Of a DNA stretch of 64,000 bases, positions 1 through 64,000 are shown one piece after another. This DNA is from Pyrococcus kukulkanii (GTDB lineage Archaea > Methanobacteriota_B > Thermococci > Thermococcales > Thermococcaceae): contig NZ_CP010835.1 in the NCBI RefSeq assembly GCF_001577775.1, positions 806,001-870,000 on the forward strand. The letters run 5' to 3'. The notes beneath the pieces were generated by a model. It was not told the origin of the DNA and did not search any database. It was given only the letters and a program-made list of their open reading frames with translations. Position numbers and translations under genes: made by a program. Within the stretch, counting starts at the first letter, position 1, and each line of letters opens with the position of its first letter.

Positions 1-2
1 AG

Positions 3-779
3 GCGGCAACGTACTTAAGGGAGCCTATTTTAGTCCCGATATACAGGCCGCCATTGAGGAGATTCCTTGCAGAGTACTTGGCAAGTTCTGGGGCTATAGT
101 TGAAGAAATCGTCGGAGAAGCTTTCAGGGAAGAGGAAGTTACCATGTCTAGGGTGTATTTAGCTATTCTTTCTGCTGTAGCAGACGGAATGCAGAAGAGT
201 GGAGAAATAACAAGCGTTTTAATGAATAAGGGGCTAATAGAGTCGCCCTCTGCAGTTCAGAAATATTTGAAAATCCTTACGGCCATGGGATTTCTTGAAA
301 AAATTCCCATATATGGAAAGAAAAGGTTTAGGTACAGAATATCTTCCCCCTTGTTAGATCTTCACTTTTACCTAGAGGAAAAGTACTCTTACACGGAGCT
401 TGAGACACCAGTAGAGTTTATAGTCAAGGTTATTGAGATGAAGCTGCCCCTTCACGTTCAGTACTTCGTGGAGAACCTGCTAAGCAAAGTGTACGGGCTA
501 AGAAAAACAAAAATCGAAGAGCCGAAACTTGAAGTTGACATAGCCCTCCTAAGGTTCAGTCGGCTCGAAATTGTCGGTGAGGTAAAGTGGAAGTCAAGAG
601 TTAAGGAGGAAGAAATTAGAAAAATAGAAGAAAAACTCCAGAAATTTAAATGCAGGAAAGTATTATTCGTTCCATCCTTGGATGTTCTGGAGAGAGAACC
701 TAAGAACGTTGAAGTGCTAACACCAGAAGATCTTGTAAGGCTCGCTAGGAAAAGCTTGCCACCTATGGTGAATAGATAA
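3..779 (+). CDS. C-terminal part of archaeal DUF234-type ATPase (truncated by window start)
   Basis: The frame is open back to base 3 with no convincing start, so the P-loop NTPase half lies before the window. What is visible is a winged-helix segment (MSRVYLAILSAVADG followed by KYLKILTAMGFLEK) and then the DUF234-type nuclease-like tail, with VDIALLRFSRLEIVGEVKWK as a probable D...E-x-K motif and a closing LTPEDLVRLAR helix. The same architecture is seen whole at 37792-39159, 40633-42003 and 42041-43414. These ATPases are common in Thermococcales and their cellular role is unknown. The gene ends 40 bp before pgk. Family assignment is firm; activity is inferred. Confidence 0.8.
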   Translation, partial: AATYLREPILVPIYRPPLRRFLAEYLASSGAIVEEIVGEAFREEEVTMSRVYLAILSAVADGMQKSGEITSVLMNKGLIESPSAVQKYLKILTAMGFLEKIPIYGKKRFRYRISSPLLDLHFYLEEKYSYTELETPVEFIVKVIEMKLPLHVQYFVENLLSKVYGLRKTKIEEPKLEVDIALLRFSRLEIVGEVKWKSRVKEEEIRKIEEKLQKFKCRKVLFVPSLDVLEREPKNVEVLTPEDLVRLARKSLPPMVNR

Positions 780-819
780 ACTTTCTTAAACCTCCTTCCA
801 ATAATTTTACGGTGGTGAA

Positions 820-2049
820 ATGTTCAGATTAAGCGATTTCGATTTTCACAATAAGGCGGTTTTCCTTCGTGCTGACCTCAATTCACCAATGAAAGATGGC
901 AAGATAATCAGTGACGCGAGATTTAGGGCTGTGCTTCCAACGATAAAGTACCTGCTTGAAAGTGGAGCAAGGCTTGTTATGGGCACTCACCAGGGAAAGC
1001 CATACAGTGAGGACTATGCCACAACTGAAGAACACGCGAGGGTTCTCTCAGAGCTATTGAACCAGCACGTTGAGTACGTTGAAGATGTATTTGGAAGGTA
1101 CGCTAGAGAGAAGATTAAGGAGCTCAAACCAGGAGAAGTTCTAATGCTTGAAAACCTTAGGTTTTCGGCTGAGGAAGTTAAAAACAAGCCTATAGAGGAA
1201 TGTGAAAAAACGTTCTTCGTTAAAAAGCTTTCCCAGGTTATAGATCTGGTAGTGAACGATGCCTTTGCCGCCGCACATAGAAGCCAGCCCTCCCTTGTTG
1301 GTTTCGCAAGGGTAAAGCCCATGATAATGGGACTCTTAATGGAGAGGGAGGTTGAAGCTCTAAGCAAAGCTTATTACAGCAAGGAGAGGCCCAGGGTATA
1401 CGTCCTGGGAGGGGCAAAGGTTGATGATTCCTTGAGGGTTGCCGAAAACGTATTGAGAAAAGGGAAAGCTGACTTAATTCTAACCGGGGGATTGGTTGCA
1501 AACGTCTTTACCTTAGCCAAGGGCTTCGACTTGGGGAGGAGAAACATAGAGTTTATGGAGCGCAAGGGTATCTTAAAGTACGTGGACTGGGCCGAGAGGA
1601 TACTGGACGAGTTCTACCCCTTCGTTAAAACTCCTGTAGACTTTGCAGTAGACTATAAGGGAGAGAGGCTGGAGATAGACCTGCTAAGTGAAGAAAAGAG
1701 GCTATTTGATGAGTACCAGATACTGGATATAGGCTCGAGAACGGTGGAGAAGTACAGGCAGGTCCTCATGCAGGCAAAGATAATAGTGGCCAACGGGCCT
1801 ATGGGCGTTTTTGAGAGAGAGGAGTTTGCTGTGGGAACAGTAGGAGTGTTTAAAGCCATAGCTGAAAGCCCAGCGTTCAGCGTTGTCGGTGGGGGTCACT
1901 CAATAGCTAGCATACATAAGTACGGAATAGAGGGCATAAGCCACGTTTCAACAGGTGGAGGGGCAATGTTAACGTTCTTTGCCGGAGAGAAACTGCCTGT
2001 GCTCGAGGCCTTAAGCCTGAGCTACGAGAAGTTCAAGGGACATCTTTAA
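820..2049 (+). CDS. pgk: phosphoglycerate kinase
   Basis: This cytosolic glycolytic/gluconeogenic enzyme interconverts 1,3-bisphosphoglycerate plus ADP and 3-phosphoglycerate plus ATP. At 409 aa it has normal archaeal length. Visible signatures are the N-terminal VFLRADLNSPMKDGKI (PGK signature with substrate-binding R and D), GTHQGKP, the VVNDAFAAAHRSQPS segment, the VLGGAKVDDSL nucleotide-binding loop, and a C-terminal VVGGGHSIA / STGGGAML pair. The ATG follows GGTGGTGAA at a normal distance. A CTTAAACC stretch about 35 bases upstream may serve as TATA element. In archaeal glycolysis this enzyme is mainly gluconeogenic because GAPOR bypasses it; that is established for the order, not read here. 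Confidence 0.97.
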   Translation: MFRLSDFDFHNKAVFLRADLNSPMKDGKIISDARFRAVLPTIKYLLESGARLVMGTHQGKPYSEDYATTEEHARVLSELLNQHVEYVEDVFGRYAREKIKELKPGEVLMLENLRFSAEEVKNKPIEECEKTFFVKKLSQVIDLVVNDAFAAAHRSQPSLVGFARVKPMIMGLLMEREVEALSKAYYSKERPRVYVLGGAKVDDSLRVAENVLRKGKADLILTGGLVANVFTLAKGFDLGRRNIEFMERKGILKYVDWAERILDEFYPFVKTPVDFAVDYKGERLEIDLLSEEKRLFDEYQILDIGSRTVEKYRQVLMQAKIIVANGPMGVFEREEFAVGTVGVFKAIAESPAFSVVGGGHSIASIHKYGIEGISHVSTGGGAMLTFFAGEKLPVLEALSLSYEKFKGHL

Positions 2050-2230
2050 TTTGCAATTTATTAAGGACAAAATTCATAACAAGCTTTACTATCTCAATAG
2101 CCTCTCTTGCAATCTCTTGGGGAATTTCGTAGATAGTTGGATATCTCGCTTCTACAGCAAAGTCGGTAAGTGTGTGGGCTCCAATTTCATATAGCTTATC
2201 AAATTCAGCATCAATTTCTTTACCTGGAAG
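2033..2230 (-). pseudogene. relic of a HEPN-domain protein (C-terminal fragment)
   Basis: On the minus strand a frame reads KEIDAEFDKLYEIGAHTL, then TDFAVEARYPT and PQEIAREAIEIVKLVMNFVL before a TGA that overlaps the 3' end of pgk. The RYP motif followed by an EA...A...V helix is typical of the C-terminal half of HEPN domains of the PF05168 kind. No start or N-terminal half is present, because the upstream sequence is occupied by the oppositely oriented PIN relic. I read it as the leftover of a toxin-antitoxin type gene. Below about 60 codons, recognition is moderate. Confidence 0.55.
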
Positions 2231-2242
2231 AGAGGTTTGAAA

Positions 2243-2703
2243 ATGAAGATATTTATTGACACTTCCGTTTTTGTTTAGGCATTATTATGGAGTTAAAGAT
2301 GCAATAGAACTTTTAGACTATGCGATAAATGAAAACATGCCTTACGTTTCTCCAAATGTTGTTCTTTAAACTGCTCTATATGGAAACAGAAAGGTTGTTT
2401 GGCCGTACTGGAAAATTCAGGGTTAAGAAAATGTTCATGCAGGAACGGGAGAGATTTGACTCTGTTTTTAAGTATCTCTCGGAGTTTATACTGGAGAACA
2501 TTGAGCTTGGGATTATAGAGTTGCCCCCACCTAATAAGGAAATCCTAAACGAAGCAGTTACTCTCTCCAAGGAATTTGGTTTATTGCCAAATGATGCTCT
2601 CATAGCAGCCGCGTGCAAGTTTTGTGGGATTTCGAAAATTGCCACGTTTGATAAGGGTTTTGAGAATGTACCTTTCCTCGAAGTTCTCTATCAGGCTCAA
2701 TGA
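2243..2703 (+). pseudogene. decayed PIN-domain (VapC-like) toxin gene
   Basis: An ATG at 2243 begins MKIFIDTSVFV, the classical PIN-domain first strand with the catalytic Asp, then hits TAG. The protein resumes in the next frame from 2280 (HYYGVKDAIELLDYAINEN, then SPNVVL) and again in a third frame, ending with ELPPPNKEILNEAVTLSKEF, LLPNDALIAAACKFCGI and IATFDKGFENV. The acidic residues of the LPNDALIAA and ATFDKGF motifs survive. Two frame changes make it non-functional as a single protein. PIN proteins of this group are site-specific RNases paired with small antitoxins; no antitoxin remains here. Confidence 0.75.
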
Positions 2704-2770
2704 GATTTTCTAACCTTTTGACACTAAAACTTTTAACTTCTCCCTTCTAACTCCGTTAAGGGGTGAGGGA

Positions 2771-4039
2771 GTGAAAGCGGTAATACTGGCCGCGGGATAC
2801 GGGACGAGGATGGGTGAGAAGCCGAAGGGTCTAATCAAGGTTGCAGGTAGAGAGCTCATATATAGGACGATCAAAAACCTCCAGAAGTTTGGAGTGAGCG
2901 AGTTCGTGATAGTGACGAATGAGAAATACAGAGAGCTCTACGAGGAGTTTATAAGGAAGCATGGTTTTAACGCGAAAGTTGTAGTTAATCCAAAGCCCGA
3001 GAGGGGCAACGGCTTTTCCCTTCACGTAGCTAAAGGGCACGTAACAGGCAGGTTCGTGCTCGTCATGAGCGACCACATCTACGAGGAGAGGTTTTACGAG
3101 CTTGCCATTAAGGGCAGAGGATTAATAGCTGACAGGAGGCCGAAGTTTGTCGATGTCGGTGAGGCAACGAAAGTTAAAGTGAAAGATGGAAGGGTTGTGG
3201 ATATAGGGAAGCAGCTCAAGAAGTGGGATGCCCTAGATACAGGCTTTTTTGTGCTTGATGACTCGATATTTGAAGTTACTGAGAAGTTAGCTAATGAAAT
3301 GGAAATCATTGAGCTTAGGGACGTTGTGAAGGAGGCGAGGCTTGAGGTTACCTTTGTGGATGGCCTCTTCTGGATGGACGTTGATACGCCAGAGGAGCTC
3401 AAGAAGGCGAGGAAGCTCATAGTTTACACCTCCGTTAAGGGGGTTGGAGATGGATTCATAAGCAGGCACATAAACAGAAAGATCTCCACGAGGATCTCCG
3501 TTTTATTGGTTGAACACCTCACGCCCAACCAGCTCACCGTTATAACATTCCTTTTTGGCATATTCTCGGGTCTCATGAACCTCGTCAGCGTTCCTTTAGC
3601 AGGAATCCTGTATCAGATAAGCTCAATCCTCGATGGTGTGGATGGGGAAATAGCGAGGGCCAGGATGCAGACGAGTAAGTTCGGCGGCTACTTTGACTCT
3701 ATCCTTGACAGATACGTTGACTTCACGTTCCTCCTGACCTTAGCTTATGTTTCGATAAGGGAACCCATATGGTGGGTTATAGCTGGAATTGCAATGTTCT
3801 CCTCGGCAATGGTTAGCTACTCAACCGAGAGGTTTAGGGGGGCCTACTGTGCCGATGCCTATAAGGTAATCCCAGCATTAAGGAGGATCCCAGGAAAGAG
3901 AGACGAGAGGATATTCATAACAATGCTCTTTACACTGCTTGGATGGATAAAGCCCCTATTCGCTCTACTTGCGGTATGGAGCACGTTGAGAGTTGCAATA
4001 ACAATCTACCTTGTCAGGAGGTGGGATCATGCTCACTGA
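2771..4039 (+). CDS. bifunctional CTP:inositol-1-phosphate cytidylyltransferase / di-myo-inositol-phosphate-phosphate synthase
   Basis: It makes the hyperthermophile osmolyte di-myo-inositol phosphate: the N-terminal half forms CDP-inositol, the C-terminal half condenses it with inositol-1-phosphate. Residues 1-220 form a nucleotidyltransferase fold, opening with [17 protein letters not shown] and containing MSDHIY and a [10 protein letters not shown] end. Residues 225-422 are a membrane CDP-alcohol phosphotransferase with the signature [19 protein letters not shown] and downstream [10 protein letters not shown], i.e. the DGx2ARx8Gx3Dx3D pattern, followed by several transmembrane helices. The start is GTG after a GGGGTGAGGG ribosome site. 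The end overlaps the next gene by 11 bases. The fused form is characteristic of Pyrococcus and Thermococcus. Confidence 0.95.
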
Positions 4040-5183
4040 GGAGCACGTCAGAACGGCGGAGGAGATGATAAGGAAGGGGTATGATGAGAAGAAGATAAGG
4101 AGGGCTTTAGGCCTTCCTGAAGAAGAATTTAAATTAGCGTTGGAGGTGGCTAGGGCTAGAATAAAGGCGAAGGATAAGTTCTCAAGGACCGATCTTTGGT
4201 TTGACCTTGAGGGACTTAGGTACGCAACCCATGAGGTTGTGGCCGACTACAGGGGAAGAAGGCTGAAGAAGCAGGGAGTGGAGAGCATAGCTGACGTTTC
4301 ATGTGGCGTTGGAATCCAGCTGATATTTTTCGCCAAGCACGGGATAAGGGCAATAGGCGTTGATATAGATCCCCTCAAAATAGAGTTCGCAAAGAGAAAC
4401 GCGGAGAAGTACGGGGTCAACATCGAGTTTCTGGTGGGCGATTCCCTAAGCCCAGATATCGTTGAGAAAATTGACGCTGAGGTTATATTCTCAGACCCTG
4501 CAAGGCCTCCAGAGGTTCCAGAGAGAAACCTCGAAGATCTCCTCCCAAGCCCCTTGAAGGTTTACGAGGCTTATAAGGAAAAGGCTGAAGCTTTCATTTT
4601 CGACCTACCCCCACAGATAAGGCGTGAAAAGGTTCCTTGGAAGGGGGAGTTCGAGTACATAGACCTCTACGGCCACGTTAATAGGCTAACCTTCTACACC
4701 GAACCCTTGGCTAAGGCCGATAGGAGTGCCGTCATATTGCCCCAGGAAGCAAGACTTGAGAGTGATCCAAACTTAGAAAATATAGTTGAGGAAGCCGAAA
4801 CCCCAGGAAAGTATCTCTACGAAATTCCCCAGGCCATAGACTATGCTGACTTAATAAACGAGCTCTTCCACAAGGTTAAAGGCGAACTTAAGCTCCTACT
4901 GAGGGAGAAGAGGAGGATCCTTGCAACTGGGGATGATGAAGTAAAGAGCGATTACTTCAAGAGGTCTTACGTCGTCATTGCAACCATGCCGTTCCACCCG
5001 GTGAGGATAAACGACTTCCTGAGGAAAGAGGGCTACGGAAGGGCCACCCTGAGGATGAGCGTTCCTGAGGAGGAGTACTGGAGAATAAGGAGGAAGATTG
5101 AGCAAGGGCTTAAAGGTGAGAAGAGGGCCTTCGTCTTCAAGGTTAGAGATCTAGCAGTTATTGCTGAGTCTCTGGATCAATGA
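4029..5183 (+). CDS. class I SAM-dependent methyltransferase, THUMP-like-domain type
   Basis: The start is ATG at 4029, preceded by CAGGAGGTGGGATC; an upstream in-frame start at 4011 would lack that spacing. About 384 aa. The Rossmann methyltransferase core carries [16 protein letters not shown] (motif I, SAM loop), [18 protein letters not shown] (motif II) and the [13 protein letters not shown] motif in place of the usual NPPY. The DPAR motif and the C-terminal part resemble the THUMP-like methyltransferase family, whose members act on RNA or are uncharacterised. The substrate cannot be read. The gene overlaps the osmolyte gene upstream and converges with the ZPR1-like gene with a 26-base 3' overlap. 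Confidence 0.8.
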
Positions 5184-5778
5184 CTACGTAGGGTCCTGTA
5201 CTAAGCTTCTTTATCTCCTCCTTTGTCAGCCTTCTGCTCTTGACTTTCTCCCCTATCAGGGCGCTGTTGCCGAAGGGATCCATTACCCTAACTGTCAGAG
5301 GCTTCTTCCCTTCCTTGACCTCTTCGATGTACTTCAATAGCTCATCTATCTTCTTCACTGCCTTCTCGTCGTTCTCTTCTTTCTTGAAGTCCCTTGCCAT
5401 AAGGAGAACTTCCTTTGCCCTCTCCAGAACTCCTTCTATGTTGCTCACGAATCCCTGAGCTGCCGGTCCGGGTTCTATCTTTATCCCGAGCTCCTTAAGC
5501 TCTATGGTTCCGCTCTTGCTCCTAACTACCCTCGTGAAGAGATCCTCCTCGTTCTCCACTTTGACTTCGTACAGCCTTGGTTCTCTTTCCTCGAGGATCA
5601 TGACATCAGCACTCCTGTAGCCGCACCTCTCGCAGATTATCGTTGACTCCATGACCTCGCCAAAGTAGGGTATCTTGTGGATGAACTGGATCGCCTTTAA
5701 CGTCCCTTTACCTCCACAAATCGGGCAATCCCCCAGCTTAATCTCCTGAATCTTCTCGGGCTTAAGTTCCTCGTTCAC
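5158..5778 (-). CDS. ZPR1-type zinc finger protein
   Basis: 206 aa with a single ZPR1 module: a four-cysteine zinc finger (CPICGGKG ... CERCGYRS, residues 18-52) followed by the ZPR1 beta domain (IELKELGIKIEPGPAAQGFV) and a helical tail. Eukaryotic ZPR1 has two such modules and has been described as a folding chaperone for eEF1A; the archaeal single-module protein may act similarly on aEF1A, which is inference. The start is GTG with GGGGAGAGGAA upstream. It begins 33 bases after the GH130 gene on the same strand and could be co-transcribed with the transporter operon, although its role looks unrelated. Confidence 0.9.
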   Translation of the reverse strand: MNEELKPEKIQEIKLGDCPICGGKGTLKAIQFIHKIPYFGEVMESTIICERCGYRSADVMILEEREPRLYEVKVENEEDLFTRVVRSKSGTIELKELGIKIEPGPAAQGFVSNIEGVLERAKEVLLMARDFKKEENDEKAVKKIDELLKYIEEVKEGKKPLTVRVMDPFGNSALIGEKVKSRRLTKEEIKKLSTGPYVVIDPETQQ

Positions 5779-5811
5779 TTCCTCTCCCCTTCCTTGGCAT
5801 AATGCCTTGGC

Positions 5812-6711
5812 TTATATAGATTTTGAAAATCCTAAGGTTTGGAGTAGCATCTCAACGCTCCCTTTCCATATTGCCAAGCCTACATATCTATCAGCCGCCC
5901 CATAGTAGAATAGCGTTCTCTCGTTATCCTCTACTAGGCCTTCCAAAAACACGACGTTGTTAACGTGCCCAAACTTTTCCCATGGATATTCAGGCTCTAA
6001 AATTGTGTTTTCCGATTTCCATATTGCCCTCTCCGGATTTTTCTTATCAAAAACCGCAACCCTGACCTTGTAGACTAGGCTTTTATCCGCAGAGTTGTAG
6101 AAGAGAACGATACCTTCCTTAGTTAGTAAGGGTGGGGGCCCAGGTTCTACCAGCAATAAATTCCCTGGGCGTAGAATCGGCTTTTCTGAATACTCCCAAG
6201 TTTTGCCATCTTTTGAATATGCGATCCAAATGTTCGAATCTCCGAAGTACATGATGTATCTACCGTTGACTTTAACTGGAAGTATCGCACCACTCTTCGT
6301 CCATTCCCTCGGCCTTAAGTAGTTCTCTGGGAAGTCATCGAATATCGGTCCATGCTTTTTCCATGATAGGAGGTTCTTTGACGTCGCCAAGCAAAGCCTC
6401 GCAACTTTGCCGTCATAGCCAGTATACGTCATCACGTACTTCTTTCCCAGCTTAACAACCCTCGGATCCTCAACACCTTTTGCCTCCCAGGAATATTCAG
6501 GCTCAAGTACAGGTTCTGGAAATTTAGTGAAGTTAATGCCATCTTCGCTTATCGCTAGGCCTATCCTTCCCGTTTTCCCATCCTCGCATTCTCCCCTGTA
6601 CAGCATTACGAACTTCCCTTTTCTATAAATCACTGAGGGGTTGTATGCGTTTTTGCAGTCAAAGCCATCTGCTGACGGCAATAAAATTGGGAAGGGAAGC
6701 TTTCTAAGCAT
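5812..6711 (-). CDS. GH130-family glycoside phosphorylase/hydrolase
   Basis: About 299 aa, five-bladed beta-propeller of the GH130 type. Visible repeats include AYNPSVIYRKGKFVMLYRGE, VEDPRVVKLGKKYVMTYTGY and the C-terminal HVNNVVFLEGLV. Known GH130 members are beta-1,4-mannosyl-glucose or manno-oligosaccharide phosphorylases and a few beta-1,2-mannosidases. The start is ATG 6711, preceded by AAGGTGAGAAG; the upstream extension (MRFPMNTLWL...) only overlaps the transporter gene in another frame. It starts 4 bases before the stop of the preceding ATPase gene, so it is almost certainly in the same operon. This suggests that the transporter delivers a mannose-containing oligosaccharide. Exact substrate unknown. 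Confidence 0.85.
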   Translation of the reverse strand: MLRKLPFPILLPSADGFDCKNAYNPSVIYRKGKFVMLYRGECEDGKTGRIGLAISEDGINFTKFPEPVLEPEYSWEAKGVEDPRVVKLGKKYVMTYTGYDGKVARLCLATSKNLLSWKKHGPIFDDFPENYLRPREWTKSGAILPVKVNGRYIMYFGDSNIWIAYSKDGKTWEYSEKPILRPGNLLLVEPGPPPLLTKEGIVLFYNSADKSLVYKVRVAVFDKKNPERAIWKSENTILEPEYPWEKFGHVNNVVFLEGLVEDNERTLFYYGAADRYVGLAIWKGSVEMLLQTLGFSKSI

Positions 6712-6715
6712 CTTC

Positions 6716-7705
6716 TCACCTTGGCGGGTGGTGGCAAGCCACAAAGTGTTCATGGGAAACCTCAATTAACTCTGGTTCCTTACTCTTGCACTCTTCAGTT
6801 GCCAATGGGCATCTCGGGTGGAACCTGCAACCGCTTGGAGGATTAGCGGCATTTGGGACTTCTCCAGTAATCTCTATTTTCTTCTCCTTCTTCTTCCTCG
6901 CAATCGATGGAACGGCCTGTATCAGAGCCATCGTATAGGGATGAGCTGGGTTCTTAAGGACTTCGTCCGTAGGCCCTATTTCAACTATCTTCCCTAGGTA
7001 CATTACCGCTATCCTATCGGCTATCAGCTTTCCCACCGCTATATCGTGCGTAATGAAGAGTTGGCTCATATTGTATTCTTTCCTGAAGCTCTCAAGTAAT
7101 TCAAGGATTGCAGCTCTCATCGATACATCGATCATTGAAACCGCCTCATCTGCAACAACGAATTCCGGTTTGAGGATCATTGCCCTAGCTATTACAACTC
7201 TCTGCCTCTGTCCTCCGCTTAAGTGGTGTGGGTACCTCTCGTAGAACTCATCTTCAGGAGTTAGGCCGACTCTCCTGAGCATCTTTAGGGCGAGTTCTTT
7301 TGCTTCTTCCTTATCTGCAAGTCCATGAACTAAAAGTGGATGCGCTATCGCATCTCCTATTTTCATCCTGGGGCTCAAACTTGCATATGGATCCTGGAAG
7401 ATTATCTGCATCCTCCTCCTGAATGGCCTGAGCTCTTCCCTGCTAAGCTTGGTTATATCTACTCCATCGAAGATTATCCTTCCGTCGGTCGGTTCTATTA
7501 GCCTCAGTATAGTTCTTCCTGCTGTGGTCTTTCCGCATCCGCTTTCACCTATGAGTGCGAGAACTTCTCCTCTCTTTATTTCAAAGCTTATGCCATCAAC
7601 AGCCTTAACGTACCTTATTGGAGCCTTCTTGAGTGTTTCAAGTATGCTCCTCTTTATAGGGAAGTACTTCTTCAGGTTCTCAACTTTCAACAGGGGCTCA
7701 CTCAT
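6716..7705 (-). CDS. oligopeptide/oligosaccharide ABC transporter ATP-binding protein (DppF/OppF type)
   Basis: About 329 aa, cytoplasmic ATPase of a Dpp/Opp-type importer. Motifs: Walker A LIGESGCGKTTAGR, Q-loop FQDPYASL, signature LSGGQRQRVVIARAM, Walker B VVADEAVSMID, H-loop FITHDI. The C-terminal oligopeptide/dipeptide extension contains CRFHPRCPLATEEC with four cysteines, as in families that carry an iron-sulfur or zinc site there. The start at 7705 has GGAGGGAGCAGAA upstream and overlaps the DppD stop. It pairs with the second ATPase to form a heterodimer. Confidence 0.93.
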   Translation of the reverse strand: MSEPLLKVENLKKYFPIKRSILETLKKAPIRYVKAVDGISFEIKRGEVLALIGESGCGKTTAGRTILRLIEPTDGRIIFDGVDITKLSREELRPFRRRMQIIFQDPYASLSPRMKIGDAIAHPLLVHGLADKEEAKELALKMLRRVGLTPEDEFYERYPHHLSGGQRQRVVIARAMILKPEFVVADEAVSMIDVSMRAAILELLESFRKEYNMSQLFITHDIAVGKLIADRIAVMYLGKIVEIGPTDEVLKNPAHPYTMALIQAVPSIARKKKEKKIEITGEVPNAANPPSGCRFHPRCPLATEECKSKEPELIEVSHEHFVACHHPPR

Positions 7706-8672
7706 TTCTGCTCCCTCCATAGAGGTGGCATGCGACGAAGTGTCCCTTCTCATATTCGATCACCATAGGCTCTTCTGCATCGCACAGTCCTTTCAGCTCC
7801 CCCTTCTCAGCAAAGACATGACACCTTGGATGGAATCTGCATCCTCTTGGTGGATTTCTAAGATCTGGAGGATAACCTGGGATGGCCTTTATGGGCTTCT
7901 CAGTCCATAAATCGGGAACGCTGTTGAGGAGGGCTTGGGTGTATGGGTGGAGCGGATTCTCTACAATCTGCTCAACGGTTCCAAATTCCACGAGCTTGCC
8001 GGCGTACATCACCGCTATCTTATCGCTTCTCTCAGCCGCAAGTGAAATGTCGTGGGTGACGAAGAATATGCTTGTTCCCTCTTCCTTCAGGCTTTGAATT
8101 AGATCCATAATGGAATCCTGAACTATAACATCCAGGGCAGTGGTAGGCTCGTCGGCGATGAGTAATTTTGGATTAAAGGCCATCGCAATTGCAATGCTGA
8201 CCCTCTGTCTTTGACCTCCAGAGAGCTGGTGTGGATAGTAATCGAACCTATCCGGAGGAATGTTTACCTTTTCAAGTAGCTCTTTTGCCCTTTCTTTGGC
8301 TTCATCTTCGTCGACTCCGTGAACGGTCATTGCCTCAACGAGCTGATCTCCTATCTTTCTTAAGGGATCTAGGCTCGTCATGGGATCTTGGAACACCATA
8401 CTGATATCTTTTCCTCTAATTTGCCTCATCTCCTCCTCACTTAGCTTTAGCAGATCCTTTCCTTCGAACATTATTTGACCACTAACTATTTTTCCTGGGG
8501 GTGGAACCAGCCTGATTATGGCACTAGCAACGGTTGATTTTCCGCTACCGCTCTCGCCAACGAACGTTACCCACTCTTTCTCGTCTATAGAGAATGTTAC
8601 CCCTTCAACTGCCTTGACGACTCCCGAGAGCGTGTAATAATAAATGGAGAGGTCTTTAACTTCCAGTAGCAT
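7698..8672 (-). CDS. oligopeptide/oligosaccharide ABC transporter ATP-binding protein (DppD/OppD type)
   Basis: 324 aa. Walker A FVGESGSGKSTVAS, Q-loop FQDPMTSL, signature LSGGQRQRVSIAIAM, Walker B LIADEPTTALD, H-loop FVTHDI, and the C-terminal PPDLRNPPRGCRFHPRCHVF segment of the Opp/Dpp subfamily. It starts on the base where the permease DppC gene ends, and its stop overlaps the DppF start. Energises uptake together with its partner ATPase; both sites look catalytically complete. Confidence 0.93.
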   Translation of the reverse strand: MLLEVKDLSIYYYTLSGVVKAVEGVTFSIDEKEWVTFVGESGSGKSTVASAIIRLVPPPGKIVSGQIMFEGKDLLKLSEEEMRQIRGKDISMVFQDPMTSLDPLRKIGDQLVEAMTVHGVDEDEAKERAKELLEKVNIPPDRFDYYPHQLSGGQRQRVSIAIAMAFNPKLLIADEPTTALDVIVQDSIMDLIQSLKEEGTSIFFVTHDISLAAERSDKIAVMYAGKLVEFGTVEQIVENPLHPYTQALLNSVPDLWTEKPIKAIPGYPPDLRNPPRGCRFHPRCHVFAEKGELKGLCDAEEPMVIEYEKGHFVACHLYGGSRNE

Positions 8673-9520
8673 TACCTCACCCCCAGGGAAATTCTCTCGT
8701 TTAGAGCTTCACCTATCAGTGCAAATGCCATCGCTAGGAGCATGATCATCACTCCAGGGAAAAAGACCAGCCACCAATAGCCGTCAAGCAAGAACGGCTG
8801 ACCTACCCTCAGATCGTAGCCCCAGTCTGGCGTTGGCGGCGTCACGGAAAGACCGAGGAAACTTAGGCCTGCCTCGGTCAATATTGCATCGGCAACGCTC
8901 AGCGTGAATACTACAAGAACAGTCGGGCCCAGATTTGGGAGTATGTATTTCACCATAACTTCCCTGTCCTTAGCACCTATTGCATGCGCGGCCTCAACGA
9001 ACAGCTGGTTCTTTAGGCTTAATGTCTGCCCTCTAACCATCCTGAAGTAAGTCGGTACGTAGACGAAACTTATTGCTATTGCAGTGTTCACGGGACTTGG
9101 CCCCAAAACTACCGCAATGACAATTGCCAATATTAGGGCTGGGAATGCGTAGATGCTGTCCATTATAATGCTCAGCAGCCTGTCGATTTTCCCTCCATAG
9201 TAGCCTGAGATCAGACCCAGGGGAATTCCAATACTCATGGACAAGAGGGTGGCCATGAAAACTACCGAGAGGACGACCCTTGATCCCCAAACTATCCTTG
9301 AGAACACATCCTGCCCTAGTCTGTTGGTTCCCATTGGGTGCTTGAGGCTTGGGGGAGCAAAAACATCTTCAGTGCTCTTGGTTGGATCATATGGGGCAAT
9401 TATTGGAGCGAAAATTGCCATTATAACTACAACAAGAACTATAGCTATCCCAAAGAATAGCATTCCTCTCCCAGGCTTTTTCTCGAGAAGGAACTTTGCT
9501 ATTGGCCTTATAACTTCCAT
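8672..9520 (-). CDS. ABC transporter permease (DppC/OppC type)
   Basis: 282 aa inner-membrane permease with an N-terminal transmembrane helix (LFFGIAIVLVVVIMAIFAPI), the conserved HPMGTNRLGQDVFSRIVWG motif of DppC proteins, and five further hydrophobic segments. The EAA loop reads EAAHAIGAKDREVMVKYILP. The start follows GAGGTGATAGC. Works as a heterodimer with the upstream DppB-type permease. Confidence 0.93.
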   Translation of the reverse strand: MEVIRPIAKFLLEKKPGRGMLFFGIAIVLVVVIMAIFAPIIAPYDPTKSTEDVFAPPSLKHPMGTNRLGQDVFSRIVWGSRVVLSVVFMATLLSMSIGIPLGLISGYYGGKIDRLLSIIMDSIYAFPALILAIVIAVVLGPSPVNTAIAISFVYVPTYFRMVRGQTLSLKNQLFVEAAHAIGAKDREVMVKYILPNLGPTVLVVFTLSVADAILTEAGLSFLGLSVTPPTPDWGYDLRVGQPFLLDGYWWLVFFPGVMIMLLAMAFALIGEALNERISLGVR

Positions 9521-9529
9521 GCTATCACC

Positions 9530-10549
9530 TCAGTACTTAACCCTTGGATCCAGAATTGCATAGATCACGTCAACTATCAGGCTGATGAGGCCAACGAAGA
9601 ACGCGAAGAATATTACCGCACCTTGAATTGCATTGTAGTCCCTGTAATCTATCCTGTCGACTATAAAGGTCCCCATTCCTGGCCAGCTGAAAGTAGTTTC
9701 CGTTAAAACTGCACCACCGAGGAGTATTGCAAATTGGAGACCCATCAGAGTAACTATTGGAATGAAAGCGTTCTTTAGAGCGTACCATGTAACCTTTCTC
9801 GGGGGAACGCCCCTCGCGTGGTAGGCCCTTATGAAGTCCTGACTCAGCACGTCCACCATGTTGTTCCTGACTAGTCTCGTGTAAGCACCACTAAGAACTA
9901 TTCCGAGGGTAAATGCAGGCAATATCAAGTGCTTTACGGCGCTAACTAAGGCATCCCAGTTTCCCGTTAATATGCTATCGAGTACGTATAAGCCCGTTAT
10001 TGTTTGTAAATGAATCCCTGGGTCAAGTCTTCCAGAGGTAGGAAGAAGGTGAAGTTTTACTCCAAATACGTATTGAAGCATCATGCCGAACCAGGGTATG
10101 AAGAGGGTATACGCTATTATGCTATAGAGCCTCATTGAAGTGTCGATCTTTGTCCCTTTTTTTGTTGCTCCTAAGACCCCTGTAAGCAAGCCTAAGAGGA
10201 CGCTAATTGTGAATGCCCAAATTGTTAGTTCAAGGGTTGCCGGGAATCTCTGCTTTAAATAATCCCATACCGGTTTCCCCATTGGAAACGCTAATGTTAC
10301 CCCAAAATCTCCATGTAGAATATTCCAAAGGTACTCAAAGTATTGAACATGATACGGCTTGTCAAGTCCTGCCATCTTCATTAAGTGTTCCAGTTGTTCT
10401 GGGGAGATACTCTTAGTTCCAACTACCGCCAATATTGGGTTTCCTGGGAGAATCCTAAGGAATATGAACACGACGGTATACAAAATTAGAATCGTCGGGA
10501 TGATCATCAAAGCCCTGATAAGGATATAGCGCCCTAATCCTCTGCTCAT
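9530..10549 (-). CDS. ABC transporter permease (DppB/OppB type)
   Basis: 339 aa with six predicted transmembrane helices. It begins YILIRALMIIPTILILYTVV and has the FLRILPGNP motif typical of DppB, the EAA loop YHARGVPPRKVTWYALKNA, and a C-terminal YAILDPRVKY. Preceded by AGGAGGTGTTTAA. It is the first permease after the binding-protein gene, from which it is separated by 38 bases. Confidence 0.93.
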   Translation of the reverse strand: MSRGLGRYILIRALMIIPTILILYTVVFIFLRILPGNPILAVVGTKSISPEQLEHLMKMAGLDKPYHVQYFEYLWNILHGDFGVTLAFPMGKPVWDYLKQRFPATLELTIWAFTISVLLGLLTGVLGATKKGTKIDTSMRLYSIIAYTLFIPWFGMMLQYVFGVKLHLLPTSGRLDPGIHLQTITGLYVLDSILTGNWDALVSAVKHLILPAFTLGIVLSGAYTRLVRNNMVDVLSQDFIRAYHARGVPPRKVTWYALKNAFIPIVTLMGLQFAILLGGAVLTETTFSWPGMGTFIVDRIDYRDYNAIQGAVIFFAFFVGLISLIVDVIYAILDPRVKY

Positions 10550-10587
10550 TTAAACACCTCCTAAGATTAAAAAGAAGGAGAAAAGAG

Positions 10588-12147
10588 TCACTCCTTATAG
10601 AGGGTTGAGTAGCGGAATATCATGTCTGGTCCAATTATCACTCCCTTTACGTTCTTTTGCGTAACCAAGTACAGCTTGCCCTGCACCAGTGGTATGTATG
10701 GAACGTCTTCGGCAAGAATTCTCTGCACTTCCTCGTATAGCTTGGCCCTCTCGTTCTGGTCAGTAAGCCTCTGGGCCTTCGTTAACAACTCGTCAACGGT
10801 TGGGTTAGCATAACCAGTTCCAGCCCAGCTGTTGGCGGTGCTCTTGAGGAACGGCGTTGTGTAGTCGTCTGGATCAAGGTAGTCTGGATACCAACCCAAG
10901 AGATAGACTTGCATCTGTCCCTTTCTTGCGTAGTCAACGTAGGTTCCCCATTCTGCACTCTTTATGTCAACCTTGATAATTCCAGTCCTTTCCCACTGTT
11001 CCTTAAGTATCTGGGCTAGATCAGCCTCGGTATCTCCATAGTGGGTTGGCGTGTACCAGAGGGTTATCTGCAGTGGGTTACTCTCGCTGTAGCCTGCCTC
11101 CTGCAGGAGCTTCTTTGAGAGCTCTATGTTAGCATCGCCATACTTCTCCTTAAATGCATCTATGTGGCTCCACATTCCGTTTGGAATTAGACTGTACAGA
11201 GGCTCAACGGTTCCCATGAAGACCTTCTCTGCGATCTCCTTCCTGTCGATGGCCGCAGCTAACGCCTGCCTCACCTTTACATTCTTAGTTGGATCGACCT
11301 TGGTATTCAGGCATATGTACCTAATGAAACCACCTGGGATTTCGATAACGTTAAAGTTGCCACCTTGCTGAAGGCTCTTTATGTCGCTTGGCCTTAACGT
11401 TCTCCAGGCTATATCAATCTCACCGTTCTGCAGAGCTAATCTCATCGTAGAGGCATCTCTGTAGAACTTAATGACTATCCTCTTTGTCTTTGGTTTTTCC
11501 CCATAATAATATGGATTAACTTCAAGGACTAACTCTTCATCTCTCACCCACTTGGCGATCCTGTAGGGGCCAGCTCCACCATAGGTTGCATCGCTCTCTA
11601 TCTGAGTGTCTGAGTAGTTTGGATGAACTGGGAAGTATGGTGGCGTAGTTAGCAATGCTAGGAAGTAGCTTGTGGGTTGCTTGAGGTAGAACACCACTGT
11701 GTAGTCATCTTTAGCTACAACGTCTTTGACGAAGTCAGTTACAAGCCAAGCTGGATCTCCATTGATCTTCATTACCCTCTTTATGCTCCTCACGACGTCC
11801 TTAGCAGTTAGGGGAGTTCCATCAGCAAATTTAACATCCTTCCTTAGATAGAAGGTCCAGACAGTTGAATCTTCGTTTACTTCCCACCTCTCCGCAATGG
11901 CTGGCTCAATCTCTAGGGTTCCTGGCTTGTACTTGACTAAGCCTTCCATTATATTATTTAGGACCTCCCACGTGTAGAAATCGTAAGCATTTGCGGGATC
12001 AAGGTCGGTAACCTTATCGGTAACACCAATTACTACTTGCGTAACCTCTTCTTGGGTTTGGGTCTGTTGTCCCCCTATACATCCACTTGCCACGACTCCA
12101 AGGGCTAAAAGCAACACCAATGCAAAAACTTGCACTTTCAACCTCAT
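10588..12147 (-). CDS. extracellular solute-binding lipoprotein of the Dpp/Opp family (SBP family 5)
   Basis: 519 aa. The signal sequence (MRLKVQVFALVLLLALGVV) ends in a lipobox-like ASGC at residues 20-23, so the mature protein is probably lipid-anchored outside the membrane; a TQTQ-rich linker follows. The body contains family-5 binding-protein hallmarks: ITDLDPANAYD-like N-terminal strand, WTFYLRKDVKFADGTPLTAKDV, and GGAGPYRIAKW. In hyperthermophiles this family often binds oligosaccharides rather than peptides, and the GH130 gene at the end of the operon favours a sugar ligand here (inference). First gene of the operon. Confidence 0.93.
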   Translation of the reverse strand: MRLKVQVFALVLLLALGVVASGCIGGQQTQTQEEVTQVVIGVTDKVTDLDPANAYDFYTWEVLNNIMEGLVKYKPGTLEIEPAIAERWEVNEDSTVWTFYLRKDVKFADGTPLTAKDVVRSIKRVMKINGDPAWLVTDFVKDVVAKDDYTVVFYLKQPTSYFLALLTTPPYFPVHPNYSDTQIESDATYGGAGPYRIAKWVRDEELVLEVNPYYYGEKPKTKRIVIKFYRDASTMRLALQNGEIDIAWRTLRPSDIKSLQQGGNFNVIEIPGGFIRYICLNTKVDPTKNVKVRQALAAAIDRKEIAEKVFMGTVEPLYSLIPNGMWSHIDAFKEKYGDANIELSKKLLQEAGYSESNPLQITLWYTPTHYGDTEADLAQILKEQWERTGIIKVDIKSAEWGTYVDYARKGQMQVYLLGWYPDYLDPDDYTTPFLKSTANSWAGTGYANPTVDELLTKAQRLTDQNERAKLYEEVQRILAEDVPYIPLVQGKLYLVTQKNVKGVIIGPDMIFRYSTLYKE

Positions 12148-12183
12148 ATAATTTCACCAGTATTGAGATCCATTCAGTAGTGG

Positions 12184-12192
12184 ATTTAAATT
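12184..12192 (-). promoter_or_regulatory. probable TATA box of the binding-protein operon
   Basis: On the minus strand GGATTT precedes an A/T block reading AAAAAATTTAAATCC, about 38 bases before the ATG at 12147. Position and composition fit an archaeal BRE/TATA element giving a short leader with the GGTGAAATT ribosome site. No operator symmetry is evident. Confidence 0.5.
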
Positions 12193-12311
12193 TTTTGGAT
12201 TTTCAGCCGTGTTAAACTTATAACATATTCAGGGATGATTTTATTTAGCCTGAAAAATCCTCAAGACAAGATTTAAGGGCGCTCATAGAATTCTTGAGGG
12301 GGTGTTGGGTA

Positions 12312-12515
12312 ATGATAAAGGTTAAAGTCATTGGTAGGGGAATCGAAAAGGAGGTCAAGTGGAGGAAAGGAATGAGAGTGAGAGACGTTCTTAGGGAAGT
12401 AGGGTTTAATACGGAGAGTGCCATTGCAAAAGTAAACGGCAAAGTTGCCCTTGAGGATAAGGAGGTCAATGATGGTGATTTTGTTGAGGTAATCCCAGTG
12501 GTTTCCGGTGGTTGA
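12312..12515 (+). CDS. ubiquitin-like MoaD/ThiS-family protein (SAMP-like)
   Basis: 67 aa beta-grasp protein beginning [17 protein letters not shown] and ending PVVSGG. The terminal Gly-Gly is what an E1-like enzyme adenylates, for sulfur transfer (thiamine, molybdopterin, thiolated tRNA) or protein conjugation (sampylation). The start is ATG 12312; the upstream extension is not needed. It stands alone, without a thiamine or molybdopterin gene beside it, which leans towards a SAMP2/ThiS-like role. A possible deconjugase, the JAMM protein at 25775, is in this window. Function between these options is open. Confidence 0.85.
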
Positions 12516-12573
12516 TTATTCTTACTTTTAAACCACCAAAATGTTTATTAACAAACTTCTCAACGCTTAAGTG

Positions 12574-12605
12574 GGGGCAAGACACTCTTCTGAGTGCCTT
12601 GCTCC
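12574..12605 (+). promoter_or_regulatory. long hairpin in the leader of the TRAM gene
   Basis: GGGGCAAG-A-CACTC, loop TTCT, GAGTG-C-CTTGCTCC: thirteen pairs (one G-T) with a single A-C mismatch around a 4-base loop, lying 24 bases before the TRAM start. There is no T run after it, so it is not an obvious intrinsic terminator, and it follows the SAMP-like gene by about 60 bases. A likely promoter (TTTTAAACC at about 12528) lies upstream, so the hairpin would be in the 5' leader of the mRNA. Confidence 0.6.
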
Positions 12606-12628
12606 AATGTTGGATGGATGTGTTGGAA

Positions 12629-12868
12629 ATGTATGGTGGAAAAGGTGCAAAGAGAAGATTTAATGGAGAGCCCAGGAGATTTGAAGCCCCAGTTAAGGTT
12701 GGGGAAAGGTACAAAGTTAAGATTGAAGGGATGGGCAAAGGTGGAGATGGGATAGCCAGAATTAAGGGCTTTGTTATCTTCGTCCCCCACACGCACGTCG
12801 GGGATGAAGTGGAGATCGTGATAAACTCAGTCAAGAAGAGGTTTGCGTTTGCGGAGGTTATTGAGTGA
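12629..12868 (+). CDS. TRAM-domain RNA-binding protein
   Basis: 79 aa from ATG 12629 ([15 protein letters not shown]); an in-frame ATG at 12614 would add five residues. A basic, glycine-rich N-terminus precedes a complete TRAM OB-fold: [20 protein letters not shown], then [20 protein letters not shown] and RFAFAEVIE. Stand-alone TRAM proteins in archaea behave as small RNA chaperones, comparable to bacterial cold-shock proteins; that is known for methanogen members. The strongly structured leader suggests post-transcriptional control, possibly by the protein itself (inference). Confidence 0.88.
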
Positions 12869-12898
12869 ACTTTTTAATTCCTCCTTCCTTTTTCTTAC

Positions 12899-13933
12899 AT
12901 GCTTCACGAAATCTCTAAAGATGAAATTTTAAAGGAACTTCAAAAGCTGAAGGCTAAGAAAGTTCTTATCCAGTCTCCCGAAGGCCTTAGAAGGGAAGCC
13001 TACGAGCTTGCGGCGTTCTTAGAGGAGAATGGGATAAATGCGATAATCCATGGTGAAGTGAATTATGGTGCCTGCGATCCGGCAGATAAAGAGGCTAAGC
13101 TGCTAGGTTGCGACGCGTTGATACATCTAGGTCACTCCTACATGAAGCTTCATCTTGAAGTCCCGACGATATTCGTTCCTGCCTTTGCGAAAGTTGATGT
13201 GATTGAGGCCTTAAGGAAAAACATTGAAGAGATTAGAAAACTAGGGAGGCGGATAATACTCGTAACAACTGCCCAGCATATATACCAGCTTGAAAGGGCA
13301 AAGAAATTCCTAGAGGAAAATGGGTTTCAGGTTGTCATCGGTAAAGGAGATTCAAGGGTTTCTTGGCCGGGTCAAGTTCTCGGGTGCAACTACTCAGCTG
13401 CAAAAGTTGAGGGGGACGGAGTTTTGTTCCTGGGCTCAGGGATATTTCATCCCCTTGGTCTCGCCTTGTCAACGAAGAAGAAAGTTCTGGCGGTGAACCC
13501 CTACAGCGGTGACTTCATGTGGATGGACGAGCTTAAGGAGAGGTTCATAAGGAAGAGGTGGGCCCAAATAGCTAAGGCTATTGACGCTAAAAGATTTGGC
13601 GTTATAGTGAGCATCAAGAAAGGCCAGCTGAGGCTCAGGGAGGCCGAAAGAATTGTAAAACTTCTGAGGGAGCATGGAAAAGAGGCAAGGCTTATAATCA
13701 TGAATGACGTAAGCTACATGAAGCTTGAGGGATTCCCCTTTGATGCTTACGTAGTGGTCGCGTGCCCGAGGGTTCCGATAGATGACTACGAAAATTGGAG
13801 GAAGCCGGTCTTAACGCCCAGGGAAATTGAGTTGTTGCTTGGACTAAAAGAGGAATATGAATTTGACGAGATTCCTGGGGGAAGGAGGGAAAAGGATGAG
13901 CCTCTCGGCATATCCCTTCATAAAGCCGGCTGA
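12899..13933 (+). CDS. dph2: diphthamide synthesis protein Dph2 (2-(3-amino-3-carboxypropyl)histidine synthase)
   Basis: 344 aa. This non-canonical radical-SAM enzyme transfers the 3-amino-3-carboxypropyl group of SAM to the diphthamide histidine of aEF2. The three [4Fe-4S] cysteines known for archaeal Dph2 are recognisable in NYGACDPAD, VLGCNYSAAK and VVVACPRVPIDDY. Length matches the archaeal homodimeric form. An ACTTTTTAATT stretch 20-30 bases before the ATG suggests a near-leaderless transcript. The 3' end overlaps the next gene by 38 bases. Confidence 0.95.
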   Translation: MLHEISKDEILKELQKLKAKKVLIQSPEGLRREAYELAAFLEENGINAIIHGEVNYGACDPADKEAKLLGCDALIHLGHSYMKLHLEVPTIFVPAFAKVDVIEALRKNIEEIRKLGRRIILVTTAQHIYQLERAKKFLEENGFQVVIGKGDSRVSWPGQVLGCNYSAAKVEGDGVLFLGSGIFHPLGLALSTKKKVLAVNPYSGDFMWMDELKERFIRKRWAQIAKAIDAKRFGVIVSIKKGQLRLREAERIVKLLREHGKEARLIIMNDVSYMKLEGFPFDAYVVVACPRVPIDDYENWRKPVLTPREIELLLGLKEEYEFDEIPGGRREKDEPLGISLHKAG

Positions 13934-14297
13934 TTTTCTCGTCTTGGTCGTTGGAATCTTTGCATATTATGAGTTCCTAAAGACGGGATTTGAGATATTC
14001 ACGTACAAGAGGCCTAGGAGGTTGATGCTCCTTGTTGTATCTGGAGTTTCTGTCTTTCTATTACTCTTCGTTCACCTATTAGCAGCATTTGCCTTTACGT
14101 TGCTCTTTGTAGTAATAGAGGGAGTCAATGTAAAGGATTCACTTATAGTGGCCTTAACTGCAGAGTTTGGCTTTTTCATGAGCTTCATAGCTCTCTACTT
14201 CATCTTCACGACTGTAGGGACGATGTTTGGCATTGAAGGGTTACAACTGAACTTAGACTGGGATGAGCTACTCCACTATGCCATGGGACGCTCATAA
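13896..14297 (+). CDS. small integral membrane protein, unknown
   Basis: About 133 aa from ATG 13896, chosen because GGGAAAAGG and GGGGGAAGGAGGG lie just upstream; it is embedded in the 3' end of dph2. Four hydrophobic segments are visible: FLVLVVGIFAYYEF, LMLLVVSGVSVFLLLFVHLL, AAFAFTLLFVVIEG and FGFFMSFIALYFIFTTVG. It ends in a soluble LDWDELLHYAMGRS tail. No motif tells its function. Translational coupling with dph2 is likely. It converges with the Nif3-like gene with a 6-base overlap. Confidence 0.7.
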   Translation: MSLSAYPFIKPADFLVLVVGIFAYYEFLKTGFEIFTYKRPRRLMLLVVSGVSVFLLLFVHLLAAFAFTLLFVVIEGVNVKDSLIVALTAEFGFFMSFIALYFIFTTVGTMFGIEGLQLNLDWDELLHYAMGRS

Positions 14298-15044
14298 TCC
14301 GGTTGGGCTGTCTATGAAGACTGTTTTCACCCCAAACTTCTCCCTTATTATGGGCATTAGGGCCTTAACCCCTAAAGTTTCAGTGGCGTAGTGACCGGCG
14401 GCTATAACAGTAAGCCTTAAGTCTTCCGCGGTTCTGTAGTCCGCGTGCGTGAACTCTCCCGTAATCAAGAGGTCAGCCTTCTCGCTGGCCTCCTCTATCG
14501 CGAACCCTCCTGCCCCGCTCATAACTGCAACCCTCTTGACCTCCTGAAGGCCAAACTCGTAGCTCTTAACGTAGTCCACGGGAAGTTTCTCCGCTAAAAT
14601 TTGAGCTATCATTGGGAGTGGTTTTGGTTCCTCAAACTCCCCTATGAAACCTATCTTCACGCCCCTGTACTCTCCAAAGGGCTCCTTCGGTTCTAGGCCC
14701 AGAAGCTTCAGCAACTGAGCATTGTTACCAACTTCCGGATGGGCGTCGAGAGGTACGTGGGCAACGTACAGGTTCATCTCGGCCTTCATAAGTTCCCTTA
14801 GTCTCTTAGCGAACAGTCCCTTGACGTAATTCACGCCTCCCCATATTATCCCGTGGTGTACTATAAGCATGTCAGCGTTGAAAGCCCTCGCTTTAACTAT
14901 CGTATCTAAGCACGCATCAACCGCAAACGCCACCGTGTTCACCTCTTCTCTTCCTTCCACTTGGAGTCCATTGCTGGACTTGTCGGGGTAAGCTGAGATG
15001 CTAAGGAATTCATCGAGGAACTTGACTATCTCATCCCTCTCCAT
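14292..15044 (-). CDS. Nif3-like dinuclear metal-centre protein
   Basis: 250 aa NIF3/DUF34 protein. Characteristic metal-site segments are LIVHHGIIWGG near residue 60, YVAHVPLDAHPEVGNN near 93-108, and the C-terminal ITGEFTHADYRTAEDLRLTVIAAGHYATE (read in parts). The family is often annotated as GTP cyclohydrolase I type 2, but its true reaction is unsettled. Stand-alone position, no co-transcribed partner evident. Confidence 0.9.
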   Translation of the reverse strand: MERDEIVKFLDEFLSISAYPDKSSNGLQVEGREEVNTVAFAVDACLDTIVKARAFNADMLIVHHGIIWGGVNYVKGLFAKRLRELMKAEMNLYVAHVPLDAHPEVGNNAQLLKLLGLEPKEPFGEYRGVKIGFIGEFEEPKPLPMIAQILAEKLPVDYVKSYEFGLQEVKRVAVMSGAGGFAIEEASEKADLLITGEFTHADYRTAEDLRLTVIAAGHYATETLGVKALMPIIREKFGVKTVFIDSPTGL

Positions 15045-15115
15045 GGAACCACCACAAGGTAGAGGAACTGGTTGGCTTTAAGGTTAATTTATTAAACCTC
15101 CATTCAAACATTAAG

Positions 15116-16288
15116 ATGGTGGTCGAAGTGAATGTGAGGCATTTGTTCCCTGGGCTTGAGAAGTTTAAGGCCTACCTGAATACGGCTGGCCTCGGATTGA
15201 TGCCCGTGACTGTTCTTAAAGCTGTAAACGAGTTCCTCCTTGAGGTTATAAACTATAAAGAGGGGATAAATGCGGTTGAAGAGCTGGATCCAATGTACCT
15301 TAAACCCGTCCAGAGGGAAGCGGCAAAGCTCCTTGGGGTTAAGAGGGACAACGTGACATTCAGCATTCAGACTACGGACGGTTTAAAGAGGGCCCTACAG
15401 GCCCTTAAACCCAGAAAGGGCATGAAGATAGTATCCTTTGACCTCGAGTTTCCAACCATATCCGCGATAGTCAAGAGCTACGCCAAGCTTCACGGTCTGA
15501 AGGTTGAAGTTGTTGAGAACGAGAACGGTCTCTACACTCCGGAGATTGTTGAGAAGGTTATAGATGATGAAACTTTCGCCGTGGTTTATAGCGACGTCCA
15601 GTGGATAACAGGCCAAAGGATGCCCAAGGAAATAGCCGAGGTAGCGAAAGAGCACGGAGCTTGGGTTATAGTTGATGCCGTTCAATCTTTGGGAGCCCTT
15701 AAGGTTGACCTGAGGAACGTTGATGTACTTGTTGCGGGAGGGGAGAAGTGGTTGCTCAATCCCAACACCGGAAGCGGGATTATGTACCTATCTAACGAGT
15801 TCTTGGATGAGTGTGAACCCGTTATAGGGTTGCTAAACACTAAGCCTCCCATGCCGTGGTCCGATTGGTGGGGTGATAAGGATAAGGATCTCTGGGAGCT
15901 CCTTCCGCTGAGGAGGGATGCGAGGGTTCTGGACCATGGAACTCCTCCCTACCTAAGCATAGTTGCCCTGGGGGCCTCGCTTGAGCTGATAAATTCGTTA
16001 GGCGTGGAGAGGATAGAGAGGCACGACCTAAAGCTTGCCGAGAAGGTTAGGGAGTGGGCCCAGGAGAGAGGATTTGAAGTCCTGGGAAACTCTCAGATAG
16101 TCTTGATTAGGACTGGCTTGGGATTTGAAAAGGAAAAGGAAGCAGTGACAAGGCTTAAGGAAGAGGGAGTAGTTGTGTCTCTTAGGGGAGCTAAGGGAAT
16201 TTACGGGATAAGGGTCTCCCCTCACCTCTACAATACCGAGGAAGATGTTGAAGTACTCATTGAGGCTTTTTCTAACCTTCTTGTCTAA
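15116..16288 (+). CDS. class V aminotransferase (cysteine desulfurase-like fold)
   Basis: 390 aa PLP enzyme of fold type I. The PLP lysine lies in VLVAGGEKWLLNPNTGSG (near residue 210), preceded by YSDVQWITGQ and the VDAVQSLGALKVD strand whose Asp contacts the pyridine nitrogen. No active-site Cys loop of a true desulfurase is obvious, so alanine-glyoxylate or similar aminotransferase, or a carbon-sulfur lyase, remains possible. A TTTATTAAACC box about 25 bases before the ATG suggests a short leader. Confidence 0.85.
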   Translation: MVVEVNVRHLFPGLEKFKAYLNTAGLGLMPVTVLKAVNEFLLEVINYKEGINAVEELDPMYLKPVQREAAKLLGVKRDNVTFSIQTTDGLKRALQALKPRKGMKIVSFDLEFPTISAIVKSYAKLHGLKVEVVENENGLYTPEIVEKVIDDETFAVVYSDVQWITGQRMPKEIAEVAKEHGAWVIVDAVQSLGALKVDLRNVDVLVAGGEKWLLNPNTGSGIMYLSNEFLDECEPVIGLLNTKPPMPWSDWWGDKDKDLWELLPLRRDARVLDHGTPPYLSIVALGASLELINSLGVERIERHDLKLAEKVREWAQERGFEVLGNSQIVLIRTGLGFEKEKEAVTRLKEEGVVVSLRGAKGIYGIRVSPHLYNTEEDVEVLIEAFSNLLV

Positions 16289-16303
16289 TTTCCTAAATAG
16301 TGT

Positions 16304-16633
16304 TCAATTCTTTAGCTTCATCTTGCTCTCTTTCTCTAGGGCCTTGAGTGTGGATTCAATGCGCTTGAAGATTTCCTGGAGGGCTTCTCTAGGTGCTTTA
16401 GCACGATAAACGTAACCTAACCATCCTCGGTTCACGAGGGTTCTTTCAACAAGTCCTAGCTCAAGTAGGTGCTTCAGCTTCTCTCTGACGATCCTCTCAG
16501 AGAGACCAAGAGCCTTTGCTATCTGTCTGGGAGTTAATGATTCACGCTGGAGAAGGGAGTAGATTTTTATCTCCGACTCTCCAAGCTCAAATGTTTTGAG
16601 AACCTCTGAAAGGGCGCGGAGTATATCCTCCAT
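16304..16633 (-). CDS. winged-helix transcriptional regulator (TrmB/MarR-like)
   Basis: About 109 aa from ATG 16633 (MEDILRALSEVLKTFELGE); a GTG at 16672 would add 13 residues. The wHTH reads ESEIKIYSLLQRESLTPRQI followed by ALGLSERIVREKLKHLLELG, and the C-terminal third is a probable coiled coil (IFKRIESTLKALEKESKMK). It lacks the sugar-binding domain of full TrmB proteins. It is divergent from the UbiA operon, with an inverted repeat between the two starts, so it probably controls that operon and itself (inference). Confidence 0.8.
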   Translation of the reverse strand: MEDILRALSEVLKTFELGESEIKIYSLLQRESLTPRQIAKALGLSERIVREKLKHLLELGLVERTLVNRGWLGYVYRAKAPREALQEIFKRIESTLKALEKESKMKLKN

Positions 16634-16667
16634 TTTTAGGACCCCTGAAGATATTTTTTCATACCTA

Positions 16668-16695
16668 TTCACAAGTTCGTGAAAAGGTTTATAAC
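16668..16695. promoter_or_regulatory. candidate operator and TATA box between regulator and UbiA operon
   Basis: TTCAC-N6-GTGAA (16668-16683) is an inverted repeat that abuts TTTATAAC (16688-16695), the likely TATA box for the UbiA operon whose ATG is at 16727. The repeat also covers the region just upstream of the regulator start at 16633. A factor bound here would block TBP/TFB recruitment for the operon. The arms are only five bases, so chance is not excluded. Confidence 0.5.
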
Positions 16696-16726
16696 TATTT
16701 CTTCAATAGGGTGCGTGGTGGGAGTT

Positions 16727-17536
16727 ATGACATCGATTTCAGCGATAATCAGAAATATTAGGCCGATAGAGGGGAGGGCGTACATAGCGATTATTGGGTT
16801 TTCCCTGTTGATGAACATTAAAGGTGTGAAGCTACTCGAGCTCGTCATGGCATTTTTGGCAGGAGTTTTATTTGTATGGTATGCGTTTTCGATAAATAAT
16901 TGCTTTGATGTTGATACTGATTCAAGGAACCCTATGAAAGTAAGGAAAAATCCCATAGCCTCGGGAGAACTGTCATTAAAGGAGGGACTACTCTTGTCGG
17001 TCCTGCTTGCGTTAACTGGGGCTGGACTCACACTCAAAATGAATTTCGAGATGTTTATAGTCTATCTGGCCATGATACTTCTCGCAACGATGTACTCAGC
17101 ACCTCCAAGGTTGAAGGGTAAGCCCATCGTAGATGTGCTGTCCCATGGCCTCTTCTTTGGAGGATTGTCCTTCATATATGGCTCAATAGTCGATGGAAAC
17201 CTTTCGAATGTGGAGATGCTTATGGCAATAGGAATAACCTTCTACTCCTTCGCCCTTGAGTTGAGAAACCACTTGGAGGATTATGAGAGCGATTTAATGG
17301 CTGGATTAAGAACGACTCCAATAGTTATAGGCAGAGCTAGAAGCGAACTCCTTGTGGAGATCTTCTCCCTCCTTGCCATTACAGTAGTGCTCTATGCCTT
17401 TAGACCTCACCTGATAGTTACTCCATCCCTAATGGTGGTTGGAAGAGGACTGGGCATAAGACCTCAGACGGTTTATCGAATGTTTGATATTGCAATGATT
17501 GCAGCACTTCTTATAACAGGAGGAACAAACCTATGA
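16727..17536 (+). CDS. UbiA-family prenyltransferase
   Basis: About 269 aa integral membrane protein. The two metal-binding motifs of the family are present: NNCFDVDTDSRNP (NxxxDxxxD, near residue 65) and NHLEDYESD (near 185). Hydrophobic helices alternate throughout. The start is ATG 16727 after GTGGTGGGAG; the longer frame from 16679 runs through the promoter. Members transfer isoprenoid chains to aromatic, phosphorylated-sugar or glycerol acceptors; with a UPF0104 protein and a glycosyltransferase following, a lipid-linked glycan precursor is plausible. The acceptor cannot be read. Confidence 0.87.
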   Translation: MTSISAIIRNIRPIEGRAYIAIIGFSLLMNIKGVKLLELVMAFLAGVLFVWYAFSINNCFDVDTDSRNPMKVRKNPIASGELSLKEGLLLSVLLALTGAGLTLKMNFEMFIVYLAMILLATMYSAPPRLKGKPIVDVLSHGLFFGGLSFIYGSIVDGNLSNVEMLMAIGITFYSFALELRNHLEDYESDLMAGLRTTPIVIGRARSELLVEIFSLLAITVVLYAFRPHLIVTPSLMVVGRGLGIRPQTVYRMFDIAMIAALLITGGTNL

Positions 17537-18429
17537 GAAAGAGAAAGGTATTTTCAGTTATTTTACTCTTGCTATCTCTCGGGTACATGGCACGCACTGT
17601 TAAAATAGAAGAGCTAAAAGAAGCCTTCTCTATAGCAGATCTAAAACTCCTGAGTCTTTCCCTTGGGATGGCATTTTCATCGATACTTATCTCAACTCTA
17701 AGATGGTATATCGCTCTTAGGGAGATTCAAGATGTAAGCTTCAGGAAAACCTTCACTGCAATTTTAAGTGGGTTTTATATGATGGTCTTCCTTCCCCCAA
17801 GTGTTGGACACTTAGCAAAAGTAAAGCTTGTTGGGGGAGATTACTTTAAGGCGCTTTCAGCTCTAATTTTTGGCATTTCTCTTGAGGGCTTAATCCTCGT
17901 TATAATATCAATAGTGGCCTTTGGGACTAGCATGTGGAAATTCCTTTTACTTGGACTTCTTCTCGTGCCCATTTTCTATGATAATGCCACTTACAACGTT
18001 CTTCAGGTGGGATTGCATCTCGTTCGAAGAATTAGCCCTCGGCTCGCTAGGAGGTTGGAGGACTACGTGGAGAGAATACATTTTGGGTGGAGAAACTCCA
18101 AGAAGAATCCAAGCACTTTCGCTGTGCTACTTTTCCTCTCGATGATTACGGTGCTCCTTCAAGTGGGCGGAATAATAACAGTTGGAAAAGCTTTTGGGCT
18201 CTCAGTTGGGCTACTTGATGCCATCAAAGCATTTATACTCAGCACACTTTTTGCTGTTGTAAGTGGTATCCCTTCGGGTATAGGTGCGAACGAGCTTGGC
18301 ATAACGCTCGCCTTAGGTTCTTCGACGAAGAGCACCTTAGTTGCCTTTACGTACAAGTTCATCTACCAGTACGTGTGGTCTTTTGTGGGGGCTGTAGAGT
18401 TTTATAAAACGGTGGGGGGTAAATCATGA
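17533..18429 (+). CDS. UPF0104 / lysylphosphatidylglycerol-synthase-TM-like membrane protein
   Basis: 298 aa with about eight hydrophobic helices. It shows family features such as LSTLRWYIALREI near residue 55, FYMMVFLPPSVGHLAKVKLV near 78-98, and the C-terminal SGIPSGIGANELGITLALG. Archaeal and bacterial relatives (AglD N-terminal region and related proteins) are linked with lipid-glycan transfer or flipping. It overlaps the UbiA gene and the glycosyltransferase gene by 4 bases each, so the three are translationally coupled. Confidence 0.85.
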   Translation: MRKRKVFSVILLLLSLGYMARTVKIEELKEAFSIADLKLLSLSLGMAFSSILISTLRWYIALREIQDVSFRKTFTAILSGFYMMVFLPPSVGHLAKVKLVGGDYFKALSALIFGISLEGLILVIISIVAFGTSMWKFLLLGLLLVPIFYDNATYNVLQVGLHLVRRISPRLARRLEDYVERIHFGWRNSKKNPSTFAVLLFLSMITVLLQVGGIITVGKAFGLSVGLLDAIKAFILSTLFAVVSGIPSGIGANELGITLALGSSTKSTLVAFTYKFIYQYVWSFVGAVEFYKTVGGKS

Positions 18430-19580
18430 GGGTAGCCCTTGTAAGTGATTGGTATTACCCAAAAGTTGGTGGTGTGGCTAGCCACATGCACCATCTAGCG
18501 AGGCATTTGAAGGAAAGGGGTCACGATGTCGCAATCGTGACTAATAATCTTAAGACTGGAAAGGAGAAAGAGCTTAAGGAGTTGGGCATTGAACTGAGAA
18601 AAATATCTGGGACTGTAAGCCCAATTGTGGGAATAAACCTCACTTATAGCTTGAAATCAAATAAGGAACTTGGAGGATACTTGAATGACTTCGAGGTTAT
18701 TCACTCTCATCATGCCTTCACGCCCCTTGCCCTTAAGGCAGTGAAAGCAGGTAGAAAACTTGGAAAGGCAACGTTGCTCACAACGCATAGCATATCATTT
18801 TATCATGAATCCTCTCTCTGGAAAGCTTTGGGATTGACGTTTCCCCTATTTAGTCATTATCTGAGCTTCCCCCATAAGATAATAGCGGTTAGTAACTCTG
18901 CTAAAGCTTTTATAGAACACTTCACGGATGTTCCGGTGGAAGTAATCCCTAATGGGGTAGATGATGAACTTTTTAAACCCTTAAGTGAAGATGAGAAAGC
19001 GGATGTAAAGGAGAAACTTGGGTTAGAAGGTCGTGTTGTTCTCTATGTTAGCCGAATGTCTCCAAGGAAAGGGCCTCACGTTCTTCTCAATGCGTTTCAA
19101 AGAATTGTTGAAGAGGCCGATGATGTCACCCTTGTGATGGTGGGGACAGGAGAGATGCTTCCCTTCTTAAAAGCACAAGCAAAGTTTTTGGGGATTGAGA
19201 GGAGAGTTAGGTTCCTGGGGTACGTTCCAGGCGAAATCCTTCCGAAGTTGTACGCATCGGCAGATGTTTTCGTTCTTCCCTCCATAACCTCGGAGGCATT
19301 TGGGATTGTTATCTTAGAAGCTATGGCTTCTGGGGTGCCCGTCGTGGCAACAACTGTTGGTGGGATCCCAGAAGTTGTTCAAGAAAGTGGAAGTGGTGTC
19401 CTTGTTCCTCCCGGGGATGAAGTTGCACTTGAGCGGGCTATCATAAAAATACTTTCAGACAAGAACTTTGCTAACAAGCTCGGAAAGGCAGGAAGGAAGG
19501 CGGTTGAGAAGGAATATTCTTGGAAAGTCGTTGTTGAGAAGATCGAAAAGGTGTATGAGGAGGTTTTGAATTCACTTTAG
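18426..19580 (+). CDS. GT4-family glycosyltransferase
   Basis: 384 aa GT-B fold enzyme. N-terminal DWYYPKVGGVASHMHHLA is the acceptor-side glycine loop. The C-terminal half has LYVSRMSPRKGPHVLLNAF and SEAFGIVILEAMASGVPVVA, i.e. the E-x7-E motif that binds the nucleotide-sugar donor. Close in style to PimA/PimB-type phosphatidylinositol mannosyltransferases. Last gene of the UbiA operon; likely glycosylates a membrane lipid at the cytoplasmic face. Donor sugar is not determinable. Confidence 0.92.
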   Translation: MRVALVSDWYYPKVGGVASHMHHLARHLKERGHDVAIVTNNLKTGKEKELKELGIELRKISGTVSPIVGINLTYSLKSNKELGGYLNDFEVIHSHHAFTPLALKAVKAGRKLGKATLLTTHSISFYHESSLWKALGLTFPLFSHYLSFPHKIIAVSNSAKAFIEHFTDVPVEVIPNGVDDELFKPLSEDEKADVKEKLGLEGRVVLYVSRMSPRKGPHVLLNAFQRIVEEADDVTLVMVGTGEMLPFLKAQAKFLGIERRVRFLGYVPGEILPKLYASADVFVLPSITSEAFGIVILEAMASGVPVVATTVGGIPEVVQESGSGVLVPPGDEVALERAIIKILSDKNFANKLGKAGRKAVEKEYSWKVVVEKIEKVYEEVLNSL

Positions 19581-19621
19581 TTTTTCACAAAAAAGTGTTA
19601 AATAGTGTTTACGGTAAGCTC

Positions 19622-20794
19622 CTAAGAAAGCTCCAGCAAGAAGAAAGGCACATCCTCCCTCTCGAGTACCACAACCTCCCTGGGATACCTCCTATGGGCC
19701 TTTCCGGTCTTTACTTCCACTTTCATGTTTTCCGCAATTGCATCAATCTCGTAAGAGTTCCTATAGTAATAGACCTCCCCATACTTCCGGTACAGATGCT
19801 CCTGAACAACCCATTCGTAAATTGCCTCTTCTCTTAGCTCCGCCCCGCTCCATGCTGAGAAAAGTCTGGCCAAAAGAGGATCCCTGAAAAAGAACTTTTT
19901 CTCCCTCCTATACATAATCCTGTTTCCTTCTTTCAGGTATGCCGTCCCAAGGATGTATAGCTCTTGGAAGAGCTCCACGTAGCTTTGAATTACCTTGTAG
20001 GAATAGCCTGAAGTCATGCTAGCTAATGCCCTATAGCTCGTTGCGGAGGGAGCGCTTTCAATGATCGCATAAAATGCCTCCCTAGCTATTTCGAGGCTCT
20101 TTCCAAACCTTATGAACTCCCCTAGGTAAGCCCCGAGAAGATCGTCCATTGGAAGACCGTTAAGTGAACCGGGAAATCCACCTGTTCTCAAGTACTCATC
20201 AAATAGCTTCAGGGTTTTCTCTCGGTGAAGTTCCGGCCTTTTGAGCCCCATTACCTCGGTGTACTCCCTGAAAGAGAGGGGCATTACCTCGAGAGTTTTT
20301 CCTTTTCCCCTTCTTCCTGGGAACATCTCCACGTCCCTTTTTACTTTTAGTGAGCTCGATCCTGTGACGGTAATAACGTCATTATCCAAAAGACCTGCAT
20401 CAATTAGTGGCTTAACACCTCTCCACCAACCTTCAAGTGATGAGACCTCGTCCAAAAAGATGTAGCCCTTTCTAATCCCCTCCTTCTCCTTCATCTCGTG
20501 AAACTCTTTTAGCAGGGCCAAAAGCTCCCTGTAGTCTGGCAGGATCTCAACATTGATATATAGAACTGATTCTGGAGGATTTTCTTTCAAAAGCTTTTCA
20601 ATTAAAAGCTTTATTCCTGTTGTTTTTCCGACCTGCCTTGGGCCAAGGACGAAGTTCAGTGAAAAAGGTTCAAGGGGAATTCTGTCAATCCATTTCGGCC
20701 ACCAACGGATCTTTTGCCTTCTCCACTGTCTCACGTGGTAATCCTCTTTTCCTCCCCACCACGGGTTCATGTAAGTTAGATCTCCAAGCCTCAT
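19622..20794 (-). CDS. AAA-type ATPase with DUF4143 C-terminal domain
   Basis: 390 aa. Walker A FVLGPRQVGKTTGIKLLIEK near residue 50, Walker B GYIFLDEVSSLEG near 110, sensor VTGSSSLKVK, then a helical lid, wHTH-like region and a DUF4143 nuclease-like tail ending in EIDAIAENMKVEVKTGK (D...E-x-K pattern). It is a different subfamily from the DUF234 ATPases at 36.7-43.4 kb. Such proteins are abundant in Thermococcales; proposed roles include selfish or defence-linked elements, none proven. Its promoter carries two identical palindromes. Confidence 0.85.
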   Translation of the reverse strand: MRLGDLTYMNPWWGGKEDYHVRQWRRQKIRWWPKWIDRIPLEPFSLNFVLGPRQVGKTTGIKLLIEKLLKENPPESVLYINVEILPDYRELLALLKEFHEMKEKEGIRKGYIFLDEVSSLEGWWRGVKPLIDAGLLDNDVITVTGSSSLKVKRDVEMFPGRRGKGKTLEVMPLSFREYTEVMGLKRPELHREKTLKLFDEYLRTGGFPGSLNGLPMDDLLGAYLGEFIRFGKSLEIAREAFYAIIESAPSATSYRALASMTSGYSYKVIQSYVELFQELYILGTAYLKEGNRIMYRREKKFFFRDPLLARLFSAWSGAELREEAIYEWVVQEHLYRKYGEVYYYRNSYEIDAIAENMKVEVKTGKAHRRYPREVVVLEREDVPFFLLELS

Positions 20795-20803
20795 GTTGGC
20801 ACC

Positions 20804-20856
20804 TGAGAAGTTCTAGTTCTCATGTCTTTATAAATGTTGAGAACTCTGATTTCTCA
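20804..20856. promoter_or_regulatory. twin operator TGAGAA-N7-TTCTCA flanking a TATA box
   Basis: Two copies of the same inverted repeat, TGAGAA-N7-TTCTCA, occupy 20804-20822 and 20838-20856. Their centres are 34 bp apart, about three helical turns, and between them lies the symmetric TATA box TTTATAAA (about 20827-20834) that would drive the DUF4143 ATPase gene starting at 20794. Downstream towards the HEPN gene a second, separate promoter-like AAATTTAAG occurs near 20890. Confidence 0.7.
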
Positions 20857-20932
20857 TTGCTGATCAGGTGTTGCAAATTAAGAAGCCAAGAAATTTAAGT
20901 GTATGCACTAAACTATAGTATAAGGTGAAATT

Positions 20933-21346
20933 ATGGGCATACCTGAGGAAGTTATTAGACATATTGAAATTGCAGAAGAGGAATTATCCTCAGCTAATTT
21001 GCTCCTTCAGAATGGAAAGCTTAGGGATGCTATAAGTAGAGCCTATTATTCAATGTTCCATGCTGCTAAAGCTCTGCTCCTTATGAAGGGTATAAATCCG
21101 AAAAAGCATTCTGGCGTTGTAATGATGTTTGGATTGCATTTTGTAGATGAAGGGTTTATTGAAAGGACTTATGCTAAATACTTAGCATCTGCATTCTCTT
21201 TGAGGTCTCGGGCAGACTATGACATTTATTATGAACCTTCCTTAGAGGAGGCTGAAGCTGTAGTTGAAAATGCGGAACGTTTCCTTCAGAGAATAAAGCG
21301 AGCATTGGAGGAGATAGCTCATGGAGAAAAAAGCATTGGCCCTTAG
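20933..21346 (+). CDS. HEPN-domain protein, probable toxin of a HEPN-MNT pair
   Basis: 137 aa all-helical HEPN protein. The core AISRAYYSMFHAAKALLLMK carries R-x6-H, within the R-x4-6-H spacing used by catalytic HEPN RNases, and SLRSRADYDIYYEPSLEEAE matches the C-terminal helix of the family. It overlaps the nucleotidyltransferase gene by 26 bases. In HepT/MntA systems the HEPN protein is an RNase toxin that MNT neutralises by AMPylation; assignment of roles here follows that knowledge. Confidence 0.87.
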   Translation: MGIPEEVIRHIEIAEEELSSANLLLQNGKLRDAISRAYYSMFHAAKALLLMKGINPKKHSGVVMMFGLHFVDEGFIERTYAKYLASAFSLRSRADYDIYYEPSLEEAEAVVENAERFLQRIKRALEEIAHGEKSIGP

Positions 21347-21635
21347 AGAATTCATAAAAAGAGTTGAGGATAAATTTGGTGGCTCTATTGAAAGTATCGT
21401 GCTATTTGGATCCTATGCGAGAGGAGACTATAGTGAAGATAGCGATATAGATGTGCTCATTGTTGGTGATGTCGATTTTTATGAGATTATGGAAATTGTC
21501 ACTGATATCCTCCTTGAATACGGAGAGCTCATAAGTCCAATATTATTAGGGCCAGAAGAACTCCGAAAAAGGAAAGACAGCTTTATAAAAACTATCCTAA
21601 CTGAAGGGAAGGTTGTATATTCAAAAACCAGTTGA
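21321..21635 (+). CDS. MNT-type minimal nucleotidyltransferase, probable antitoxin
   Basis: 104 aa pol-beta fold. The signature LFGSYARGDYSEDSDIDVLI contains the G-S motif and both catalytic aspartates of D-x-D, so it should be active. The ATG lies within the 3' end of the HEPN gene, giving translational coupling. Known MntA proteins add AMP to the partner HEPN toxin. The gene is followed by the relic of another antitoxin gene. Confidence 0.87.
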   Translation: MEKKALALREFIKRVEDKFGGSIESIVLFGSYARGDYSEDSDIDVLIVGDVDFYEIMEIVTDILLEYGELISPILLGPEELRKRKDSFIKTILTEGKVVYSKTS

Positions 21636-21658
21636 GCTTTTTATTGTGAGGGAAAGGC

Positions 21659-21824
21659 ATGGATAAAACTGGAAACAAAGTTGAAAGGAGAGTTAAGATA
21701 GAACTTGCGATAAGGCTTTACGAAACAGGCTAGAAGATTGGCAGGTCTCATTAAGTGGAAATCCTTTGAGCTTTTAGCTAAAGAAGGTAAGGGTATCTTA
21801 AAAATAAAATTTGAAGAAATTTAA
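21659..21824 (+). pseudogene. decayed UPF0175-family antitoxin gene
   Basis: From ATG 21659 the frame gives VKIELAIRLYETG then TAG; the continuing homology lies in another frame as RLAGLIKWKSFELLAKEG. Together they match the helix-turn-helix core of UPF0175 proteins (AIRLYE-G...A-LAGLSKWEF-ELL). The protein is broken by the stop and a frame change and lacks a PIN partner. It overlaps the stop of the ABC exporter gene by a few bases. Confidence 0.6.
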
Positions 21825-23539
21825 ACCTCCATCTCCTCTAACCCCCGAATTACACCCTCCAGATTAATCTCCCTGCCCCCAGGAATTTCCATTGCAATTC
21901 TGCCGTCATGAATAACCACTATTTTATCGACGTACCTTAGTATCCCCGGCCTGTGGGCTATTATTATGCTCGTCCTTCCCTCCATAAGCTTAAGCATTGC
22001 CTCTTGAACCAGCCTTTCCGTCTTGGGATCAACGCTTGACAGTGCCTCGTCCAGAATCACTATATCAGGATCCTTAAGCATAGCCCTAGCAATTGCTATC
22101 AGCTGCCTCTCCCCCAGGGAAAGTAATTTCCCTGCCTCTCCGGCCGGAGTGTCATAGCCCTTAGGGAGCCTCATTATGAACTCATGGATGCCGAGCTGTT
22201 TGCAGACCCTTATCACATCCTCCCTACTTGCCCCAGGATTTGCTATTAGGATGTTCTCCATTATTGTCCCAGGGAAGAGGTAGGTTTCCTGGGGGACGTA
22301 GCCTATTCTATTCCTGAGGCTTTTCCTACTTATCTTCCTTCCATCTATTCCGTCATACAGAATTCTTCCCCTCGTGGGGTCGTAGAACCTCATGATTAAG
22401 TTAGCTATTGTCGTTTTTCCAGCTCCAGTCTTGCCGACGAGGGCTATTTTGCTCCCAGGAGGTATATCTAAATTAATATCCTTTAGAACCGGCCTGTCCT
22501 TCTCGTACTCGAACCATACATTCTCAAACTTTATTTCCCCATTAAGCCTTTCAACTTCAATTCCCTCGTAGCTCTCAACGTTCTCATCATCTATTATCTC
22601 GTATATCCTGTCTAAGGCTGCCAAGGCTGATTGAAGGCTGTCGTACATGCTCACAACGTTGTTTATAGGTCCTCTGAACCTCTGAGCGTACTGGACAAAG
22701 GCTACAACAACGCCTATGCTCACCGTGCCCTTGTACGCTAGATAACCTCCGTAGGCTATCACGATTATTACCGAGAGTAAGCTTGTAATGTTCATGAGGG
22801 GCCAGAAGAGGCCCATGTATATTGCAACCCTCAGGTAAGCTTTCACAGTTTCGAGTGAGGCCTTAGAGAATTCCTTCTCAACATCCTTCTCCTTTCCAAA
22901 TGCCCTTATCGTCTCTATCCCGGAAACGCTCTCCTCGACTATGCTTGAAATCTTCGCGACCTTCTCCCTGGTCTCCCTGTAGGCCCTCCTCATTCTGCCC
23001 CCGAAGTAGTAAGCCACTACAACCATTAGCGGGACGCTCAGGAGCGTTGCTAAGGTCAGCCTCGGGCTTAGGAAGAGCATTGCAGCTATTATTCCGGCTA
23101 TGCTCAGTATACTGCTTATCCCTCCCAGCAGGCCCGAGACGAGTATATCGTTCACCATGTTTGTGTCGTTTATTATCCTTGAAACCAAATCTCCAGTAGA
23201 TCTGTTCTTGAAGAAGTCCAAGTTTGAAACGAGAATTTTCTCATACAGCTGCCTCCTAAGGCTTTTCAGCACGTTCTGACCGAGCATCTCCGTGTAGTAG
23301 GTCTGAAGCGTCGTGAAGAACCACTGGGCGACTAAGGCCAAGAGGTAGAGTGTAGCGATGAAGGGCAATCCCTCAAGCTTTCTAGGGATTATGTAGTGGT
23401 CTATTGCCACCCTGAGCAGGTAGGGAGAGGCAAGCGTCGCCAGGGTTGAGCCTATTATTGCAACAACAGCTATCCCCAGGATCCTTCTTTGTGATAATGC
23501 CTCCCTGAGGAACCTCAGAAAGAGGGACTTATCTCCCAT
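21821..23539 (-). CDS. ABC exporter half-transporter (consensus-site subunit)
   Basis: About 572 aa, transmembrane domain (six helices) fused to an NBD. Walker A LVGKTGAGKTTIANLIMRF, Q-loop YVPQETYLF, signature LLSLGERQLIAIARAM (LSLGE instead of LSGGQ), Walker B IVILDEALSSVD with the catalytic Glu, and H-loop IIIAHRPG. The start is ATG 23539 after GGTGGTGGGT, overlapping the partner gene by 11 bases. Its partner has the mirror-image defects, so the two form a TM287/288-like heterodimer exporting an unknown lipid or drug-like compound. Confidence 0.92.
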   Translation of the reverse strand: MGDKSLFLRFLREALSQRRILGIAVVAIIGSTLATLASPYLLRVAIDHYIIPRKLEGLPFIATLYLLALVAQWFFTTLQTYYTEMLGQNVLKSLRRQLYEKILVSNLDFFKNRSTGDLVSRIINDTNMVNDILVSGLLGGISSILSIAGIIAAMLFLSPRLTLATLLSVPLMVVVAYYFGGRMRRAYRETREKVAKISSIVEESVSGIETIRAFGKEKDVEKEFSKASLETVKAYLRVAIYMGLFWPLMNITSLLSVIIVIAYGGYLAYKGTVSIGVVVAFVQYAQRFRGPINNVVSMYDSLQSALAALDRIYEIIDDENVESYEGIEVERLNGEIKFENVWFEYEKDRPVLKDINLDIPPGSKIALVGKTGAGKTTIANLIMRFYDPTRGRILYDGIDGRKISRKSLRNRIGYVPQETYLFPGTIMENILIANPGASREDVIRVCKQLGIHEFIMRLPKGYDTPAGEAGKLLSLGERQLIAIARAMLKDPDIVILDEALSSVDPKTERLVQEAMLKLMEGRTSIIIAHRPGILRYVDKIVVIHDGRIAMEIPGGREINLEGVIRGLEEMEV

Positions 23540-25262
23540 ACCCACCACCCACGAGCTCTCTGAAAATGCTCTCCCTCTTGAGTAGCTCTTCTGGATCCCC
23601 TTCCTCTACTATCCTCCCGTCTTTCAGGATGATTACCCTATCGACGATCCTCGCCAAAGAAGGTCTTTGGGAGACTATTAGGGCAGTTTTATCCCTCAGA
23701 ATGTCCTTTAGGTCCTCAACGAGTTTCCTCTCGGTCTCTAGATCTAGATTTGACACGGGATCATCGAGGAGGACTATCTTTGGATTAAGGAGCATTGCCC
23801 TAGCTAATGCCAGCCTCTGTCTCTGCCCGCCGGAGAGAGTTATACCTTTCTCTCCTATAACCGTGTCGTAACCCTTCGGTAACGAAGAGATGAAATCATG
23901 TATCTTCGCTACTTTAGCGGCCTTCACAATTTCCTCCATGCTTGCATCCGGCTTTGCTAGCGCTATGTTCTCCTTTATGCTCCTGTTGAATATGAATGGT
24001 TCCTGGGGAACGTAGGCTACTATCTTCCTGAGGCTGTTAACCTTTATCCTCCTAACATCTACACCGTCAATTAGCACTTGACCTTTCTGGGGCTCATAAA
24101 GCCTCGCTATGAGCTTAAGGATGGTACTTTTTCCCGATCCTGGAGGCCCAGTTATTAGAACCTTTTCTCTAGGCTTCACTTTGAAGCTAATGCCTTTGAG
24201 CACCGTCCTCTCGGTGGCCTCGTATGTAAACCACACATCCCTGAATTCAACCTCTCCCCTGGGGTTCTCAAGATCTATAGCATCGGGAGCATCGACGCTT
24301 TCAGGGGCTGAATCTATGACTTCAAACAGCCTCGATGCCGCAGCTAGGGTTCTCTGCATATCTCCAATTATGAAGCCGAGGGCCCTCAAGGGCCACATTA
24401 GAGTGAGCATGTAAGTAAGGAAAGCTGTAAGCTCTCCCACGGTTAGGGTTCCAGCTATTATCCCCTTGCCTCCGTAGTAGAACATTGCGCTCATTGAAAG
24501 CCCGAGAACGAGGAATGGAGAATTACCGTAGATTGAAGTTATCTTGGTGGCCTTAACGTTTAGAGAGTACAGCTTTTCATTATCCTCGTCAAACTTTGAG
24601 AGTGCGTAACTCTCAGATGCGAGGGCTTTTATCGTCTTTATACCTGCTATCGCCCCGGTCACCAGCGATGCAAGAACTCCGGTTTGGTGCCTTATGCTGT
24701 CGTAAATTGGTCTTACCTTCTTTATGTATGTCATGTTTATCATTACGACTACGATTATCGTCACAACAGCAACGAGCGTCAGTCTTCCGCTCATCCTAAG
24801 CATGTAATAAAGGGATATCAAGATCAAGAATGAGGAATAAACGAGCATTCTCAGCCTGAACGATAGGAAGGCCATTATCCTCTCAGTGTCATTGGTTATC
24901 CTGCTTATTATCTGACCGGAGAAAGTTTTATCAAAGAACTCCATCCTGTGCCTCTGGATTGCTCTAAATGCGTCCATTCTTATCATGTAGATCGCATGCT
25001 GGGAGGCTTTCGTTAGGAGGTAGCGGGCTGAAAAGCTGAACGCTCCATTCAAAACTCCAGCGAGGATTATTAGGAGGGCGTACTTTACTGCAATATCATA
25101 ATCCTTCGCGGATATCCCCTTGTCTATTGCGTTCCTTATTAGAACTGGAATGACTCCGTTCGTGTAGGACATTAAAACTACCAAGACCATGGCTATCCCA
25201 AATTCGAGCTCATGCCCTTTGAGGTACCCCAGGATCCTCATGAACTCCTTAGTTGAGCCCAT
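23529..25262 (-). CDS. ABC exporter half-transporter (degenerate-site subunit)
   Basis: 577 aa, six transmembrane helices plus NBD. Walker A ITGPPGSGKSTILKLIARL, Q-loop YVPQEPFIF and a perfect signature ITLSGGQRQRLALARAM, but Walker B is VLLDDPVSNLD (Asp in place of the catalytic Glu) and the switch region is LIVSQRPSL (Gln in place of His). These are the substitutions seen in the degenerate site of heterodimeric exporters such as TM287/288. First gene of the two-gene operon; a TATA-like AAATATTTATAG lies about 25-35 bases before its ATG. Confidence 0.92.
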   Translation of the reverse strand: MGSTKEFMRILGYLKGHELEFGIAMVLVVLMSYTNGVIPVLIRNAIDKGISAKDYDIAVKYALLIILAGVLNGAFSFSARYLLTKASQHAIYMIRMDAFRAIQRHRMEFFDKTFSGQIISRITNDTERIMAFLSFRLRMLVYSSFLILISLYYMLRMSGRLTLVAVVTIIVVVMINMTYIKKVRPIYDSIRHQTGVLASLVTGAIAGIKTIKALASESYALSKFDEDNEKLYSLNVKATKITSIYGNSPFLVLGLSMSAMFYYGGKGIIAGTLTVGELTAFLTYMLTLMWPLRALGFIIGDMQRTLAAASRLFEVIDSAPESVDAPDAIDLENPRGEVEFRDVWFTYEATERTVLKGISFKVKPREKVLITGPPGSGKSTILKLIARLYEPQKGQVLIDGVDVRRIKVNSLRKIVAYVPQEPFIFNRSIKENIALAKPDASMEEIVKAAKVAKIHDFISSLPKGYDTVIGEKGITLSGGQRQRLALARAMLLNPKIVLLDDPVSNLDLETERKLVEDLKDILRDKTALIVSQRPSLARIVDRVIILKDGRIVEEGDPEELLKRESIFRELVGGGYGR

Positions 25263-25300
25263 GTTAGTACATTCATCCCGTTTCTATAAATATTTATCGG

Positions 25301-25316
25301 TTAGATGGCTATCTAA
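25301..25316. promoter_or_regulatory. inverted repeat between ABC exporter and S8e promoters
   Basis: TTAGAT-GGCT-ATCTAA, 6-bp perfect arms. It lies just behind the minus-strand TATA (about 25283-25296) of the exporter operon and about 25 bases before the TATA of the S8e gene, so it could bind a factor affecting either promoter. Confidence 0.4.
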
Positions 25317-25335
25317 ACCAGATGGTAAGTAGCAC

Positions 25336-25350
25336 AAAAAGCTTATAAAT
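25336..25350 (+). promoter_or_regulatory. BRE/TATA of the S8e gene
   Basis: AAAAAG followed by CTTATAAAT lies 37-45 bases before the ATG at 25387, with GAGGTGAGATTAA as ribosome site. This is a textbook strong archaeal promoter for a ribosomal protein. Confidence 0.75.
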
Positions 25351-25386
25351 AACTCATTGGAATGCCGAATAGCGAGGTGAGATTAA

Positions 25387-25782
25387 ATGGCGATCTGGCA
25401 GGGAAGATCACTTAAGAAGCCTTCAGGTGGAAGGATTGTACTCGCGAGGAAGAAGAGGAAGAGGGAGCTCGGTAGAGAGCCCGCTAACACAAGGGTTGCC
25501 GAACAGGACAAGAGGAAGATCATCAGGACTTACGGAGGAAACAGGAAGGTTAGATTGACCGCTGCAGCTTATGCAAACGTCTTTGACAAGACCGGGAAGG
25601 GCAGGAAGGTTAGAATCATTAGGGTTATCGAGAACCCAGCAAACAGGCAGTTTGCAAGAAGGAACATCATCACCAGGGGAGCAATAATCGAGACCGAGCT
25701 TGGAAAGGCCAGGGTTACTTCAAGGCCTGGCCAGGATGGTGTCGTCAACGCTATCCTCCTCGAGGAGAAGACTATTGAGTGA
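25387..25782 (+). CDS. rps8e: 30S ribosomal protein S8e
   Basis: 131 aa, basic. Begins [18 protein letters not shown] and carries the R-K rich [16 protein letters not shown] segment and [18 protein letters not shown] strand typical of archaeal/eukaryotic S8e. It sits in its own transcription unit with a strong promoter; its last codons overlap the start of the JAMM protease gene, so the two are translated together. Confidence 0.97.
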
Positions 25783-26188
25783 CTTTCGATTTTCCCTCGT
25801 TCTCCCTAAACCTATAATTGAGGAAATTCTCAAAAGGGCGACCTCTTCTCCCATTGAGATTTGTGGCTTCCTCCTTGGAAGGGAAAATAAAGTTAGCGAA
25901 GTAGTGTTCGTTAAGAACGGGCTTGATTCTCCGGTAGAGTTTGAGATGGAGCCTGAGGAAATGCTGAAGGCCTTAGAGTACGCTGAAGGTAAAGGCTTGG
26001 AGGTCGTTGGAATATTTCACTCCCATCTCTCCTGTCCTCCAACTCCAAGCGGTAAAGACCTAAAGGGGATGGAGCTTTGGCCGGTTGTTTGGCTTATAGT
26101 TAACTCCTCTGGGGAGTACGGGGCATGGAAACTTGAGAATGGAAAAGTTGTAGAGGTTGAAGTTAGAATAGTGAACGGGAGTCCATGA
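25775..26188 (+). CDS. JAMM/MPN+ metalloprotease (desampylase-like)
   Basis: About 137 aa from TTG 25775, chosen because GAGGAGAAGAC sits just upstream and the start overlaps the S8e stop; the longer frame lies inside S8e. The zinc motif is complete: Glu in [11 protein letters not shown], then [17 protein letters not shown] giving H-x-H-x10-D. Archaeal JAMM proteins of this size remove SAMP ubiquitin-like proteins from targets; it resembles PfJAMM1 of P. furiosus. Candidate substrates are the GG-ended proteins at 12312 and 60473. Confidence 0.9.
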
Positions 26189-26266
26189 ATATTTTACAGA
26201 TGTTAAATACTAATCCACGTGAGAAGTGCTAAGGTTTTTACATTCCTCAACTACTCCTAAAGTGCA

Positions 26267-27715
26267 ATGTGCCTCATAGCTGGAGGAATCTCTCTATCGG
26301 CAGGGGACATAGTTGCAATGATAGAGAAGGGCAAGCATAGGGGGCCCGATTCTTTTGGGGTCTGGAGCGATGGCTTTGTGTTAAAATCAAGTAACTTTAG
26401 CGATGTGAGAGAGGTTAAAGGAGGGGAATTCGTTCTCGTACAGTGCAGATTAGCTATCACCGGATCAAAGAGCTACACTCAGCCCTTCTACAACGACCTC
26501 GTTTTAGTCCACAATGGGGAGATATACAACCATGCCCACCTTAGGGAGTTCCTGGTTGAGAGGGGCTTGGCCTTTGAGAGCGATGTCGATAGTGAAGTGA
26601 TACTCAGGCTCCTTGAGTACCTCATATATGACAAGGGATTTCATCCAAGGGATGCCGTTGAGAAGTCCATGAGGATGCTCAACGGGGATTATGCTGTAGC
26701 CTTTAAGCACGATGATAAAATTTACCTCTTCAGGGATCCGATAGGTGTGAGACCCCTCTACTATTCGCCGAGTGGTCACTTTGCGTCTGAAAAGAAAGTC
26801 TTGTGGGCCCTTGGAGAAGAAGCAATTCCGGTCAATCCTGGGGAAGTCGTGGAGATTTCAAAGCGGGGAGTAAGGAAGTGGAAGGTGTTTGATCCCCTCG
26901 AAATCAAAACCCGTAGAGTTGAGTATCGCGAGGGCCTCAAGAACCTCCTCCTCTACTCTGTTAGGCTCAGAACTCGGGATGAAATCGGCATTTTATTTTC
27001 CGGAGGCTTGGACAGCTCCCTCATAGCCCTTCTCGCCTCAAAGTTTTCCAAGAAGGTCGTGCTTTACACTGCGGGGACGGAGGACAGTAAAGACGTTGAA
27101 TGGGCAAGGAAAGTTGCTGGGGAGCTTGGGCTTTCCCTTAGGGAGTACATATTCTCGCTGGAGGATGTTGAGGAAGAGATTGGGAGAGTAGCCTTCGCCG
27201 TGGAGGAGCCCAATCCAATGAACCTCGCCATAGCAGTTCCCCTGTACTTCTCCACTAAACTGGCGAGGGAAGATGGAGTCAAGGTTCTCCTAAGCGGACA
27301 GGGTGCGGACGAGCTGTTCGGAGGATACGCGAAGTACCTTGATAACCCTGGGTTGATGATCGAGGACTTTAAGACGCTCGCCGAGAGGAATTTGGCAAGG
27401 GATGATAAGGTCTCGATGCTGAATGGCGTTGAGGTTAGGTATCCCTACCTTGACCTTTCATTTGCAGTTCTAGCCCTTAACGTTCCCTTAAATGAGAAAA
27501 TAGGGAACGGGATCAGGAAAAAGATCCTGAGGGAGATAGCCCTTGAGATGGGGCTTCCCCAGGATGTCGCCTATAGGGAGAAAAAGGCCATGCAGTATGG
27601 GAGTAACTCTCAAAAGCTGTTAGAGAGGATAGCTAAATCGAGGGGAATGAGACTTAGGGAGTTTGCCGAGTACTTGTTTGAGCGGATGAGGAAAGGGATT
27701 GGCCCTGAGCAGTGA
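26267..27715 (+). CDS. asnB: asparagine synthetase B-type (glutamine-hydrolysing)
   Basis: 482 aa. The N-terminal Ntn glutaminase begins MCLIAGG with Cys2 as nucleophile and has HRGPDSFGVWS, LVHNGEIYNH and SDVDSEVIL. The C-terminal synthetase has the PP-loop ILFSGGLDSSLIALLAS near residue 245 and LLSGQGADELFGGYAKYL. It makes Asn from Asp, Gln and ATP; some archaeal paralogues amidate other substrates, which cannot be excluded. Good ribosome site is absent, and the ATG follows an AT-poor leader. Stand-alone gene. Confidence 0.9.
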   Translation: MCLIAGGISLSAGDIVAMIEKGKHRGPDSFGVWSDGFVLKSSNFSDVREVKGGEFVLVQCRLAITGSKSYTQPFYNDLVLVHNGEIYNHAHLREFLVERGLAFESDVDSEVILRLLEYLIYDKGFHPRDAVEKSMRMLNGDYAVAFKHDDKIYLFRDPIGVRPLYYSPSGHFASEKKVLWALGEEAIPVNPGEVVEISKRGVRKWKVFDPLEIKTRRVEYREGLKNLLLYSVRLRTRDEIGILFSGGLDSSLIALLASKFSKKVVLYTAGTEDSKDVEWARKVAGELGLSLREYIFSLEDVEEEIGRVAFAVEEPNPMNLAIAVPLYFSTKLAREDGVKVLLSGQGADELFGGYAKYLDNPGLMIEDFKTLAERNLARDDKVSMLNGVEVRYPYLDLSFAVLALNVPLNEKIGNGIRKKILREIALEMGLPQDVAYREKKAMQYGSNSQKLLERIAKSRGMRLREFAEYLFERMRKGIGPEQ

Positions 27716-27797
27716 TGAGAGTCCTCCCAGAGCCGACGCTTTCTTCAATTAAATAATTAAATAATTCTTTAATTCTGTCATTACATGTAGGGATAAA

Positions 27798-27856
27798 TTT
27801 TTATATACCTTTGCACCTAGTTAGGTACAGAAAATTGTACTACAAAAATCTGTACC
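27798..27856 (+). promoter_or_regulatory. TATA box and nested operators of the ArsR-type regulator operon
   Basis: TTTTTATATACC (about 27798-27809) is the TATA box. Just downstream lie ACCTA-GT-TAGGT (27815-27826), GTACA-N6-TGTAC (27825-27840) and a larger GGTACAGA...TCTGTACC with 8-bp perfect arms (27824-27831 and 27849-27856). All cover the expected start site of transcription, so binding would repress. The regulator gene begins at 27867, which suggests autoregulation. Confidence 0.65.
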
Positions 27857-27866
27857 TGGTGGTATC

Positions 27867-28277
27867 ATGGAGGATCTAAGGAAGCAACTTGAGGAACTGA
27901 AGAAGAGGCTGGAGGTGCTTGAAGAGAGAATTGACCCAGTAGATGAAGTAATGCTATCAATAAAGGCAAGGCTGAAGAGAAAGCTTGAAACGCTCCCGGA
28001 GCTTGACGAAGAGAAGGCAGCAAAGATGCTTAAGGCCTTGGCCAACCCGGACAGAATCAGAATCCTGAAGATGTTATCAGAGAGGCCTATGGGCTTCAAG
28101 GAGATTAAAGAGATCCTAGGAGTTGAAAGCCCAACAGTTTCACACCACTTGAAGCTCCTCTTGAAAACTAGGATGGTGAGGAAGGGGGAGAAGTACGAGA
28201 TAACTCCAGACGGCAGGTTGTTCCTCAGGATATTGGAGATATTATCTGCTCTAGAAGAGGTGGAGGAAAATGTTTGA
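27867..28277 (+). CDS. ArsR-type winged-helix regulator with N-terminal coiled coil
   Basis: 136 aa. Residues 1-45 form a heptad-rich coiled coil (LRKQLEELKKRLEVLEERID); residues 55-115 are an ArsR-like wHTH, with ALANPDRIRILKMLSERPMG, then ILGVESPTVSHHLKLLLKTR as recognition helix, and MVRKGEKYEITPDG as wing. No metal-binding cysteines are present, so it is not a classical metal sensor. It heads the operon and overlaps the next gene (ATG inside its last codons). Probably senses envelope or drug stress through the membrane proteins that follow (inference). Confidence 0.88.
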   Translation: MEDLRKQLEELKKRLEVLEERIDPVDEVMLSIKARLKRKLETLPELDEEKAAKMLKALANPDRIRILKMLSERPMGFKEIKEILGVESPTVSHHLKLLLKTRMVRKGEKYEITPDGRLFLRILEILSALEEVEENV

Positions 28278-29574
28278 GGAGGAGAGGTTGAGGTTTAGGA
28301 TTAGGAACTTCCTGAAAGGCATAACAGCCCTCCTGTTAGTGGTTTGGGTGTTTAGAGGATGGCTCGACTTAGAGAGATACAACGAACAAATTGCCTGGAC
28401 AATAATCGCGCTGATATTCATAATAGAGATCCTTGGAGTAGGCAGGTGGCTCGGAATAACGCTCAGTGGAATAATATTCGCGGTTGCAAAGGCGTTCTTC
28501 ATAGTGGCGCTGTTCATATTCGTCGGCGGATGGCTTGGTCTGCCCTCAGAGTTGGCCCTTTATGGATTCACGATTACGGCAAAGAAGGCCCTAGCTTACT
28601 CTATAGTCTTGGGCATAGCTGGATTACTAGTGGCAAGGTTTGACTTTCCCATAAGGAGAAAACGAGATTTTATGCCCAAGGTAGAGAAGAAGGCTTATGA
28701 GTTCACAGGACTAACGTACGATGGAATAGTTGTTAGAGGAAGCGGAAAGGCCTATCCAATAAAGTTTGGGAAGAAGAGGGTCGGATGGGCCATTGAGGGA
28801 GATGTTACGGTTGAAGTCAGAACTCCAATAGGAACAGTTAGGAAGAGGCTTATAGGACCGACGGTGATATGGACAAGATTGAACTTGGAGGGCAGGAAGG
28901 TAAGCCCGAACCCAGCCTTCGTTGACACCGTAACTTCAATGCTTTCTCCCAGGATATACGAGAGCAAGGCTGAATCCGTAATCGATCTGGGGTTCATAAA
29001 AGTGTACGAGGGGGATGGCTTTGAGTACGTTAAGTTGCCATTCCTTGAGGTCATAAGCACTCCTGAGGGAGAAGAGGTAAGGATTGGCCCAATAAAGATA
29101 CACGAGGGCAGGCCGAGGAAAATAAAGGGGGAGATGTTCACGATAAGGGAGCTTGGCAACGGCTTCCAGCTAACAAAGGTTGATGACAGGCTGAGCATAG
29201 TGACTGACGAATTTAGGATAGAAATAGTCGGGAACAAGGTAACTTATAGGAGCGGCAGTGAAAAGCTGACCGTTGGGGACAACTACGTCTCCCTTTCTTC
29301 CGGAGACATCTCGATAAGCGTTGGAAAGGGATCAGCGAAGATAAGGATAGAGGATGCAATAATCTCGGCAAGGGACGGAAAGGTGAAGATAAGGATTGGG
29401 GATAGTATACACACGATAAGGAGTGAGGAAGCATTCAAGCTCGTTCTCAAGAAGGCCAAGGAGATCGTGGAAGAGCAGAGCGAGGACGTCATTGAGGGAC
29501 TTGGCGTGGATAAGGCGAGGCTGAACAGGAGGGTTAAGGAGCTCTTGGATGAGCTAATGAAGTTCCTGGGGTGA
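28270..29574 (+). CDS. membrane-anchored protein with beta-rich soluble domain, unknown
   Basis: 434 aa. Residues 1-130 hold about four hydrophobic helices (ALLLVVWVFRGWLDL, IAWTIIALIFIIEILG, IIFAVAKAFFIVALFIFVGG, ALAYSIVLGIAGLLVA). Residues 140-400 are charged, beta-rich and repetitive at the end (ISISVGKGSAKIRI, IISARDGKVKIRIGDSI). The C-terminus is helical. I do not recognise a family. It is translationally coupled to the ArsR-type regulator and followed after 4 bases by the DUF4097-like gene, which shares the beta-repeat character. Confidence 0.75.
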   Translation: MFEEERLRFRIRNFLKGITALLLVVWVFRGWLDLERYNEQIAWTIIALIFIIEILGVGRWLGITLSGIIFAVAKAFFIVALFIFVGGWLGLPSELALYGFTITAKKALAYSIVLGIAGLLVARFDFPIRRKRDFMPKVEKKAYEFTGLTYDGIVVRGSGKAYPIKFGKKRVGWAIEGDVTVEVRTPIGTVRKRLIGPTVIWTRLNLEGRKVSPNPAFVDTVTSMLSPRIYESKAESVIDLGFIKVYEGDGFEYVKLPFLEVISTPEGEEVRIGPIKIHEGRPRKIKGEMFTIRELGNGFQLTKVDDRLSIVTDEFRIEIVGNKVTYRSGSEKLTVGDNYVSLSSGDISISVGKGSAKIRIEDAIISARDGKVKIRIGDSIHTIRSEEAFKLVLKKAKEIVEEQSEDVIEGLGVDKARLNRRVKELLDELMKFLG

Positions 29575-29578
29575 TAGC

Positions 29579-30220
29579 ATGATATTTGAGGACGTTAAGG
29601 AGGTTATCGTCTCCAGTGTTAGCGGCAAGATAACGGTAGAGGAGCATGAAGGGGACTTCGTTGAGGTGAACTACACAATAGAGGGAGAGTGTGACGTGGA
29701 GATTAAGCAGGAAGGTGAAAAGCTGATAATTAAGGAGAAGCCCAAGAGAAAGAAGATCCTTGGAATAATAAACAAGGATCTGAAGGGGAAGGCAGATATA
29801 ACAGTTAGGGTTCCTGAAAGCGTTTTGGTCACAGCATCCACCGTAAACGGAACAGTGCTCATAGAGGGGGCAAAGGCCGGGAGGATAACCTCTGTCAACG
29901 GCTCAATAGTGCTGAGAGAAGCAAGAGTATCGGAAGTCTCGACCGTTAATGGAGGAGTTTCTGGAAGCATAGCTTTAGCTGAAGACCTAAAAGTTTCCGC
30001 TGTGAACGGCTCAATAGGCCTTGACATAGAGGACATGGAGGGAGATGGAATAGTTTCAACTGTGAACGGAAGCGTTAGGATTAGGCTGAGCGATCTCTGC
30101 GATGTTACAGTTATAGCCAGCGCAGTCAATGGCAGGATTCATGTGGATGACTTCGAGGATGGTGAGTTCAAGCTCAAAGTTTCCACCGTGAATGGGAGCG
30201 TGGTTGTTGAGAGGTTCTAG
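29579..30220 (+). CDS. DUF4097-like beta-repeat protein
   Basis: 213 aa. After a leading strand region, at least seven repeats of about 20 residues occur, each containing VNG: STVNGTV, TSVNGSI, STVNGGV, SAVNGSI, STVNGSV, SAVNGRI, STVNGSV. This regular spacing predicts a right-handed beta-solenoid, as in DUF4097/DUF4098 proteins often encoded with membrane stress regulators. No signal peptide, so it is probably cytoplasmic and may bind the preceding membrane protein. Function unknown. Confidence 0.8.
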   Translation: MIFEDVKEVIVSSVSGKITVEEHEGDFVEVNYTIEGECDVEIKQEGEKLIIKEKPKRKKILGIINKDLKGKADITVRVPESVLVTASTVNGTVLIEGAKAGRITSVNGSIVLREARVSEVSTVNGGVSGSIALAEDLKVSAVNGSIGLDIEDMEGDGIVSTVNGSVRIRLSDLCDVTVIASAVNGRIHVDDFEDGEFKLKVSTVNGSVVVERF

Positions 30221-30281
30221 CTTTCTTTAATTCTTTACTTGAATAATTATTTAATTGCAGAATTAGGGAGGGTTAGTGGAG

Positions 30282-31505
30282 ATGCTAGACCTCGGAAGGA
30301 ACTTCTGGCTGTACGCGGTGGGAAGATGGATCTCCCAGGCGGGATGGATAATTCAGGATGTCGCCGTCCCATTGTACGTCCTCGACAAGACGGGTAGCGG
30401 GGCGATGATGAGCCTCTTCATAATGGCAGAACTAGTTCCGAGGCTCCTCGTTAACCCAATAGCAGGAGTAATTGGAGATAGGTACGATAGAAAGAAGCTC
30501 ATGTATGGACTTGATATAGCTAGAGGGATTCTCCTCTTTGCAGTTATAGCCCTCAACTTCCTTGAGATACATCAGCTCTTGATAGTCCAGATAATTATGA
30601 GCATCCTGGGAGCCTTCTTCTCAGCAGGAATAGTGGGCATGTTCCCAGATCTAGTCAAAAAGAATCAGCTTGCGAGGGCAAAGTCCATACTGAACAGTGG
30701 GAGTCAGATACTTAGAATAGCTGGTCCAATTATAGGTGGGCTGATATATGCTCTCGGAGGAATTAAGCTTGCAATTTTAATTAATGCTATAAGTTTCTTT
30801 GGTTCGGGTTTGTTTGAAATAATGATAGAGTATCGCAGAGAAACACAGGGGATTTCAAGTCTTCGTGAGATGTGGCTTGAGATGATTGAGGGGTTTAGGT
30901 TTATGACAAGATCAAGGGCACTAATGGCACTAGTTAGCTTTGGAATACTTCTCAACACCTTTCTGAACCCGGTATTTGTCGTAGTACTTCCATACCTCGC
31001 CAGGATAGAGCTCGGCCTGTCATCGGTTCAGTTTGGGGGTGTTGAAACAATGGGAACCCTGGGAACCCTAGCTGGGAACATGCTCATAGCCTTAAAGCTT
31101 GGGGAGAGATCAGAGGATGTGATGTTTAAGGCAATTTTCGCTCAGCTTATCTGTTTGACAAGCTTGGCATTCCTTACGCGGCCCATACTTGGGAACCTTG
31201 CTTATCCGGCCCTGCTTGTGATAATCTGTTTGATAGGAGTATTCAACGCGCTCGTTAACGTTCCCCTATTTACGAAGCTTCAGAAAGCTGTCCCTGATAG
31301 CGTGCGCTCCAGATTCTTCAGCGCGCTTGAAACGATGATTATGGCCACGACACCGCTTGGCATGGCAATCGTTGGTCCGATGCTTGACAGGCTGGGGGTC
31401 ACAACGGTGGTCTTAATTCTCACGATACCAAGCTTTGCAGTCATCCTTTACTACTATACCAATTTCAGGGCCGAGATACTTAGCATTGGGGAGGTGTTCT
31501 CATGA
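30282..31505 (+). CDS. MFS transporter (first of tandem pair)
   Basis: About 407 aa, twelve predicted transmembrane helices. The N-terminus FWLYAVGRWISQAGWIIQDV and the loop GVIGDRYDRKKLMYG (MFS motif A, G-x3-D-R-x-x-R-K) identify the MFS_3/macrolide-efflux-like group. The start is ATG 30282 after GGGTTAGTGGAG. A 55-bp gap from the DUF4097-like gene contains AT-rich sequence similar to that before the regulator operon. It overlaps the next, paralogous gene by 4 bases. Substrate unknown, probably efflux. Confidence 0.87.
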   Translation: MLDLGRNFWLYAVGRWISQAGWIIQDVAVPLYVLDKTGSGAMMSLFIMAELVPRLLVNPIAGVIGDRYDRKKLMYGLDIARGILLFAVIALNFLEIHQLLIVQIIMSILGAFFSAGIVGMFPDLVKKNQLARAKSILNSGSQILRIAGPIIGGLIYALGGIKLAILINAISFFGSGLFEIMIEYRRETQGISSLREMWLEMIEGFRFMTRSRALMALVSFGILLNTFLNPVFVVVLPYLARIELGLSSVQFGGVETMGTLGTLAGNMLIALKLGERSEDVMFKAIFAQLICLTSLAFLTRPILGNLAYPALLVIICLIGVFNALVNVPLFTKLQKAVPDSVRSRFFSALETMIMATTPLGMAIVGPMLDRLGVTTVVLILTIPSFAVILYYYTNFRAEILSIGEVFS

Positions 31506-32728
31506 GGCTCGGGAGGGACTTTTGGCTCTTCGCAATTGGCAGGTTCATCTCTCAGATTGGATGGGCCGTTCAAGAAGTAGCTTTGCCCCTGTACGTTTTA
31601 GACGTAACGCACAGTGCTAAAATCATGACTCTCTTCGTGTTGGCTGACTTAATCCCCTCGCTATTAACGATGCCCATCGCCGGCGTCATTGGAGATCGAT
31701 ACAACAGGAAAGCTTTAATGGTAGGTTTGGATCTAGCGAGGGGAGCGTTGCTCTTTGGTGTCGTTGCCTTCAACTTCCTGGGGATAAAGGAACTGTTGGC
31801 AGTTCAAGTAGTTCTGGCTATAATGAGCTCATTCTTCTCCGCAGGAACGTCCGCGATGTACCCGGATTTGGTTAGGCAGGAAGATCTCGAGAGGGCGAAC
31901 TCTATAGTCATGTCCGCTGGAATAGTGGCAAGGCTCATCGGTCCGGCCTTAGGTGGATTTATCTACGCTTTTGGAGGGATAAAACTGGCAATTCTGGTTA
32001 ACGCGGTAAGCTTCTTTGGCTCCGGTCTGTTTGAGGTGTTCATAAGGTACGAGTGGAAGAGCAGAAAGATCGAGAACCTCTCGGAGGTAATTGAGGATCT
32101 CGTGGAGGGGATAAGGTTCATAAGGAGTAGCAGGTACCTCATGGTTCTGGTCACCTTTGCTTTGGCTATGAACGCCTTCGGAAATCCATTTGGGGCAGTG
32201 ATATGGCCGTACTCACTCAGGGAAGTTCTGAAGTTCTCAAGCCAGCAGTTTGGAATAGTCGAGAGCTCTTTCATGCTTGGTGCTTTGCTTGGAAACGTGT
32301 TAATTGCTGCCGTTCTTGGTAGGAAGACTGGGAGGCATATATTCAAACTGATGTTGGTAAATGGGGCCCTTATGCTTCCATTCATCTGGATAATTTCTCC
32401 TTACTCCAATCTCCCCAGGGACGTTGCATTTTACGTTCTAATAGGGATGGGCATAGGAATGGGGATGTCGAATGCTATGATAAACGTTCCCATAAACTCC
32501 AATCTGCAGAGGGCCGTTCCTACTGAGTTCAGGGGAAGGGTTTTCTCTGCTTTAGGAGTTCTGGCCAATCTAACGGTTCCCATAGGCTTAGTTGTCGTTG
32601 GTCCGCTGATCGATCACTTAGGGGCATGGAAGGTCTCGGCATTGCTCTGGGTAGGAATGGGAGTGGTTGTGCTGTACTACTGGTTATTCCATAGGGATGT
32701 GCTTACGAACCACGAGCCCAGCCCCTAG
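31502..32728 (+). CDS. MFS transporter (second of tandem pair)
   Basis: 408 aa, clear paralogue of the preceding gene: FWLFAIGRFISQIGWAVQEV and GVIGDRYNRKALMVG correspond position by position. Twelve transmembrane helices. The pair arose by tandem duplication; overlap at ATGA-type junction keeps them coupled. Each is full length, so both are likely functional, perhaps with different substrates. Its 3' end overlaps the convergent MFS gene by 45 bases. Confidence 0.87.
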   Translation: MRLGRDFWLFAIGRFISQIGWAVQEVALPLYVLDVTHSAKIMTLFVLADLIPSLLTMPIAGVIGDRYNRKALMVGLDLARGALLFGVVAFNFLGIKELLAVQVVLAIMSSFFSAGTSAMYPDLVRQEDLERANSIVMSAGIVARLIGPALGGFIYAFGGIKLAILVNAVSFFGSGLFEVFIRYEWKSRKIENLSEVIEDLVEGIRFIRSSRYLMVLVTFALAMNAFGNPFGAVIWPYSLREVLKFSSQQFGIVESSFMLGALLGNVLIAAVLGRKTGRHIFKLMLVNGALMLPFIWIISPYSNLPRDVAFYVLIGMGIGMGMSNAMINVPINSNLQRAVPTEFRGRVFSALGVLANLTVPIGLVVVGPLIDHLGAWKVSALLWVGMGVVVLYYWLFHRDVLTNHEPSP

Positions 32729-33814
32729 GAACATCAGTGAAACTACCACGAGCCCTGCTCTTATTCCAATTTTTCCAAATATTGTTCCCAAGATGGAGAT
32801 ATAGATTCCGTTGATCAAAGACGCGAATAATGAGTAAAATGAGCCTAAGGTTGCCCTCTTATCATCAGGGATTGCTCCTTGGAATGCCCTCTGCCATTCC
32901 TTAAATGCTTGGGCAAATAGTAAACTTCCCAACACCAAGGTCAAAAAGCCGAACCAAGAGCTTAGTCCAGCTAATAACGTTAAACCCGGAATTAAAATTG
33001 GGGAGTATACGTACAAAACCTTCCTACGATTTTCACCAACGTCAACGTACCACGAAATTCCGTTGATTAGCGTGTAAAGGCCGGAAAGCCACGATACTCC
33101 AAGTATTGAAGGCATAAATTCATAGAAGTAGAGTTGCATGAAGGAGGTAAAGCTTGCCAGCGATAGCCCTATTAAGCTCGCATATGCGAAGAGGAGTGCT
33201 AACACGCGTGAGCTTCTCAGGAATCTAAAAGTCTCTATTAGGTGATAACCGTAGGGAAGCTTACTCTTCGTGGTATCAGATGGGATCGTGAGCATTATCA
33301 AAAAAGATATTAAGATGAAGGGGACGCTCAGTAGAATTGCTACCCTCATGCTTAAGAGCCTTGCAATGAAGCCTCCCAGGGTAGCACCCAGGAAGCTACC
33401 TGCCATTTCGAATGCTCTAAGCCTGCCGTAAATCTTTGGATACTCGTCTCTCCTCCCATCTCGGGAAAGGAGTTCATAGAGCCAACCAGTCTCTGCTCCA
33501 GTAAGAAATGCTACTGCGAGGGAGTTGAATATAGTTGCAAAAAGAACATGCCAAAATGAGTTAGCCAAGTAGAGGAGTAACGTTCCTGGGATCAGAAGGA
33601 TCTTTGACAGGAGAACGCTGGTCTTCTTTGATATCTTGTCTGCAACAATTCCAGTTGGAATCTCGAAAATGGTAACGAGAATCAAGGAAAGCCCTATCAA
33701 AAACCCAATCTGAGACTTTGATAATGAAAGCGACTGGAGGTAGATGAGGTAAAAGCCAGAATAAAACGTTAAGTGAAGTAGGCTGGAGATGTAGAAACGC
33801 CTAACATAATCCAT
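32684..33814 (-). CDS. MFS transporter, more distant
   Basis: 376 aa with about eleven to twelve hydrophobic helices. Begins RRFYISSLLHLTFYSGFYLI-like and has the motif-A loop FEIPTGIVADKISKKTSVL. The ETGWLYELLSRDGRRDEYPK loop after helix 4 is typical of the DHA1-like group with TetA/Bcr neighbours. It is separate in sequence from the tandem pair and convergent to it. Substrate unknown. Confidence 0.82.
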   Translation of the reverse strand: MDYVRRFYISSLLHLTFYSGFYLIYLQSLSLSKSQIGFLIGLSLILVTIFEIPTGIVADKISKKTSVLLSKILLIPGTLLLYLANSFWHVLFATIFNSLAVAFLTGAETGWLYELLSRDGRRDEYPKIYGRLRAFEMAGSFLGATLGGFIARLLSMRVAILLSVPFILISFLIMLTIPSDTTKSKLPYGYHLIETFRFLRSSRVLALLFAYASLIGLSLASFTSFMQLYFYEFMPSILGVSWLSGLYTLINGISWYVDVGENRRKVLYVYSPILIPGLTLLAGLSSWFGFLTLVLGSLLFAQAFKEWQRAFQGAIPDDKRATLGSFYSLFASLINGIYISILGTIFGKIGIRAGLVVVSLMFLGAGLVVRKHIPME

Positions 33815-33929
33815 GGTCTAGCTTTCACATGAATCCCTATTAAATTTTCTCTTTCGATACAAATCTTAACGGAAAGACTTTTATACTTCCGAGGGCATAG
33901 ATGTATACACCACTATCGAGGTGATGAGC

Positions 33930-35351
33930 ATGCATGACCTAGTTGAGTTCGCGGTGGAGAGGGCCCTGGATCTAGGAGCAGAGTACGCGGAAGCAAGGTT
34001 TGAGGAGAAGCAGGGAACTTCAATTGCAATGAAGAACGGTGTTCCAGAGGGATTAAGCCTGCTCTCAGACAGGGGAATAGGAATTAGAGTCCTCGTTAAC
34101 GGTGGAATGGGCTTCGCAAGCACGAACGTTCTAACCAAGGAGAGCGTTGCAGAGGCTGTTGAGAGGGCGGTAAAGCTGGCAAAATCTGCCTCAAAGCTCA
34201 GGAAAGAACCAATAAAGTTCAGCGAAGAACACTTCCACCAGGTCAAGTACGAGGTCAAGATGAAGAAGGATTTTAGGGATGTTCCCCCAGAAGAAAAGCT
34301 CGAGCTCCTGAAGAAGATCGAGGAGGAAGTTATGGGAACTGGAATAAAGGTTCCGATGAGGTACCTCGCATATTCCGACCATGTTTGGCACAAGATATTC
34401 ATGAACAGCGAGGGGGCCTACGTGAAGAGCAAAATCCCAAGGGTTTCCGTAATGTACAACTTAGTTGTCTTCGAGAACGGTCAGATGGAGCAGGCTCCCT
34501 TCATCGAGAGAGCTTTCTCAGGAGGGCTTGAGCTGATTGAGAAGGATGAACCCTGGGAGAGGGCTAAGAAAGAAGTTGAGACCTTAAGAAAGCTGATAGT
34601 TGAAGGAAAGAGGCCTCCAGAGGGCAAAGTTGATCTCGTTATAAGCCCCGAGGTAGCCGGAATTGCGGTTCACGAGAGCGTTGGGCACCCCTATGAACTC
34701 GACAGGATAATGGGAAGGGAGGCCGCTCAGGCGGGAGAGAGCTTTGTCAAGCCTGATATGTTAGGGGAGAGAATCGGGAGCGAAGTTGTTACTGTAATAG
34801 ATGATCCAACGATTCCAAACAGCTGGGGCTTCTACCTCTACGATGACGAAGGAGTGAAAGCTCGCCCAAGGTACCTCATAAGGAACGGAATAATAACCGA
34901 ATTTCTCATGAACAGGGAGTACGCCTACAAGCTCGGCCTTAATTCAAACGCCGCAGCTAGAGCAATAAACTACAACAGGGAGCCAATAGTGAGGATGGCC
35001 AACACCTACCTCGCCCCAGGAGATTACTCATTCGAGGAGCTCATCGAGGACATAAAGCTCGGCGTCTACATGGTCTCCTTCAACGAGTGGAACATTGATG
35101 ATAGGAGATACCAGCAGAGGTACATCGGCAGGGAAGCCTATCTAATCGAGAACGGCGAAATAAAGCATCCCGTAAAGAGGCCAATCCTCGAAATCACGAC
35201 TAGGGGATTGTGGACCAGTGTTGATGCCGTAGGCAAGGAAGTTGAGTTCTACCCCGGAACCTGCGGCAAGGGCGAACCCGGACAGGGCGTCCCGGTCTGG
35301 ATGGGTGGAGCGCACGCGAGGCTTAGGGATATCCCACTGAGGAGGCCGTGA
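33930..35351 (+). CDS. tldD: TldD-type zinc metalloprotease
   Basis: About 473 aa from ATG 33930 (GAGGTGATGAGC upstream). The zinc site GIAVHESVGHPYELD (H-E-x3-H) is present near residue 250, and LYDDEGVKARPRYLI plus ARAINYNREPIVRM are family segments. TldD is the catalytic subunit of the TldD/TldE protease, which degrades unfolded peptides processively; in bacteria it also matures microcins. A TATA (CTTTTATACT) lies about 45-50 bases upstream. TldE follows after 10 bases. Confidence 0.95.
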   Translation: MHDLVEFAVERALDLGAEYAEARFEEKQGTSIAMKNGVPEGLSLLSDRGIGIRVLVNGGMGFASTNVLTKESVAEAVERAVKLAKSASKLRKEPIKFSEEHFHQVKYEVKMKKDFRDVPPEEKLELLKKIEEEVMGTGIKVPMRYLAYSDHVWHKIFMNSEGAYVKSKIPRVSVMYNLVVFENGQMEQAPFIERAFSGGLELIEKDEPWERAKKEVETLRKLIVEGKRPPEGKVDLVISPEVAGIAVHESVGHPYELDRIMGREAAQAGESFVKPDMLGERIGSEVVTVIDDPTIPNSWGFYLYDDEGVKARPRYLIRNGIITEFLMNREYAYKLGLNSNAAARAINYNREPIVRMANTYLAPGDYSFEELIEDIKLGVYMVSFNEWNIDDRRYQQRYIGREAYLIENGEIKHPVKRPILEITTRGLWTSVDAVGKEVEFYPGTCGKGEPGQGVPVWMGGAHARLRDIPLRRP

Positions 35352-35361
35352 GGTGGTGGAG

Positions 35362-36684
35362 ATGTTTGATGTTAACGAGCTCATCCTTAAGAAGGCCAAA
35401 GAGCTCGGTTTTGGGGATGTTGTGGTTTTGAGCTATGAGATGAACAGGAGGCAGGTTAGGTTCGCAAACAATGAGGTTACCGTTGCGAAGCATTGGCACG
35501 AAAGGAAGGTGGAGTTATTCGTCGAGTGGGAGAAGAGGATCGCAGGGACGAGCATTACCGACTTGAGCGAGGAGAATATAGAGAAGACCCTCAAGACCCT
35601 AAAGGCCAACCTCGAGAAGATGAAGCCTAAGGAGGACTACTATGGAATCGCCGAGGGGCCCTTCAAGTACAAGGACATCCCCGAGACATTCGATAAGGCG
35701 ATAGTCGAGCTTGACGATCCTAGCGAGTACGTTGAGAGGGCGATAAATGCAGCACTCGAGGAAGGTGCCAAGAGGGTTGCTGGAGTCCTCTACACAGATC
35801 ACAACAAGCTGTACTTAACGACGAGCAACGGCGTTGAGGCATTCGATGAGGGAACGGGAATAGAGATAAGCGTTAGGGCCTTCATCGGTGACCTTGAGAG
35901 CGGACACGGGACGAACTCAGTCAGGGTTCTTAAGAAGTTCGATCCAGAGTCCGCTGGGAGGAAAGCAGGGGAGATAGCCAAGCTGGCAAGGAACCCTGAG
36001 CAGGGGCCCGAGGGAAGGTTTGATGTAATCTTCGATCCATTGGCCTTTGCCAACCTGCTCAGCTACATGGGCTGGGCGTTTTCAGCCTTCGCCGTTGAAG
36101 CCGGGTTCAGCTACTTCGCCAACAAGCTCGACCAGAAAGTCGCGAGTGATGTGGTAACGATAAAGGATATCGGCAATCTGCCCAACGGCTACGCAACGAG
36201 GAAGTTCGATGACGAAGGAGTTCCCACAAGGGAAACCACCCTCATAGAGAACGGCGTCCTGAAAACTTACCTCTTCAACACGAGCTTGGCGAAGAAGTAC
36301 AAGAGGGAAACTACTGCAAACGCTGGTTTAATTGCCCCGAGGGCGTGGAACATAGTCCTCGAGCCCGGAGACCACACTAAAGATGAGCTCTTCCAGGAAG
36401 TAAAGAAGGGGATTTACATCACGAACGTCTGGTACACGAGGTTCCAGAACTACATGACCGGCGACTTCTCGACGATACCCAGGGACGGAATATTCCTGGT
36501 GGAGAACGGCGAATTAAAGCCGATAAGGAACATAAGGGTAAGCGACAACATGCTCAGGATCCTCCAGAATGTAGTTGCCCTAACGAAAGATTCATATCAC
36601 ATCCACTGGTGGGAGGTTTCAAGGCCAGTAACTACTCCGTACGTTCTAGTGAAGGAAGTGGGGATAACTAGGGCCACCAAGTGA
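35362..36684 (+). CDS. tldE: TldE/PmbA non-catalytic subunit
   Basis: About 440 aa from ATG 35362, with GAGGTGGTGGAG upstream. It matches TldD over its whole length (RKFDDEGVPTRETTLIENGV) but lacks the H-E-x3-H motif, reading FDPLAFANLLSYMGWAFSAF at that place, as expected for the PmbA half. It forms the heterodimeric chamber with TldD. Confidence 0.94.
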   Translation: MFDVNELILKKAKELGFGDVVVLSYEMNRRQVRFANNEVTVAKHWHERKVELFVEWEKRIAGTSITDLSEENIEKTLKTLKANLEKMKPKEDYYGIAEGPFKYKDIPETFDKAIVELDDPSEYVERAINAALEEGAKRVAGVLYTDHNKLYLTTSNGVEAFDEGTGIEISVRAFIGDLESGHGTNSVRVLKKFDPESAGRKAGEIAKLARNPEQGPEGRFDVIFDPLAFANLLSYMGWAFSAFAVEAGFSYFANKLDQKVASDVVTIKDIGNLPNGYATRKFDDEGVPTRETTLIENGVLKTYLFNTSLAKKYKRETTANAGLIAPRAWNIVLEPGDHTKDELFQEVKKGIYITNVWYTRFQNYMTGDFSTIPRDGIFLVENGELKPIRNIRVSDNMLRILQNVVALTKDSYHIHWWEVSRPVTTPYVLVKEVGITRATK

Positions 36685-36752
36685 TCTTTTCTTCTTACTT
36701 TTGGGGCAAGATTTTATTTATAAAGATCCCTACCCCCTTTTTGGGTACCCTT

Positions 36753-37814
36753 ATGCTGTTCAGCGTTGAACCTAAGACATCGATAAAGGATGTGTTTGGA
36801 AGGAAGGCCGAATTCTTAGACTTTCTTGAGAAGCTTGAAAATGGAAGGAGGCTGTTCGTTATAACTGGGCCGAGGAGAATTGGAAAAACGAGCTTTCTCT
36901 ACGCCAGTCTGAATGAAATATATAGAATGAAAAAGATCCCATACATAATAGTTGACGCGAGGAAAGTGATCTCAGTTAACGCACATAATCCGGCCGAAGT
37001 TATAGCAAAGGACATCCTGAAATTGGCATATGGTAGATTGTCAAGGCTCGAGACAGTGAGAGGATATGGAATAAGGCTTAGGAGCAAAAGTAGGGAGCTT
37101 ACGGAGATCCTTGAGAAGATTAATGAGAAGTACGAGAGGGCAATAGTTGCCTTTGATGAGGCTCAGTACCTGAGGTTTGCCCATACAGATTTCACGCTAC
37201 TCCTTGCTTGGATTTACGATAACCTCCAGGACCTCGTGATAGTTTTAACAGGCTCCCAGGTTGGCGTACTCGAAAAGTTCCTCCGCTTTAATGATTATAA
37301 AGCTCCTTTATACGGGAGATATCATGTGAGGATAAAGCTTCCCCGCTTCAATCCTTCGGAGGCCCTTGAGTTCCTTGAGAGGGGATTTGCCGAGTACAAC
37401 ATGAAGGTTCCAACTCGGGAACTTCTCTCAGCTGTTAAAACGTTGGATGGTGTTCCTGGGTGGTTAACCCATTACGGAGCATATAGAGTTGACGGTCTCT
37501 CCCACTGGGATGCAATAGAGAAAGTGCTTGAGGAAGCAAAAGGGTATATAGAGTCGGAGTTTAAAGAGCTCGATGAATTAAGTCCAAGGTACAGGGCGAT
37601 AATGGAGATAGTTGCAACGATAACATCAACCCAACCAACAGCTCGCAGGAAGGACATCCTTAACGCTTTAACCCTCCGTGAAGGAAGAGAAATAGATAAC
37701 AAGGATCTAAGGAAGTACCTTATGAGATTGGTTGACTATGGTTTCCTAGAGCACACAGGTTACGGAGAGTACTACATCCCTGACCCAGTCGTTAAGAGGG
37801 TCTTTCAGCGTTGA
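36753..37814 (+). CDS. archaeal P-loop ATPase (MoxR/STAND-like, without DUF234 nuclease tail)
   Basis: About 353 aa from ATG 36753; the longer frame runs through the TATA box (TTTATTTATAAAG, 36713-36725) and the palindrome GGGTACCC just before the ATG. Walker A VITGPRRIGKTSFLYA near residue 35, Walker B AIVAFDEAQYLRF, sensor VLTGSQVGVLEKF, and a C-terminal winged helix ending GYGEYYIPDPVVKRV. No nuclease-like motif follows. First of four related ATPases within 7 kb; converges with the next by 23 bases. Confidence 0.82.
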   Translation: MLFSVEPKTSIKDVFGRKAEFLDFLEKLENGRRLFVITGPRRIGKTSFLYASLNEIYRMKKIPYIIVDARKVISVNAHNPAEVIAKDILKLAYGRLSRLETVRGYGIRLRSKSRELTEILEKINEKYERAIVAFDEAQYLRFAHTDFTLLLAWIYDNLQDLVIVLTGSQVGVLEKFLRFNDYKAPLYGRYHVRIKLPRFNPSEALEFLERGFAEYNMKVPTRELLSAVKTLDGVPGWLTHYGAYRVDGLSHWDAIEKVLEEAKGYIESEFKELDELSPRYRAIMEIVATITSTQPTARRKDILNALTLREGREIDNKDLRKYLMRLVDYGFLEHTGYGEYYIPDPVVKRVFQR

Positions 37815-39159
37815 CAAGTTCAAAGTCTTTCAGATCCCACAGGAGCCAGCTCTCCTCTAGTCTCTTGTTTTCAATCCTCTTGGCTATTAATCCGTAGTAT
37901 TTTTCCCAGTTTTCCAACCCAACAAGCTTGCTTTTGCGCTCTAGCTTCCTTAGAATTCTCCTAGATTCTTTCTCGCTGACATCTTTCCACTTCACTTCAA
38001 CGAATAGGGTCCTGTTTTTAATTCTGTCCAATGCAACAAGGTCAATTTCCTCCTTCTTGTGCCACCACTTCCCAATATCTGTAAACTTGAACGGCAATCT
38101 TCCAAGCTTGTTGAGCTCTATTAAGAACTCCTTGGCTACTTTCTCAAATGTTCCTCCAAGGTAAGTGTTGAAGTTTTTTAGGAAGTCCTGGATTGCCGGC
38201 TCGGGATTTAGGGAGTCTATCTCCTCATAGTGCGGACTAACGAAGCGGTGGTAAAAGCGGAAGTACTCATCTTCTATAGCGTAAATTCCCCTCTTGGCCT
38301 TCCTCTCAGTTATCGGGACTTCCCTCTTCACGATTCCGAGATCTGACAGGACTTTAAGGTATGCTGAGAGATCCTTAGCTTCCATTCCAACGTACTGGGC
38401 AATTTCATTAAGCCTTGTTTTCCCCATGGCTATAGCCTCGATAATCTGCATGTACCTAGTTGGGTTCCTCAGTTCCTCCATGAGGAGAAGCCTCGCCTCA
38501 TTGAAGAGGAATGCACTTGGATCGAAGAAATTGTTGATTATTTCCTCATCATCTCCGGTTTTGAAGAACTCCATATACCTAGGAATCCCCCACGTTACCC
38601 CATAAAGCCTTACAAGTTTTTCGAAATCTTCCCCAAACCACTCTACCATGTCGAAGAAGCGGAAAGGCTTAACCTTCAGAATTCTACTAGCTCTTCCGTA
38701 GAGGGGACTCTTGTAGCTGAGAACCTCGCGTTCCATCATTCCGATGCTTGAACCACAGAGTACAAGCATTATCTCCGAATCCTCAAGCACTATGTCCACT
38801 ATCTCCTGAAACTCAGAAGGAATTCCTTTGTCTGCCTCTATTAGGTATGGAAACTCGTCAAAAATTACTATGAGTTTTCCCTGTCTCTTTAAAAACTCAA
38901 ACGCATCTTTGAAGCTTTTGAATTGTATTGGAGCATCAATGAAAGAGCTCACCTCATGGGAGAACCTTTCCACATCTTTTTCATATCCCCTCTGAGAGCA
39001 GAGGAAGTATATGCCTCTCTTATTCTCCAGAAATTTTCTTAAAAGTGCTGTTTTTCCAACTCTCCTCCTTCCATATACTATGAAAAGTCTGGAACCCTCT
39101 CTCCACGCTTCTTCCAGAACTTCGAGTTCCCTTCTCCGGTTCACAAATTTTCGGATCAT
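37792..39159 (-). CDS. DUF234-type archaeal ATPase
   Basis: About 455 aa from ATG 39159 (MIRKFVNRRRELEVLEEAW). Walker A FIVYGRRRVGKTALLRKFLE, Walker B KLIVIFDEFPYLIE, sensor VLCGSSIGMME, YKSPLYGRASRILKV, wHTH RLNEIAQYVGMEAKDLSAYL, and the DUF234 tail with WWHKKEEIDLVALD...TLFVEVKWK, a D...E-x-K nuclease-like pattern. The start region has TTTATTATAATC directly before ATG, so the transcript may be leaderless. Role unknown; see the paralogues at 40633 and 42041. Confidence 0.88.
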   Translation of the reverse strand: MIRKFVNRRRELEVLEEAWREGSRLFIVYGRRRVGKTALLRKFLENKRGIYFLCSQRGYEKDVERFSHEVSSFIDAPIQFKSFKDAFEFLKRQGKLIVIFDEFPYLIEADKGIPSEFQEIVDIVLEDSEIMLVLCGSSIGMMEREVLSYKSPLYGRASRILKVKPFRFFDMVEWFGEDFEKLVRLYGVTWGIPRYMEFFKTGDDEEIINNFFDPSAFLFNEARLLLMEELRNPTRYMQIIEAIAMGKTRLNEIAQYVGMEAKDLSAYLKVLSDLGIVKREVPITERKAKRGIYAIEDEYFRFYHRFVSPHYEEIDSLNPEPAIQDFLKNFNTYLGGTFEKVAKEFLIELNKLGRLPFKFTDIGKWWHKKEEIDLVALDRIKNRTLFVEVKWKDVSEKESRRILRKLERKSKLVGLENWEKYYGLIAKRIENKRLEESWLLWDLKDFELVNAERPS

Positions 39160-39193
39160 GATTATAATAAACACGATTCGAATACTTAAGCGT

Positions 39194-39817
39194 TTAGGTA
39201 GAGATACCTTTTATTGATGCTTTCACTCCGTAAGTTATGTAGGCTTCATAATCAACTCTCCAGTAGTCCAAGAATTCTTTGAACCTGTAGGTGTTCTCGA
39301 CTGGTATCATGACTACCCATGGGGCTATGAACTTCCCGTTCAACTCTTTCAGTATTCCGCTCTTCCCATCCCTTCCCTTAAGGGCGAAGGAGAACTTGTT
39401 CTTGGAGTTCCTGTCAAAGCCCGCAAGCCTGATTATGAACAGTGCATAAGCCTCCCCGTTCATGAGCTTGTGAAGGAACTCTCCCCTAGTGAGGGAATAA
39501 CCGTGGATTATTATTCCAGGGGTTGCCAGATAGTTTGGGTCAAAGAGGTGGTCAAGGTTTATGGCCTTCACGTCAAGCTTCTCGTGAGGAAAGCCCAAGT
39601 CAAGGAGGGCCTGCTTGAACTCAAACGCAAGCTCAAACCTCTCCTCCGCGGAAGCATCCTTCAGGATAAGCATGAAGTCATAATCATTCGGCTTCTCCTT
39701 CCCAAGAGTAACTGATCCATAAAGGACTATATCAAAGACTTTCTCCCTCTTCTCCTTGAACTCCTTAGCTACCCTAACAAGCTCACTTAATCCTATCGGT
39801 AAGCCTGAGAACTGCAT
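39194..39817 (-). CDS. nucleotidyltransferase-domain protein
   Basis: 207 aa pol-beta superfamily protein. The signature DIVLYGSVTLGKEKPNDYDF has the G-S and D-x-D residues; a third acidic residue may be in KLDVKAINLDHLF. It is longer than the minimal MNT at 21321 and has no HEPN partner. Ribosome site GTTGAGGA. Upstream are two direct repeats. Activity as a nucleotidyltransferase is likely, its target unknown. Confidence 0.8.
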   Translation of the reverse strand: MQFSGLPIGLSELVRVAKEFKEKREKVFDIVLYGSVTLGKEKPNDYDFMLILKDASAEERFELAFEFKQALLDLGFPHEKLDVKAINLDHLFDPNYLATPGIIIHGYSLTRGEFLHKLMNGEAYALFIIRLAGFDRNSKNKFSFALKGRDGKSGILKELNGKFIAPWVVMIPVENTYRFKEFLDYWRVDYEAYITYGVKASIKGIST

Positions 39818-39868
39818 TCCTCAACGCCCCCGCTTCCTCCTTTGTTGTTCCTTTCCCCTATCCGTAGA

Positions 39869-39921
39869 CATAACTACAAAATAAAGATATCAAGCTTCCC
39901 TTGTATGCATGACTACAAAAA
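39869..39921. repeat. direct repeat CATRACTACAAAA (two copies)
   Basis: CATAACTACAAAAT at 39869-39882 and CATGACTACAAAAA at 39908-39921 are 39 bp apart in the otherwise empty 266-bp stretch between the nucleotidyltransferase gene and the RHH gene. They could be operator copies for either gene. Nothing else coding was seen in this stretch. Confidence 0.4.
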
Positions 39922-40083
39922 TTTGCTCTCAGCTCATTATAAGAAGTGAAAAGATTTTAGGGAACGAGATGATAGATGATGAGTTACAATTCCCACAATT
40001 TTGAAACACTTGGACACTCCCTGAAAAAGTCAATAATAGATTTATTAAAAGTGCTCTGACAAAAATCTCCTTAGGTAGGACAA

Positions 40084-40254
40084 ATGGCTACTACAATTAG
40101 GATCTCAGTAAGGCTTCCTCCAAAGATAGTTGAAGAAATTGACAGGTTAATTCAAAAGGGAGTATTCAGTAATAGGAGTGATTTTATTAAAGAGGCCGTT
40201 AGACATTATCTTAGAGAGCTAAGGAGAGAGGGGCTCACCGAAGAAGAAAGATGA
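40084..40254 (+). CDS. ribbon-helix-helix (CopG-type) DNA-binding protein
   Basis: 56 aa, short but convincing: TTIRISVRLPPKIVEEIDRL is the beta strand and first helix of an RHH fold, SNRSDFIKEAVRHYLREL the second helix with the conserved RSDFI motif. Such proteins are antitoxins or autorepressors. No toxin follows: the next 350 bases hold only short relics. Possibly an orphan antitoxin. Confidence 0.8.
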   Translation: MATTIRISVRLPPKIVEEIDRLIQKGVFSNRSDFIKEAVRHYLRELRREGLTEEER

Positions 40255-40263
40255 GTTTTGAAC

Positions 40264-40329
40264 ATGGTTCAGCCCATTCTGGCCGAGGATTGGAACAGTG
40301 AGGAGGATGAGTTCTGGGATGACTATTAG
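40264..40329 (+). pseudogene. possible antitoxin C-terminal relic
   Basis: A 21-codon frame reads MVQPILAEDWNSEEDEFWDDY. Tryptophan-acidic tails of the form L-A-E-x-W-x-x-E-E-D-E-x-W-x-D-Y end many VapB-like antitoxins. It lies 9 bases after the RHH gene, one frame away, so it may be the detached tail of that or another antitoxin. Confidence 0.35.
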
Positions 40330-40453
40330 GGGCTAAAAAGGTGGAGTTTAAGAGGGTGAAATAGTTCTTTTGCTTTCCCTTTTGATGATTTAACATTAAT
40401 AAGAGACTCATTATGGAAATTAGCATGTTAAAAGGGGCATTTAAGAAATTAAG

Positions 40454-40606
40454 GGTGATTTTTACTACAAACACTGGGATAGGGTTGTTTTCTGGTATCC
40501 CTGGAGGGGTATATATCTCTTGCCTGAAGTTCACGGAGATTTCATTAAGCTTAGGCTACACCATAACCTCACAACAAGCCAGTGGTTCTACAACCAACAG
40601 CCTTAA
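40454..40606 (+). other. open frame of unrecognised protein relic
   Basis: A stop-bounded frame of about 50 codons reads KHWDRVVFWYPWRGIYLLPE then HGDFIKLRLHHNL and ends WFYNQQP. The aromatic-rich composition looks protein-like, but it has no start and its end overlaps the promoter of the next ATPase. I do not recognise the family. The rest of 40330-40620 shows nothing else. Confidence 0.25.
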
Positions 40607-40617
40607 ATAGTTGAAGC

Positions 40618-40640
40618 ATGAGTATTATACTCATGAGTAT
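40618..40640. promoter_or_regulatory. overlapping palindromes on the ATPase start
   Basis: ATGAGTAT-T-ATACTCAT (40618-40634, 8-bp perfect arms) overlaps ATACTCATGAGTAT (40627-40640, perfect 14-mer palindrome). They span the start codon at 40633, about 10 bases downstream of a CTTAAATAG TATA-like box (about 40602-40610). Confidence 0.55.
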
Positions 40641-42003
40641 ACAAAAATTCGTAGACAGGGAAAGAGAACTCAAGTTCCTTGAGGAGAGGTACAGGAGCGG
40701 TAGGGCTGAACTAATAATAATTTACGGTAGAAGAAGAATCGGAAAGACGGCACTCCTCCTTCACTTTGCGAAAGACAAACCTCATGTGTACTTCCTCGCA
40801 ACGGAAAAGCCCTATCGCGAAAATCTCAAAGATTTTCAAAAGTTGCTGGCAGAATTTCTGGGCGATGAGCTTTTTGGAAAGGTACAGTTCCGGGATATAG
40901 ACGAACTCCTAATGGCCTTTTCCGAGAGAGTTAGCGATCGGGTGATCCTGATAATAGATGAGTTTCCACTGCTGATAAAGCACTACCGCCCAGCTCTCTC
41001 ACTCCTGCAGAAGGCATGGGACTTGAAGCTGTCCAAAACCAAGATAATGCTGATTCTCTGTGGTTCAAGCGTCTCAGCTATGGAAACAGATGTTTTGGGA
41101 TACAAGAGCCCCCTTTATGGAAGGAGAACCGGCCAGTGGCTACTGACGGAGATACCCTTTCCATACATTCGCGAGTTCTTTCCCAGGTATTCTGGAGAGG
41201 ATTTGGTGAAGGTATGGGGAGTCGTTGGGGGAGTTCCTGAGTACCTGCTCAAGTTAAACCCAGATGATGACTTTGATTCCAATGTCGTTAATAATGTGCT
41301 CTCCAAAGGCGCTTTCCTCTATGAGGAAGCTGAAATAGTCTTAAGGGAAGAGCTGAGGGAACCAGCCAATTATTTCGCTATACTCGAGGCCATAGCGAGT
41401 GGAAGGAGCAGGTTCGGGGAGATAGTGAATGCCACAGGTTTGGACAAAAGCTTAGTTTCCAAGTACTTAAGCATCCTCCAAAGATTAGGCATAGTGAAAA
41501 GGGAGGTTCCAGTTACTTCCACCGCAAAGGAGGCGAGTAAAAGAGGTCTTTACGTGATAAAGGATAATTACTTTGCTTTCTGGTTTAGGTACGTCTTCCC
41601 CAACAAGACATACCTAGAGGCTGGGCTGGCCGAGGATGTCTGGAACTCTTCAGGGGAGGACTTCAACGCATACTTAGGCCACGTGTTTGAAGAGCTTGTA
41701 AGGAACCCTGAAATATTCGCCAAGATCTCTGGTTTTAGGTTTACGAAGATAGGAAAGTGGTGGCATAGGGGAGAAGAGATTGATGTTGTTGCTCTAAACG
41801 AGAGGGAGAAGAAAGCACTGTTCGTGGAAGTCAAGTGGAAGGAGCTTGGGAGAAATGACGTTAGGAGGATACTTACCGAGCTGAAGAGGAAGTCAGAATT
41901 AGTTGGTCTTGATGGGTGGGAAAAGGAGTTCGGAGTGATTGCAAAGAAAATTAAGGGAAAGAAGATCAAAAACACCTGGGATCTTGGAGATATCCTCGGG
42001 TGA
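40633..42003 (+). CDS. DUF234-type archaeal ATPase
   Basis: About 456 aa from ATG 40633 (MSIQKFVDRERELKFLEERY). Walker A IIYGRRRIGKTALLLHF, Walker B VILIIDEFPLLIK, sensor ILCGSSVSAME, YKSPLYGRRTGQW, wHTH RFGEIVNATGLDKSLVSKYL, nuclease-like tail KWWHRGEEIDVVALN...ALFVEVKWK. Tandem with a paralogue 37 bases downstream. With TATA 25 bases before ATG it is probably leaderless. Function unknown. Confidence 0.88.
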   Translation: MSIQKFVDRERELKFLEERYRSGRAELIIIYGRRRIGKTALLLHFAKDKPHVYFLATEKPYRENLKDFQKLLAEFLGDELFGKVQFRDIDELLMAFSERVSDRVILIIDEFPLLIKHYRPALSLLQKAWDLKLSKTKIMLILCGSSVSAMETDVLGYKSPLYGRRTGQWLLTEIPFPYIREFFPRYSGEDLVKVWGVVGGVPEYLLKLNPDDDFDSNVVNNVLSKGAFLYEEAEIVLREELREPANYFAILEAIASGRSRFGEIVNATGLDKSLVSKYLSILQRLGIVKREVPVTSTAKEASKRGLYVIKDNYFAFWFRYVFPNKTYLEAGLAEDVWNSSGEDFNAYLGHVFEELVRNPEIFAKISGFRFTKIGKWWHRGEEIDVVALNEREKKALFVEVKWKELGRNDVRRILTELKRKSELVGLDGWEKEFGVIAKKIKGKKIKNTWDLGDILG

Positions 42004-42017
42004 AAAACTTTTTATTT

Positions 42018-42035
42018 ATTTACTTCAAAGTAAAT
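42018..42035. promoter_or_regulatory. palindrome between TATA and start of second tandem ATPase
   Basis: ATTTACTT-CA-AAGTAAAT, perfect 8-bp arms, lies directly after the AT-rich box CTTTTTATTTATT (about 42009-42020) and 6 bases before ATG 42041. Position is that of a repressor site. Confidence 0.55.
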
Positions 42036-42040
42036 TACTG

Positions 42041-43414
42041 ATGAGTATATTGTTTGTGAATAGGGAGAACGAACTCTCGGCCCTTGAGGAGAGGTATAGG
42101 AGTGATAAGGCTGAGCTTCTCATCGTTTACGGAAGGAGGAGAGTGGGCAAGACTACCCTGCTCTTGGAGTTCCTAAGAAGGCATGGTGGAATATACCTCT
42201 TGGCAAGGGAAACGAGCGAATTCGAGAACCTTGGAAGGTTTTCAAAGAGGCTTGCCGAGTACTTTAAGGATGAATTTCTCTCTTTAAATCCGTTTAGGTC
42301 GTGGGATGCCTTCTTTGAGTACCTTTCAGCACGAGCCAAGGAGAGGTTAGTGGTCGTCATAGATGAGTTTCCCTACCTCGTTAAGGCTAACCCTTCCCTG
42401 CCCTCTATCCTTCAAGAATACTGGGATCTCAAACTTTCAAAAACGAGAATATTCTTGATTATATGCGGTTCGAGCATTTCAATGATGGAAAGACTCCTTG
42501 GCTACAAAAACCCACTTTACGGAAGAAGGACTGGACAGATGAAGATTACCTCTCTTGACTTCTTCAATGCAAGGAAGTTCTTGCCTAGGTATTCAATTGA
42601 GGACTTCGTAAAGGCTTACGGGATCCTCGGTGGCACTCCCGCTTACCTCCTTCAGTTTGATGACAACTTTGGTATAGAGGAAAACCTCAGGAGGTACTTT
42701 AGGCCGGACTCTTTCCTTTATGGGGATGCAGTGTTCATCTTTAGGGAAGAAGTTAATGAGCCCAGGAACTACTTCGCGATAATGGAGGCCATCGCAAGAG
42801 GGAAGAACACTTTGGGGGAGATCATGAAGGAGACCGGCCTTGAAAGGGCAAAGGTTGGGAAGTACCTGAGCGTTTTAATTGACCTTGATTTTGTTAAGAG
42901 GGATATTCCCATAACGGAAAGCTGGAAGAGCAGGAAGGGGAGGTACTACATAAAGGACAACTACTTTGCCTTCTGGTTCCGATATGTTTCGCCGAATGCC
43001 GATTTAATAGAATCTTGGAGAGGGGAAGAGCTCGTTGAGGTGGTACTTGAGGATTTAGACAATTACCTAGGGTATGTATTTGAGGACGTGGCTATGCAGT
43101 TCCTTAGATGCTTAAACGAGAGGGATAAGTTGCCGTTCAAGTTCTTAAGGATTGGAAGGTGGTGGCACAAAAACGAGGAGATTGACATCGTAGCTTTAAA
43201 CGAGCGGGAGAAGAAAGCGCTGTTTGTTGAAGTCAAGTGGAGGGAAGTTAATAACGCGAAAAAGATACTTAGAGATCTCGAAAGGAAGGAGGAGAGAGTT
43301 GGATTATTAAAGGGGTGGGAAAAATACTATGGCCTTATAGGCAAAGTCGTTAAGGAAAAGGATAAATTGAGGGAAGACGGCTATTTTGTGTGGGATCTGA
43401 GGGACTTTAGCTAA
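42041..43414 (+). CDS. DUF234-type archaeal ATPase
   Basis: About 457 aa from ATG 42041 (MSILFVNRENELSALEERY). Walker A IVYGRRRVGKTTLLLEF, Walker B LVVVIDEFPYLVK, sensor IICGSSISMME, YKNPLYGRRTGQM, wHTH TLGEIMKETGLERAKVGKYL, tail RWWHKNEEIDIVALN...ALFVEVKWR. Close paralogue of 40633 by tandem duplication. Its stop overlaps the stop of the convergent McrB-like gene by 8 bases, so the defence-type operon begins right next to it. Confidence 0.88.
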   Translation: MSILFVNRENELSALEERYRSDKAELLIVYGRRRVGKTTLLLEFLRRHGGIYLLARETSEFENLGRFSKRLAEYFKDEFLSLNPFRSWDAFFEYLSARAKERLVVVIDEFPYLVKANPSLPSILQEYWDLKLSKTRIFLIICGSSISMMERLLGYKNPLYGRRTGQMKITSLDFFNARKFLPRYSIEDFVKAYGILGGTPAYLLQFDDNFGIEENLRRYFRPDSFLYGDAVFIFREEVNEPRNYFAIMEAIARGKNTLGEIMKETGLERAKVGKYLSVLIDLDFVKRDIPITESWKSRKGRYYIKDNYFAFWFRYVSPNADLIESWRGEELVEVVLEDLDNYLGYVFEDVAMQFLRCLNERDKLPFKFLRIGRWWHKNEEIDIVALNEREKKALFVEVKWREVNNAKKILRDLERKEERVGLLKGWEKYYGLIGKVVKEKDKLREDGYFVWDLRDFS

Positions 43415-45815
43415 AGCTTGCAAACCCTATCTCGTATAGCTGGCGGAGCATTCTCAGGACTTTCTTGGCGGTATGCCGATACACGTAGCTGCCTAGGTTG
43501 GTGAGCTCTTTAACAACTGCTTCACTTTTGTCCTGCCAATTTTCAGTTCCAAATATCTCTTTAAACAGCTCATCGGCTGTTTTGTGCACGTCTTCTTCCT
43601 TTAGCTCTCCTCCTTTGGCAAGCTTGAGGAGGAGCAGTAAAGGCTTCTCAATCTTCTTCCTGTTTCCGTGGAACTTCGGGAGGATTTTCATTAGAATTGC
43701 TAGGTCGAATATTTCATCGTCGTTCTCAAAGCTGACTATACCTTTGCTTTTTTGTGCATTATCAAAGAACAATGCTATTTCGTCAACAACCCTGTAGCCA
43801 AAGTGCAGGTCATATGGCTCCAAGGCCCTGTTCAGCTGTTTGAGGGCCTCCCAGTACTTTCCATTTTCAGCTTTTTTGAGTTCTTTGAGAGCTTCTCCTA
43901 TATACTTCTTGTCAAATGCAAGGAATTTTCCGTTTCTCCTTAAGTCATCAAGAATAGTCTTCCTGAGCTGTTCACGTTCTTCCCATGATAATTCAGTTTT
44001 CTCTGGAGGATAGCCTTCAAGATCAACGTCGTGAAATTCTATCGTGAACGCCCTGTCAAGAACCTTGGGGCTGAACATGTAAGTTGTCTCGTCTATATTT
44101 ACAGTTCCGATTATGTAGAGGTTTGGAGGTAGCCTAATCTCCTTGGGTATTCCCTGCTCTTTTTCGACTTCATATACATCGTGGAGCTTTATGCTCTCCC
44201 TTGTGAAGCCGTCCTCATCTCTGCCACTCTCGAGGACACTTAAGAAGTCGGCAAAGTAATACTCAACGTGGGCCAAGTTCATCTCGTCGAGGATTATGAA
44301 GTAGGGCATTGCTTTTTCCTTATTCTTTTCATAGTCTTCCTTGGCCCTTAATATGAACTCTAGGAGAGGAGTTTTGTAGTACTTGCCGTCTAGTGGATTG
44401 TAGTAGCCTAGTAAAGGCTTAGAATCTCTCCAGTCTGGGCGAACTGAGAGAAAGATATGGATTTTTGAACTGGGAGAGATACCTTCTTTGAGTATCTTGA
44501 CTTTTGAATACCCCCTTCGTATATTTTTTAGCCTTTTTCCAGAGTTTATGTTTATAAACATGTTATATCTAATTTTTTTATCTAATTCAATAACTTCTGT
44601 TGCCTCTAGAAACATTTTATTCCTTTTAAATTCTTTCTCTATGGGATCGTAGAGTTCAATTGACCATTTAAATCCTTTTAGTACCTTCTCCTTGAGACCT
44701 GGGTTATTAAGAACATCTTCTTTAGAGTATTTGCTGCTAATTATAAATCCATATCGTACCCCTCCCTTGTATCCGATCCATAAGATAAAAGGTTCTGGAG
44801 TATCTCTTAGTGTTTGTGAATTGCTCCAGGCTAATATTGCATACCCATTATTTGATATCAGTCTCTTTATCAAATCAATTGCATGTTCAAATTTTTCCTT
44901 TGGTTCTTCTCCCCATGCAGTTAACAACTGTGGGAGATCTATTTTTTCTTTCTTTTCTAACAACTTGGTAAATTCTAGAGCAATCTTTGTCTTCCCTGTC
45001 CCACTTAGTCCAGATAGGATCACGAAACCTTTTGTTTTTAATGCGATATAAAATTGAGAAACCAAATAATAAGGATATGAAAGGTTTTCATTTCTTAGCC
45101 ACTCTAAAAGATCGCTGTTTTTCTTAGACGAGTTATTGAGAAGGCTCATAATGTTTTCAATATCCTCTGGGGTGGTTTTAGTTAAATAGTACGCAATTTC
45201 GAGCATTGTGCTGGCACCTATTCTCTTTTTCACCTTATGGAGTACAGATAAAAGGCCAAAGTATAAGTCTGGGCTCTCATCCGGCTTTGTGTCACCACCC
45301 CAGAATCTACTAATTGCTGATATCCTCTCTAAAAGACCCCAAAGATTCTCCGGGAATACGTAGAAGCTTACTGGAAAGAAAACATTAGGGTTCATTATTG
45401 TCATCCATGATGTTACAGTAGTCACTTTTATATTAGGTTCCTTGAGAACGTCTTCCATCAATTCTGAAATTTCATTTTTGTCTTCAATGGAGTCAACTAC
45501 TGAAGCTTTCTCCAACAGCTTAAGGAAGTTTTGTTTCTTTAAAATATTTATAACTTCTATGTCTCCGTATCTTTTACTTCCTCCTATCCAGAAGATTCCA
45601 AGTTTTTTGTTAATTTCTCTGATAATGTCGTTTACCTTTTCGATTTCATTTTCACTAAATCCCAGATCCTGTATGATCTTTTTCACGATTTCTCTGACCT
45701 CGTTAAGTTTGCTAAGTGATTCTTGCATTATTTGTCTCCACTCATTTCTGTGTTTCTCTTTAAGTCCATCCAGTAGGTAGTATAGTATCTCTTCTAGTTT
45801 TTCTTCATTTTTCAT
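43407..45815 (-). CDS. McrB-like AAA+ NTPase with inserted domain
   Basis: About 802 aa from ATG 45815, which follows GAGGTGAGGC overlapping the previous stop; a GTG three codons upstream is less well placed. Residues 1-245 are a helical N-terminal region of no known domain. AAA+ core: Walker A LSGLSGTGKTKIALEF near 270, then about 140 residues of insertion (AILAWSNSQTLRDTPEPFIL, RYGFIISSKYSKEDV), then FLSVRPDWRDSKPLLGYYNP, Walker B PYFIILDEMNLAHVEYYFAD near 507 and GTVNIDETTYMFSPKVLDRA, the counterpart of the McrB MNxxDRS motif. C-terminal 200 residues are a helical lid. Last gene of a five-gene operon; the motor subunit of a presumed restriction-like system. Confidence 0.88.
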   Translation of the reverse strand: MKNEEKLEEILYYLLDGLKEKHRNEWRQIMQESLSKLNEVREIVKKIIQDLGFSENEIEKVNDIIREINKKLGIFWIGGSKRYGDIEVINILKKQNFLKLLEKASVVDSIEDKNEISELMEDVLKEPNIKVTTVTSWMTIMNPNVFFPVSFYVFPENLWGLLERISAISRFWGGDTKPDESPDLYFGLLSVLHKVKKRIGASTMLEIAYYLTKTTPEDIENIMSLLNNSSKKNSDLLEWLRNENLSYPYYLVSQFYIALKTKGFVILSGLSGTGKTKIALEFTKLLEKKEKIDLPQLLTAWGEEPKEKFEHAIDLIKRLISNNGYAILAWSNSQTLRDTPEPFILWIGYKGGVRYGFIISSKYSKEDVLNNPGLKEKVLKGFKWSIELYDPIEKEFKRNKMFLEATEVIELDKKIRYNMFININSGKRLKNIRRGYSKVKILKEGISPSSKIHIFLSVRPDWRDSKPLLGYYNPLDGKYYKTPLLEFILRAKEDYEKNKEKAMPYFIILDEMNLAHVEYYFADFLSVLESGRDEDGFTRESIKLHDVYEVEKEQGIPKEIRLPPNLYIIGTVNIDETTYMFSPKVLDRAFTIEFHDVDLEGYPPEKTELSWEEREQLRKTILDDLRRNGKFLAFDKKYIGEALKELKKAENGKYWEALKQLNRALEPYDLHFGYRVVDEIALFFDNAQKSKGIVSFENDDEIFDLAILMKILPKFHGNRKKIEKPLLLLLKLAKGGELKEEDVHKTADELFKEIFGTENWQDKSEAVVKELTNLGSYVYRHTAKKVLRMLRQLYEIGFASFS

Positions 45816-45820
45816 ATGCC

Positions 45821-47428
45821 TCACCTCGGAATAAGCCCTAAATATCCAATACCTTCCAGTTTTTTATTAATGACATGGCATAGAGCAAAATCTGTTATTG
45901 CTTCTTCATCTACTTCAAAGAATATATTTCCTTCCCCGGGATAGAGCACTACCGCAAACTTAGCCCTTAGAGCATCTTTATAAGTATGCATCTTGTAAAT
46001 GTCTTCAAGCTTTGCCCACGTCTTAAGGTCTGGCCTCTGCTCCATCTCCCTATCTTCCTCGGCAAATTCATCTATACGGGCAATGTCGACCTTGAATTTT
46101 GCATCAAAAATTCCAATCAACTTTGTTCCCGACTCATTGGGATCTCCATCGAAAAGGGAGAAGTCTGGCCTTAGAGATACTGAATAGCTCCATTTTTTAG
46201 AAGTAAGCTTCTTGTTGTAGTAAAGCCTCCAGCCATTGTCAAATTCCGCGTAAACATCACCCTCTTCTGAGAGCTCACCAAGAGGTGAAATAATAATCTT
46301 GGTATCCCTACTTCTAAGTATCTCCCCAAGCTCTTCCACAAGCTTAAAGAAGCACCAGTACTCGTAGAGCTTTGGAATGTTCTTGTTGTTTATCGCCCTC
46401 TGCATCTCATCAAAAAACGGTGAGTAGCTCTTGAATTCCCTCCAGAGCTGGAGCAGATCCCTGTAGCCCTCACGCTTGAGGAGCACCTGGGATGTGTATG
46501 GAAACATCCCCATTTCGCCAACATCTTCAAATATGTCGCTCGTCGCGTAGTACTCCAAGTCCTCAAGGATGGGCTTAAGGTTAGACACAGCTTTCTCCTT
46601 CTGTTCCCTCGTTAGATAAGATGAGTTCAAAATTGCACTGATTGCTCTCTCGCCCCACATTATCAGCTCGTTGAGAAAGTGTTTTGTGAATCTGTTCTCG
46701 TGGGTGTCGAAGCTCTCGTACTTAATCCCCTGGCTAACTTTTAAGGGCGCGTAGCCCTTCAGGTGCTTTGCAACAGAGGTTGAGGATTTGACTAGATACT
46801 CCGGGTGGGTCACTATTGAGAGCACTGTCCCTTCTTCTACCTCGCTGACCTCCCAGAAGTTTACCCACTCTTCCCTTTCAACCAACTTCCTGTGCGGGCG
46901 CTTGAGAATTTCCTCGTACGCTGAAATTATTCTCTCCCGATTGTTTACGAGGAAGTGATATGCAAAGAGCTCATTTACGGGTTCTTCAGACTCCTTAACG
47001 CTGAATGCAGTTGGGGTAGAAACTGAAAACGGGAGTGCAACCGCTTTCTTGGTTATACTATCAACTAATGCCCTGTAAAGCCTCTCGTGCTTTTCTACGA
47101 TGTCTCCTTCCCTATAGATCTTGCCCACCTTATCTGAGAGAACCTCCCACTCGAGCGTTAGCCTGCCCTCTTCATCTATGATCTCTATTCTTGCCTTTCC
47201 AATGTAGTTCTTAAATTGGAGGTTTGCTATGTATGTGTCTTTATTGATCTTCTCAGCTCTGGCGATGTACTCTCCGGTCTTCACGCTGAACTCTCTATTC
47301 CCAATGATCATATATTCCTGCCACTCGAAAAGATATACTATTCTCTCACGTTTTAGAAGAGTCCCTCCTTTAGTCCTCAGAATGTAGCCCCTGCCAAGGG
47401 GTAGCTCCTTTAATTCTCCACCGTCCAT
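45821..47428 (-). CDS. DUF2357/DUF524-type PD-(D/E)XK nuclease (McrC-like partner)
   Basis: 535 aa. The N-terminal 230 residues are beta-rich as in DUF2357 proteins. The middle is helical (EQKEKAVSNLKPILEDLEYY). The nuclease core near 400-500 reads SLRPDFSLFDGDPN, then KLIGIFDAKFKVD, and DIYKMHTYKDALRAKFAVVL, matching PD-(D/E)XK with the D...D-x-K catalytic pattern and the Y-K-D-A-L helix of the DUF524 family. Such proteins are the nuclease partners of McrB-like NTPases. It lies 3 bases after the amidotransferase and 5 before the McrB-like gene. Confidence 0.85.
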   Translation of the reverse strand: MDGGELKELPLGRGYILRTKGGTLLKRERIVYLFEWQEYMIIGNREFSVKTGEYIARAEKINKDTYIANLQFKNYIGKARIEIIDEEGRLTLEWEVLSDKVGKIYREGDIVEKHERLYRALVDSITKKAVALPFSVSTPTAFSVKESEEPVNELFAYHFLVNNRERIISAYEEILKRPHRKLVEREEWVNFWEVSEVEEGTVLSIVTHPEYLVKSSTSVAKHLKGYAPLKVSQGIKYESFDTHENRFTKHFLNELIMWGERAISAILNSSYLTREQKEKAVSNLKPILEDLEYYATSDIFEDVGEMGMFPYTSQVLLKREGYRDLLQLWREFKSYSPFFDEMQRAINNKNIPKLYEYWCFFKLVEELGEILRSRDTKIIISPLGELSEEGDVYAEFDNGWRLYYNKKLTSKKWSYSVSLRPDFSLFDGDPNESGTKLIGIFDAKFKVDIARIDEFAEEDREMEQRPDLKTWAKLEDIYKMHTYKDALRAKFAVVLYPGEGNIFFEVDEEAITDFALCHVINKKLEGIGYLGLIPR

Positions 47429-47431
47429 GTC

Positions 47432-48397
47432 TTATCCCTCAACAATCAGCTTAATTATCGCCTTCCTGTAGCTATTCACTGCAACTCCCCTGCTGGTAAT
47501 TTTCAAGAGTTTCAAATCCACGAGCCTTTTCACCGTATCATTAATCTCAACGCCCTCTCCGTTTAAAACGGCCCGAAGAACTTCAATCTCATCCTTCTTA
47601 AGCATCGGTTCAATTTTTCTGCAGATTTTGAGCAATAAAGCACCGTCCCTGAAAATGTAAAGCTTATTTTTCTCCATCTTCTCCCATTTTTCATCTGTGA
47701 GCCTTCTCGTAGCTACGAGGTACGCGTACTCGTCATGGGCCTTCATATCTCCCACTGAAACTTCAAAGTCTTCATCAAGTAGCCTTGCATGGCCTTCATG
47801 GGGAGGGTGGCGCCTAAGCATCCACATGCCCTTGCCCGGGTAGTACGTGTAGGCAAAGAGGTATCTGCCGTTGCTCATAAGAATGTTAAGTGTCCCATAA
47901 TCGCTGAGCTCGTCTAAAATGCCGTGTAGTTTGATGAAGAGCTCTCTTATTGTTTCTATTCCTTCTAAGTTCTCCATTATATAGCAGAATGCCGCCTCAG
48001 AATCCGTCGTCCCCAAGGGCTTAAAGCGTTTTGGCAACTCTTCAACTTCATATAAAACCCCGTTGTGAGCGAAAATCCACTCATCGTACTGACCAACGCT
48101 CCAAATCCTCCTTACGAAGGGGTGCGTGTTGAGGTAGCTTATCTCGCTCGTTGCAAGTCTTACATGGCTTATTACTATTTGACCCCTTATCCTCAGTGCG
48201 GGAACTGCGAAGGCTATCCTGCTTTCGTACGCAGGGATTGGCTGCTTTATCACTGAGAGATTCCTGCTTCCAGCGAAGTGGCTGTACCACCCAATGCCCC
48301 AGCCATCGGGGTTGTACTCACTCTTCCTTATGAAGCCCCTCCAAGTGAAATTGACGTCGACATCTTTGTTGGCATTTACGCCAAAAAGCTCGCACAT
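47432..48397 (-). CDS. class II glutamine amidotransferase with C-terminal winged helix
   Basis: 321 aa. Begins MCELFGVNANKDVDV with Cys2 as Ntn nucleophile. YNPDGWGIGWYS, ISHVRLATSEISYLNTHPF and WIFAHNGVLYEVEELP match the YafJ/EgtC-type glutaminase domain, and TTDSEAAFCYI the substrate loop. The last 65 residues (DEIEVLRAVLNGEGVEINDT, VKRLVDLKLLKITSRGVAV) look like a winged helix, unusual for this family. No synthase domain is attached, so the ammonia acceptor must be another protein or the glutaminase acts as a hydrolase on another amide. Fixed position inside a nuclease/McrB-like operon. Confidence 0.85.
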   Translation of the reverse strand: MCELFGVNANKDVDVNFTWRGFIRKSEYNPDGWGIGWYSHFAGSRNLSVIKQPIPAYESRIAFAVPALRIRGQIVISHVRLATSEISYLNTHPFVRRIWSVGQYDEWIFAHNGVLYEVEELPKRFKPLGTTDSEAAFCYIMENLEGIETIRELFIKLHGILDELSDYGTLNILMSNGRYLFAYTYYPGKGMWMLRRHPPHEGHARLLDEDFEVSVGDMKAHDEYAYLVATRRLTDEKWEKMEKNKLYIFRDGALLLKICRKIEPMLKKDEIEVLRAVLNGEGVEINDTVKRLVDLKLLKITSRGVAVNSYRKAIIKLIVEG

Positions 48398-48407
48398 TAT
48401 CCCTCCC

Positions 48408-49451
48408 TCACGGCACCACTTCGTAGATCCTTATTGCCAAACTATCACCATTGACATTAATATCCTCCCTAAATCTGCAGATTACAGTTGGCTCGGGCCA
48501 ATATTGGGGCTCTCCTATACTTTTCATAACCTCATTAATCAGCCACTTTGCACGTTTCTCTGTTTTCTTCTTGTCCCTGAAGAGGATGTAATCCCTTGTT
48601 AGCTTGAATCCTTTGTTGATTTCTAGATCAAAGAATTCCATTAATTTATTTTGGGGATTGCGATAATATCTAATCATTTCTTGATCAACCAAGTATACAA
48701 AGTATCGCTTTATATCTTCGTTCGGTTTGAACAACGCAAGCCTGAGTATATCAGCGAATGCAGAACCGGCTACCTGAGATCTTGGAATGTTCCTCTCACT
48801 TGGGATCTTAGTCTTGAACTTCATTTCAAACGCTAGAGCAGGTCTATTATTGGCAGGAGCAATATACGTGTCAATCTTTGCGTACTTTACATGTGGGATA
48901 TTTTGATGTGGATATTCAAGGTAAATGGTGAGGGGATCAATATCAGCAGTGATTGTTAAGGCGTAGAACATCATATATCTAACTGTGTCTTCGCTTTCTT
49001 CATAGAGATAGTTTGCCTCAGAGCGTTTTTCTGCTATGGCTTTAATCCTTTCCTCTATAAGAGAAGCGAACTTTTCAAAGGCTCTGTAAATTTCAATATC
49101 GAACTTTTCTGGCGGGAATTCTATGGTATCAACTAAGGTTCTCACATCTGCAGAAGTTTTGGGAATATTAGTATCAACATTCTTTCCCGTGGGCTCTTTC
49201 ACAACTATCTTAAACCCCAGTCTCTTTAGATGCCGTACCGCCTCATGGGTATTAAATTCTGCAGGGCTTAGAAATTCTCCGTTAGCGTATTTATTTGCCA
49301 AAGATATTATGTACTTTGGAGGATAATACTTTCCCTCATAAACAAGGAAGTACGTTACTGATTTGTACTGGCTCGGAACTCCATTCGCTTTTACTTCTTC
49401 AAGTGCCTTTATCACATCCTCTCTGGAGATATTCCTTGGCACCGGCATCAT
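48408..49451 (-). CDS. McrA-type N-terminal head domain fused to PD-(D/E)XK nuclease
   Basis: 347 aa. Residues 1-80 (ISREDVIKALEEVKANGVP, VTYFLVYEGKYYPPKYIISL, EAVRHLKRLGFKIVV) match the small head domain found at the N-terminus of ScoMcrA-like and many HNH restriction enzymes, thought to help recognise modified DNA. Residues 110-347 contain AKIDTYIAPANNRPALAFEMKFK, i.e. D-x11-E-x-K (given in part), then QVAGSAFADILRLALF, a likely PD-(D/E)XK nuclease. The combination with this nuclease, not HNH, is unfamiliar to me. Starts 8 bases after the MBL gene. Confidence 0.72.
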   Translation of the reverse strand: MMPVPRNISREDVIKALEEVKANGVPSQYKSVTYFLVYEGKYYPPKYIISLANKYANGEFLSPAEFNTHEAVRHLKRLGFKIVVKEPTGKNVDTNIPKTSADVRTLVDTIEFPPEKFDIEIYRAFEKFASLIEERIKAIAEKRSEANYLYEESEDTVRYMMFYALTITADIDPLTIYLEYPHQNIPHVKYAKIDTYIAPANNRPALAFEMKFKTKIPSERNIPRSQVAGSAFADILRLALFKPNEDIKRYFVYLVDQEMIRYYRNPQNKLMEFFDLEINKGFKLTRDYILFRDKKKTEKRAKWLINEVMKSIGEPQYWPEPTVICRFREDINVNGDSLAIRIYEVVP

Positions 49452-49459
49452 AACACCTC

Positions 49460-51004
49460 CTAAATCTCAAAGCTTTCCCCGTTATTCAGAATAACAACTC
49501 TTTCTGACCCAAACGCACCTTTAAACCACTCAGGGTTCTCCGTGTGAACTGGAATTATATAGTCAGGATCCACCTTATCAATGACCCTAATTAGATCCTC
49601 CCTAGAAGCATGTCCGGAAGCGTGAAGCCCCTTCTCAAACACCGGCCTTCCATCTCTTAGAACTTTGAAACCGTAAACCTCAAACCCGAAGTGCTGGAGC
49701 CAGTTCCAGAGCCTTAAGAAGCTGAACACCTGCTCCTCAGTGAAGGCCTCGCTAGAGGAGTATATGTAAACTCCACCACTTGGCATGACGTCGAGCAGAT
49801 GAGGCATGTCGTAGAAAGAGAAGCAGAGGATGTAGTTCTCTGGGCTCTCTCTTATCTCCCCAGGAGTGACCTTCAGCTCCCCGTACCTCTCGAACACCCA
49901 GAGTTCCCATTTTCTAGGGTCTGCCTTTAGGTTTTCGTAAATCCTAACACCCTCGAGGTAGTTTACTCCTTCAGCCAGAGTTAAGGCGTGGAGGAAATAA
50001 GCGTCTTTGCTCGTTATTACAAGCTCCCTCCCGGTCTTTTTGGCGATCTTCTTGAAGGTCTCCAGCCTCTCGAAGTTCCTCGGTGAAAAATCTGCAACCA
50101 CGAGCCCGTTTGCCTCTTCAACTATCCCGAGGGCGTTTTCATAAACCTCATCCTCTGAGACGTTGAAGTCTTCCCTGTTTATCCTCGTGCCCTCCGTAAT
50201 CAAAACGCTCGCATTTTTGGCCTCCTTAATGAACTTTTTCGTTAGTGCCCTGCGCTCCCCGTGAAGCCTAAAGTCTCCCGTGTAAGCTATGACACCGTCG
50301 ATTACGTAACCTACGGCTCCATAGATAGAGTGGTCAACAGGGTAAGCTTTTACCTCCCAGGGGAAGTCCCATTCCTCAACGCTGACAATTTGTCCGACTC
50401 TTATCTTTCTCACCCTGTTGCTCCTCGCCAGCTTTAACTCCGGCCTCCACCTCATGAATCTCTCGATATCATGTTTGAGTTTTTCCGTAACTACCATGTC
50501 CCTCGCTATGTAATCTCCCTTCCTGTCCGACTTTAGGACGTTTGGATTTCCGTTCACAGGAGTTTTCGGGCTGTAGTAGGGGAGCTCCATTCCCATATGA
50601 GAGTTTTGAGAGGTGTCCCGGAGGGCCTTCAGAATGACGAGGGTAGTAGGCGAAGCGACTATTGGTATATTTTCCCTCAGCAAGGCTATATTGCCAACAT
50701 GGTCGAGGTGTGCGTGGCTTATCAACACCGCATCCACTCGGGGGGCTGGATATCTCCTAACGATCTCGCTTAGATCCTGGGGGATTAAGTCGGCTCTGTA
50801 GATGTTGAGCTTGGGGATTAGGTTCAGCATCCAAATATCGTAGATTCCGCGGGCCGACCTTTCCCTAAGGAATTCCTCGTAGTATATTGAGTATTTCGCA
50901 AAGTTCATGCCGAAGTCTAAAAATACTCCATTTCTGCCGTCTTCAACGTGGATTTTTGTACCCCCTATAGTATCGGCCCCGTCATAAATGGTTATCTTCA
51001 TCAT
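49460..51004 (-). CDS. MBL/beta-CASP nuclease, RNase J-like
   Basis: About 514 aa, first gene of the operon, with GGAGGGTTG before the ATG. Metal motifs: ISHAHLDHVGNIALL (H-x-H-x-D-H), YPVDHSIYGAVG, YTGDFRLHGERR, LITEGTRI, then beta-CASP features LHASGHASREDLIRVI and YIIPVHTENPEWF. Members are RNA (RNase J) or DNA nucleases. It is longer-named here only by fold; it is not next to any housekeeping RNA gene. Being first in a McrB-like operon suggests an effector role. Start could also be ATG 51001. Confidence 0.85.
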   Translation of the reverse strand: MMKITIYDGADTIGGTKIHVEDGRNGVFLDFGMNFAKYSIYYEEFLRERSARGIYDIWMLNLIPKLNIYRADLIPQDLSEIVRRYPAPRVDAVLISHAHLDHVGNIALLRENIPIVASPTTLVILKALRDTSQNSHMGMELPYYSPKTPVNGNPNVLKSDRKGDYIARDMVVTEKLKHDIERFMRWRPELKLARSNRVRKIRVGQIVSVEEWDFPWEVKAYPVDHSIYGAVGYVIDGVIAYTGDFRLHGERRALTKKFIKEAKNASVLITEGTRINREDFNVSEDEVYENALGIVEEANGLVVADFSPRNFERLETFKKIAKKTGRELVITSKDAYFLHALTLAEGVNYLEGVRIYENLKADPRKWELWVFERYGELKVTPGEIRESPENYILCFSFYDMPHLLDVMPSGGVYIYSSSEAFTEEQVFSFLRLWNWLQHFGFEVYGFKVLRDGRPVFEKGLHASGHASREDLIRVIDKVDPDYIIPVHTENPEWFKGAFGSERVVILNNGESFEI

Positions 51005-51092
51005 CAACCCTCCGAGGAGGCTTCAGCATGTGCTCCATAACAAGAGTTATTGCAACTCATTTATAAAAAGTGCTCTTATATCAAGTGAAAAA

Positions 51093-52313
51093 TTACTCTT
51101 GATTATTGAAATAATTCCTAAAGTTGAGGTCAAGGTAGCCCTCCCTTAGTACTTCAAGGTCATAAGGCAAAATTTTGACCCTGCTCCCATCGAAGAATTC
51201 AAGTTCCTGGGGCTCTAAATCTTTATTAAACCCCTCCGTCCTGGGGAATATCAGGAATGCTCTATCTTCTTCTCCTTGAAACTCCAAGATCTTCGAGTAA
51301 ACGTAGATCTGCCTTAAAATGTCTGGCTCAGCGTTCCACTCCCTGTACTTTGCATCGGCAACTCCAACGCCCTCAATTACGTAGTCGGGCCTCGCCTTTA
51401 GCACATCTTTAACGAACCAGAACTTCCTCTGATAGTGAACTCTAAAGCCGGAACTCCTCAAGGCCCACAATATGAACCTCTCAAAGAGCTCGTTCATGTC
51501 GACGAAGAACCCTCCAACGCTCTCCGCACCTTCAGCGATGGAGCCCAGGATGATCTTAGCTAAGTTGAATGGCTTCCTAAATCTCTCGTTCAGCCTCGTG
51601 AAGTGAACCCTCTCGAAGTCCCTGGGAGTAATCCTCTTGGGGGCTACATCCGCGAAGACCAACATCAACGATTCCAGTAACCTCTTGTTCCCTTCCCATC
51701 TGGTCTTGGAGAGGGCAAACCTCGTCGTGAAGTAGAATATCTGGTTTAAGAGGTTGTCCTGAGTGAACTCATGGATCTCAACTGTGAACTCATGCATCTT
51801 GTGCGGCAATTTTAGTATCTGCCTTCCGACTAGTAGCTTCCCCCTAAGGAACTTTTCCTCCGATATCCTCTGAACGTACTCCCTGTGGTAGCCCTTCAGG
51901 ATTTCCTCCCATAGGCTCTTTGCGTACAGGAAAACTAGAACTTCAAAGATGTCCCTGGGGGCTTTAAGGGATTTGAAGGTTGCAAGATCCACATCGTAAA
52001 TGTTGAGGCCGTAGGAAACGTTCAGCATCTTCATTAAACCGATGATAGCGTCAAGCTCTCCCCAGGATTTAAAGACCTTTGGGAGTACTTGAATTGACAA
52101 ATCTCCAGCAAAAGCGAAGCCCACGTAGTGCTTAGCCTTTATCCCTTTGGCCGTTACTTGGAAGAAGCCGTTCTCCTCGGTGAACTCCTCCTGGGGGCTG
52201 TCGTTTGAAGTTGAAGTTGGGCGCGGGAGAGCTCTGTTAATGAGTTTTATTGCCTCCCTAACGCTCTCATCAACTTCCCTGGGTTCATGTTCAAAAAGTG
52301 TTATGGAAGGCAT
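51093..52313 (-). CDS. mcrC: McrC-family restriction nuclease subunit
   Basis: 406 aa. An N-terminal beta-rich adapter (TLFEHEPREVDESVREAIKL, HYVGFAFAGDLSIQVLPKVF) leads to the McrC nuclease: RPDYVIEGVGVADAKYREW near 320, a D...D-A-K PD-(D/E)XK motif, then DILRQIYVYSKILEF. McrC binds the McrB hexamer and cuts modified DNA. The gene is intact and starts on the last base of the broken mcrB, so it may still be expressed without its motor. It belongs to a separate, classical McrBC pair. Confidence 0.9.
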   Translation of the reverse strand: MPSITLFEHEPREVDESVREAIKLINRALPRPTSTSNDSPQEEFTEENGFFQVTAKGIKAKHYVGFAFAGDLSIQVLPKVFKSWGELDAIIGLMKMLNVSYGLNIYDVDLATFKSLKAPRDIFEVLVFLYAKSLWEEILKGYHREYVQRISEEKFLRGKLLVGRQILKLPHKMHEFTVEIHEFTQDNLLNQIFYFTTRFALSKTRWEGNKRLLESLMLVFADVAPKRITPRDFERVHFTRLNERFRKPFNLAKIILGSIAEGAESVGGFFVDMNELFERFILWALRSSGFRVHYQRKFWFVKDVLKARPDYVIEGVGVADAKYREWNAEPDILRQIYVYSKILEFQGEEDRAFLIFPRTEGFNKDLEPQELEFFDGSRVKILPYDLEVLREGYLDLNFRNYFNNQE

Positions 52314-53878
52314 TACCCGCCCTCCGCTATTCTCTTGAGGGTGTTGATGAAGTCCTTTCCTTCTAGGTGCTTTATCCTGTAAATTGACCTCTCACCGAAT
52401 GGTGTTTTGACTTTCTCTTCTTCGATGAAGTCCCCCAGGATGAACTTCAGGCTCTCCCAATCGTTGTAGAAGTACTCTTGCAGTAAGGGGATTATCTCTT
52501 GGTACCAGACCCTGTGGAGCTCTTCCCTAGTGTTGATGTTGATGAAGTAGCTGTGGCCTATCCTGTGATCCCTGTCCTTTAAGGCTTCGATTTTCTTGTT
52601 CAAGCTTTCTAAGAGTTTGCCTAGGTCTATGCCTTCGATAATGGTACCCTTTAGTTTCTCTTGCTCTGGTTCTATTTCAATGAACGCAAACCTTCTCCTT
52701 AGGGCGATGTCTATTAAGGCGATGCTCCTGTCTGCAGTGTTCATCGTCCCGATTATGTAGAGGTTCGGGGGCACTCCAAAAGGCTCCCTCGAGTAGGGCA
52801 ATGTAACAATGAACTTGTTTTCTTGGCCCAGCCTTTTGTCCCTTTCGAGGAGGGTAATGAGCTCACCGAAGATCCTGCTGATGTTTCCCCTGTTGATTTC
52901 GTCGATTATGAGGTAGAAGCTGGGAGCATCTTTGAAGAGCTCTCCCCTTTCCTCTTTTGATAACGATAGTAGGGCGTTCCATAGTTTTTGCTTTAGCTTG
53001 CTGTAGCGGGAATAATCGGTGGAGTCATTTCTGAGGTAATCTTCTAATTCCCTGATTTCGTCTTCAGTTAAGAGCCCTTTATCTTTTATTGCTTCGAGGA
53101 TTGCTCTAAGGGCCAGTTTCTTGAAGATTCTGTCCTCGATGACGTGGGTTATTTGACCGTTTTCTGTCTTTGGTCTGAAGCCTTCGATGAACTCTTCATA
53201 ACTGTAAGACTAATGGAAGGTTATGAACTTCCATCTATTCCCAGGAACATCTTCTCTGGTGGCATCTTTTACGTATCTTAGAGCGAGCCAAGTCTTTCCG
53301 GTTCCTGGGGGCCGTAGAAAATCAATATTAAAATTAAGGGCACTGCAAATGCTCGACAAAGAAGTTGTAATTCTTGAGGTTTGTACGTCTTCTTTGAACA
53401 TAATACCAAGTTCCTCTAATACCCTCGGATCTATCTCTAAAAGGTAAATTCCTTGAATGTATGTAGGTCGTGGAAGATGTTTTAGCTCTGTGTAATTAAC
53501 TTTACGGGGCAACAACTTGAAATCTCTGAGTTTAACTATGTAAAATCTACCGTTTTCCGACTTATTAAACCATCTTTCAGCAAACTTTTTGTAACTTTCA
53601 GTCCAAATACCAACTTTTTTGAATATGTCTATGATTTCTTCTTGGGATACGATTTGAGGTTTTCAGATACTCTAGAATATCCTACAATTTCCCCCTTAAC
53701 ATTGTGGAGTACTATGTCTCCTGTTTTCAATAATCCTATTTTTTCCTTCACGACCATTCCAATATTTTAGGCTCTCAGGTGCCCAAAGAAACCTACCAAC
53801 GTGATTTTCTCTATAAGGTTTTCCTGGAGGCTTTGTTATTTCCAGATAGTACTTCTAATTGTTTTTATTTCTCATCAT
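52313..53878 (-). pseudogene. mcrB: McrB homologue broken by two amber codons and four frame changes
   Basis: Reading from ATG 53878/53875: MRNKNN, TAG (53855-53857), then an EVE-like domain KYYLEITKPPG, ENHVGRFLWAPESLKYWNG; a shift in an A run; KTGDIVLHNVKGEIVGYSRV; a shift near 53650; QEEIIDIFKKVGIW and LPRPTYIQGIYLLEI; a shift near 53365; ELQLLCRAF and LIFYGP; a shift in the C5 run at 53307-53311 that breaks GPPGTGKT; FITFH, TAG at 53210-53212 where the family has Gln; then an intact AAA+ C-terminal half: [32 protein letters not shown] and [20 protein letters not shown] (the MNTADRS signature). The last part, about 300 codons, is open and could be expressed alone. Confidence 0.85.
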
Positions 53879-53910
53879 CTCTTCACCATTTTGGAGTTTC
53901 AATGGAGAGA

Positions 53911-53922
53911 TATAATTTTATA
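53911..53922. promoter_or_regulatory. shared symmetric TATA box for map and mcrB relic
   Basis: TATAATTTTATA reads as a TATA element on both strands. It is 32-43 bases before the map ATG (53954) and 33 bases before the mcrB start (53878), so one element could serve two divergent transcripts. Confidence 0.5.
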
Positions 53923-53944
53923 CTCATTGCAAACTTCAAATTAG

Positions 53945-55542
<1,598 letters not shown>

Positions 55543-55732
55543 TGGTTATCCTAAGTAATTACCATAAGCATGTTTTTTAAATTGATTAGACCTGGAGTTA
55601 GCTTCAATTTGTCAGAAAACCTTTCAATGTATCTTTATCCGTTGGAAACTTGAAAGTTCCTTGGAAGTTTTTTGAATATCTAGAGTTATCACATTTTATA
55701 AAAAGGAGAAAAAGCACTGGAGAAGCATAACG

Positions 55733-57217
55733 TTATCTTGCAAATATTTTTGCAATCTCTGATAGTTTGTGTCTTATGTGGCTCTTGAACTGTTTTTCGT
55801 CAAGAATAATGAATGGGGCTTTATCTGGCTTATCTATTAATCTTGAAGTGATCCCCAAGCGATTCATTTCCGCAAGTACTTCTGCAACCATCGACTCAGA
55901 AATTTCCAAGAAACTTGTGAGTTTTTCATATAGGTCTCTACCTGTTGCTTTTGAGACTTGAAGTAGAATGTAGTATACACCAAACTGTTGTGCATAATAT
56001 GCAAGACTTGCCGGAGCTTCCGTTCTTGTGGTAAAATAATCAAATACTTCCTTTGGAGCCTTGTAAACATGTTCAAAAGGCCTCCACCTTGAGTCATACC
56101 TATAATCCTCCATTGCTAGCCCGTACTTTTCAAGTTCTCCAAAGAACCTTAGTGCCAATTCCCTCAAACTACTATATGCCAGAAAACTCGAGAACAACAA
56201 TATTATTGGTGAATGAGGCAACTCACAGGGATACCCAATAATGGCATAGGGAGACATGCCAAGTATACGGCTTTTTGAAGCAATTTCAAGTAAATCCTCT
56301 GTTCTTTTCCTTGGGAGATATGCTCCACCATCATACAAACGTTCAAGCTCATGAATGACATATTGGATTGATTGCTTCTCAGAACCTTCACAGACTAATG
56401 ACCCATGTAAAATAATCCAGATTTTATCCTCATAGGCACGAATCAAGTCATACAATCTCTCTTTATGTTTCTCAATCCGCTCCAGAATCAATTGATGACC
56501 TAACTTCGATCCCTCCTCTGTTGGTTTGGCTATTAGCTTCCTATCATAACCCGTGCCACCACGTTCAGTTTGCACATATCCTAATTTCTCAAGGATAGAA
56601 AGAACTTGTGGGGGCACATTTACTGGCTTATATTCCTGAGGGCCTATGGGGCCAACAGCTGGATTGTAGCCTACTCTCTTTTCAACTTGTAAATGCTTTG
56701 AAATGTATATTCTAGCCATGGCATCTAGAACGTCATCTACGAAATTTTCGAGCCCAATATCTTGTAGTTCTTCAATTACCCTGGAAATAGCATCCCTTGG
56801 AGTTTGCACACAAACTTCTGGCACTCTCTCCACTTTTGGTTGTGAGTAATAGGGATAATCAGGCGGTATTCCAAGATCGCGCCGGAGTTCGTGCTCAAAT
56901 GATTCAAAATCAACAACCTTGACTTTCTCCCCATCAACAATAACTACATCGACTTTTTTCGGGTAATTGAGAACGACTATGTACTTGTATGTATACTTGT
57001 TTAGTACAAGTTTCTTAGCATCACGAGCCACATCACCCGTATCGACAATTTCAACTCCAATAGTAATGTTTCCGTTATGGCCAACTACATCAGCCCGACC
57101 CCAGCCCCCTTCTGGAATACGAGCAGGTCTCTCGTATCCAGCAGTGAAACCATAAAAGCGGAGGATGTTCACTATCTCATCCCTTACTAAGTCATGCAAA
57201 GTTTTCTCCCCAGGCAT
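55733..57217 (-). CDS. orphan protein with N-terminal nuclease-like domain
   Basis: 494 aa from ATG 57217 after GGGTGGAATA. Residues 1-110 resemble a restriction-endonuclease fold: LHDLVRDEIVNILRFYGF, GGWGRADVVGHNGNITIGVE with D and E at PD-(D/E)XK spacing but no clear following Lys, then YKYIVVLNYPKKVDVVIV. Residues 150-260 include a wHTH-like VLSILEKLGYVQTERGG. The C-terminal 250 residues are helical and unrecognised. It is adjacent to tRNA-Ser, uses a different codon style from its neighbours, and has no partner, which fits a laterally acquired gene. Confidence 0.65.
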   Translation of the reverse strand: MPGEKTLHDLVRDEIVNILRFYGFTAGYERPARIPEGGWGRADVVGHNGNITIGVEIVDTGDVARDAKKLVLNKYTYKYIVVLNYPKKVDVVIVDGEKVKVVDFESFEHELRRDLGIPPDYPYYSQPKVERVPEVCVQTPRDAISRVIEELQDIGLENFVDDVLDAMARIYISKHLQVEKRVGYNPAVGPIGPQEYKPVNVPPQVLSILEKLGYVQTERGGTGYDRKLIAKPTEEGSKLGHQLILERIEKHKERLYDLIRAYEDKIWIILHGSLVCEGSEKQSIQYVIHELERLYDGGAYLPRKRTEDLLEIASKSRILGMSPYAIIGYPCELPHSPIILLFSSFLAYSSLRELALRFFGELEKYGLAMEDYRYDSRWRPFEHVYKAPKEVFDYFTTRTEAPASLAYYAQQFGVYYILLQVSKATGRDLYEKLTSFLEISESMVAEVLAEMNRLGITSRLIDKPDKAPFIILDEKQFKSHIRHKLSEIAKIFAR

Positions 57218-57436
57218 TATTCCACCCTTTTCAAAATTCCTCCAAATATGTAATAAATTTTTCTATCTTGTGAAAGTAGTTGTTCATGAATTATGAAAAT
57301 GATTATCATATTTTCAATGACTATGCTTACATTATCCAAGGGCCATCTTAGTCAAGTTATCGAAATTTCCCTTGAGTAACAGAGAAGCAATCTAGAGTAA
57401 TCTAGAACAGCCACAAAGTTGGAGCTCGGCAGGTGG

Positions 57437-57520
57437 CGCCGGGGCGGGGATTTGAACCCCGGTGGGCGAACGCCCACGGGATCTCGAGTCCCGCGCCTTC
57501 CCTGGCTAGGCTACCCCGGC
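57437..57520 (-). tRNA. tRNA-Ser (CGA)
   Basis: On the minus strand GCCGGGGTAGCC...CCCCGGC forms the acceptor stem, with discriminator G and genomically encoded CCA at 57434-57436. The anticodon loop CTCGAGA gives anticodon CGA (Ser UCG), the long variable arm GTGGGCG-TTCG-CCCAC is type II, and the T arm GGGGTTCAAATCCCC is intact. The 215 bases between this tRNA and the gene at 57217 contain nothing recognisable. Confidence 0.95.
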
Positions 57521-57701
57521 ATCTCCCACTGCTCAACACTTCCTTTTGGAGGAGCATAGCAGTTATCATATCTTCTCTTCTTAGTTATAGGGGGGCGTTT
57601 GGTTACATTTCTGATTTTACCATGACAAAGACATCCACTAGACTTTATAAATTTTAAGCCAAATCCCTTCTTCCTGATACTCTAAAAGAACTTGAAGCGA
57701 G

Positions 57702-58156
57702 CTAAAAGAATTCTTTAACAATTCTGACAATACCTAAAACCTTGCTCTTAGGAATATCGCCTGTTTTCTTGTTTAATTGGTTTGTATTAAGTGTTACTAT
57801 CTTGAGCACAATTATTGCAGAATCTTTATCTAATCCTGCTCGGTCTCTTACACTTCCTGTTATCCGCAGAAGATCTGGAGTTATATCATTAAATTCAGCT
57901 GATTTGAGTTTATTTGAAACTTCAATGGCTTTTTTAGCCTACTTGTTAACGGACAGGCTATTATAAATTCATTGGAATTAGCCCTATGATACTTATCCGC
58001 GCTAAGAACCAGCACAGGTCGAACATCTCCTAAAATTAACACATATTCTTTCCGAGAATTGGAAGAGAGCGTTTTTCCAATGGAACTAATCTTATCGGAA
58101 ACGTCAGAATAAGGAACCCTTGCTATCCATATCTCCCCCTGATTCATTCGATTCAT
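57702..58156 (-). CDS. MazF/PemK-like toxin in two frames joined at an A-AAA-AAG slippery site
   Basis: Frame 0 begins MNRMNQGEIWIARVPYSDVS and has VRPVLVLSADKYHRANSNEF, IIACPLTSRLKK, as in the first half of PemK/MazF RNases, then ends at TAA (57881) after a non-homologous tail. The second half lies in the -1 frame from AIEVSNKLKS and gives GLDKDSAIIVLKIVTLNTNQ, KTGDIPKSKVLGIVRIVKEF before TAG at 57702. The junction (57929-57935) is A-AAA-AAG in phase with frame 0, so a -1 slip restores a 151-aa protein of normal family length. It may be programmed or an ordinary frameshift mutation. No antitoxin gene is recognised upstream. Confidence 0.65.
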
Positions 58157-58191
58157 TCAATGGACCCCCTATTTTAATCTTGTTATTAATA

Positions 58192-59031
58192 TTAATCTTC
58201 TAGAACTTCGAATAGTAGATAATCATCAGTCTTTTGAAACTTATATCCACTTTCGAGAATTTTTCTGATTATAAGTTCAAAATCTTGTTTTAGTATTTTT
58301 TTAGCTTCATTTACAGGAATTTCTGGCTCTTTGTAGAGTATCCTAATACCCTTTAGGTATAAGATCATGCCAAACATTGACAACTCAACAGATTTTTCTA
58401 TATCATCTAGCCGAGATGAAATTGCAAAAACTTTAATAAGCAAAAATAACCAGTTATTGATCAGATCAAGTTTCTCAAGCTCATTATCGGAAATGTCTTC
58501 TTTATTAAATGCATAATCCCATAATCTGGTTACATCTTCAGCAAATCCTTCTGCAAGATTAATAACAATAGGCTTGTAGATTTCCTCCCAAACTCTTCTT
58601 CTAACGTCAAGCGTGGAGTATTCCCTGAACTTCTCTAACATCTCAACTATTTCCGGAAACAGCTCTTTATACACCCTCCCAAGTTTTTTAATAGCTTCCT
58701 TGTAACTTTCTTCACTTGCAGTATCAGGAACCACGCTCAAGAACTTATTCAATAATTCCTCTGGAGAAATACCCTCAAGTTCATGTTTAAGCCTGTTAAG
58801 AATTTCTTTAATTGAGTTAATATCCATCATAAAGAAGTTGTGTTCCTCAATTAGTTCAGCAGCAGGAAGAGCACCAGCTAACCTTTTAATAAATCCCACT
58901 GGGTTTATCACGCCTATCCCACTTCTACCTTGAGCTAAAGTAACTCCTGTCATCAAAATTAACTTGACGAACCACAATAAAAAAATTAGGATATGTTTCC
59001 ACTGTTTCCTGTGGAACCATTGGAGAAACAA
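58192..59031 (-). CDS. helical protein of unknown function
   Basis: Frame of 279 aa, but the true start is uncertain: ATG 58827/58830 (MMDINSIKEILNRLKHELEG) gives about 212 aa, while the longer version begins with a hydrophobic stretch (HILIFLLWFVKLILMTGVTL). Mostly alpha-helical and acidic, with ESYKEAIKKLGRVYKELFPE and EKLDLINNWLFLLIKVFAIS. No family recognised. AT-rich and located between moeA and the MazF-like gene, it ends 36 bases before the latter and could be its operon partner. The 217 bases upstream to moeA hold no gene. Confidence 0.55.
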   Translation of the reverse strand: MFLQWFHRKQWKHILIFLLWFVKLILMTGVTLAQGRSGIGVINPVGFIKRLAGALPAAELIEEHNFFMMDINSIKEILNRLKHELEGISPEELLNKFLSVVPDTASEESYKEAIKKLGRVYKELFPEIVEMLEKFREYSTLDVRRRVWEEIYKPIVINLAEGFAEDVTRLWDYAFNKEDISDNELEKLDLINNWLFLLIKVFAISSRLDDIEKSVELSMFGMILYLKGIRILYKEPEIPVNEAKKILKQDFELIIRKILESGYKFQKTDDYLLFEVLED

Positions 59032-59217
59032 CCAAGCTTATGATATATCTTTTTTGCGGTCACGACTGTAATGATTTATTTAAAAAACCCATAAAACATT
59101 GAAAGTCTCTAGCTTACTTTCGTCGTTGCAATGAAAACTAGTTTTTTCTTTCGCTAAGTTCATTATCTCTCTGGCCGGAGTACTCTCGGCGTACCCAATA
59201 GAAAGACCTAATAATAG

Positions 59218-59229
59218 TTTTTATAAACC
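59218..59229 (+). promoter_or_regulatory. TATA box of moeA operon
   Basis: TTTTTATAAACC lies 20-31 bases before the moeA ATG (59249), with GGGGTGCAGGA as ribosome site. A good archaeal core promoter. Confidence 0.7.
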
Positions 59230-59248
59230 TTTAGCTCGGGGTGCAGGA

Positions 59249-60454
59249 ATGGCGTTCTTGAAGGTAATCCCACTTGAAGAGGCCCTCAAGGTAGTTCTCT
59301 CATTTAAACTTCCTGTTGAGGTCGAAGAAGTTGACCTCGCGAATGCCCTCGGAAGGATAGTTGCTGAAGACGTCTACTCCCCGATAGACGTCCCTCCCTT
59401 CGATAGGGCCACCGTGGATGGATACGCCGTTAGGGCCGAAGATACCTTCATGGCGAGCGAGGCTAGCCCTGTTAAGCTCAAGGTCGTTGGGGAAGTTCAT
59501 GCCGGAGAAGTCCCTTCGATAGAGCTTGGGAAAGGGGAGACAGTGTACATTTCCACGGGGGCAATGTTGCCGAAGAATGCTGATGCAGTAATCCAGTTCG
59601 AGGACGTTGAAAGGGTCAACGATGAAATCATAATTCAAAAACCCGCTTATCCCGGGCTAGGCGTCATGAAGAAGGGGGCGGATATAGAGAAAGGGAAGTT
59701 GTTGATTAAGAAGGGAACGAAGCTCACGTTCAAGGAGACGGCCCTTCTCTCTGCGGTTGGCATCCACAAGGTTAGGGTCTTCAAGAGGCCGAGAGTAGCC
59801 GTGATAAGTACCGGTAACGAAGTTGTGCTCCCAGGACAGGAGCTTAAGCCGGGCCAGATATACGACATAAACGGGAGAGCGATAACCGATGCTGTGAACG
59901 AATTGGGTGGGGAAGGGATTTTCATTGGGATAGCTCAGGACAACAGGGACAGCCTGAAGGAGCTCATAGAAAGGGCAATTGAAGTTGGTGACTTGATAAT
60001 TCTCAGCGGAGGGGCAAGCGGGGGAATGAGGGATCTTACTGCATCAGTCATAGAGGAGCTTGGGGAAGTGAAGGTTCACGGAATAGCAATCCAGCCCGGA
60101 AAACCGACCATAATAGGCATAGTTAAGGGCAAACCCATATTTGGCCTCCCTGGATATCCGACGAGCTGTTTAACTAACTTCACCCTGCTCGTTGCTCCCT
60201 TACTCTTGAAGTCCTTGGGAAGGGAGGGTAAAGTAAAGAAGGTCAAAGCCAAGTTAAAGCATAAAGTATTCTCGGTAAAGGGGAGGAGGCAGTTCCTACC
60301 GGTAAAGCTTGAAGGCAACATCGCTGTCCCCATACTGAAAGGTAGCGGGGCCGTAACGAGCTTCATAGATGCGGATGGCTTCATAGAGATACCTGAGAAT
60401 GTTGAGAGCCTTGACGAGGGTGAGGAAGTTGAGGTTACACTCTTTTCATTTTAA
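59249..60454 (+). CDS. moeA: molybdopterin molybdotransferase MoeA
   Basis: 401 aa. MoeA inserts molybdate (or tungstate in this group) into adenylylated molybdopterin. Visible: PPFDRATVDGYAVRAEDT at the N-terminus, ISTGAMLPKNADAVIQFEDV, the MPT-binding VISTGNEVVLPGQELKPGQI, ILSGGASGGMRDLT and FGLPGYPTSCLTNF, then domain IV to the end. Pyrococcus depends on tungsten enzymes such as AOR and GAPOR, so the likely metal is W (knowledge). Followed after 18 bases by moaD. Confidence 0.96.
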   Translation: MAFLKVIPLEEALKVVLSFKLPVEVEEVDLANALGRIVAEDVYSPIDVPPFDRATVDGYAVRAEDTFMASEASPVKLKVVGEVHAGEVPSIELGKGETVYISTGAMLPKNADAVIQFEDVERVNDEIIIQKPAYPGLGVMKKGADIEKGKLLIKKGTKLTFKETALLSAVGIHKVRVFKRPRVAVISTGNEVVLPGQELKPGQIYDINGRAITDAVNELGGEGIFIGIAQDNRDSLKELIERAIEVGDLIILSGGASGGMRDLTASVIEELGEVKVHGIAIQPGKPTIIGIVKGKPIFGLPGYPTSCLTNFTLLVAPLLLKSLGREGKVKKVKAKLKHKVFSVKGRRQFLPVKLEGNIAVPILKGSGAVTSFIDADGFIEIPENVESLDEGEEVEVTLFSF

Positions 60455-60472
60455 CTAGTTAGGGGTGGGAGC

Positions 60473-60742
60473 ATGAAAGTCAAGGTCAAATATCTAGCTA
60501 GATTTAGGACGCTCACTGGAATCGATGAAGAGATTATCGAGCTTCCAGAGGGGGCAACTGTGAAAGATCTAATAGAGGAAATCAAAAAGAAGTATCCAAA
60601 GTTCAGGGAGGAAGTCTTCGGGGAAGGTTTTGATGAGGACGCAGATGCTAATATAGCGGTTAACGGCAGGTACGTTTCCTGGGATGAGAGGCTTAACGAT
60701 GGAGATGTTGTGGGTATCTTTCCGCCCGTGAGCGGAGGCTAG
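60473..60742 (+). CDS. moaD: MoaD/ubiquitin-like sulfur carrier
   Basis: 89 aa beta-grasp protein: MKVKVKYLARFRTLTGIDEE, GATVKDLIEEIKKKYPKF, ending FPPVSGG with the C-terminal Gly-Gly thiocarboxylate site. Position after moeA supports molybdopterin sulfur transfer; archaeal SAMP1 proteins of this type also conjugate to proteins. It converges with the YjbQ gene with a 4-base overlap. Confidence 0.93.
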   Translation: MKVKVKYLARFRTLTGIDEEIIELPEGATVKDLIEEIKKKYPKFREEVFGEGFDEDADANIAVNGRYVSWDERLNDGDVVGIFPPVSGG

Positions 60743-61137
60743 CACTTGCAGACTTTTACATATATTTCTCTCGTCCTCGGCCCATCAAGCTCAACGAAGA
60801 GTACGCTCTGCCATGTCCCCAAGGCAAGCCTGCCATTCTCAACTGGGATAACAACGCTTGAGCCCAGAATTATTGCCCTTAAGTGGGAGTGGGCGTTGTT
60901 ATCAATCCTATCGTGACTGTAGCCTGTTCCTTTTGGGATAAGCTTTTCTAGTGTCTTTTCGAGGTCGCTAATTAAACCGCTTTCATTCTCATTAATGATT
61001 ATTCCGGCGGTGGTGTGCCTGGTAAATACAACTACGATTCCATCTTCAACTCCTGATTTCCTCACGATCTCTCTAACCTTCTCGGTTATGTCAATAATTT
61101 CTACTTCCTTTGATGTAGTAACCCTAACTACATCCAT
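60739..61137 (-). CDS. YjbQ/UPF0047 family protein
   Basis: About 132 aa from ATG 61137 (GGAGGGATGAGTG upstream). It matches the family throughout: VVVFTRHTTAGIIINENESG, DRIDNNAHSHLRAIILGSS with conserved histidines, and LALGTWQSVLFVELDGPR. Bacterial YjbQ has weak thiamine-phosphate-synthase-like activity and the true role is open. Its ribosome site overlaps the end of the preceding gene, so the two are co-transcribed. Confidence 0.92.
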   Translation of the reverse strand: MDVVRVTTSKEVEIIDITEKVREIVRKSGVEDGIVVVFTRHTTAGIIINENESGLISDLEKTLEKLIPKGTGYSHDRIDNNAHSHLRAIILGSSVVIPVENGRLALGTWQSVLFVELDGPRTREIYVKVCKC

Positions 61138-61140
61138 CAC

Positions 61141-61422
61141 TCATCCCTCCAAATATTTAGCGAGCATTTCCTTTGCAGTTATTAGGTGCTTTTCGGGGTT
61201 CTTTTCCATGCTAAGTTTTGCTCTAAGTGCTACTATCTCTTCAAAGGCCTCGAGTATGTCATCGTTACACTTTCCTTTCAGTAGTTTCTTCAGCGTCCAG
61301 TACACTTCTTCAATTACATCCTCCCTTAGAACACCATTTTTAGCCATTTTATCAAGGACTTCATAGAGAAATTGTACGTTCTCCAGTTCCTCTCTCCTCC
61401 TGAATGCTCTCGGGAACTTCAC
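61141..61422 (-). CDS. small helical protein, possible partner of the helical-repeat protein
   Basis: About 93 aa, start taken as GTG 61422 because GGAGGGGAGCC lies just upstream; TTG 61440 is the alternative. All-helical: REELENVQFLYEVLDKMAKN, DILEAFEEIVALRAKLSMEK, LITAKEMLAKYLEG. Begins inside the 3' end of the longer helical-repeat gene, in another frame, with about 62 bases overlap. Not recognised; could be a fragment of the same repeat family. Confidence 0.6.
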   Translation of the reverse strand: MKFPRAFRRREELENVQFLYEVLDKMAKNGVLREDVIEEVYWTLKKLLKGKCNDDILEAFEEIVALRAKLSMEKNPEKHLITAKEMLAKYLEG

Positions 61423-62662
61423 GTAGGCTCCCCTCCACAACTTTTACGAGTATTTCAGAGGCTAACCTTGAGGCTAACCCTCTATCCTTAATGCTGAGCA
61501 CTACGTCAACGGCGTCTCCGATGTTTCCCACTTTAATGAGGTAGTGAGCCAAGAATCCGAGGGCAATTGACCTAGCTTTTTCTGTTCTTAGATTCGACAT
61601 TACCTTCATGGCATTCTGTAGGTCACTAATTGAAAGGTAGTACTTCACGGCCCCAACTAGAATATCATCACTAACCTCCTTTTGGGTTAGAATATCAACA
61701 ATTTCTTTTAGGCCTTCGTCACCTTCGTTCAAAATCTTTAGTATATCCTTCTTTAAGTACTTTAGAAGATGCTCTGGCAGTTTCGCTAAAAACTCTTTGA
61801 ACTTTCCTTTATCTCTAATGAAAAGCGCCTCAAATATTTCTTTAAGAACGAACTCTGGATTTGATATCTCCTTAATAATATCTATAGAGTGGTCGATAAA
61901 CCCATGGATAGCAAAGATATACGCTATATCCTCCCTTATATCCTCTCTAACTCTCTTTGATAATTCCTTAGAGAATCCTATAAGATCCTCAACGCCCTCT
62001 CCTTTTTCCTGCTTTAGGTACATAAGGATCTCGGTTAGTGCTTGTCTCAGCCATGGTTTACTCTTTATTTCCTGCACAAGCTCAATTACCCTCCTATAGT
62101 CACCCACGGAAAGGAGCGGTCTTATTGCTTTTACTATTGCCTCTGATCTATAGGGTTCATCCGTTATTGCCTCAAGTATGAGCTCTATCTTTCTTTTCTT
62201 GTAGATTACGTTTATTTTCTCTCCCCCAAGTTCATCGAGGGCCTTTTCTAAAATTTTAAGCAGCTTTTCGTTTTTGATTTTCTTGTTCTTTATTTCTAAA
62301 GCGTAGAATAGTGCCTCTTCAAGCTCTCTTAATAGAAGAAGGTACTCAACGGCTTCAGCCCTTATAGCGTCTCTCAGCTCGGGAGGTAACATTTCGGAGT
62401 TTATCATGACCTCCCTAAACGCTTTCTTGGAAGATTTAAATCCAGCTAAACTCGTTGAGTACCCTATAACGAGTAAACCCCTTAAGAGAAGGTAGGGATC
62501 TTCTATCTTCGATAGTTCCTCAAAGGCAAGCTTGAAGACCTTTTCATACCTTGGGTCGTTTGCCCGTGCGAGGAACACGCCTATCCTTCCGTATGTTACT
62601 ATCCTCATATAAGGATCTGGAATTGAAGATACAGATTCTATGGCCTCCTCTATTACCATCAT
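61361..62662 (-). CDS. TPR/HEAT-like helical-repeat protein
   Basis: 433 aa, composed of paired helices of about 30-40 residues, e.g. AIESVSSIPDPYMRIVTYGR, PRYEKVFKLAFEELSKIEDP, YLSISDLQNAMKVMSNLRTE and DAVDVVLSIKDRGLASRLAS. Several units keep an A-x-x-I-x-D-P-Y-x-R pattern, which suggests a repeat with HEAT/TPR-like topology. No catalytic motif. Similar proteins exist in Thermococcales without assigned function. Ribosome site GGTGATGC. Upstream 82 bases are non-coding. Confidence 0.75.
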   Translation of the reverse strand: MMVIEEAIESVSSIPDPYMRIVTYGRIGVFLARANDPRYEKVFKLAFEELSKIEDPYLLLRGLLVIGYSTSLAGFKSSKKAFREVMINSEMLPPELRDAIRAEAVEYLLLLRELEEALFYALEIKNKKIKNEKLLKILEKALDELGGEKINVIYKKRKIELILEAITDEPYRSEAIVKAIRPLLSVGDYRRVIELVQEIKSKPWLRQALTEILMYLKQEKGEGVEDLIGFSKELSKRVREDIREDIAYIFAIHGFIDHSIDIIKEISNPEFVLKEIFEALFIRDKGKFKEFLAKLPEHLLKYLKKDILKILNEGDEGLKEIVDILTQKEVSDDILVGAVKYYLSISDLQNAMKVMSNLRTEKARSIALGFLAHYLIKVGNIGDAVDVVLSIKDRGLASRLASEILVKVVEGSLREVPESIQEERGTGERTISL

Positions 62663-62744
62663 GCATCACCATAATTTTAACTACCATCACGATTTAGCCT
62701 CAGATTGTGAAATCCTTGGAGGACGTTGTTAATTAGTTTTTCGG

Positions 62745-63338
62745 TTACCTTCTGGTTTCTCTGATAACTTCTCTAAGCGATTCTATTCCTTCTTTGATAT
62801 TGTCCTTGTCAATTTCAATCCACTGTGTGTTATGAAGCTCACTAAATCTTTCCATAAGTTCCTTGAAGAGAAGTCCACTCCCTTTAACGATCCTGAGGTT
62901 TCCCTTCTCTATAATTTCCTTATAACTCTTGAGTCTCTCCTCCTTTCCAAGGTAGAAGAACCTTTGAATTGAAGAATAGTCATAGTCTTCTGGATTGCTT
63001 GACGTTGTGGTAAAAACACCACATGTTGGAGATCCTTTAACTCCAACAAAAACAATTCTTTCAGGCTTTTCTTCGGTTATTATCCTCCCTATAAAGTCGG
63101 CTATATCCTTTACAATCTTTTCCATTCCTAAGTGAGCCATTACTTCCTTGCTCATTGGAGGCCTTGGCCACCTTAGAAGGAGGAATTCCGGACAAGGATA
63201 CGAGAGAATTTGCCACTCTTTGTCTAGCTCCGATATTATCCTCCTTACCCCTATTGATGCGATGTATTCTTTTTCCTTTGGTCCCCTGTACACATAGAAA
63301 GGCGTTATTAAGCAAGGTGCAATTACAAGGAGCTTCAT
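62745..63338 (-). CDS. DUF523/TudS-like iron-sulfur protein
   Basis: 197 aa. Three cysteines occupy the places of the [4Fe-4S] ligands of the 2-thiouracil desulfurase TudS / DUF523 family: IAPCLITPF (residue 9), LSYPCPEFLLL (near 49) and VGVKGSPTCGVF (near 107). The PCPE...PR and GSP-CG motifs are the family signature. TudS removes sulfur from thiouracil; here a role with thiolated nucleobases or another substrate is inferred. Single gene, 38 bases after the last gene on this strand. Confidence 0.75.
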   Translation of the reverse strand: MKLLVIAPCLITPFYVYRGPKEKEYIASIGVRRIISELDKEWQILSYPCPEFLLLRWPRPPMSKEVMAHLGMEKIVKDIADFIGRIITEEKPERIVFVGVKGSPTCGVFTTTSSNPEDYDYSSIQRFFYLGKEERLKSYKEIIEKGNLRIVKGSGLLFKELMERFSELHNTQWIEIDKDNIKEGIESLREVIRETRR

Positions 63339-63376
63339 GAAATGAGGTTAGAAAAAGAATAGATAAAGGTTTGGGA

Positions 63377-64000
63377 TCACTCCTTCTTCTTGAGCTTCTC
63401 GCACTTCTTGACCCACTCTTCAAGGATGTCCTTGAGCTTGGGCGTTCCGATCTCCTCAAGCTCGTACTTAACCCTAACTGCGGGCTTGTTGAGGTTCATG
63501 AATCTCCTTAGGTCGACTGGGGTTCCCATTATTACGACGTCAGCGTCAGCCCTGTTTATGGTCTCTTCAAGCTCCTTGATCTGCTTCTTGCCGTAACCCA
63601 TTGCTGGCAGGATGTTGCTGAGGTGTGGATACTTCTTGTACGTCTCTATGATTGAACCTACAGCGTATGGCCTTGGATCGACGATCTCCTTTGCTCCGTA
63701 CTTCTTAGCTGCAATGTAACCTGCACCGAAGCTCATTCCACCGTGGGTTAGGGTTGGTCCATCCTCAACTACGAGAACCCTCTTACCCTTGATTAGCTCT
63801 GGCTTGTCAACGAAGATCGGTGATGCTGCTTCAATAACGATTGCGTTCGGGTTGATCTTTTCTATGTTCTCCCTTATCTTCTGTATGTTCTCCGGTGGGG
63901 CTGAGTCGATCTTGTTAATTATAATTACATCGGCGCTTCTGAAGTTGGTCTCACCTGGGTGGTGGGTTAGTTCATGCCCAGGCCTGTGTGGGTCGGTAAC
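63377..64000 (-). CDS. cyclic 2,3-diphosphoglycerate synthetase-like GTPase (5' end beyond window)
   Basis: The minus-strand frame is open from the window edge: VTDPHRPGHELTHHPGETNF, SADVIIINKIDSAPPENIQK (NKID, the G4 guanine-specificity motif), VLVVEDGPTLTHGGMSFGAG, VDPRPYAVGSIIETYKKYPH and TPVDLRRFMNLNKPAVRVKY. The C-terminal part matches cDPG synthetase / archaeal predicted GTPases. In methanogens the enzyme makes the thermolyte cyclic 2,3-DPG; in Thermococcales its product is not established. The P-loop lies outside the window. Confidence 0.8.
   Translation of the reverse strand, partial: VTDPHRPGHELTHHPGETNFRSADVIIINKIDSAPPENIQKIRENIEKINPNAIVIEAASPIFVDKPELIKGKRVLVVEDGPTLTHGGMSFGAGYIAAKKYGAKEIVDPRPYAVGSIIETYKKYPHLSNILPAMGYGKKQIKELEETINRADADVVIMGTPVDLRRFMNLNKPAVRVKYELEEIGTPKLKDILEEWVKKCEKLKKKE

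Follow-up and report, generated by a model that had tools for sequence, protein, structure and literature searches.

The question raised by this locus is what a stable hairpin does immediately in front of the gene for a TRAM RNA chaperone in Pyrococcus kukulkanii. In the window, by which we mean the whole 64,000-nucleotide stretch of DNA that was analysed, the 13-bp stable hairpin of a preliminary description is confirmed on the plus strand at 12574-12605, with 13 base pairs, one A.C mismatch and a TTCT loop. The letters there read GGGGCAAG-A-CACTC-TTCT-GAGTG-C-CTTGCTCC, and the mismatch A12582.C12597 separates an eight-pair proximal helix, one member of which is the G.U pair 12576.12603, from a five-pair helix that closes the TTCT loop at 12588-12591. 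The earlier impression that the pairing exceeds chance is borne out, with region 12560-12620 folding at -23.2 kcal/mol (z -3.02, matched by 1 of 200 shuffles) and the first 40 nt of the predicted transcript giving a z of -5.09, a value equalled by 0 of 200 dinucleotide shuffles. Indeed, 12574-12605 is the strongest of all 32-nt stretches on both strands of the 64-kb window, at -20.2 on the plus strand and -20.8 for the reverse complement, and the runner-up is a tRNA arm at 57454-57485 (-19.8). The antisense strand folds slightly better here because of the A.C mismatch. This mismatch is common to the window and its three closest relatives (L003-L005), and in the other four aligned Pyrococcus leaders the same position is occupied by G.U or A-U. 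Read directly, the window's hairpin contains neither tandem G.A pairs nor a kink-turn, and it is therefore not a k-turn of the L7Ae type.

The downstream gene does encode a standalone TRAM protein (Pfam TRAM, 1.4e-14, with the 84-amino-acid form), and the hairpin lies in its leader, as had been proposed. We place the coding region at 12629-12868 on the plus strand (79 amino acids); a longer alternative begins at ATG 12614, but ATG 12629 is the most likely start because two orthologues, L036 (G021) and L057 (G065), carry an in-frame TGA directly before the conserved ATG. Given these TGA codons, longer starts in other members of the family may be wrong. Between hairpin and start codon is a plus-strand spacer at 12606-12628, in which GGATGTG at 12616-12622 probably serves as a Shine-Dalgarno-like sequence, and in 70 of the 74 distinct leaders of the orthologous genes the hairpin ends 23-27 nt before the conserved ATG. 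The TRAM coding region itself contains a 10-pair hairpin at 12778-12809 that is among the window's strongest, and this coding hairpin beats a synonymous null in only 40 of 60 stretches from relatives.

The promoter-like box noticed upstream of the hairpin also holds. The TATA box (TTTATTAA) is at 12544-12551 on the plus strand, and on the same strand CAAAA at 12537-12541 occupies the place of the BRE, which is -36 to -32, counted from the predicted +1 at 12573, in the P. furiosus consensus RRAAA (PMC6640164). The P. furiosus consensus, as given in the same source, puts the TATA box at -30 to -23 and a pyrimidine-purine initiator at -1/+1 (PMC6640164). From the TATA spacing together with the initiator T12572/G12573 we infer the exact start, on the plus strand at 12573, 29 nt from the first T of the TATA box. 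The chosen initiator falls 28 or 29 nt from the TATA box in 87 of the 90 relatives' leaders, and a motif-blind choice of the TATA box leaves the predicted start unchanged in 89 of 90. Pairing in the predicted transcript begins at +1 in 71 of 74 distinct leaders and at +2 in the remaining three, which include the window; the stem could be extended upstream of the predicted start by one base pair in 30 of 74 and by two or more in 15 of 74, and for this reason the predicted start is precise only to 1-2 nt. Promoter spacing thus puts the predicted start upstream of the hairpin, and not downstream of 12605, and the transcript would begin at the hairpin foot, within a nucleotide or two. That the hairpin starts at the predicted +1 or +2 in every one of the 74 distinct leaders is what would be expected if the paired 5' end blocked triphosphate removal and 5'-to-3' decay, giving a long-lived mRNA with no regulator, and bacterial mRNAs are known to be stabilised by 5'-terminal base pairing (review PMC3997798). 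We consider such end protection a possible explanation, to be entertained tentatively, and return to it below with the evidence on the conserved sequence.

A protein search returned TRAM matches in 90 of 94 Thermococcaceae genomes. Among the strong matches, 131 in number, 130 entered a protein tree and the 131st (L157) was examined outside it, and six weak matches within larger proteins (E above 1e-4) were dropped. The tree of 130 separates clade A, with 90 rows from 89 genomes including the window gene, from clade B, with 40 rows (support 100/99). All 90 clade-A leaders (74 distinct) are predicted to fold into a hairpin at this place; L157 is, by its match and its leader, a 91st clade-A gene, again with the hairpin, and every Thermococcaceae genome in which a clade-A TRAM gene was found has the leader. 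The sequence CTCTTCT, allowing up to one mismatch at a fixed place, occurs in 89 of 90 clade-A leaders versus 7 of 40 in the clade-B paralogues, and L033, a divergent second copy in G001, is without the CTCTTCT match but still has the hairpin. Over the 74 distinct clade-A leaders the mean folding z is -2.73, with 49 below -2 and 25 above it, and for 17 of them none of 200 shuffles folds as well; the 40 clade-B leaders, for which the choice of start was cruder, have a mean z of -0.53 with 7 below -2. Comparison thus shows the predicted hairpin to be conserved among the orthologues, and shows that it is not conserved among the 40 TRAM paralogues of clade B. The clade-B genes (e.g. L022, L055 and L093) are present in many genomes and in none of the nine Pyrococcus, and they often carry GGTGGTG at the start, with no conserved hairpin. 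Outside Thermococcaceae, a standalone TRAM was found at 1e-8 in none of 21 other genomes of the phylum, and by sequence match alone exact CTCTTCT was absent within 160 nt in 11 leaders of other archaea (L139-L149).

In the window, a small SAMP/ThiS-like gene is located upstream of the hairpin and a Dph2-like diphthamide gene follows TRAM. Within the fetched flanks, mostly about 500 nt, this pair of neighbours accompanies only 9 Pyrococcus rows of the 90, whereas the hairpin is present in all of them, and comparison therefore ties the leader element to this one gene across changed neighbourhoods. Because the hairpin stays with TRAM where the neighbouring genes differ, the suggestion in the preliminary description that it might be a small stable RNA finds no support. 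We give almost no credence to a free-standing small RNA or to a piece of the 3' end of the upstream SAMP-like gene, although Thermococcales do produce stable RNAs from mRNA leaders (PMC3124441). The sRk leader-derived RNAs of P. abyssi are similar to the TRAM leader in being structured, conserved and leader-derived in the Thermococcales, but their loci are elsewhere, and none of the validated P. abyssi ncRNAs in Table 1 of that report coincides with the TRAM locus of G004, in both cases if G004 is P. abyssi (PMC3124441). TRAM is not mentioned anywhere in the main text of the same report.

If the element acts as RNA, its pairing should survive changes of letters, and the search for compensatory changes in relatives that had been proposed as a check was carried out on alignments of 8 Pyrococcus leaders, 22 distinct short-type leaders and 41 distinct long-type (Thermococcus) leaders. 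The short-type alignment omits L102, which has a different shape, and L021 and L099, which repeat included hairpins; it takes in L010, shifted from the Pyrococcus alignment, and keeps L091 and L110 though they are probably misaligned. Pairing is kept through compensatory and G.U changes, with some measures weak, and to the extent that sequence comparison can tell, neither refuting condition named in the preliminary description, loss of pairing in relatives or a start downstream of 12605, came true. In the case of the short type, the eight-pair helix is 97.7% paired compared with 93.9% in shuffles, 12 cells are changed on both sides and the covariation is 0.472, each of these values being reached by 0 of 500 shuffles, and slid partners score 0.076-0.160; two measures are weak for this type, since 121 of 500 shuffles attain its number of doubly changed pairs and 317 of 500 attain its number of further pair types. 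The eight Pyrococcus sequences, which differ little among themselves, show 96.3% pairing (19 of 500 shuffles), and their covariation is reached by 3 of 500, with weak values for the four doubly changed pairs (66 of 500) and for further pair types (425 of 500). In the long type, the proximal eight-pair helix is 95.1% paired, which is weakly above shuffles (37 of 500), and the covariation of 0.144 is reached by 51 of 500 shuffles and is exceeded by a slide of +2, which scores 0.154. An arm swap gives a modest effect, with the leader's own arm beating the mean swap in 54 of 74 (mean -15.7 versus -12.2 kcal/mol).

A near-palindrome at the predicted start could also be a DNA operator in which a dimeric transcription factor binds the inverted repeat, and symmetry with no strand preference for wobble would then be expected. 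Instead the two strands are asymmetric. Over the three alignments G.U cells outnumber A.C cells by 172 to 10 (7, 47 and 118 G.U versus 4, 1 and 5 A.C in the Pyrococcus, short and long alignments, respectively), and the sense strand folds more strongly than the antisense in 64 of 74. The arm letters change while pairing is kept, and CTCTTCT is conserved on one arm only and shifts relative to the promoter in Pyrococcus, making an operator a very unlikely reading. Since pairing survives the letter changes, G.U outnumbers A.C and the sense strand folds better, we conclude that selection acts on RNA, and a structure of this kind heading the TRAM mRNA, with its letters changed but its pairing kept, suggests a control element built into the message. 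The safest statement, drawn from comparison of sequences, is that the TRAM mRNA probably carries a cis-acting RNA leader at its 5' end.

The part of the leader that does not change is the heptamer CUCUUCU, which in the window lies at 12585-12591 on the plus strand, running from the 5' arm of the apical stem into the loop, and which is exact in 82 of 90 orthologous leaders and within one mismatch in 89 of 90. The DNA motif CTCTTCT is found 32-34 nt after the TATA box in 82 of 90 rows and 39-41 nt after it in eight Pyrococcus with longer stems. In those eight the hairpin foot remains by the predicted start while the motif is shifted, and CTCTTCT therefore belongs to the hairpin and not to the promoter. 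In Pyrococcus, groups g4, g5 and g6 and some others the hairpin has 7-14 pairs, and in most cases a stem containing CUC closes a small loop. By comparison, the preferred fold of 41 distinct leaders (40 in g3) is a hairpin of 28-34 nt whose 5' strand (GGGACUCUUCUCG and similar) pairs with a later strand, and the shorter 20-nt hairpin is still possible in most of them. Most of these long-type leaders (L024 to L112) can thus form two mutually exclusive hairpins, both from the predicted +1. The heptamer is largely paired in the lowest-energy fold of the long type, and it is accordingly not always an open loop. No letter of CUCUUCU varies among the 41 long-type leaders, although the strand with which it pairs drifts, so that something beyond pairing seems to hold it in place. 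Here the evidence bears again on protection of the 5' end, for which pairing would be needed but not a fixed sequence, and which would leave this conservation of the heptamer, exact or invariant against a drifting partner, unexplained. Similarly, bacterial 5'-terminal stabilising stem-loops resemble the TRAM leader in placing a hairpin at or near the first transcribed nucleotide, and they act by pairing and position (PMC3997798), whereas the TRAM leader also fixes one stretch of sequence throughout the family.

We therefore turn to what might read the heptamer. Our favoured interpretation, held with moderate confidence, is of a cis-acting structured 5'-terminal leader of one TRAM orthologue, conserved through Thermococcaceae, whose role is most likely autogenous control via CUCUUCU. 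The stem would display the fixed pyrimidine element on the 5' side of the loop and would usually end 23-27 nt ahead of the start codon; a protein, either the TRAM chaperone or some other RNA-binding protein that reads pyrimidines, may engage the CUCUUCU hairpin in the nascent or finished transcript; and the level of free chaperone could then set the amount of its own message that is retained and translated. Closure of the 5' end may in addition shield the transcript. We infer the binding partner, the direction of control and the step at which it would act, decay or translation. In ranking the explanations we favour autogenous control first, with end protection its main rival and thermosensing third.

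Autogenous control is favoured because of two precedents, one of them the TRAM0076 protein of Methanococcus, which binds its own transcript with autoregulation predicted, and which also melts 5'UTR hairpins of other genes (PMC6705878), and the other the tested case of L7Ae and its own leader. TRAM0076 of Methanococcus maripaludis is similar to the present protein in being a standalone archaeal TRAM protein, but in the accessible part of that report no conserved hairpin is described in its own leader (PMC6705878). In the case of archaeal L7Ae, an RNA-binding protein gene likewise carries a structured element in its own 5'UTR (PMC5539422, PMC6298567), and feedback on its own expression was shown (PMC5539422), whereas for the TRAM leader feedback is proposed only. 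L7Ae also reads a kink-turn, while the window hairpin is made of standard pairs and one A.C mismatch, the family keeps CUCUUCU and binding by TRAM is putative. Against TRAM as the reader of CUCUUCU is the poor sequence preference of the methanogen proteins, which fits poorly with a fixed seven-letter element; TRAM0076 and the Methanolobus TRAMs are described as binding RNA with no clear sequence preference (PMC6705878, PMC5572242). If TRAM is nevertheless the reader, the fixed CUCUUCU would challenge the view of TRAM proteins as lacking sequence preference. A bolder form of the proposal, which we offer as a tentative possibility, is a family-wide autogenous RNA switch in which TRAM recognises CUCUUCU within a hairpin that the very first nucleotides of its message form, and in which the level of chaperone or the temperature could choose during transcription between the two exclusive hairpins, of about 20 and 32 nt and both starting from the predicted +1, that are found in most Thermococcus-type leaders.

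The preliminary description had also thought a thermosensing leader plausible, that is, a hairpin poised to melt near growth temperature that forms on cooling and alters the translation or decay of TRAM. Predicted melting does differ by genus group, with medians of 96 C for g1 (Pyrococcus), 88 for g3, 84.5 for g4, 79.5 for g6 (one leader), 78.3 for g5 and 75 for g2, and the window hairpin is predicted to melt at 89 C, though the energies are extrapolated to 75-100 C and are rough, and structured RNAs of hotter organisms would be expected to be more stable anyway. In P. furiosus, TRAM (PF1062), possibly the clade-A gene, is reported to be down early in cold shock, with the protein up after 24 h (PMC10746257), which would favour a thermosensor. 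However, the likely ribosome site and the start are both outside the hairpin, and complementarity between motif and spacer shows no excess (mean longest match 4.81 compared with 4.97 shuffled). Two methanogen TRAM leaders were considered not to act as thermometers (PMC5572242, PMC6705878), that of Methanococcus not being predicted to change with temperature (PMC6705878). We consider thermosensing unlikely. A comparator is E. coli cspA, an RNA-chaperone gene with a structured leader (PMC5378194, PMC6705878), and TRAM has been described as the functional counterpart of CspA (PMC5572242). The cspA leader is a thermosensor of ~160 nt (PMC5378194), whereas the TRAM leader has a length of about 55-60 nt, of which the hairpin takes up about 19-34 nt, and the two proteins are unrelated in sequence and come from different domains of life.

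How CspA-like TRAM chaperones are controlled matters in its own right, as autoregulation has so far only been predicted, in Methanococcus. To our knowledge, few archaeal leaders have tested regulatory roles. They were few as of 2014 as well (PMC4247193). We rate the leader family as new and the type of job it would do as familiar. Thermococcus kodakarensis is genetically tractable, and since the leader is short, is present in every gene-bearing Thermococcaceae genome and has no second strong copy, the question of control is directly testable in such a host.

No description of this TRAM leader was found among the matches listed in the open-access literature (main texts, without supplements), and no Rfam family reached its gathering score at the window's hairpin or, likewise, in the loci from 11 relatives. 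At L010 in G011, Rfam places an sR47 C/D box RNA at 1147-1201 on the minus strand, and the TRAM gene is about 300 nt away. A DNA search with 12500-12640 in the window's own genome matched itself alone. Two covariance models, R1 for the short hairpins and R2 for the long ones, were run over the 94 genomes with stricter filters, at which weak matches are lost, and both models miss the window's own hairpin. At E <= 1e-4, 25 of 26 R1 matches are TRAM-A leaders, with the one other (L150) inside a 316-amino-acid open frame, and all 55 R2 matches coincide with TRAM-A leaders, including one on the antisense strand; in the 94 genomes R1 and R2 returned no second family of strong sites. Nine weaker places were also inspected, and when L150 is added to them, 7 of the 10 fall in long open frames (L150, L151, L154, L155, L158, L159 and L160), with L150 and L151, and likewise L154 and L155, alike in pairs; L152 gives an ambiguous picture. 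Further weak model matches include two in the window's own genome (E 0.018 and 0.030). Finally, L153 and L156 are located just before an ATG, each in one genome, and are possibly chance: the weak match L153 (G006:C1:1181013-1181038, minus strand) comes directly after the end of a tRNA gene, and the weak match L156 (G016:C1:1801099-1801124, minus strand) stands behind a TATA-like stretch and before a flavoprotein/CoaBC-like frame.

Follow-up and report, generated by a model that had tools for sequence, protein, structure and literature searches.

R-M controller proteins, toxin-antitoxin repressors and the homing endonuclease I-TevI bind the promoters of the genes that encode them, and operators and binders diverge together. 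I-TevI uses a mimic of its homing site as operator. Lrp/FL11, TrmBL1 and SurR of the Thermococcales are regulon-type regulators; their palindromic operators are found near TATA boxes, and have consensus sequences other than the one reported here. PDC-S01 is a PADLOC phage-defence candidate made by a single gene, in which an ATPase is fused to a PD-(D/E)XK domain; it is reported to rank fourth among the commonest prokaryotic defences, is enriched in archaea, and belongs to the PDCs, for most of which experimental validation is pending (PMC12988326).

The window analyzed here is a stretch of 64,000 nucleotides of Pyrococcus kukulkanii DNA, and positions refer to it throughout. The sequence TGAGAA-N7-TTCTCA occurs twice in the window with 0 mismatches, at 20804–20822 and 20838–20856. 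The two palindromes have identical 6 bp arms and 7 bp spacers, and their centres (20813 and 20847) are 34 bp apart. Region 20804–20856 reads TGAGAAGTTCTAGTTCTCA-TGTCTTTATAAATGT-TGAGAACTCTGATTTCTCA, which gives a double site of 53 bp with a 19-15-19 bp layout. Palindrome 1 (TGAGAAGTTCTAGTTCTCA, 20804–20822) is proximal to an ATPase gene, with the TATA box on one side and the ATPase start codon on the other, and lies over the expected transcription start. Palindrome 2 (TGAGAACTCTGATTTCTCA, 20838–20856) is distal, and covers the BRE region, which precedes the TATA box in the direction of the ATPase. The 15 bp gap (20823–20837), constant in length in the family by sequence comparison, hosts the symmetric TATA box of the ATPase promoter, TTTATAAA, at 20827–20834 of the minus strand; its position is conserved in aligned sites, and its centre (20830.5) falls within half a base of the dyad (20830). 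Both the pair of palindromes and the box centred between them had been described in the initial annotation, and are as reported there. The same annotation set the palindromes on one helical face, which is incorrect: at 10.5 bp per turn 34 bp correspond to about 3.24 turns, not a whole number, which leaves the palindromes offset by about a quarter turn. The inner half-sites flanking the TATA box, TTCTCA and TGAGAA, are 21 bp, or two turns, apart.

The window holds 17 inverted repeats with 6 bp arms, whatever their sequence, and a 7 bp spacer, about as many as expected by chance (mean 18.8). Equal-armed pairs of such repeats within 60 bp were found once in the window and never in 200 dinucleotide Markov simulations of it, in agreement with the early estimate that chance occurrence is very small. 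The entire genome (1,977,126 bp) contains only two exact copies of TGAGAA-N7-TTCTCA, both at 20804–20856; the proposed genome-wide search for random copies outside promoters thus returned none. Inverted repeats this near a start codon could also act as hairpins in the RNA or be a product of chance, a reading of negligible probability. The start of transcription is expected some 25 bp beyond the TATA box, which places both palindromes at or upstream of it; the spacers vary, the half-sites and the TATA box do not, and chance is excluded by the Markov simulations.

Of 94 Thermococcaceae genomes searched with free spacers, 56 contain the double site; a reversed-pattern control gave 0. The double site is present in all of the best 30 orthologue loci (30/30), and is located exactly 10 bp before the ATPase start codon in Pyrococcus and Thermococcus orthologues. 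Every testable close ATPase orthologue features the 19-15-19 bp layout. Double sites also precede homologues of 54–60% identity in Asgard and Thermoproteota contigs, in which they begin near or at the start codon. The four half-sites and the TATA box hardly change from one distinct site to another, while most spacer positions are variable. The comparison of orthologous promoters, indicated at the outset as a check, thus revealed strong conservation in related genomes. Judged by this conservation, the paired palindromes are probably a real on/off switch of the ATPase gene.

A divergent HEPN-MNT operon (MntA/HepT-type) spans 20933–21635 of the window; only parts of it were matched beside the ATPase in close relatives (L010, L011, L012). 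The site might regulate this toxin-antitoxin operon, which begins 77 bp beyond palindrome 2; modules of the MntA-HepT type can be autoregulated. Such a role is very improbable, because HEPN/MNT sequences flank the site only in P. kukulkanii and a few close relatives, where they are partly degraded, and the site follows the ATPase everywhere. With no synteny beyond close relatives, the operon was discarded as the regulated partner.

The ATPase gene (19622–20794, minus strand), which starts 10 bp from palindrome 1, encodes a PDC-S01-like protein of 390 aa of the AAA_14/DUF4143 type, called P0001. P0001 as modelled by AlphaFold, with high confidence (mean pLDDT 92.7, pTM 0.89), contains an AAA, a winged-helix and a PD-(D/E)XK-like domain. 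The AAA P-loop ATPase domain, with Walker A motif GPRQVGKT, covers residues about 45–200 (20195–20662, minus strand). The winged helix (residues 234–303; 19886–20095, minus strand; pLDDT about 95 in the model) is made by helices a1 (234–247), a2 (254–259) and a3 (266–278), and by wing strands (282–303). The predicted recognition helix, a3 (19961–19999, minus strand), is preceded by SGYS, and its motif in proteins associated with TGAGAA sites is SYKVxQ or SYKIVQ. The PD-(D/E)XK nuclease-like domain (residues 304–389; 19628–19885, minus strand) is modelled with its elements in an order like that of nucleases, and residues D351, E360 and K362 are nearly invariant in 39 sequences. P0001 matches AAA_14 (PF13173, E=2.4e-25, 89.5 bits, cut-off 27), barely passes the DUF4143 threshold (PF13635, 28.2 bits, cut-off 28.1), and matches seven PDC-S01 models among the PADLOC profiles (best E=4.9e-33). 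No significant relative was found by sequence search of the PDB. The best Foldseek matches are Orc1/Cdc6 proteins on origin DNA (2qby_B, E=6.1e-9; 1w5t) and ORC2, STAND proteins being lower in the list. The whole-chain TM score of P0001 to Orc1/Cdc6 is 0.27–0.43, at about 14% identity, and the protein is not a whole-chain member of this group.

Seventeen matches to the ATPase were found in the P. kukulkanii genome. Paralogous ATPases, in this as in other genomes, are preceded by sites with the same layout, featuring a 34 bp period and a TATA-like box in the gap, and with palindromes of different spelling (TGTTTCC, TTTGCAGT, TTGGTAAT, TGTAAAGT, TTGCCGAA and others). Pairs located upstream of P. 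kukulkanii paralogues read TGTTTCCCAGTAGGAAACA / TGTTTCCTAGTAGGAAACA and TGTAAAACAACAGTTAACA / TGTAAAGTATGAGTTAACA. Upstream regions of these paralogues also hold TTGCAGT palindromes, three in a row with two TATA boxes, as well as palindromes of the TGGTTCA type. The TGTTTCC palindrome has exactly 2 exact copies in the genome, and the TGGTTCA palindrome is found exact only at its own gene. Sites are exclusive to the promoter of their own gene for two paralogues of P. kukulkanii, relict sites at yjbQ in other genomes being the exception. The same picture emerged from 80 further ATPase regions of relatives.

The layout was scored as agreement of the four half-sites (maximum 32, threshold 27) in 37 non-redundant ATPases (<70% identity) and in 170 control promoters. 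Scores of at least 27 were obtained for 73% of the 37 ATPases and 0/170 controls (Mann-Whitney p=5e-18). When the period was left free between 24 and 60 bp, exactly 34 bp was chosen by 24/37 non-redundant ATPases, and 22 of the 23 ATPases scoring at least 28 have a period of 33–35 bp. A separate, more divergent set collected with the DUF4143 profile again had pairs at 34 bp, in yet other spellings, among them TACCAGTATACTGGTA and TGTGATTA. Some family members have a single palindrome (L118) or no clear pair, and no clear 34 bp pairs were seen at bacterial plasmid-borne relatives. The view, already put forward in the initial annotation, that a dimeric regulator acts over the ATPase promoter gains weight, as the site is tied to the ATPase across genera and phyla, and most paralogues have their own version of it.

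Variants of the arrangement were also noted. Arrays of three palindromes at 34 bp pitch, with two TATA-like boxes, are located upstream of the ATPase in loci L119, L133, L193, L194 and L096. ATPases with helices of the NRDTxR type (L164, L157, L165, L166) are associated with TTGCCGAA palindromes at about 35 bp pitch, apparently in several tandem copies, and a divergent group of DUF4143 ATPases (MNVEELKRVLADQ...; L257, L264, L267, L255) with TACCAGTATACTGGTA palindromes at 34 bp pitch. Another AAA-type ATPase of P. kukulkanii (L242:789-840, G000:C1:1950388-1950439) has TCGTTCA/TTGTTCA palindromes 32 bp apart; both are upstream of the TATA box, and the geometry is different.

Changes of the half-sites parallel changes of the recognition helix. 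SYKVxQ is found with TGAGAA, SYKTVR with TTAGAAG, SHKTVF with TTGGTAAT, SHRTVR with TTGGTACT or TTGATACT, SPHTxR with TTTGCA, SxPTVR with TGTAAAGT, NRDTxR with GCCGAA. Site distance and recognition-helix distance are correlated (Mantel r=0.59), also when the AAA-domain distance is removed (partial Mantel r=0.50, p=0.001, 999 permutations), in a set which omits 9 of 50 representatives because of an ambiguous site register or no alignable helix. The nuclease domain does not correlate with the half-site (r=-0.14). The data suggest a code-like recognition, in which SYK may read AGAA, SHK or SHR TTGGTA or TTGATA, SPH TTTGCA, and NRD GCCGAA. This co-variation, along with the private character of the sites, is the main reason why the ATPase itself is named as binder; the initial annotation had advanced it as one option, and the tracking of its recognition helix by the site spelling supports the choice. 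The palindromes are probably the ATPase operator, bound by the winged helix of the ATPase, and the gene would repress itself, each paralogue having its private operator.

Small separate winged-helix regulators commonly control archaeal promoters, and a chromosomal regulator distinct from the ATPase might bind the palindromes and control the ATPase in the same fashion. This is quite unlikely, since each paralogue would need a different regulator, the spelling follows the recognition helix of the ATPase, and the genome lacks other exact copies of the site.

If the ATPase binds its own promoter, dimers, a tetramer or a higher assembly would occupy the DNA to either side of the TATA box, at the fixed 34 bp pitch. 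Occupation of the upstream palindrome, which lies over the BRE, would block access of TBP/TFB, and occupation of the downstream palindrome, over the start site, would block RNA polymerase. Autorepression, rather than activation, is for these reasons the most likely mode, as predicted from the position of the sites, although the sequence would also suit activation or autoregulated induction. Paralogues may have diverged to private operator spellings matching the recognition helix, so that a dozen such genes per genome could be controlled independently. Release may depend on the ATP state, or follow a trigger, for example infection.

The ATPase of Thermococcus-like genomes is located tail to tail with yjbQ. 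In the large majority of occupied genomes the yjbQ stop codon lies 1177 bp from the site, a distance corresponding to the ATPase and 10 bp more; in genomes lacking the ATPase, the first TGA of the site is usually the yjbQ stop codon. In some pairs of an occupied and an empty genome, the outer flank is the same. In two genomes the ATPase segment is enclosed by two direct copies of the site. The left part of the empty G036 site matches that of one G070 copy and its right part that of the other, a pattern to be expected when direct repeats recombine. Further ATPase-less genomes have indels, a single remaining palindrome, or nothing. Sites with at most 3 mismatches were counted by hand in 36/36 genomes with an adjacent ATPase vs 16/30 Thermococcus-like genomes without it (p=2e-6, an optimistic value as related genomes are not independent). 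Decay of the site in ATPase-less genomes fits a loss of constraint after loss of the putative binder. In seven genomes (G065, G075, G036, G077, G022, G031, G087), in which no TGAGAA-type ATPase was found, a perfect double site marks the yjbQ 3' end. These relicts denote either recent losses of the ATPase or another reader of the site. Their persistence is in line with the separate regulator considered above, which in turn fits poorly with sites being decayed or lost in about half of the ATPase-less genomes.

By inspection of single loci, the ATPase segment is precisely present or absent at the yjbQ 3' end (L036, L052, L053, L039, L030), and double-site and apparently hybrid alleles occur. Many Thermococcus loci (e.g. 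L039, L037, L033) share a conserved element, GGGGGTAATAACCCGCCCGAGTTCAT...CTCCCCGGGC, on the downstream side of yjbQ; Rfam searches of three yjbQ-region loci, including the element carrier L053, gave no family at the gathering threshold. The yjbQ operon starts, by eye, with an HTH-ThiN-like gene. Assignment of the site to a thiamine regulon was rejected because the ATPase-less site is found at the yjbQ 3' end, in a convergent region, and is not the yjbQ promoter; a literature match for this assignment was not found either.

The palindromes may alternatively be primarily the recognition and insertion site of a selfish ATPase-nuclease cassette, the operator role being secondary, as for I-TevI. 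At Thermococcus yjbQ, the segment adjoining the palindromes (ATPase and 10 bp more) is either there in full or cleanly missing; the shared outer flanks, the direct site repeats in two genomes, the hybrid G036 site and the intact nuclease motif are as such a cassette would have them. Precise absence, however, may also result from recombination, or from microhomology deletion at the TGAG found at both ends. Occupied loci keep an intact double site, and the target is neither destroyed nor split by insertion; moreover, plasmid and phage relatives are few and weak, and the 34 bp arrays are built around TATA boxes. A primary role in insertion is unlikely. A mobile-replicon origin of the ATPase was rejected, plasmid and phage homologues being only weak and distant. 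In a broader and still doubtful proposal, PDC-S01-type proteins would be selfish cassettes, each with its own 34 bp palindrome array, read through the helix code, which would serve both as operator and as the place of precise gain and loss at the 3' ends of host genes.

The reading preferred here, an operator bound by the ATPase itself, predicts from sequence that archaeal PDC-S01 members are sequence-specific DNA binders, and provides the exact putative site for dozens of proteins. Regulation of the ATPase and its trigger become directly testable in genetically tractable Thermococcus, and a first handle is offered on a very common, uncharacterised family of candidate virus-defence proteins. 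No operators of PDC-S01 or AAA_14-DUF4143 ATPases were found in a literature survey in which subscription journals are thinly covered, and an earlier description is possible.

P0001 resembles PDC-S01, as ATPase and PD-(D/E)XK domains reside in one protein and the profiles match; its antiviral role is that of a candidate. The PDC-S01 account, in the part of PMC12988326 considered here, describes no DNA-binding site, promoter layout or autoregulation. As in Orc1/Cdc6, the AAA ATPase domain of P0001 comes before a winged helix of the DNA-binding kind. In contrast to these proteins, P0001 has an added nuclease domain, and its sites are palindromes around a TATA box rather than origin boxes. Differently from the operators of Lrp/FL11, TrmBL1 and SurR, the ATPase site occurs as one pair per genome, beside its own gene. 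R-M controllers, toxin-antitoxin repressors and I-TevI differ in that the binder proposed here is an AAA-winged helix-nuclease protein, and its sites feature a fixed 34 bp pitch around an archaeal TATA box, repeated in many paralogues.
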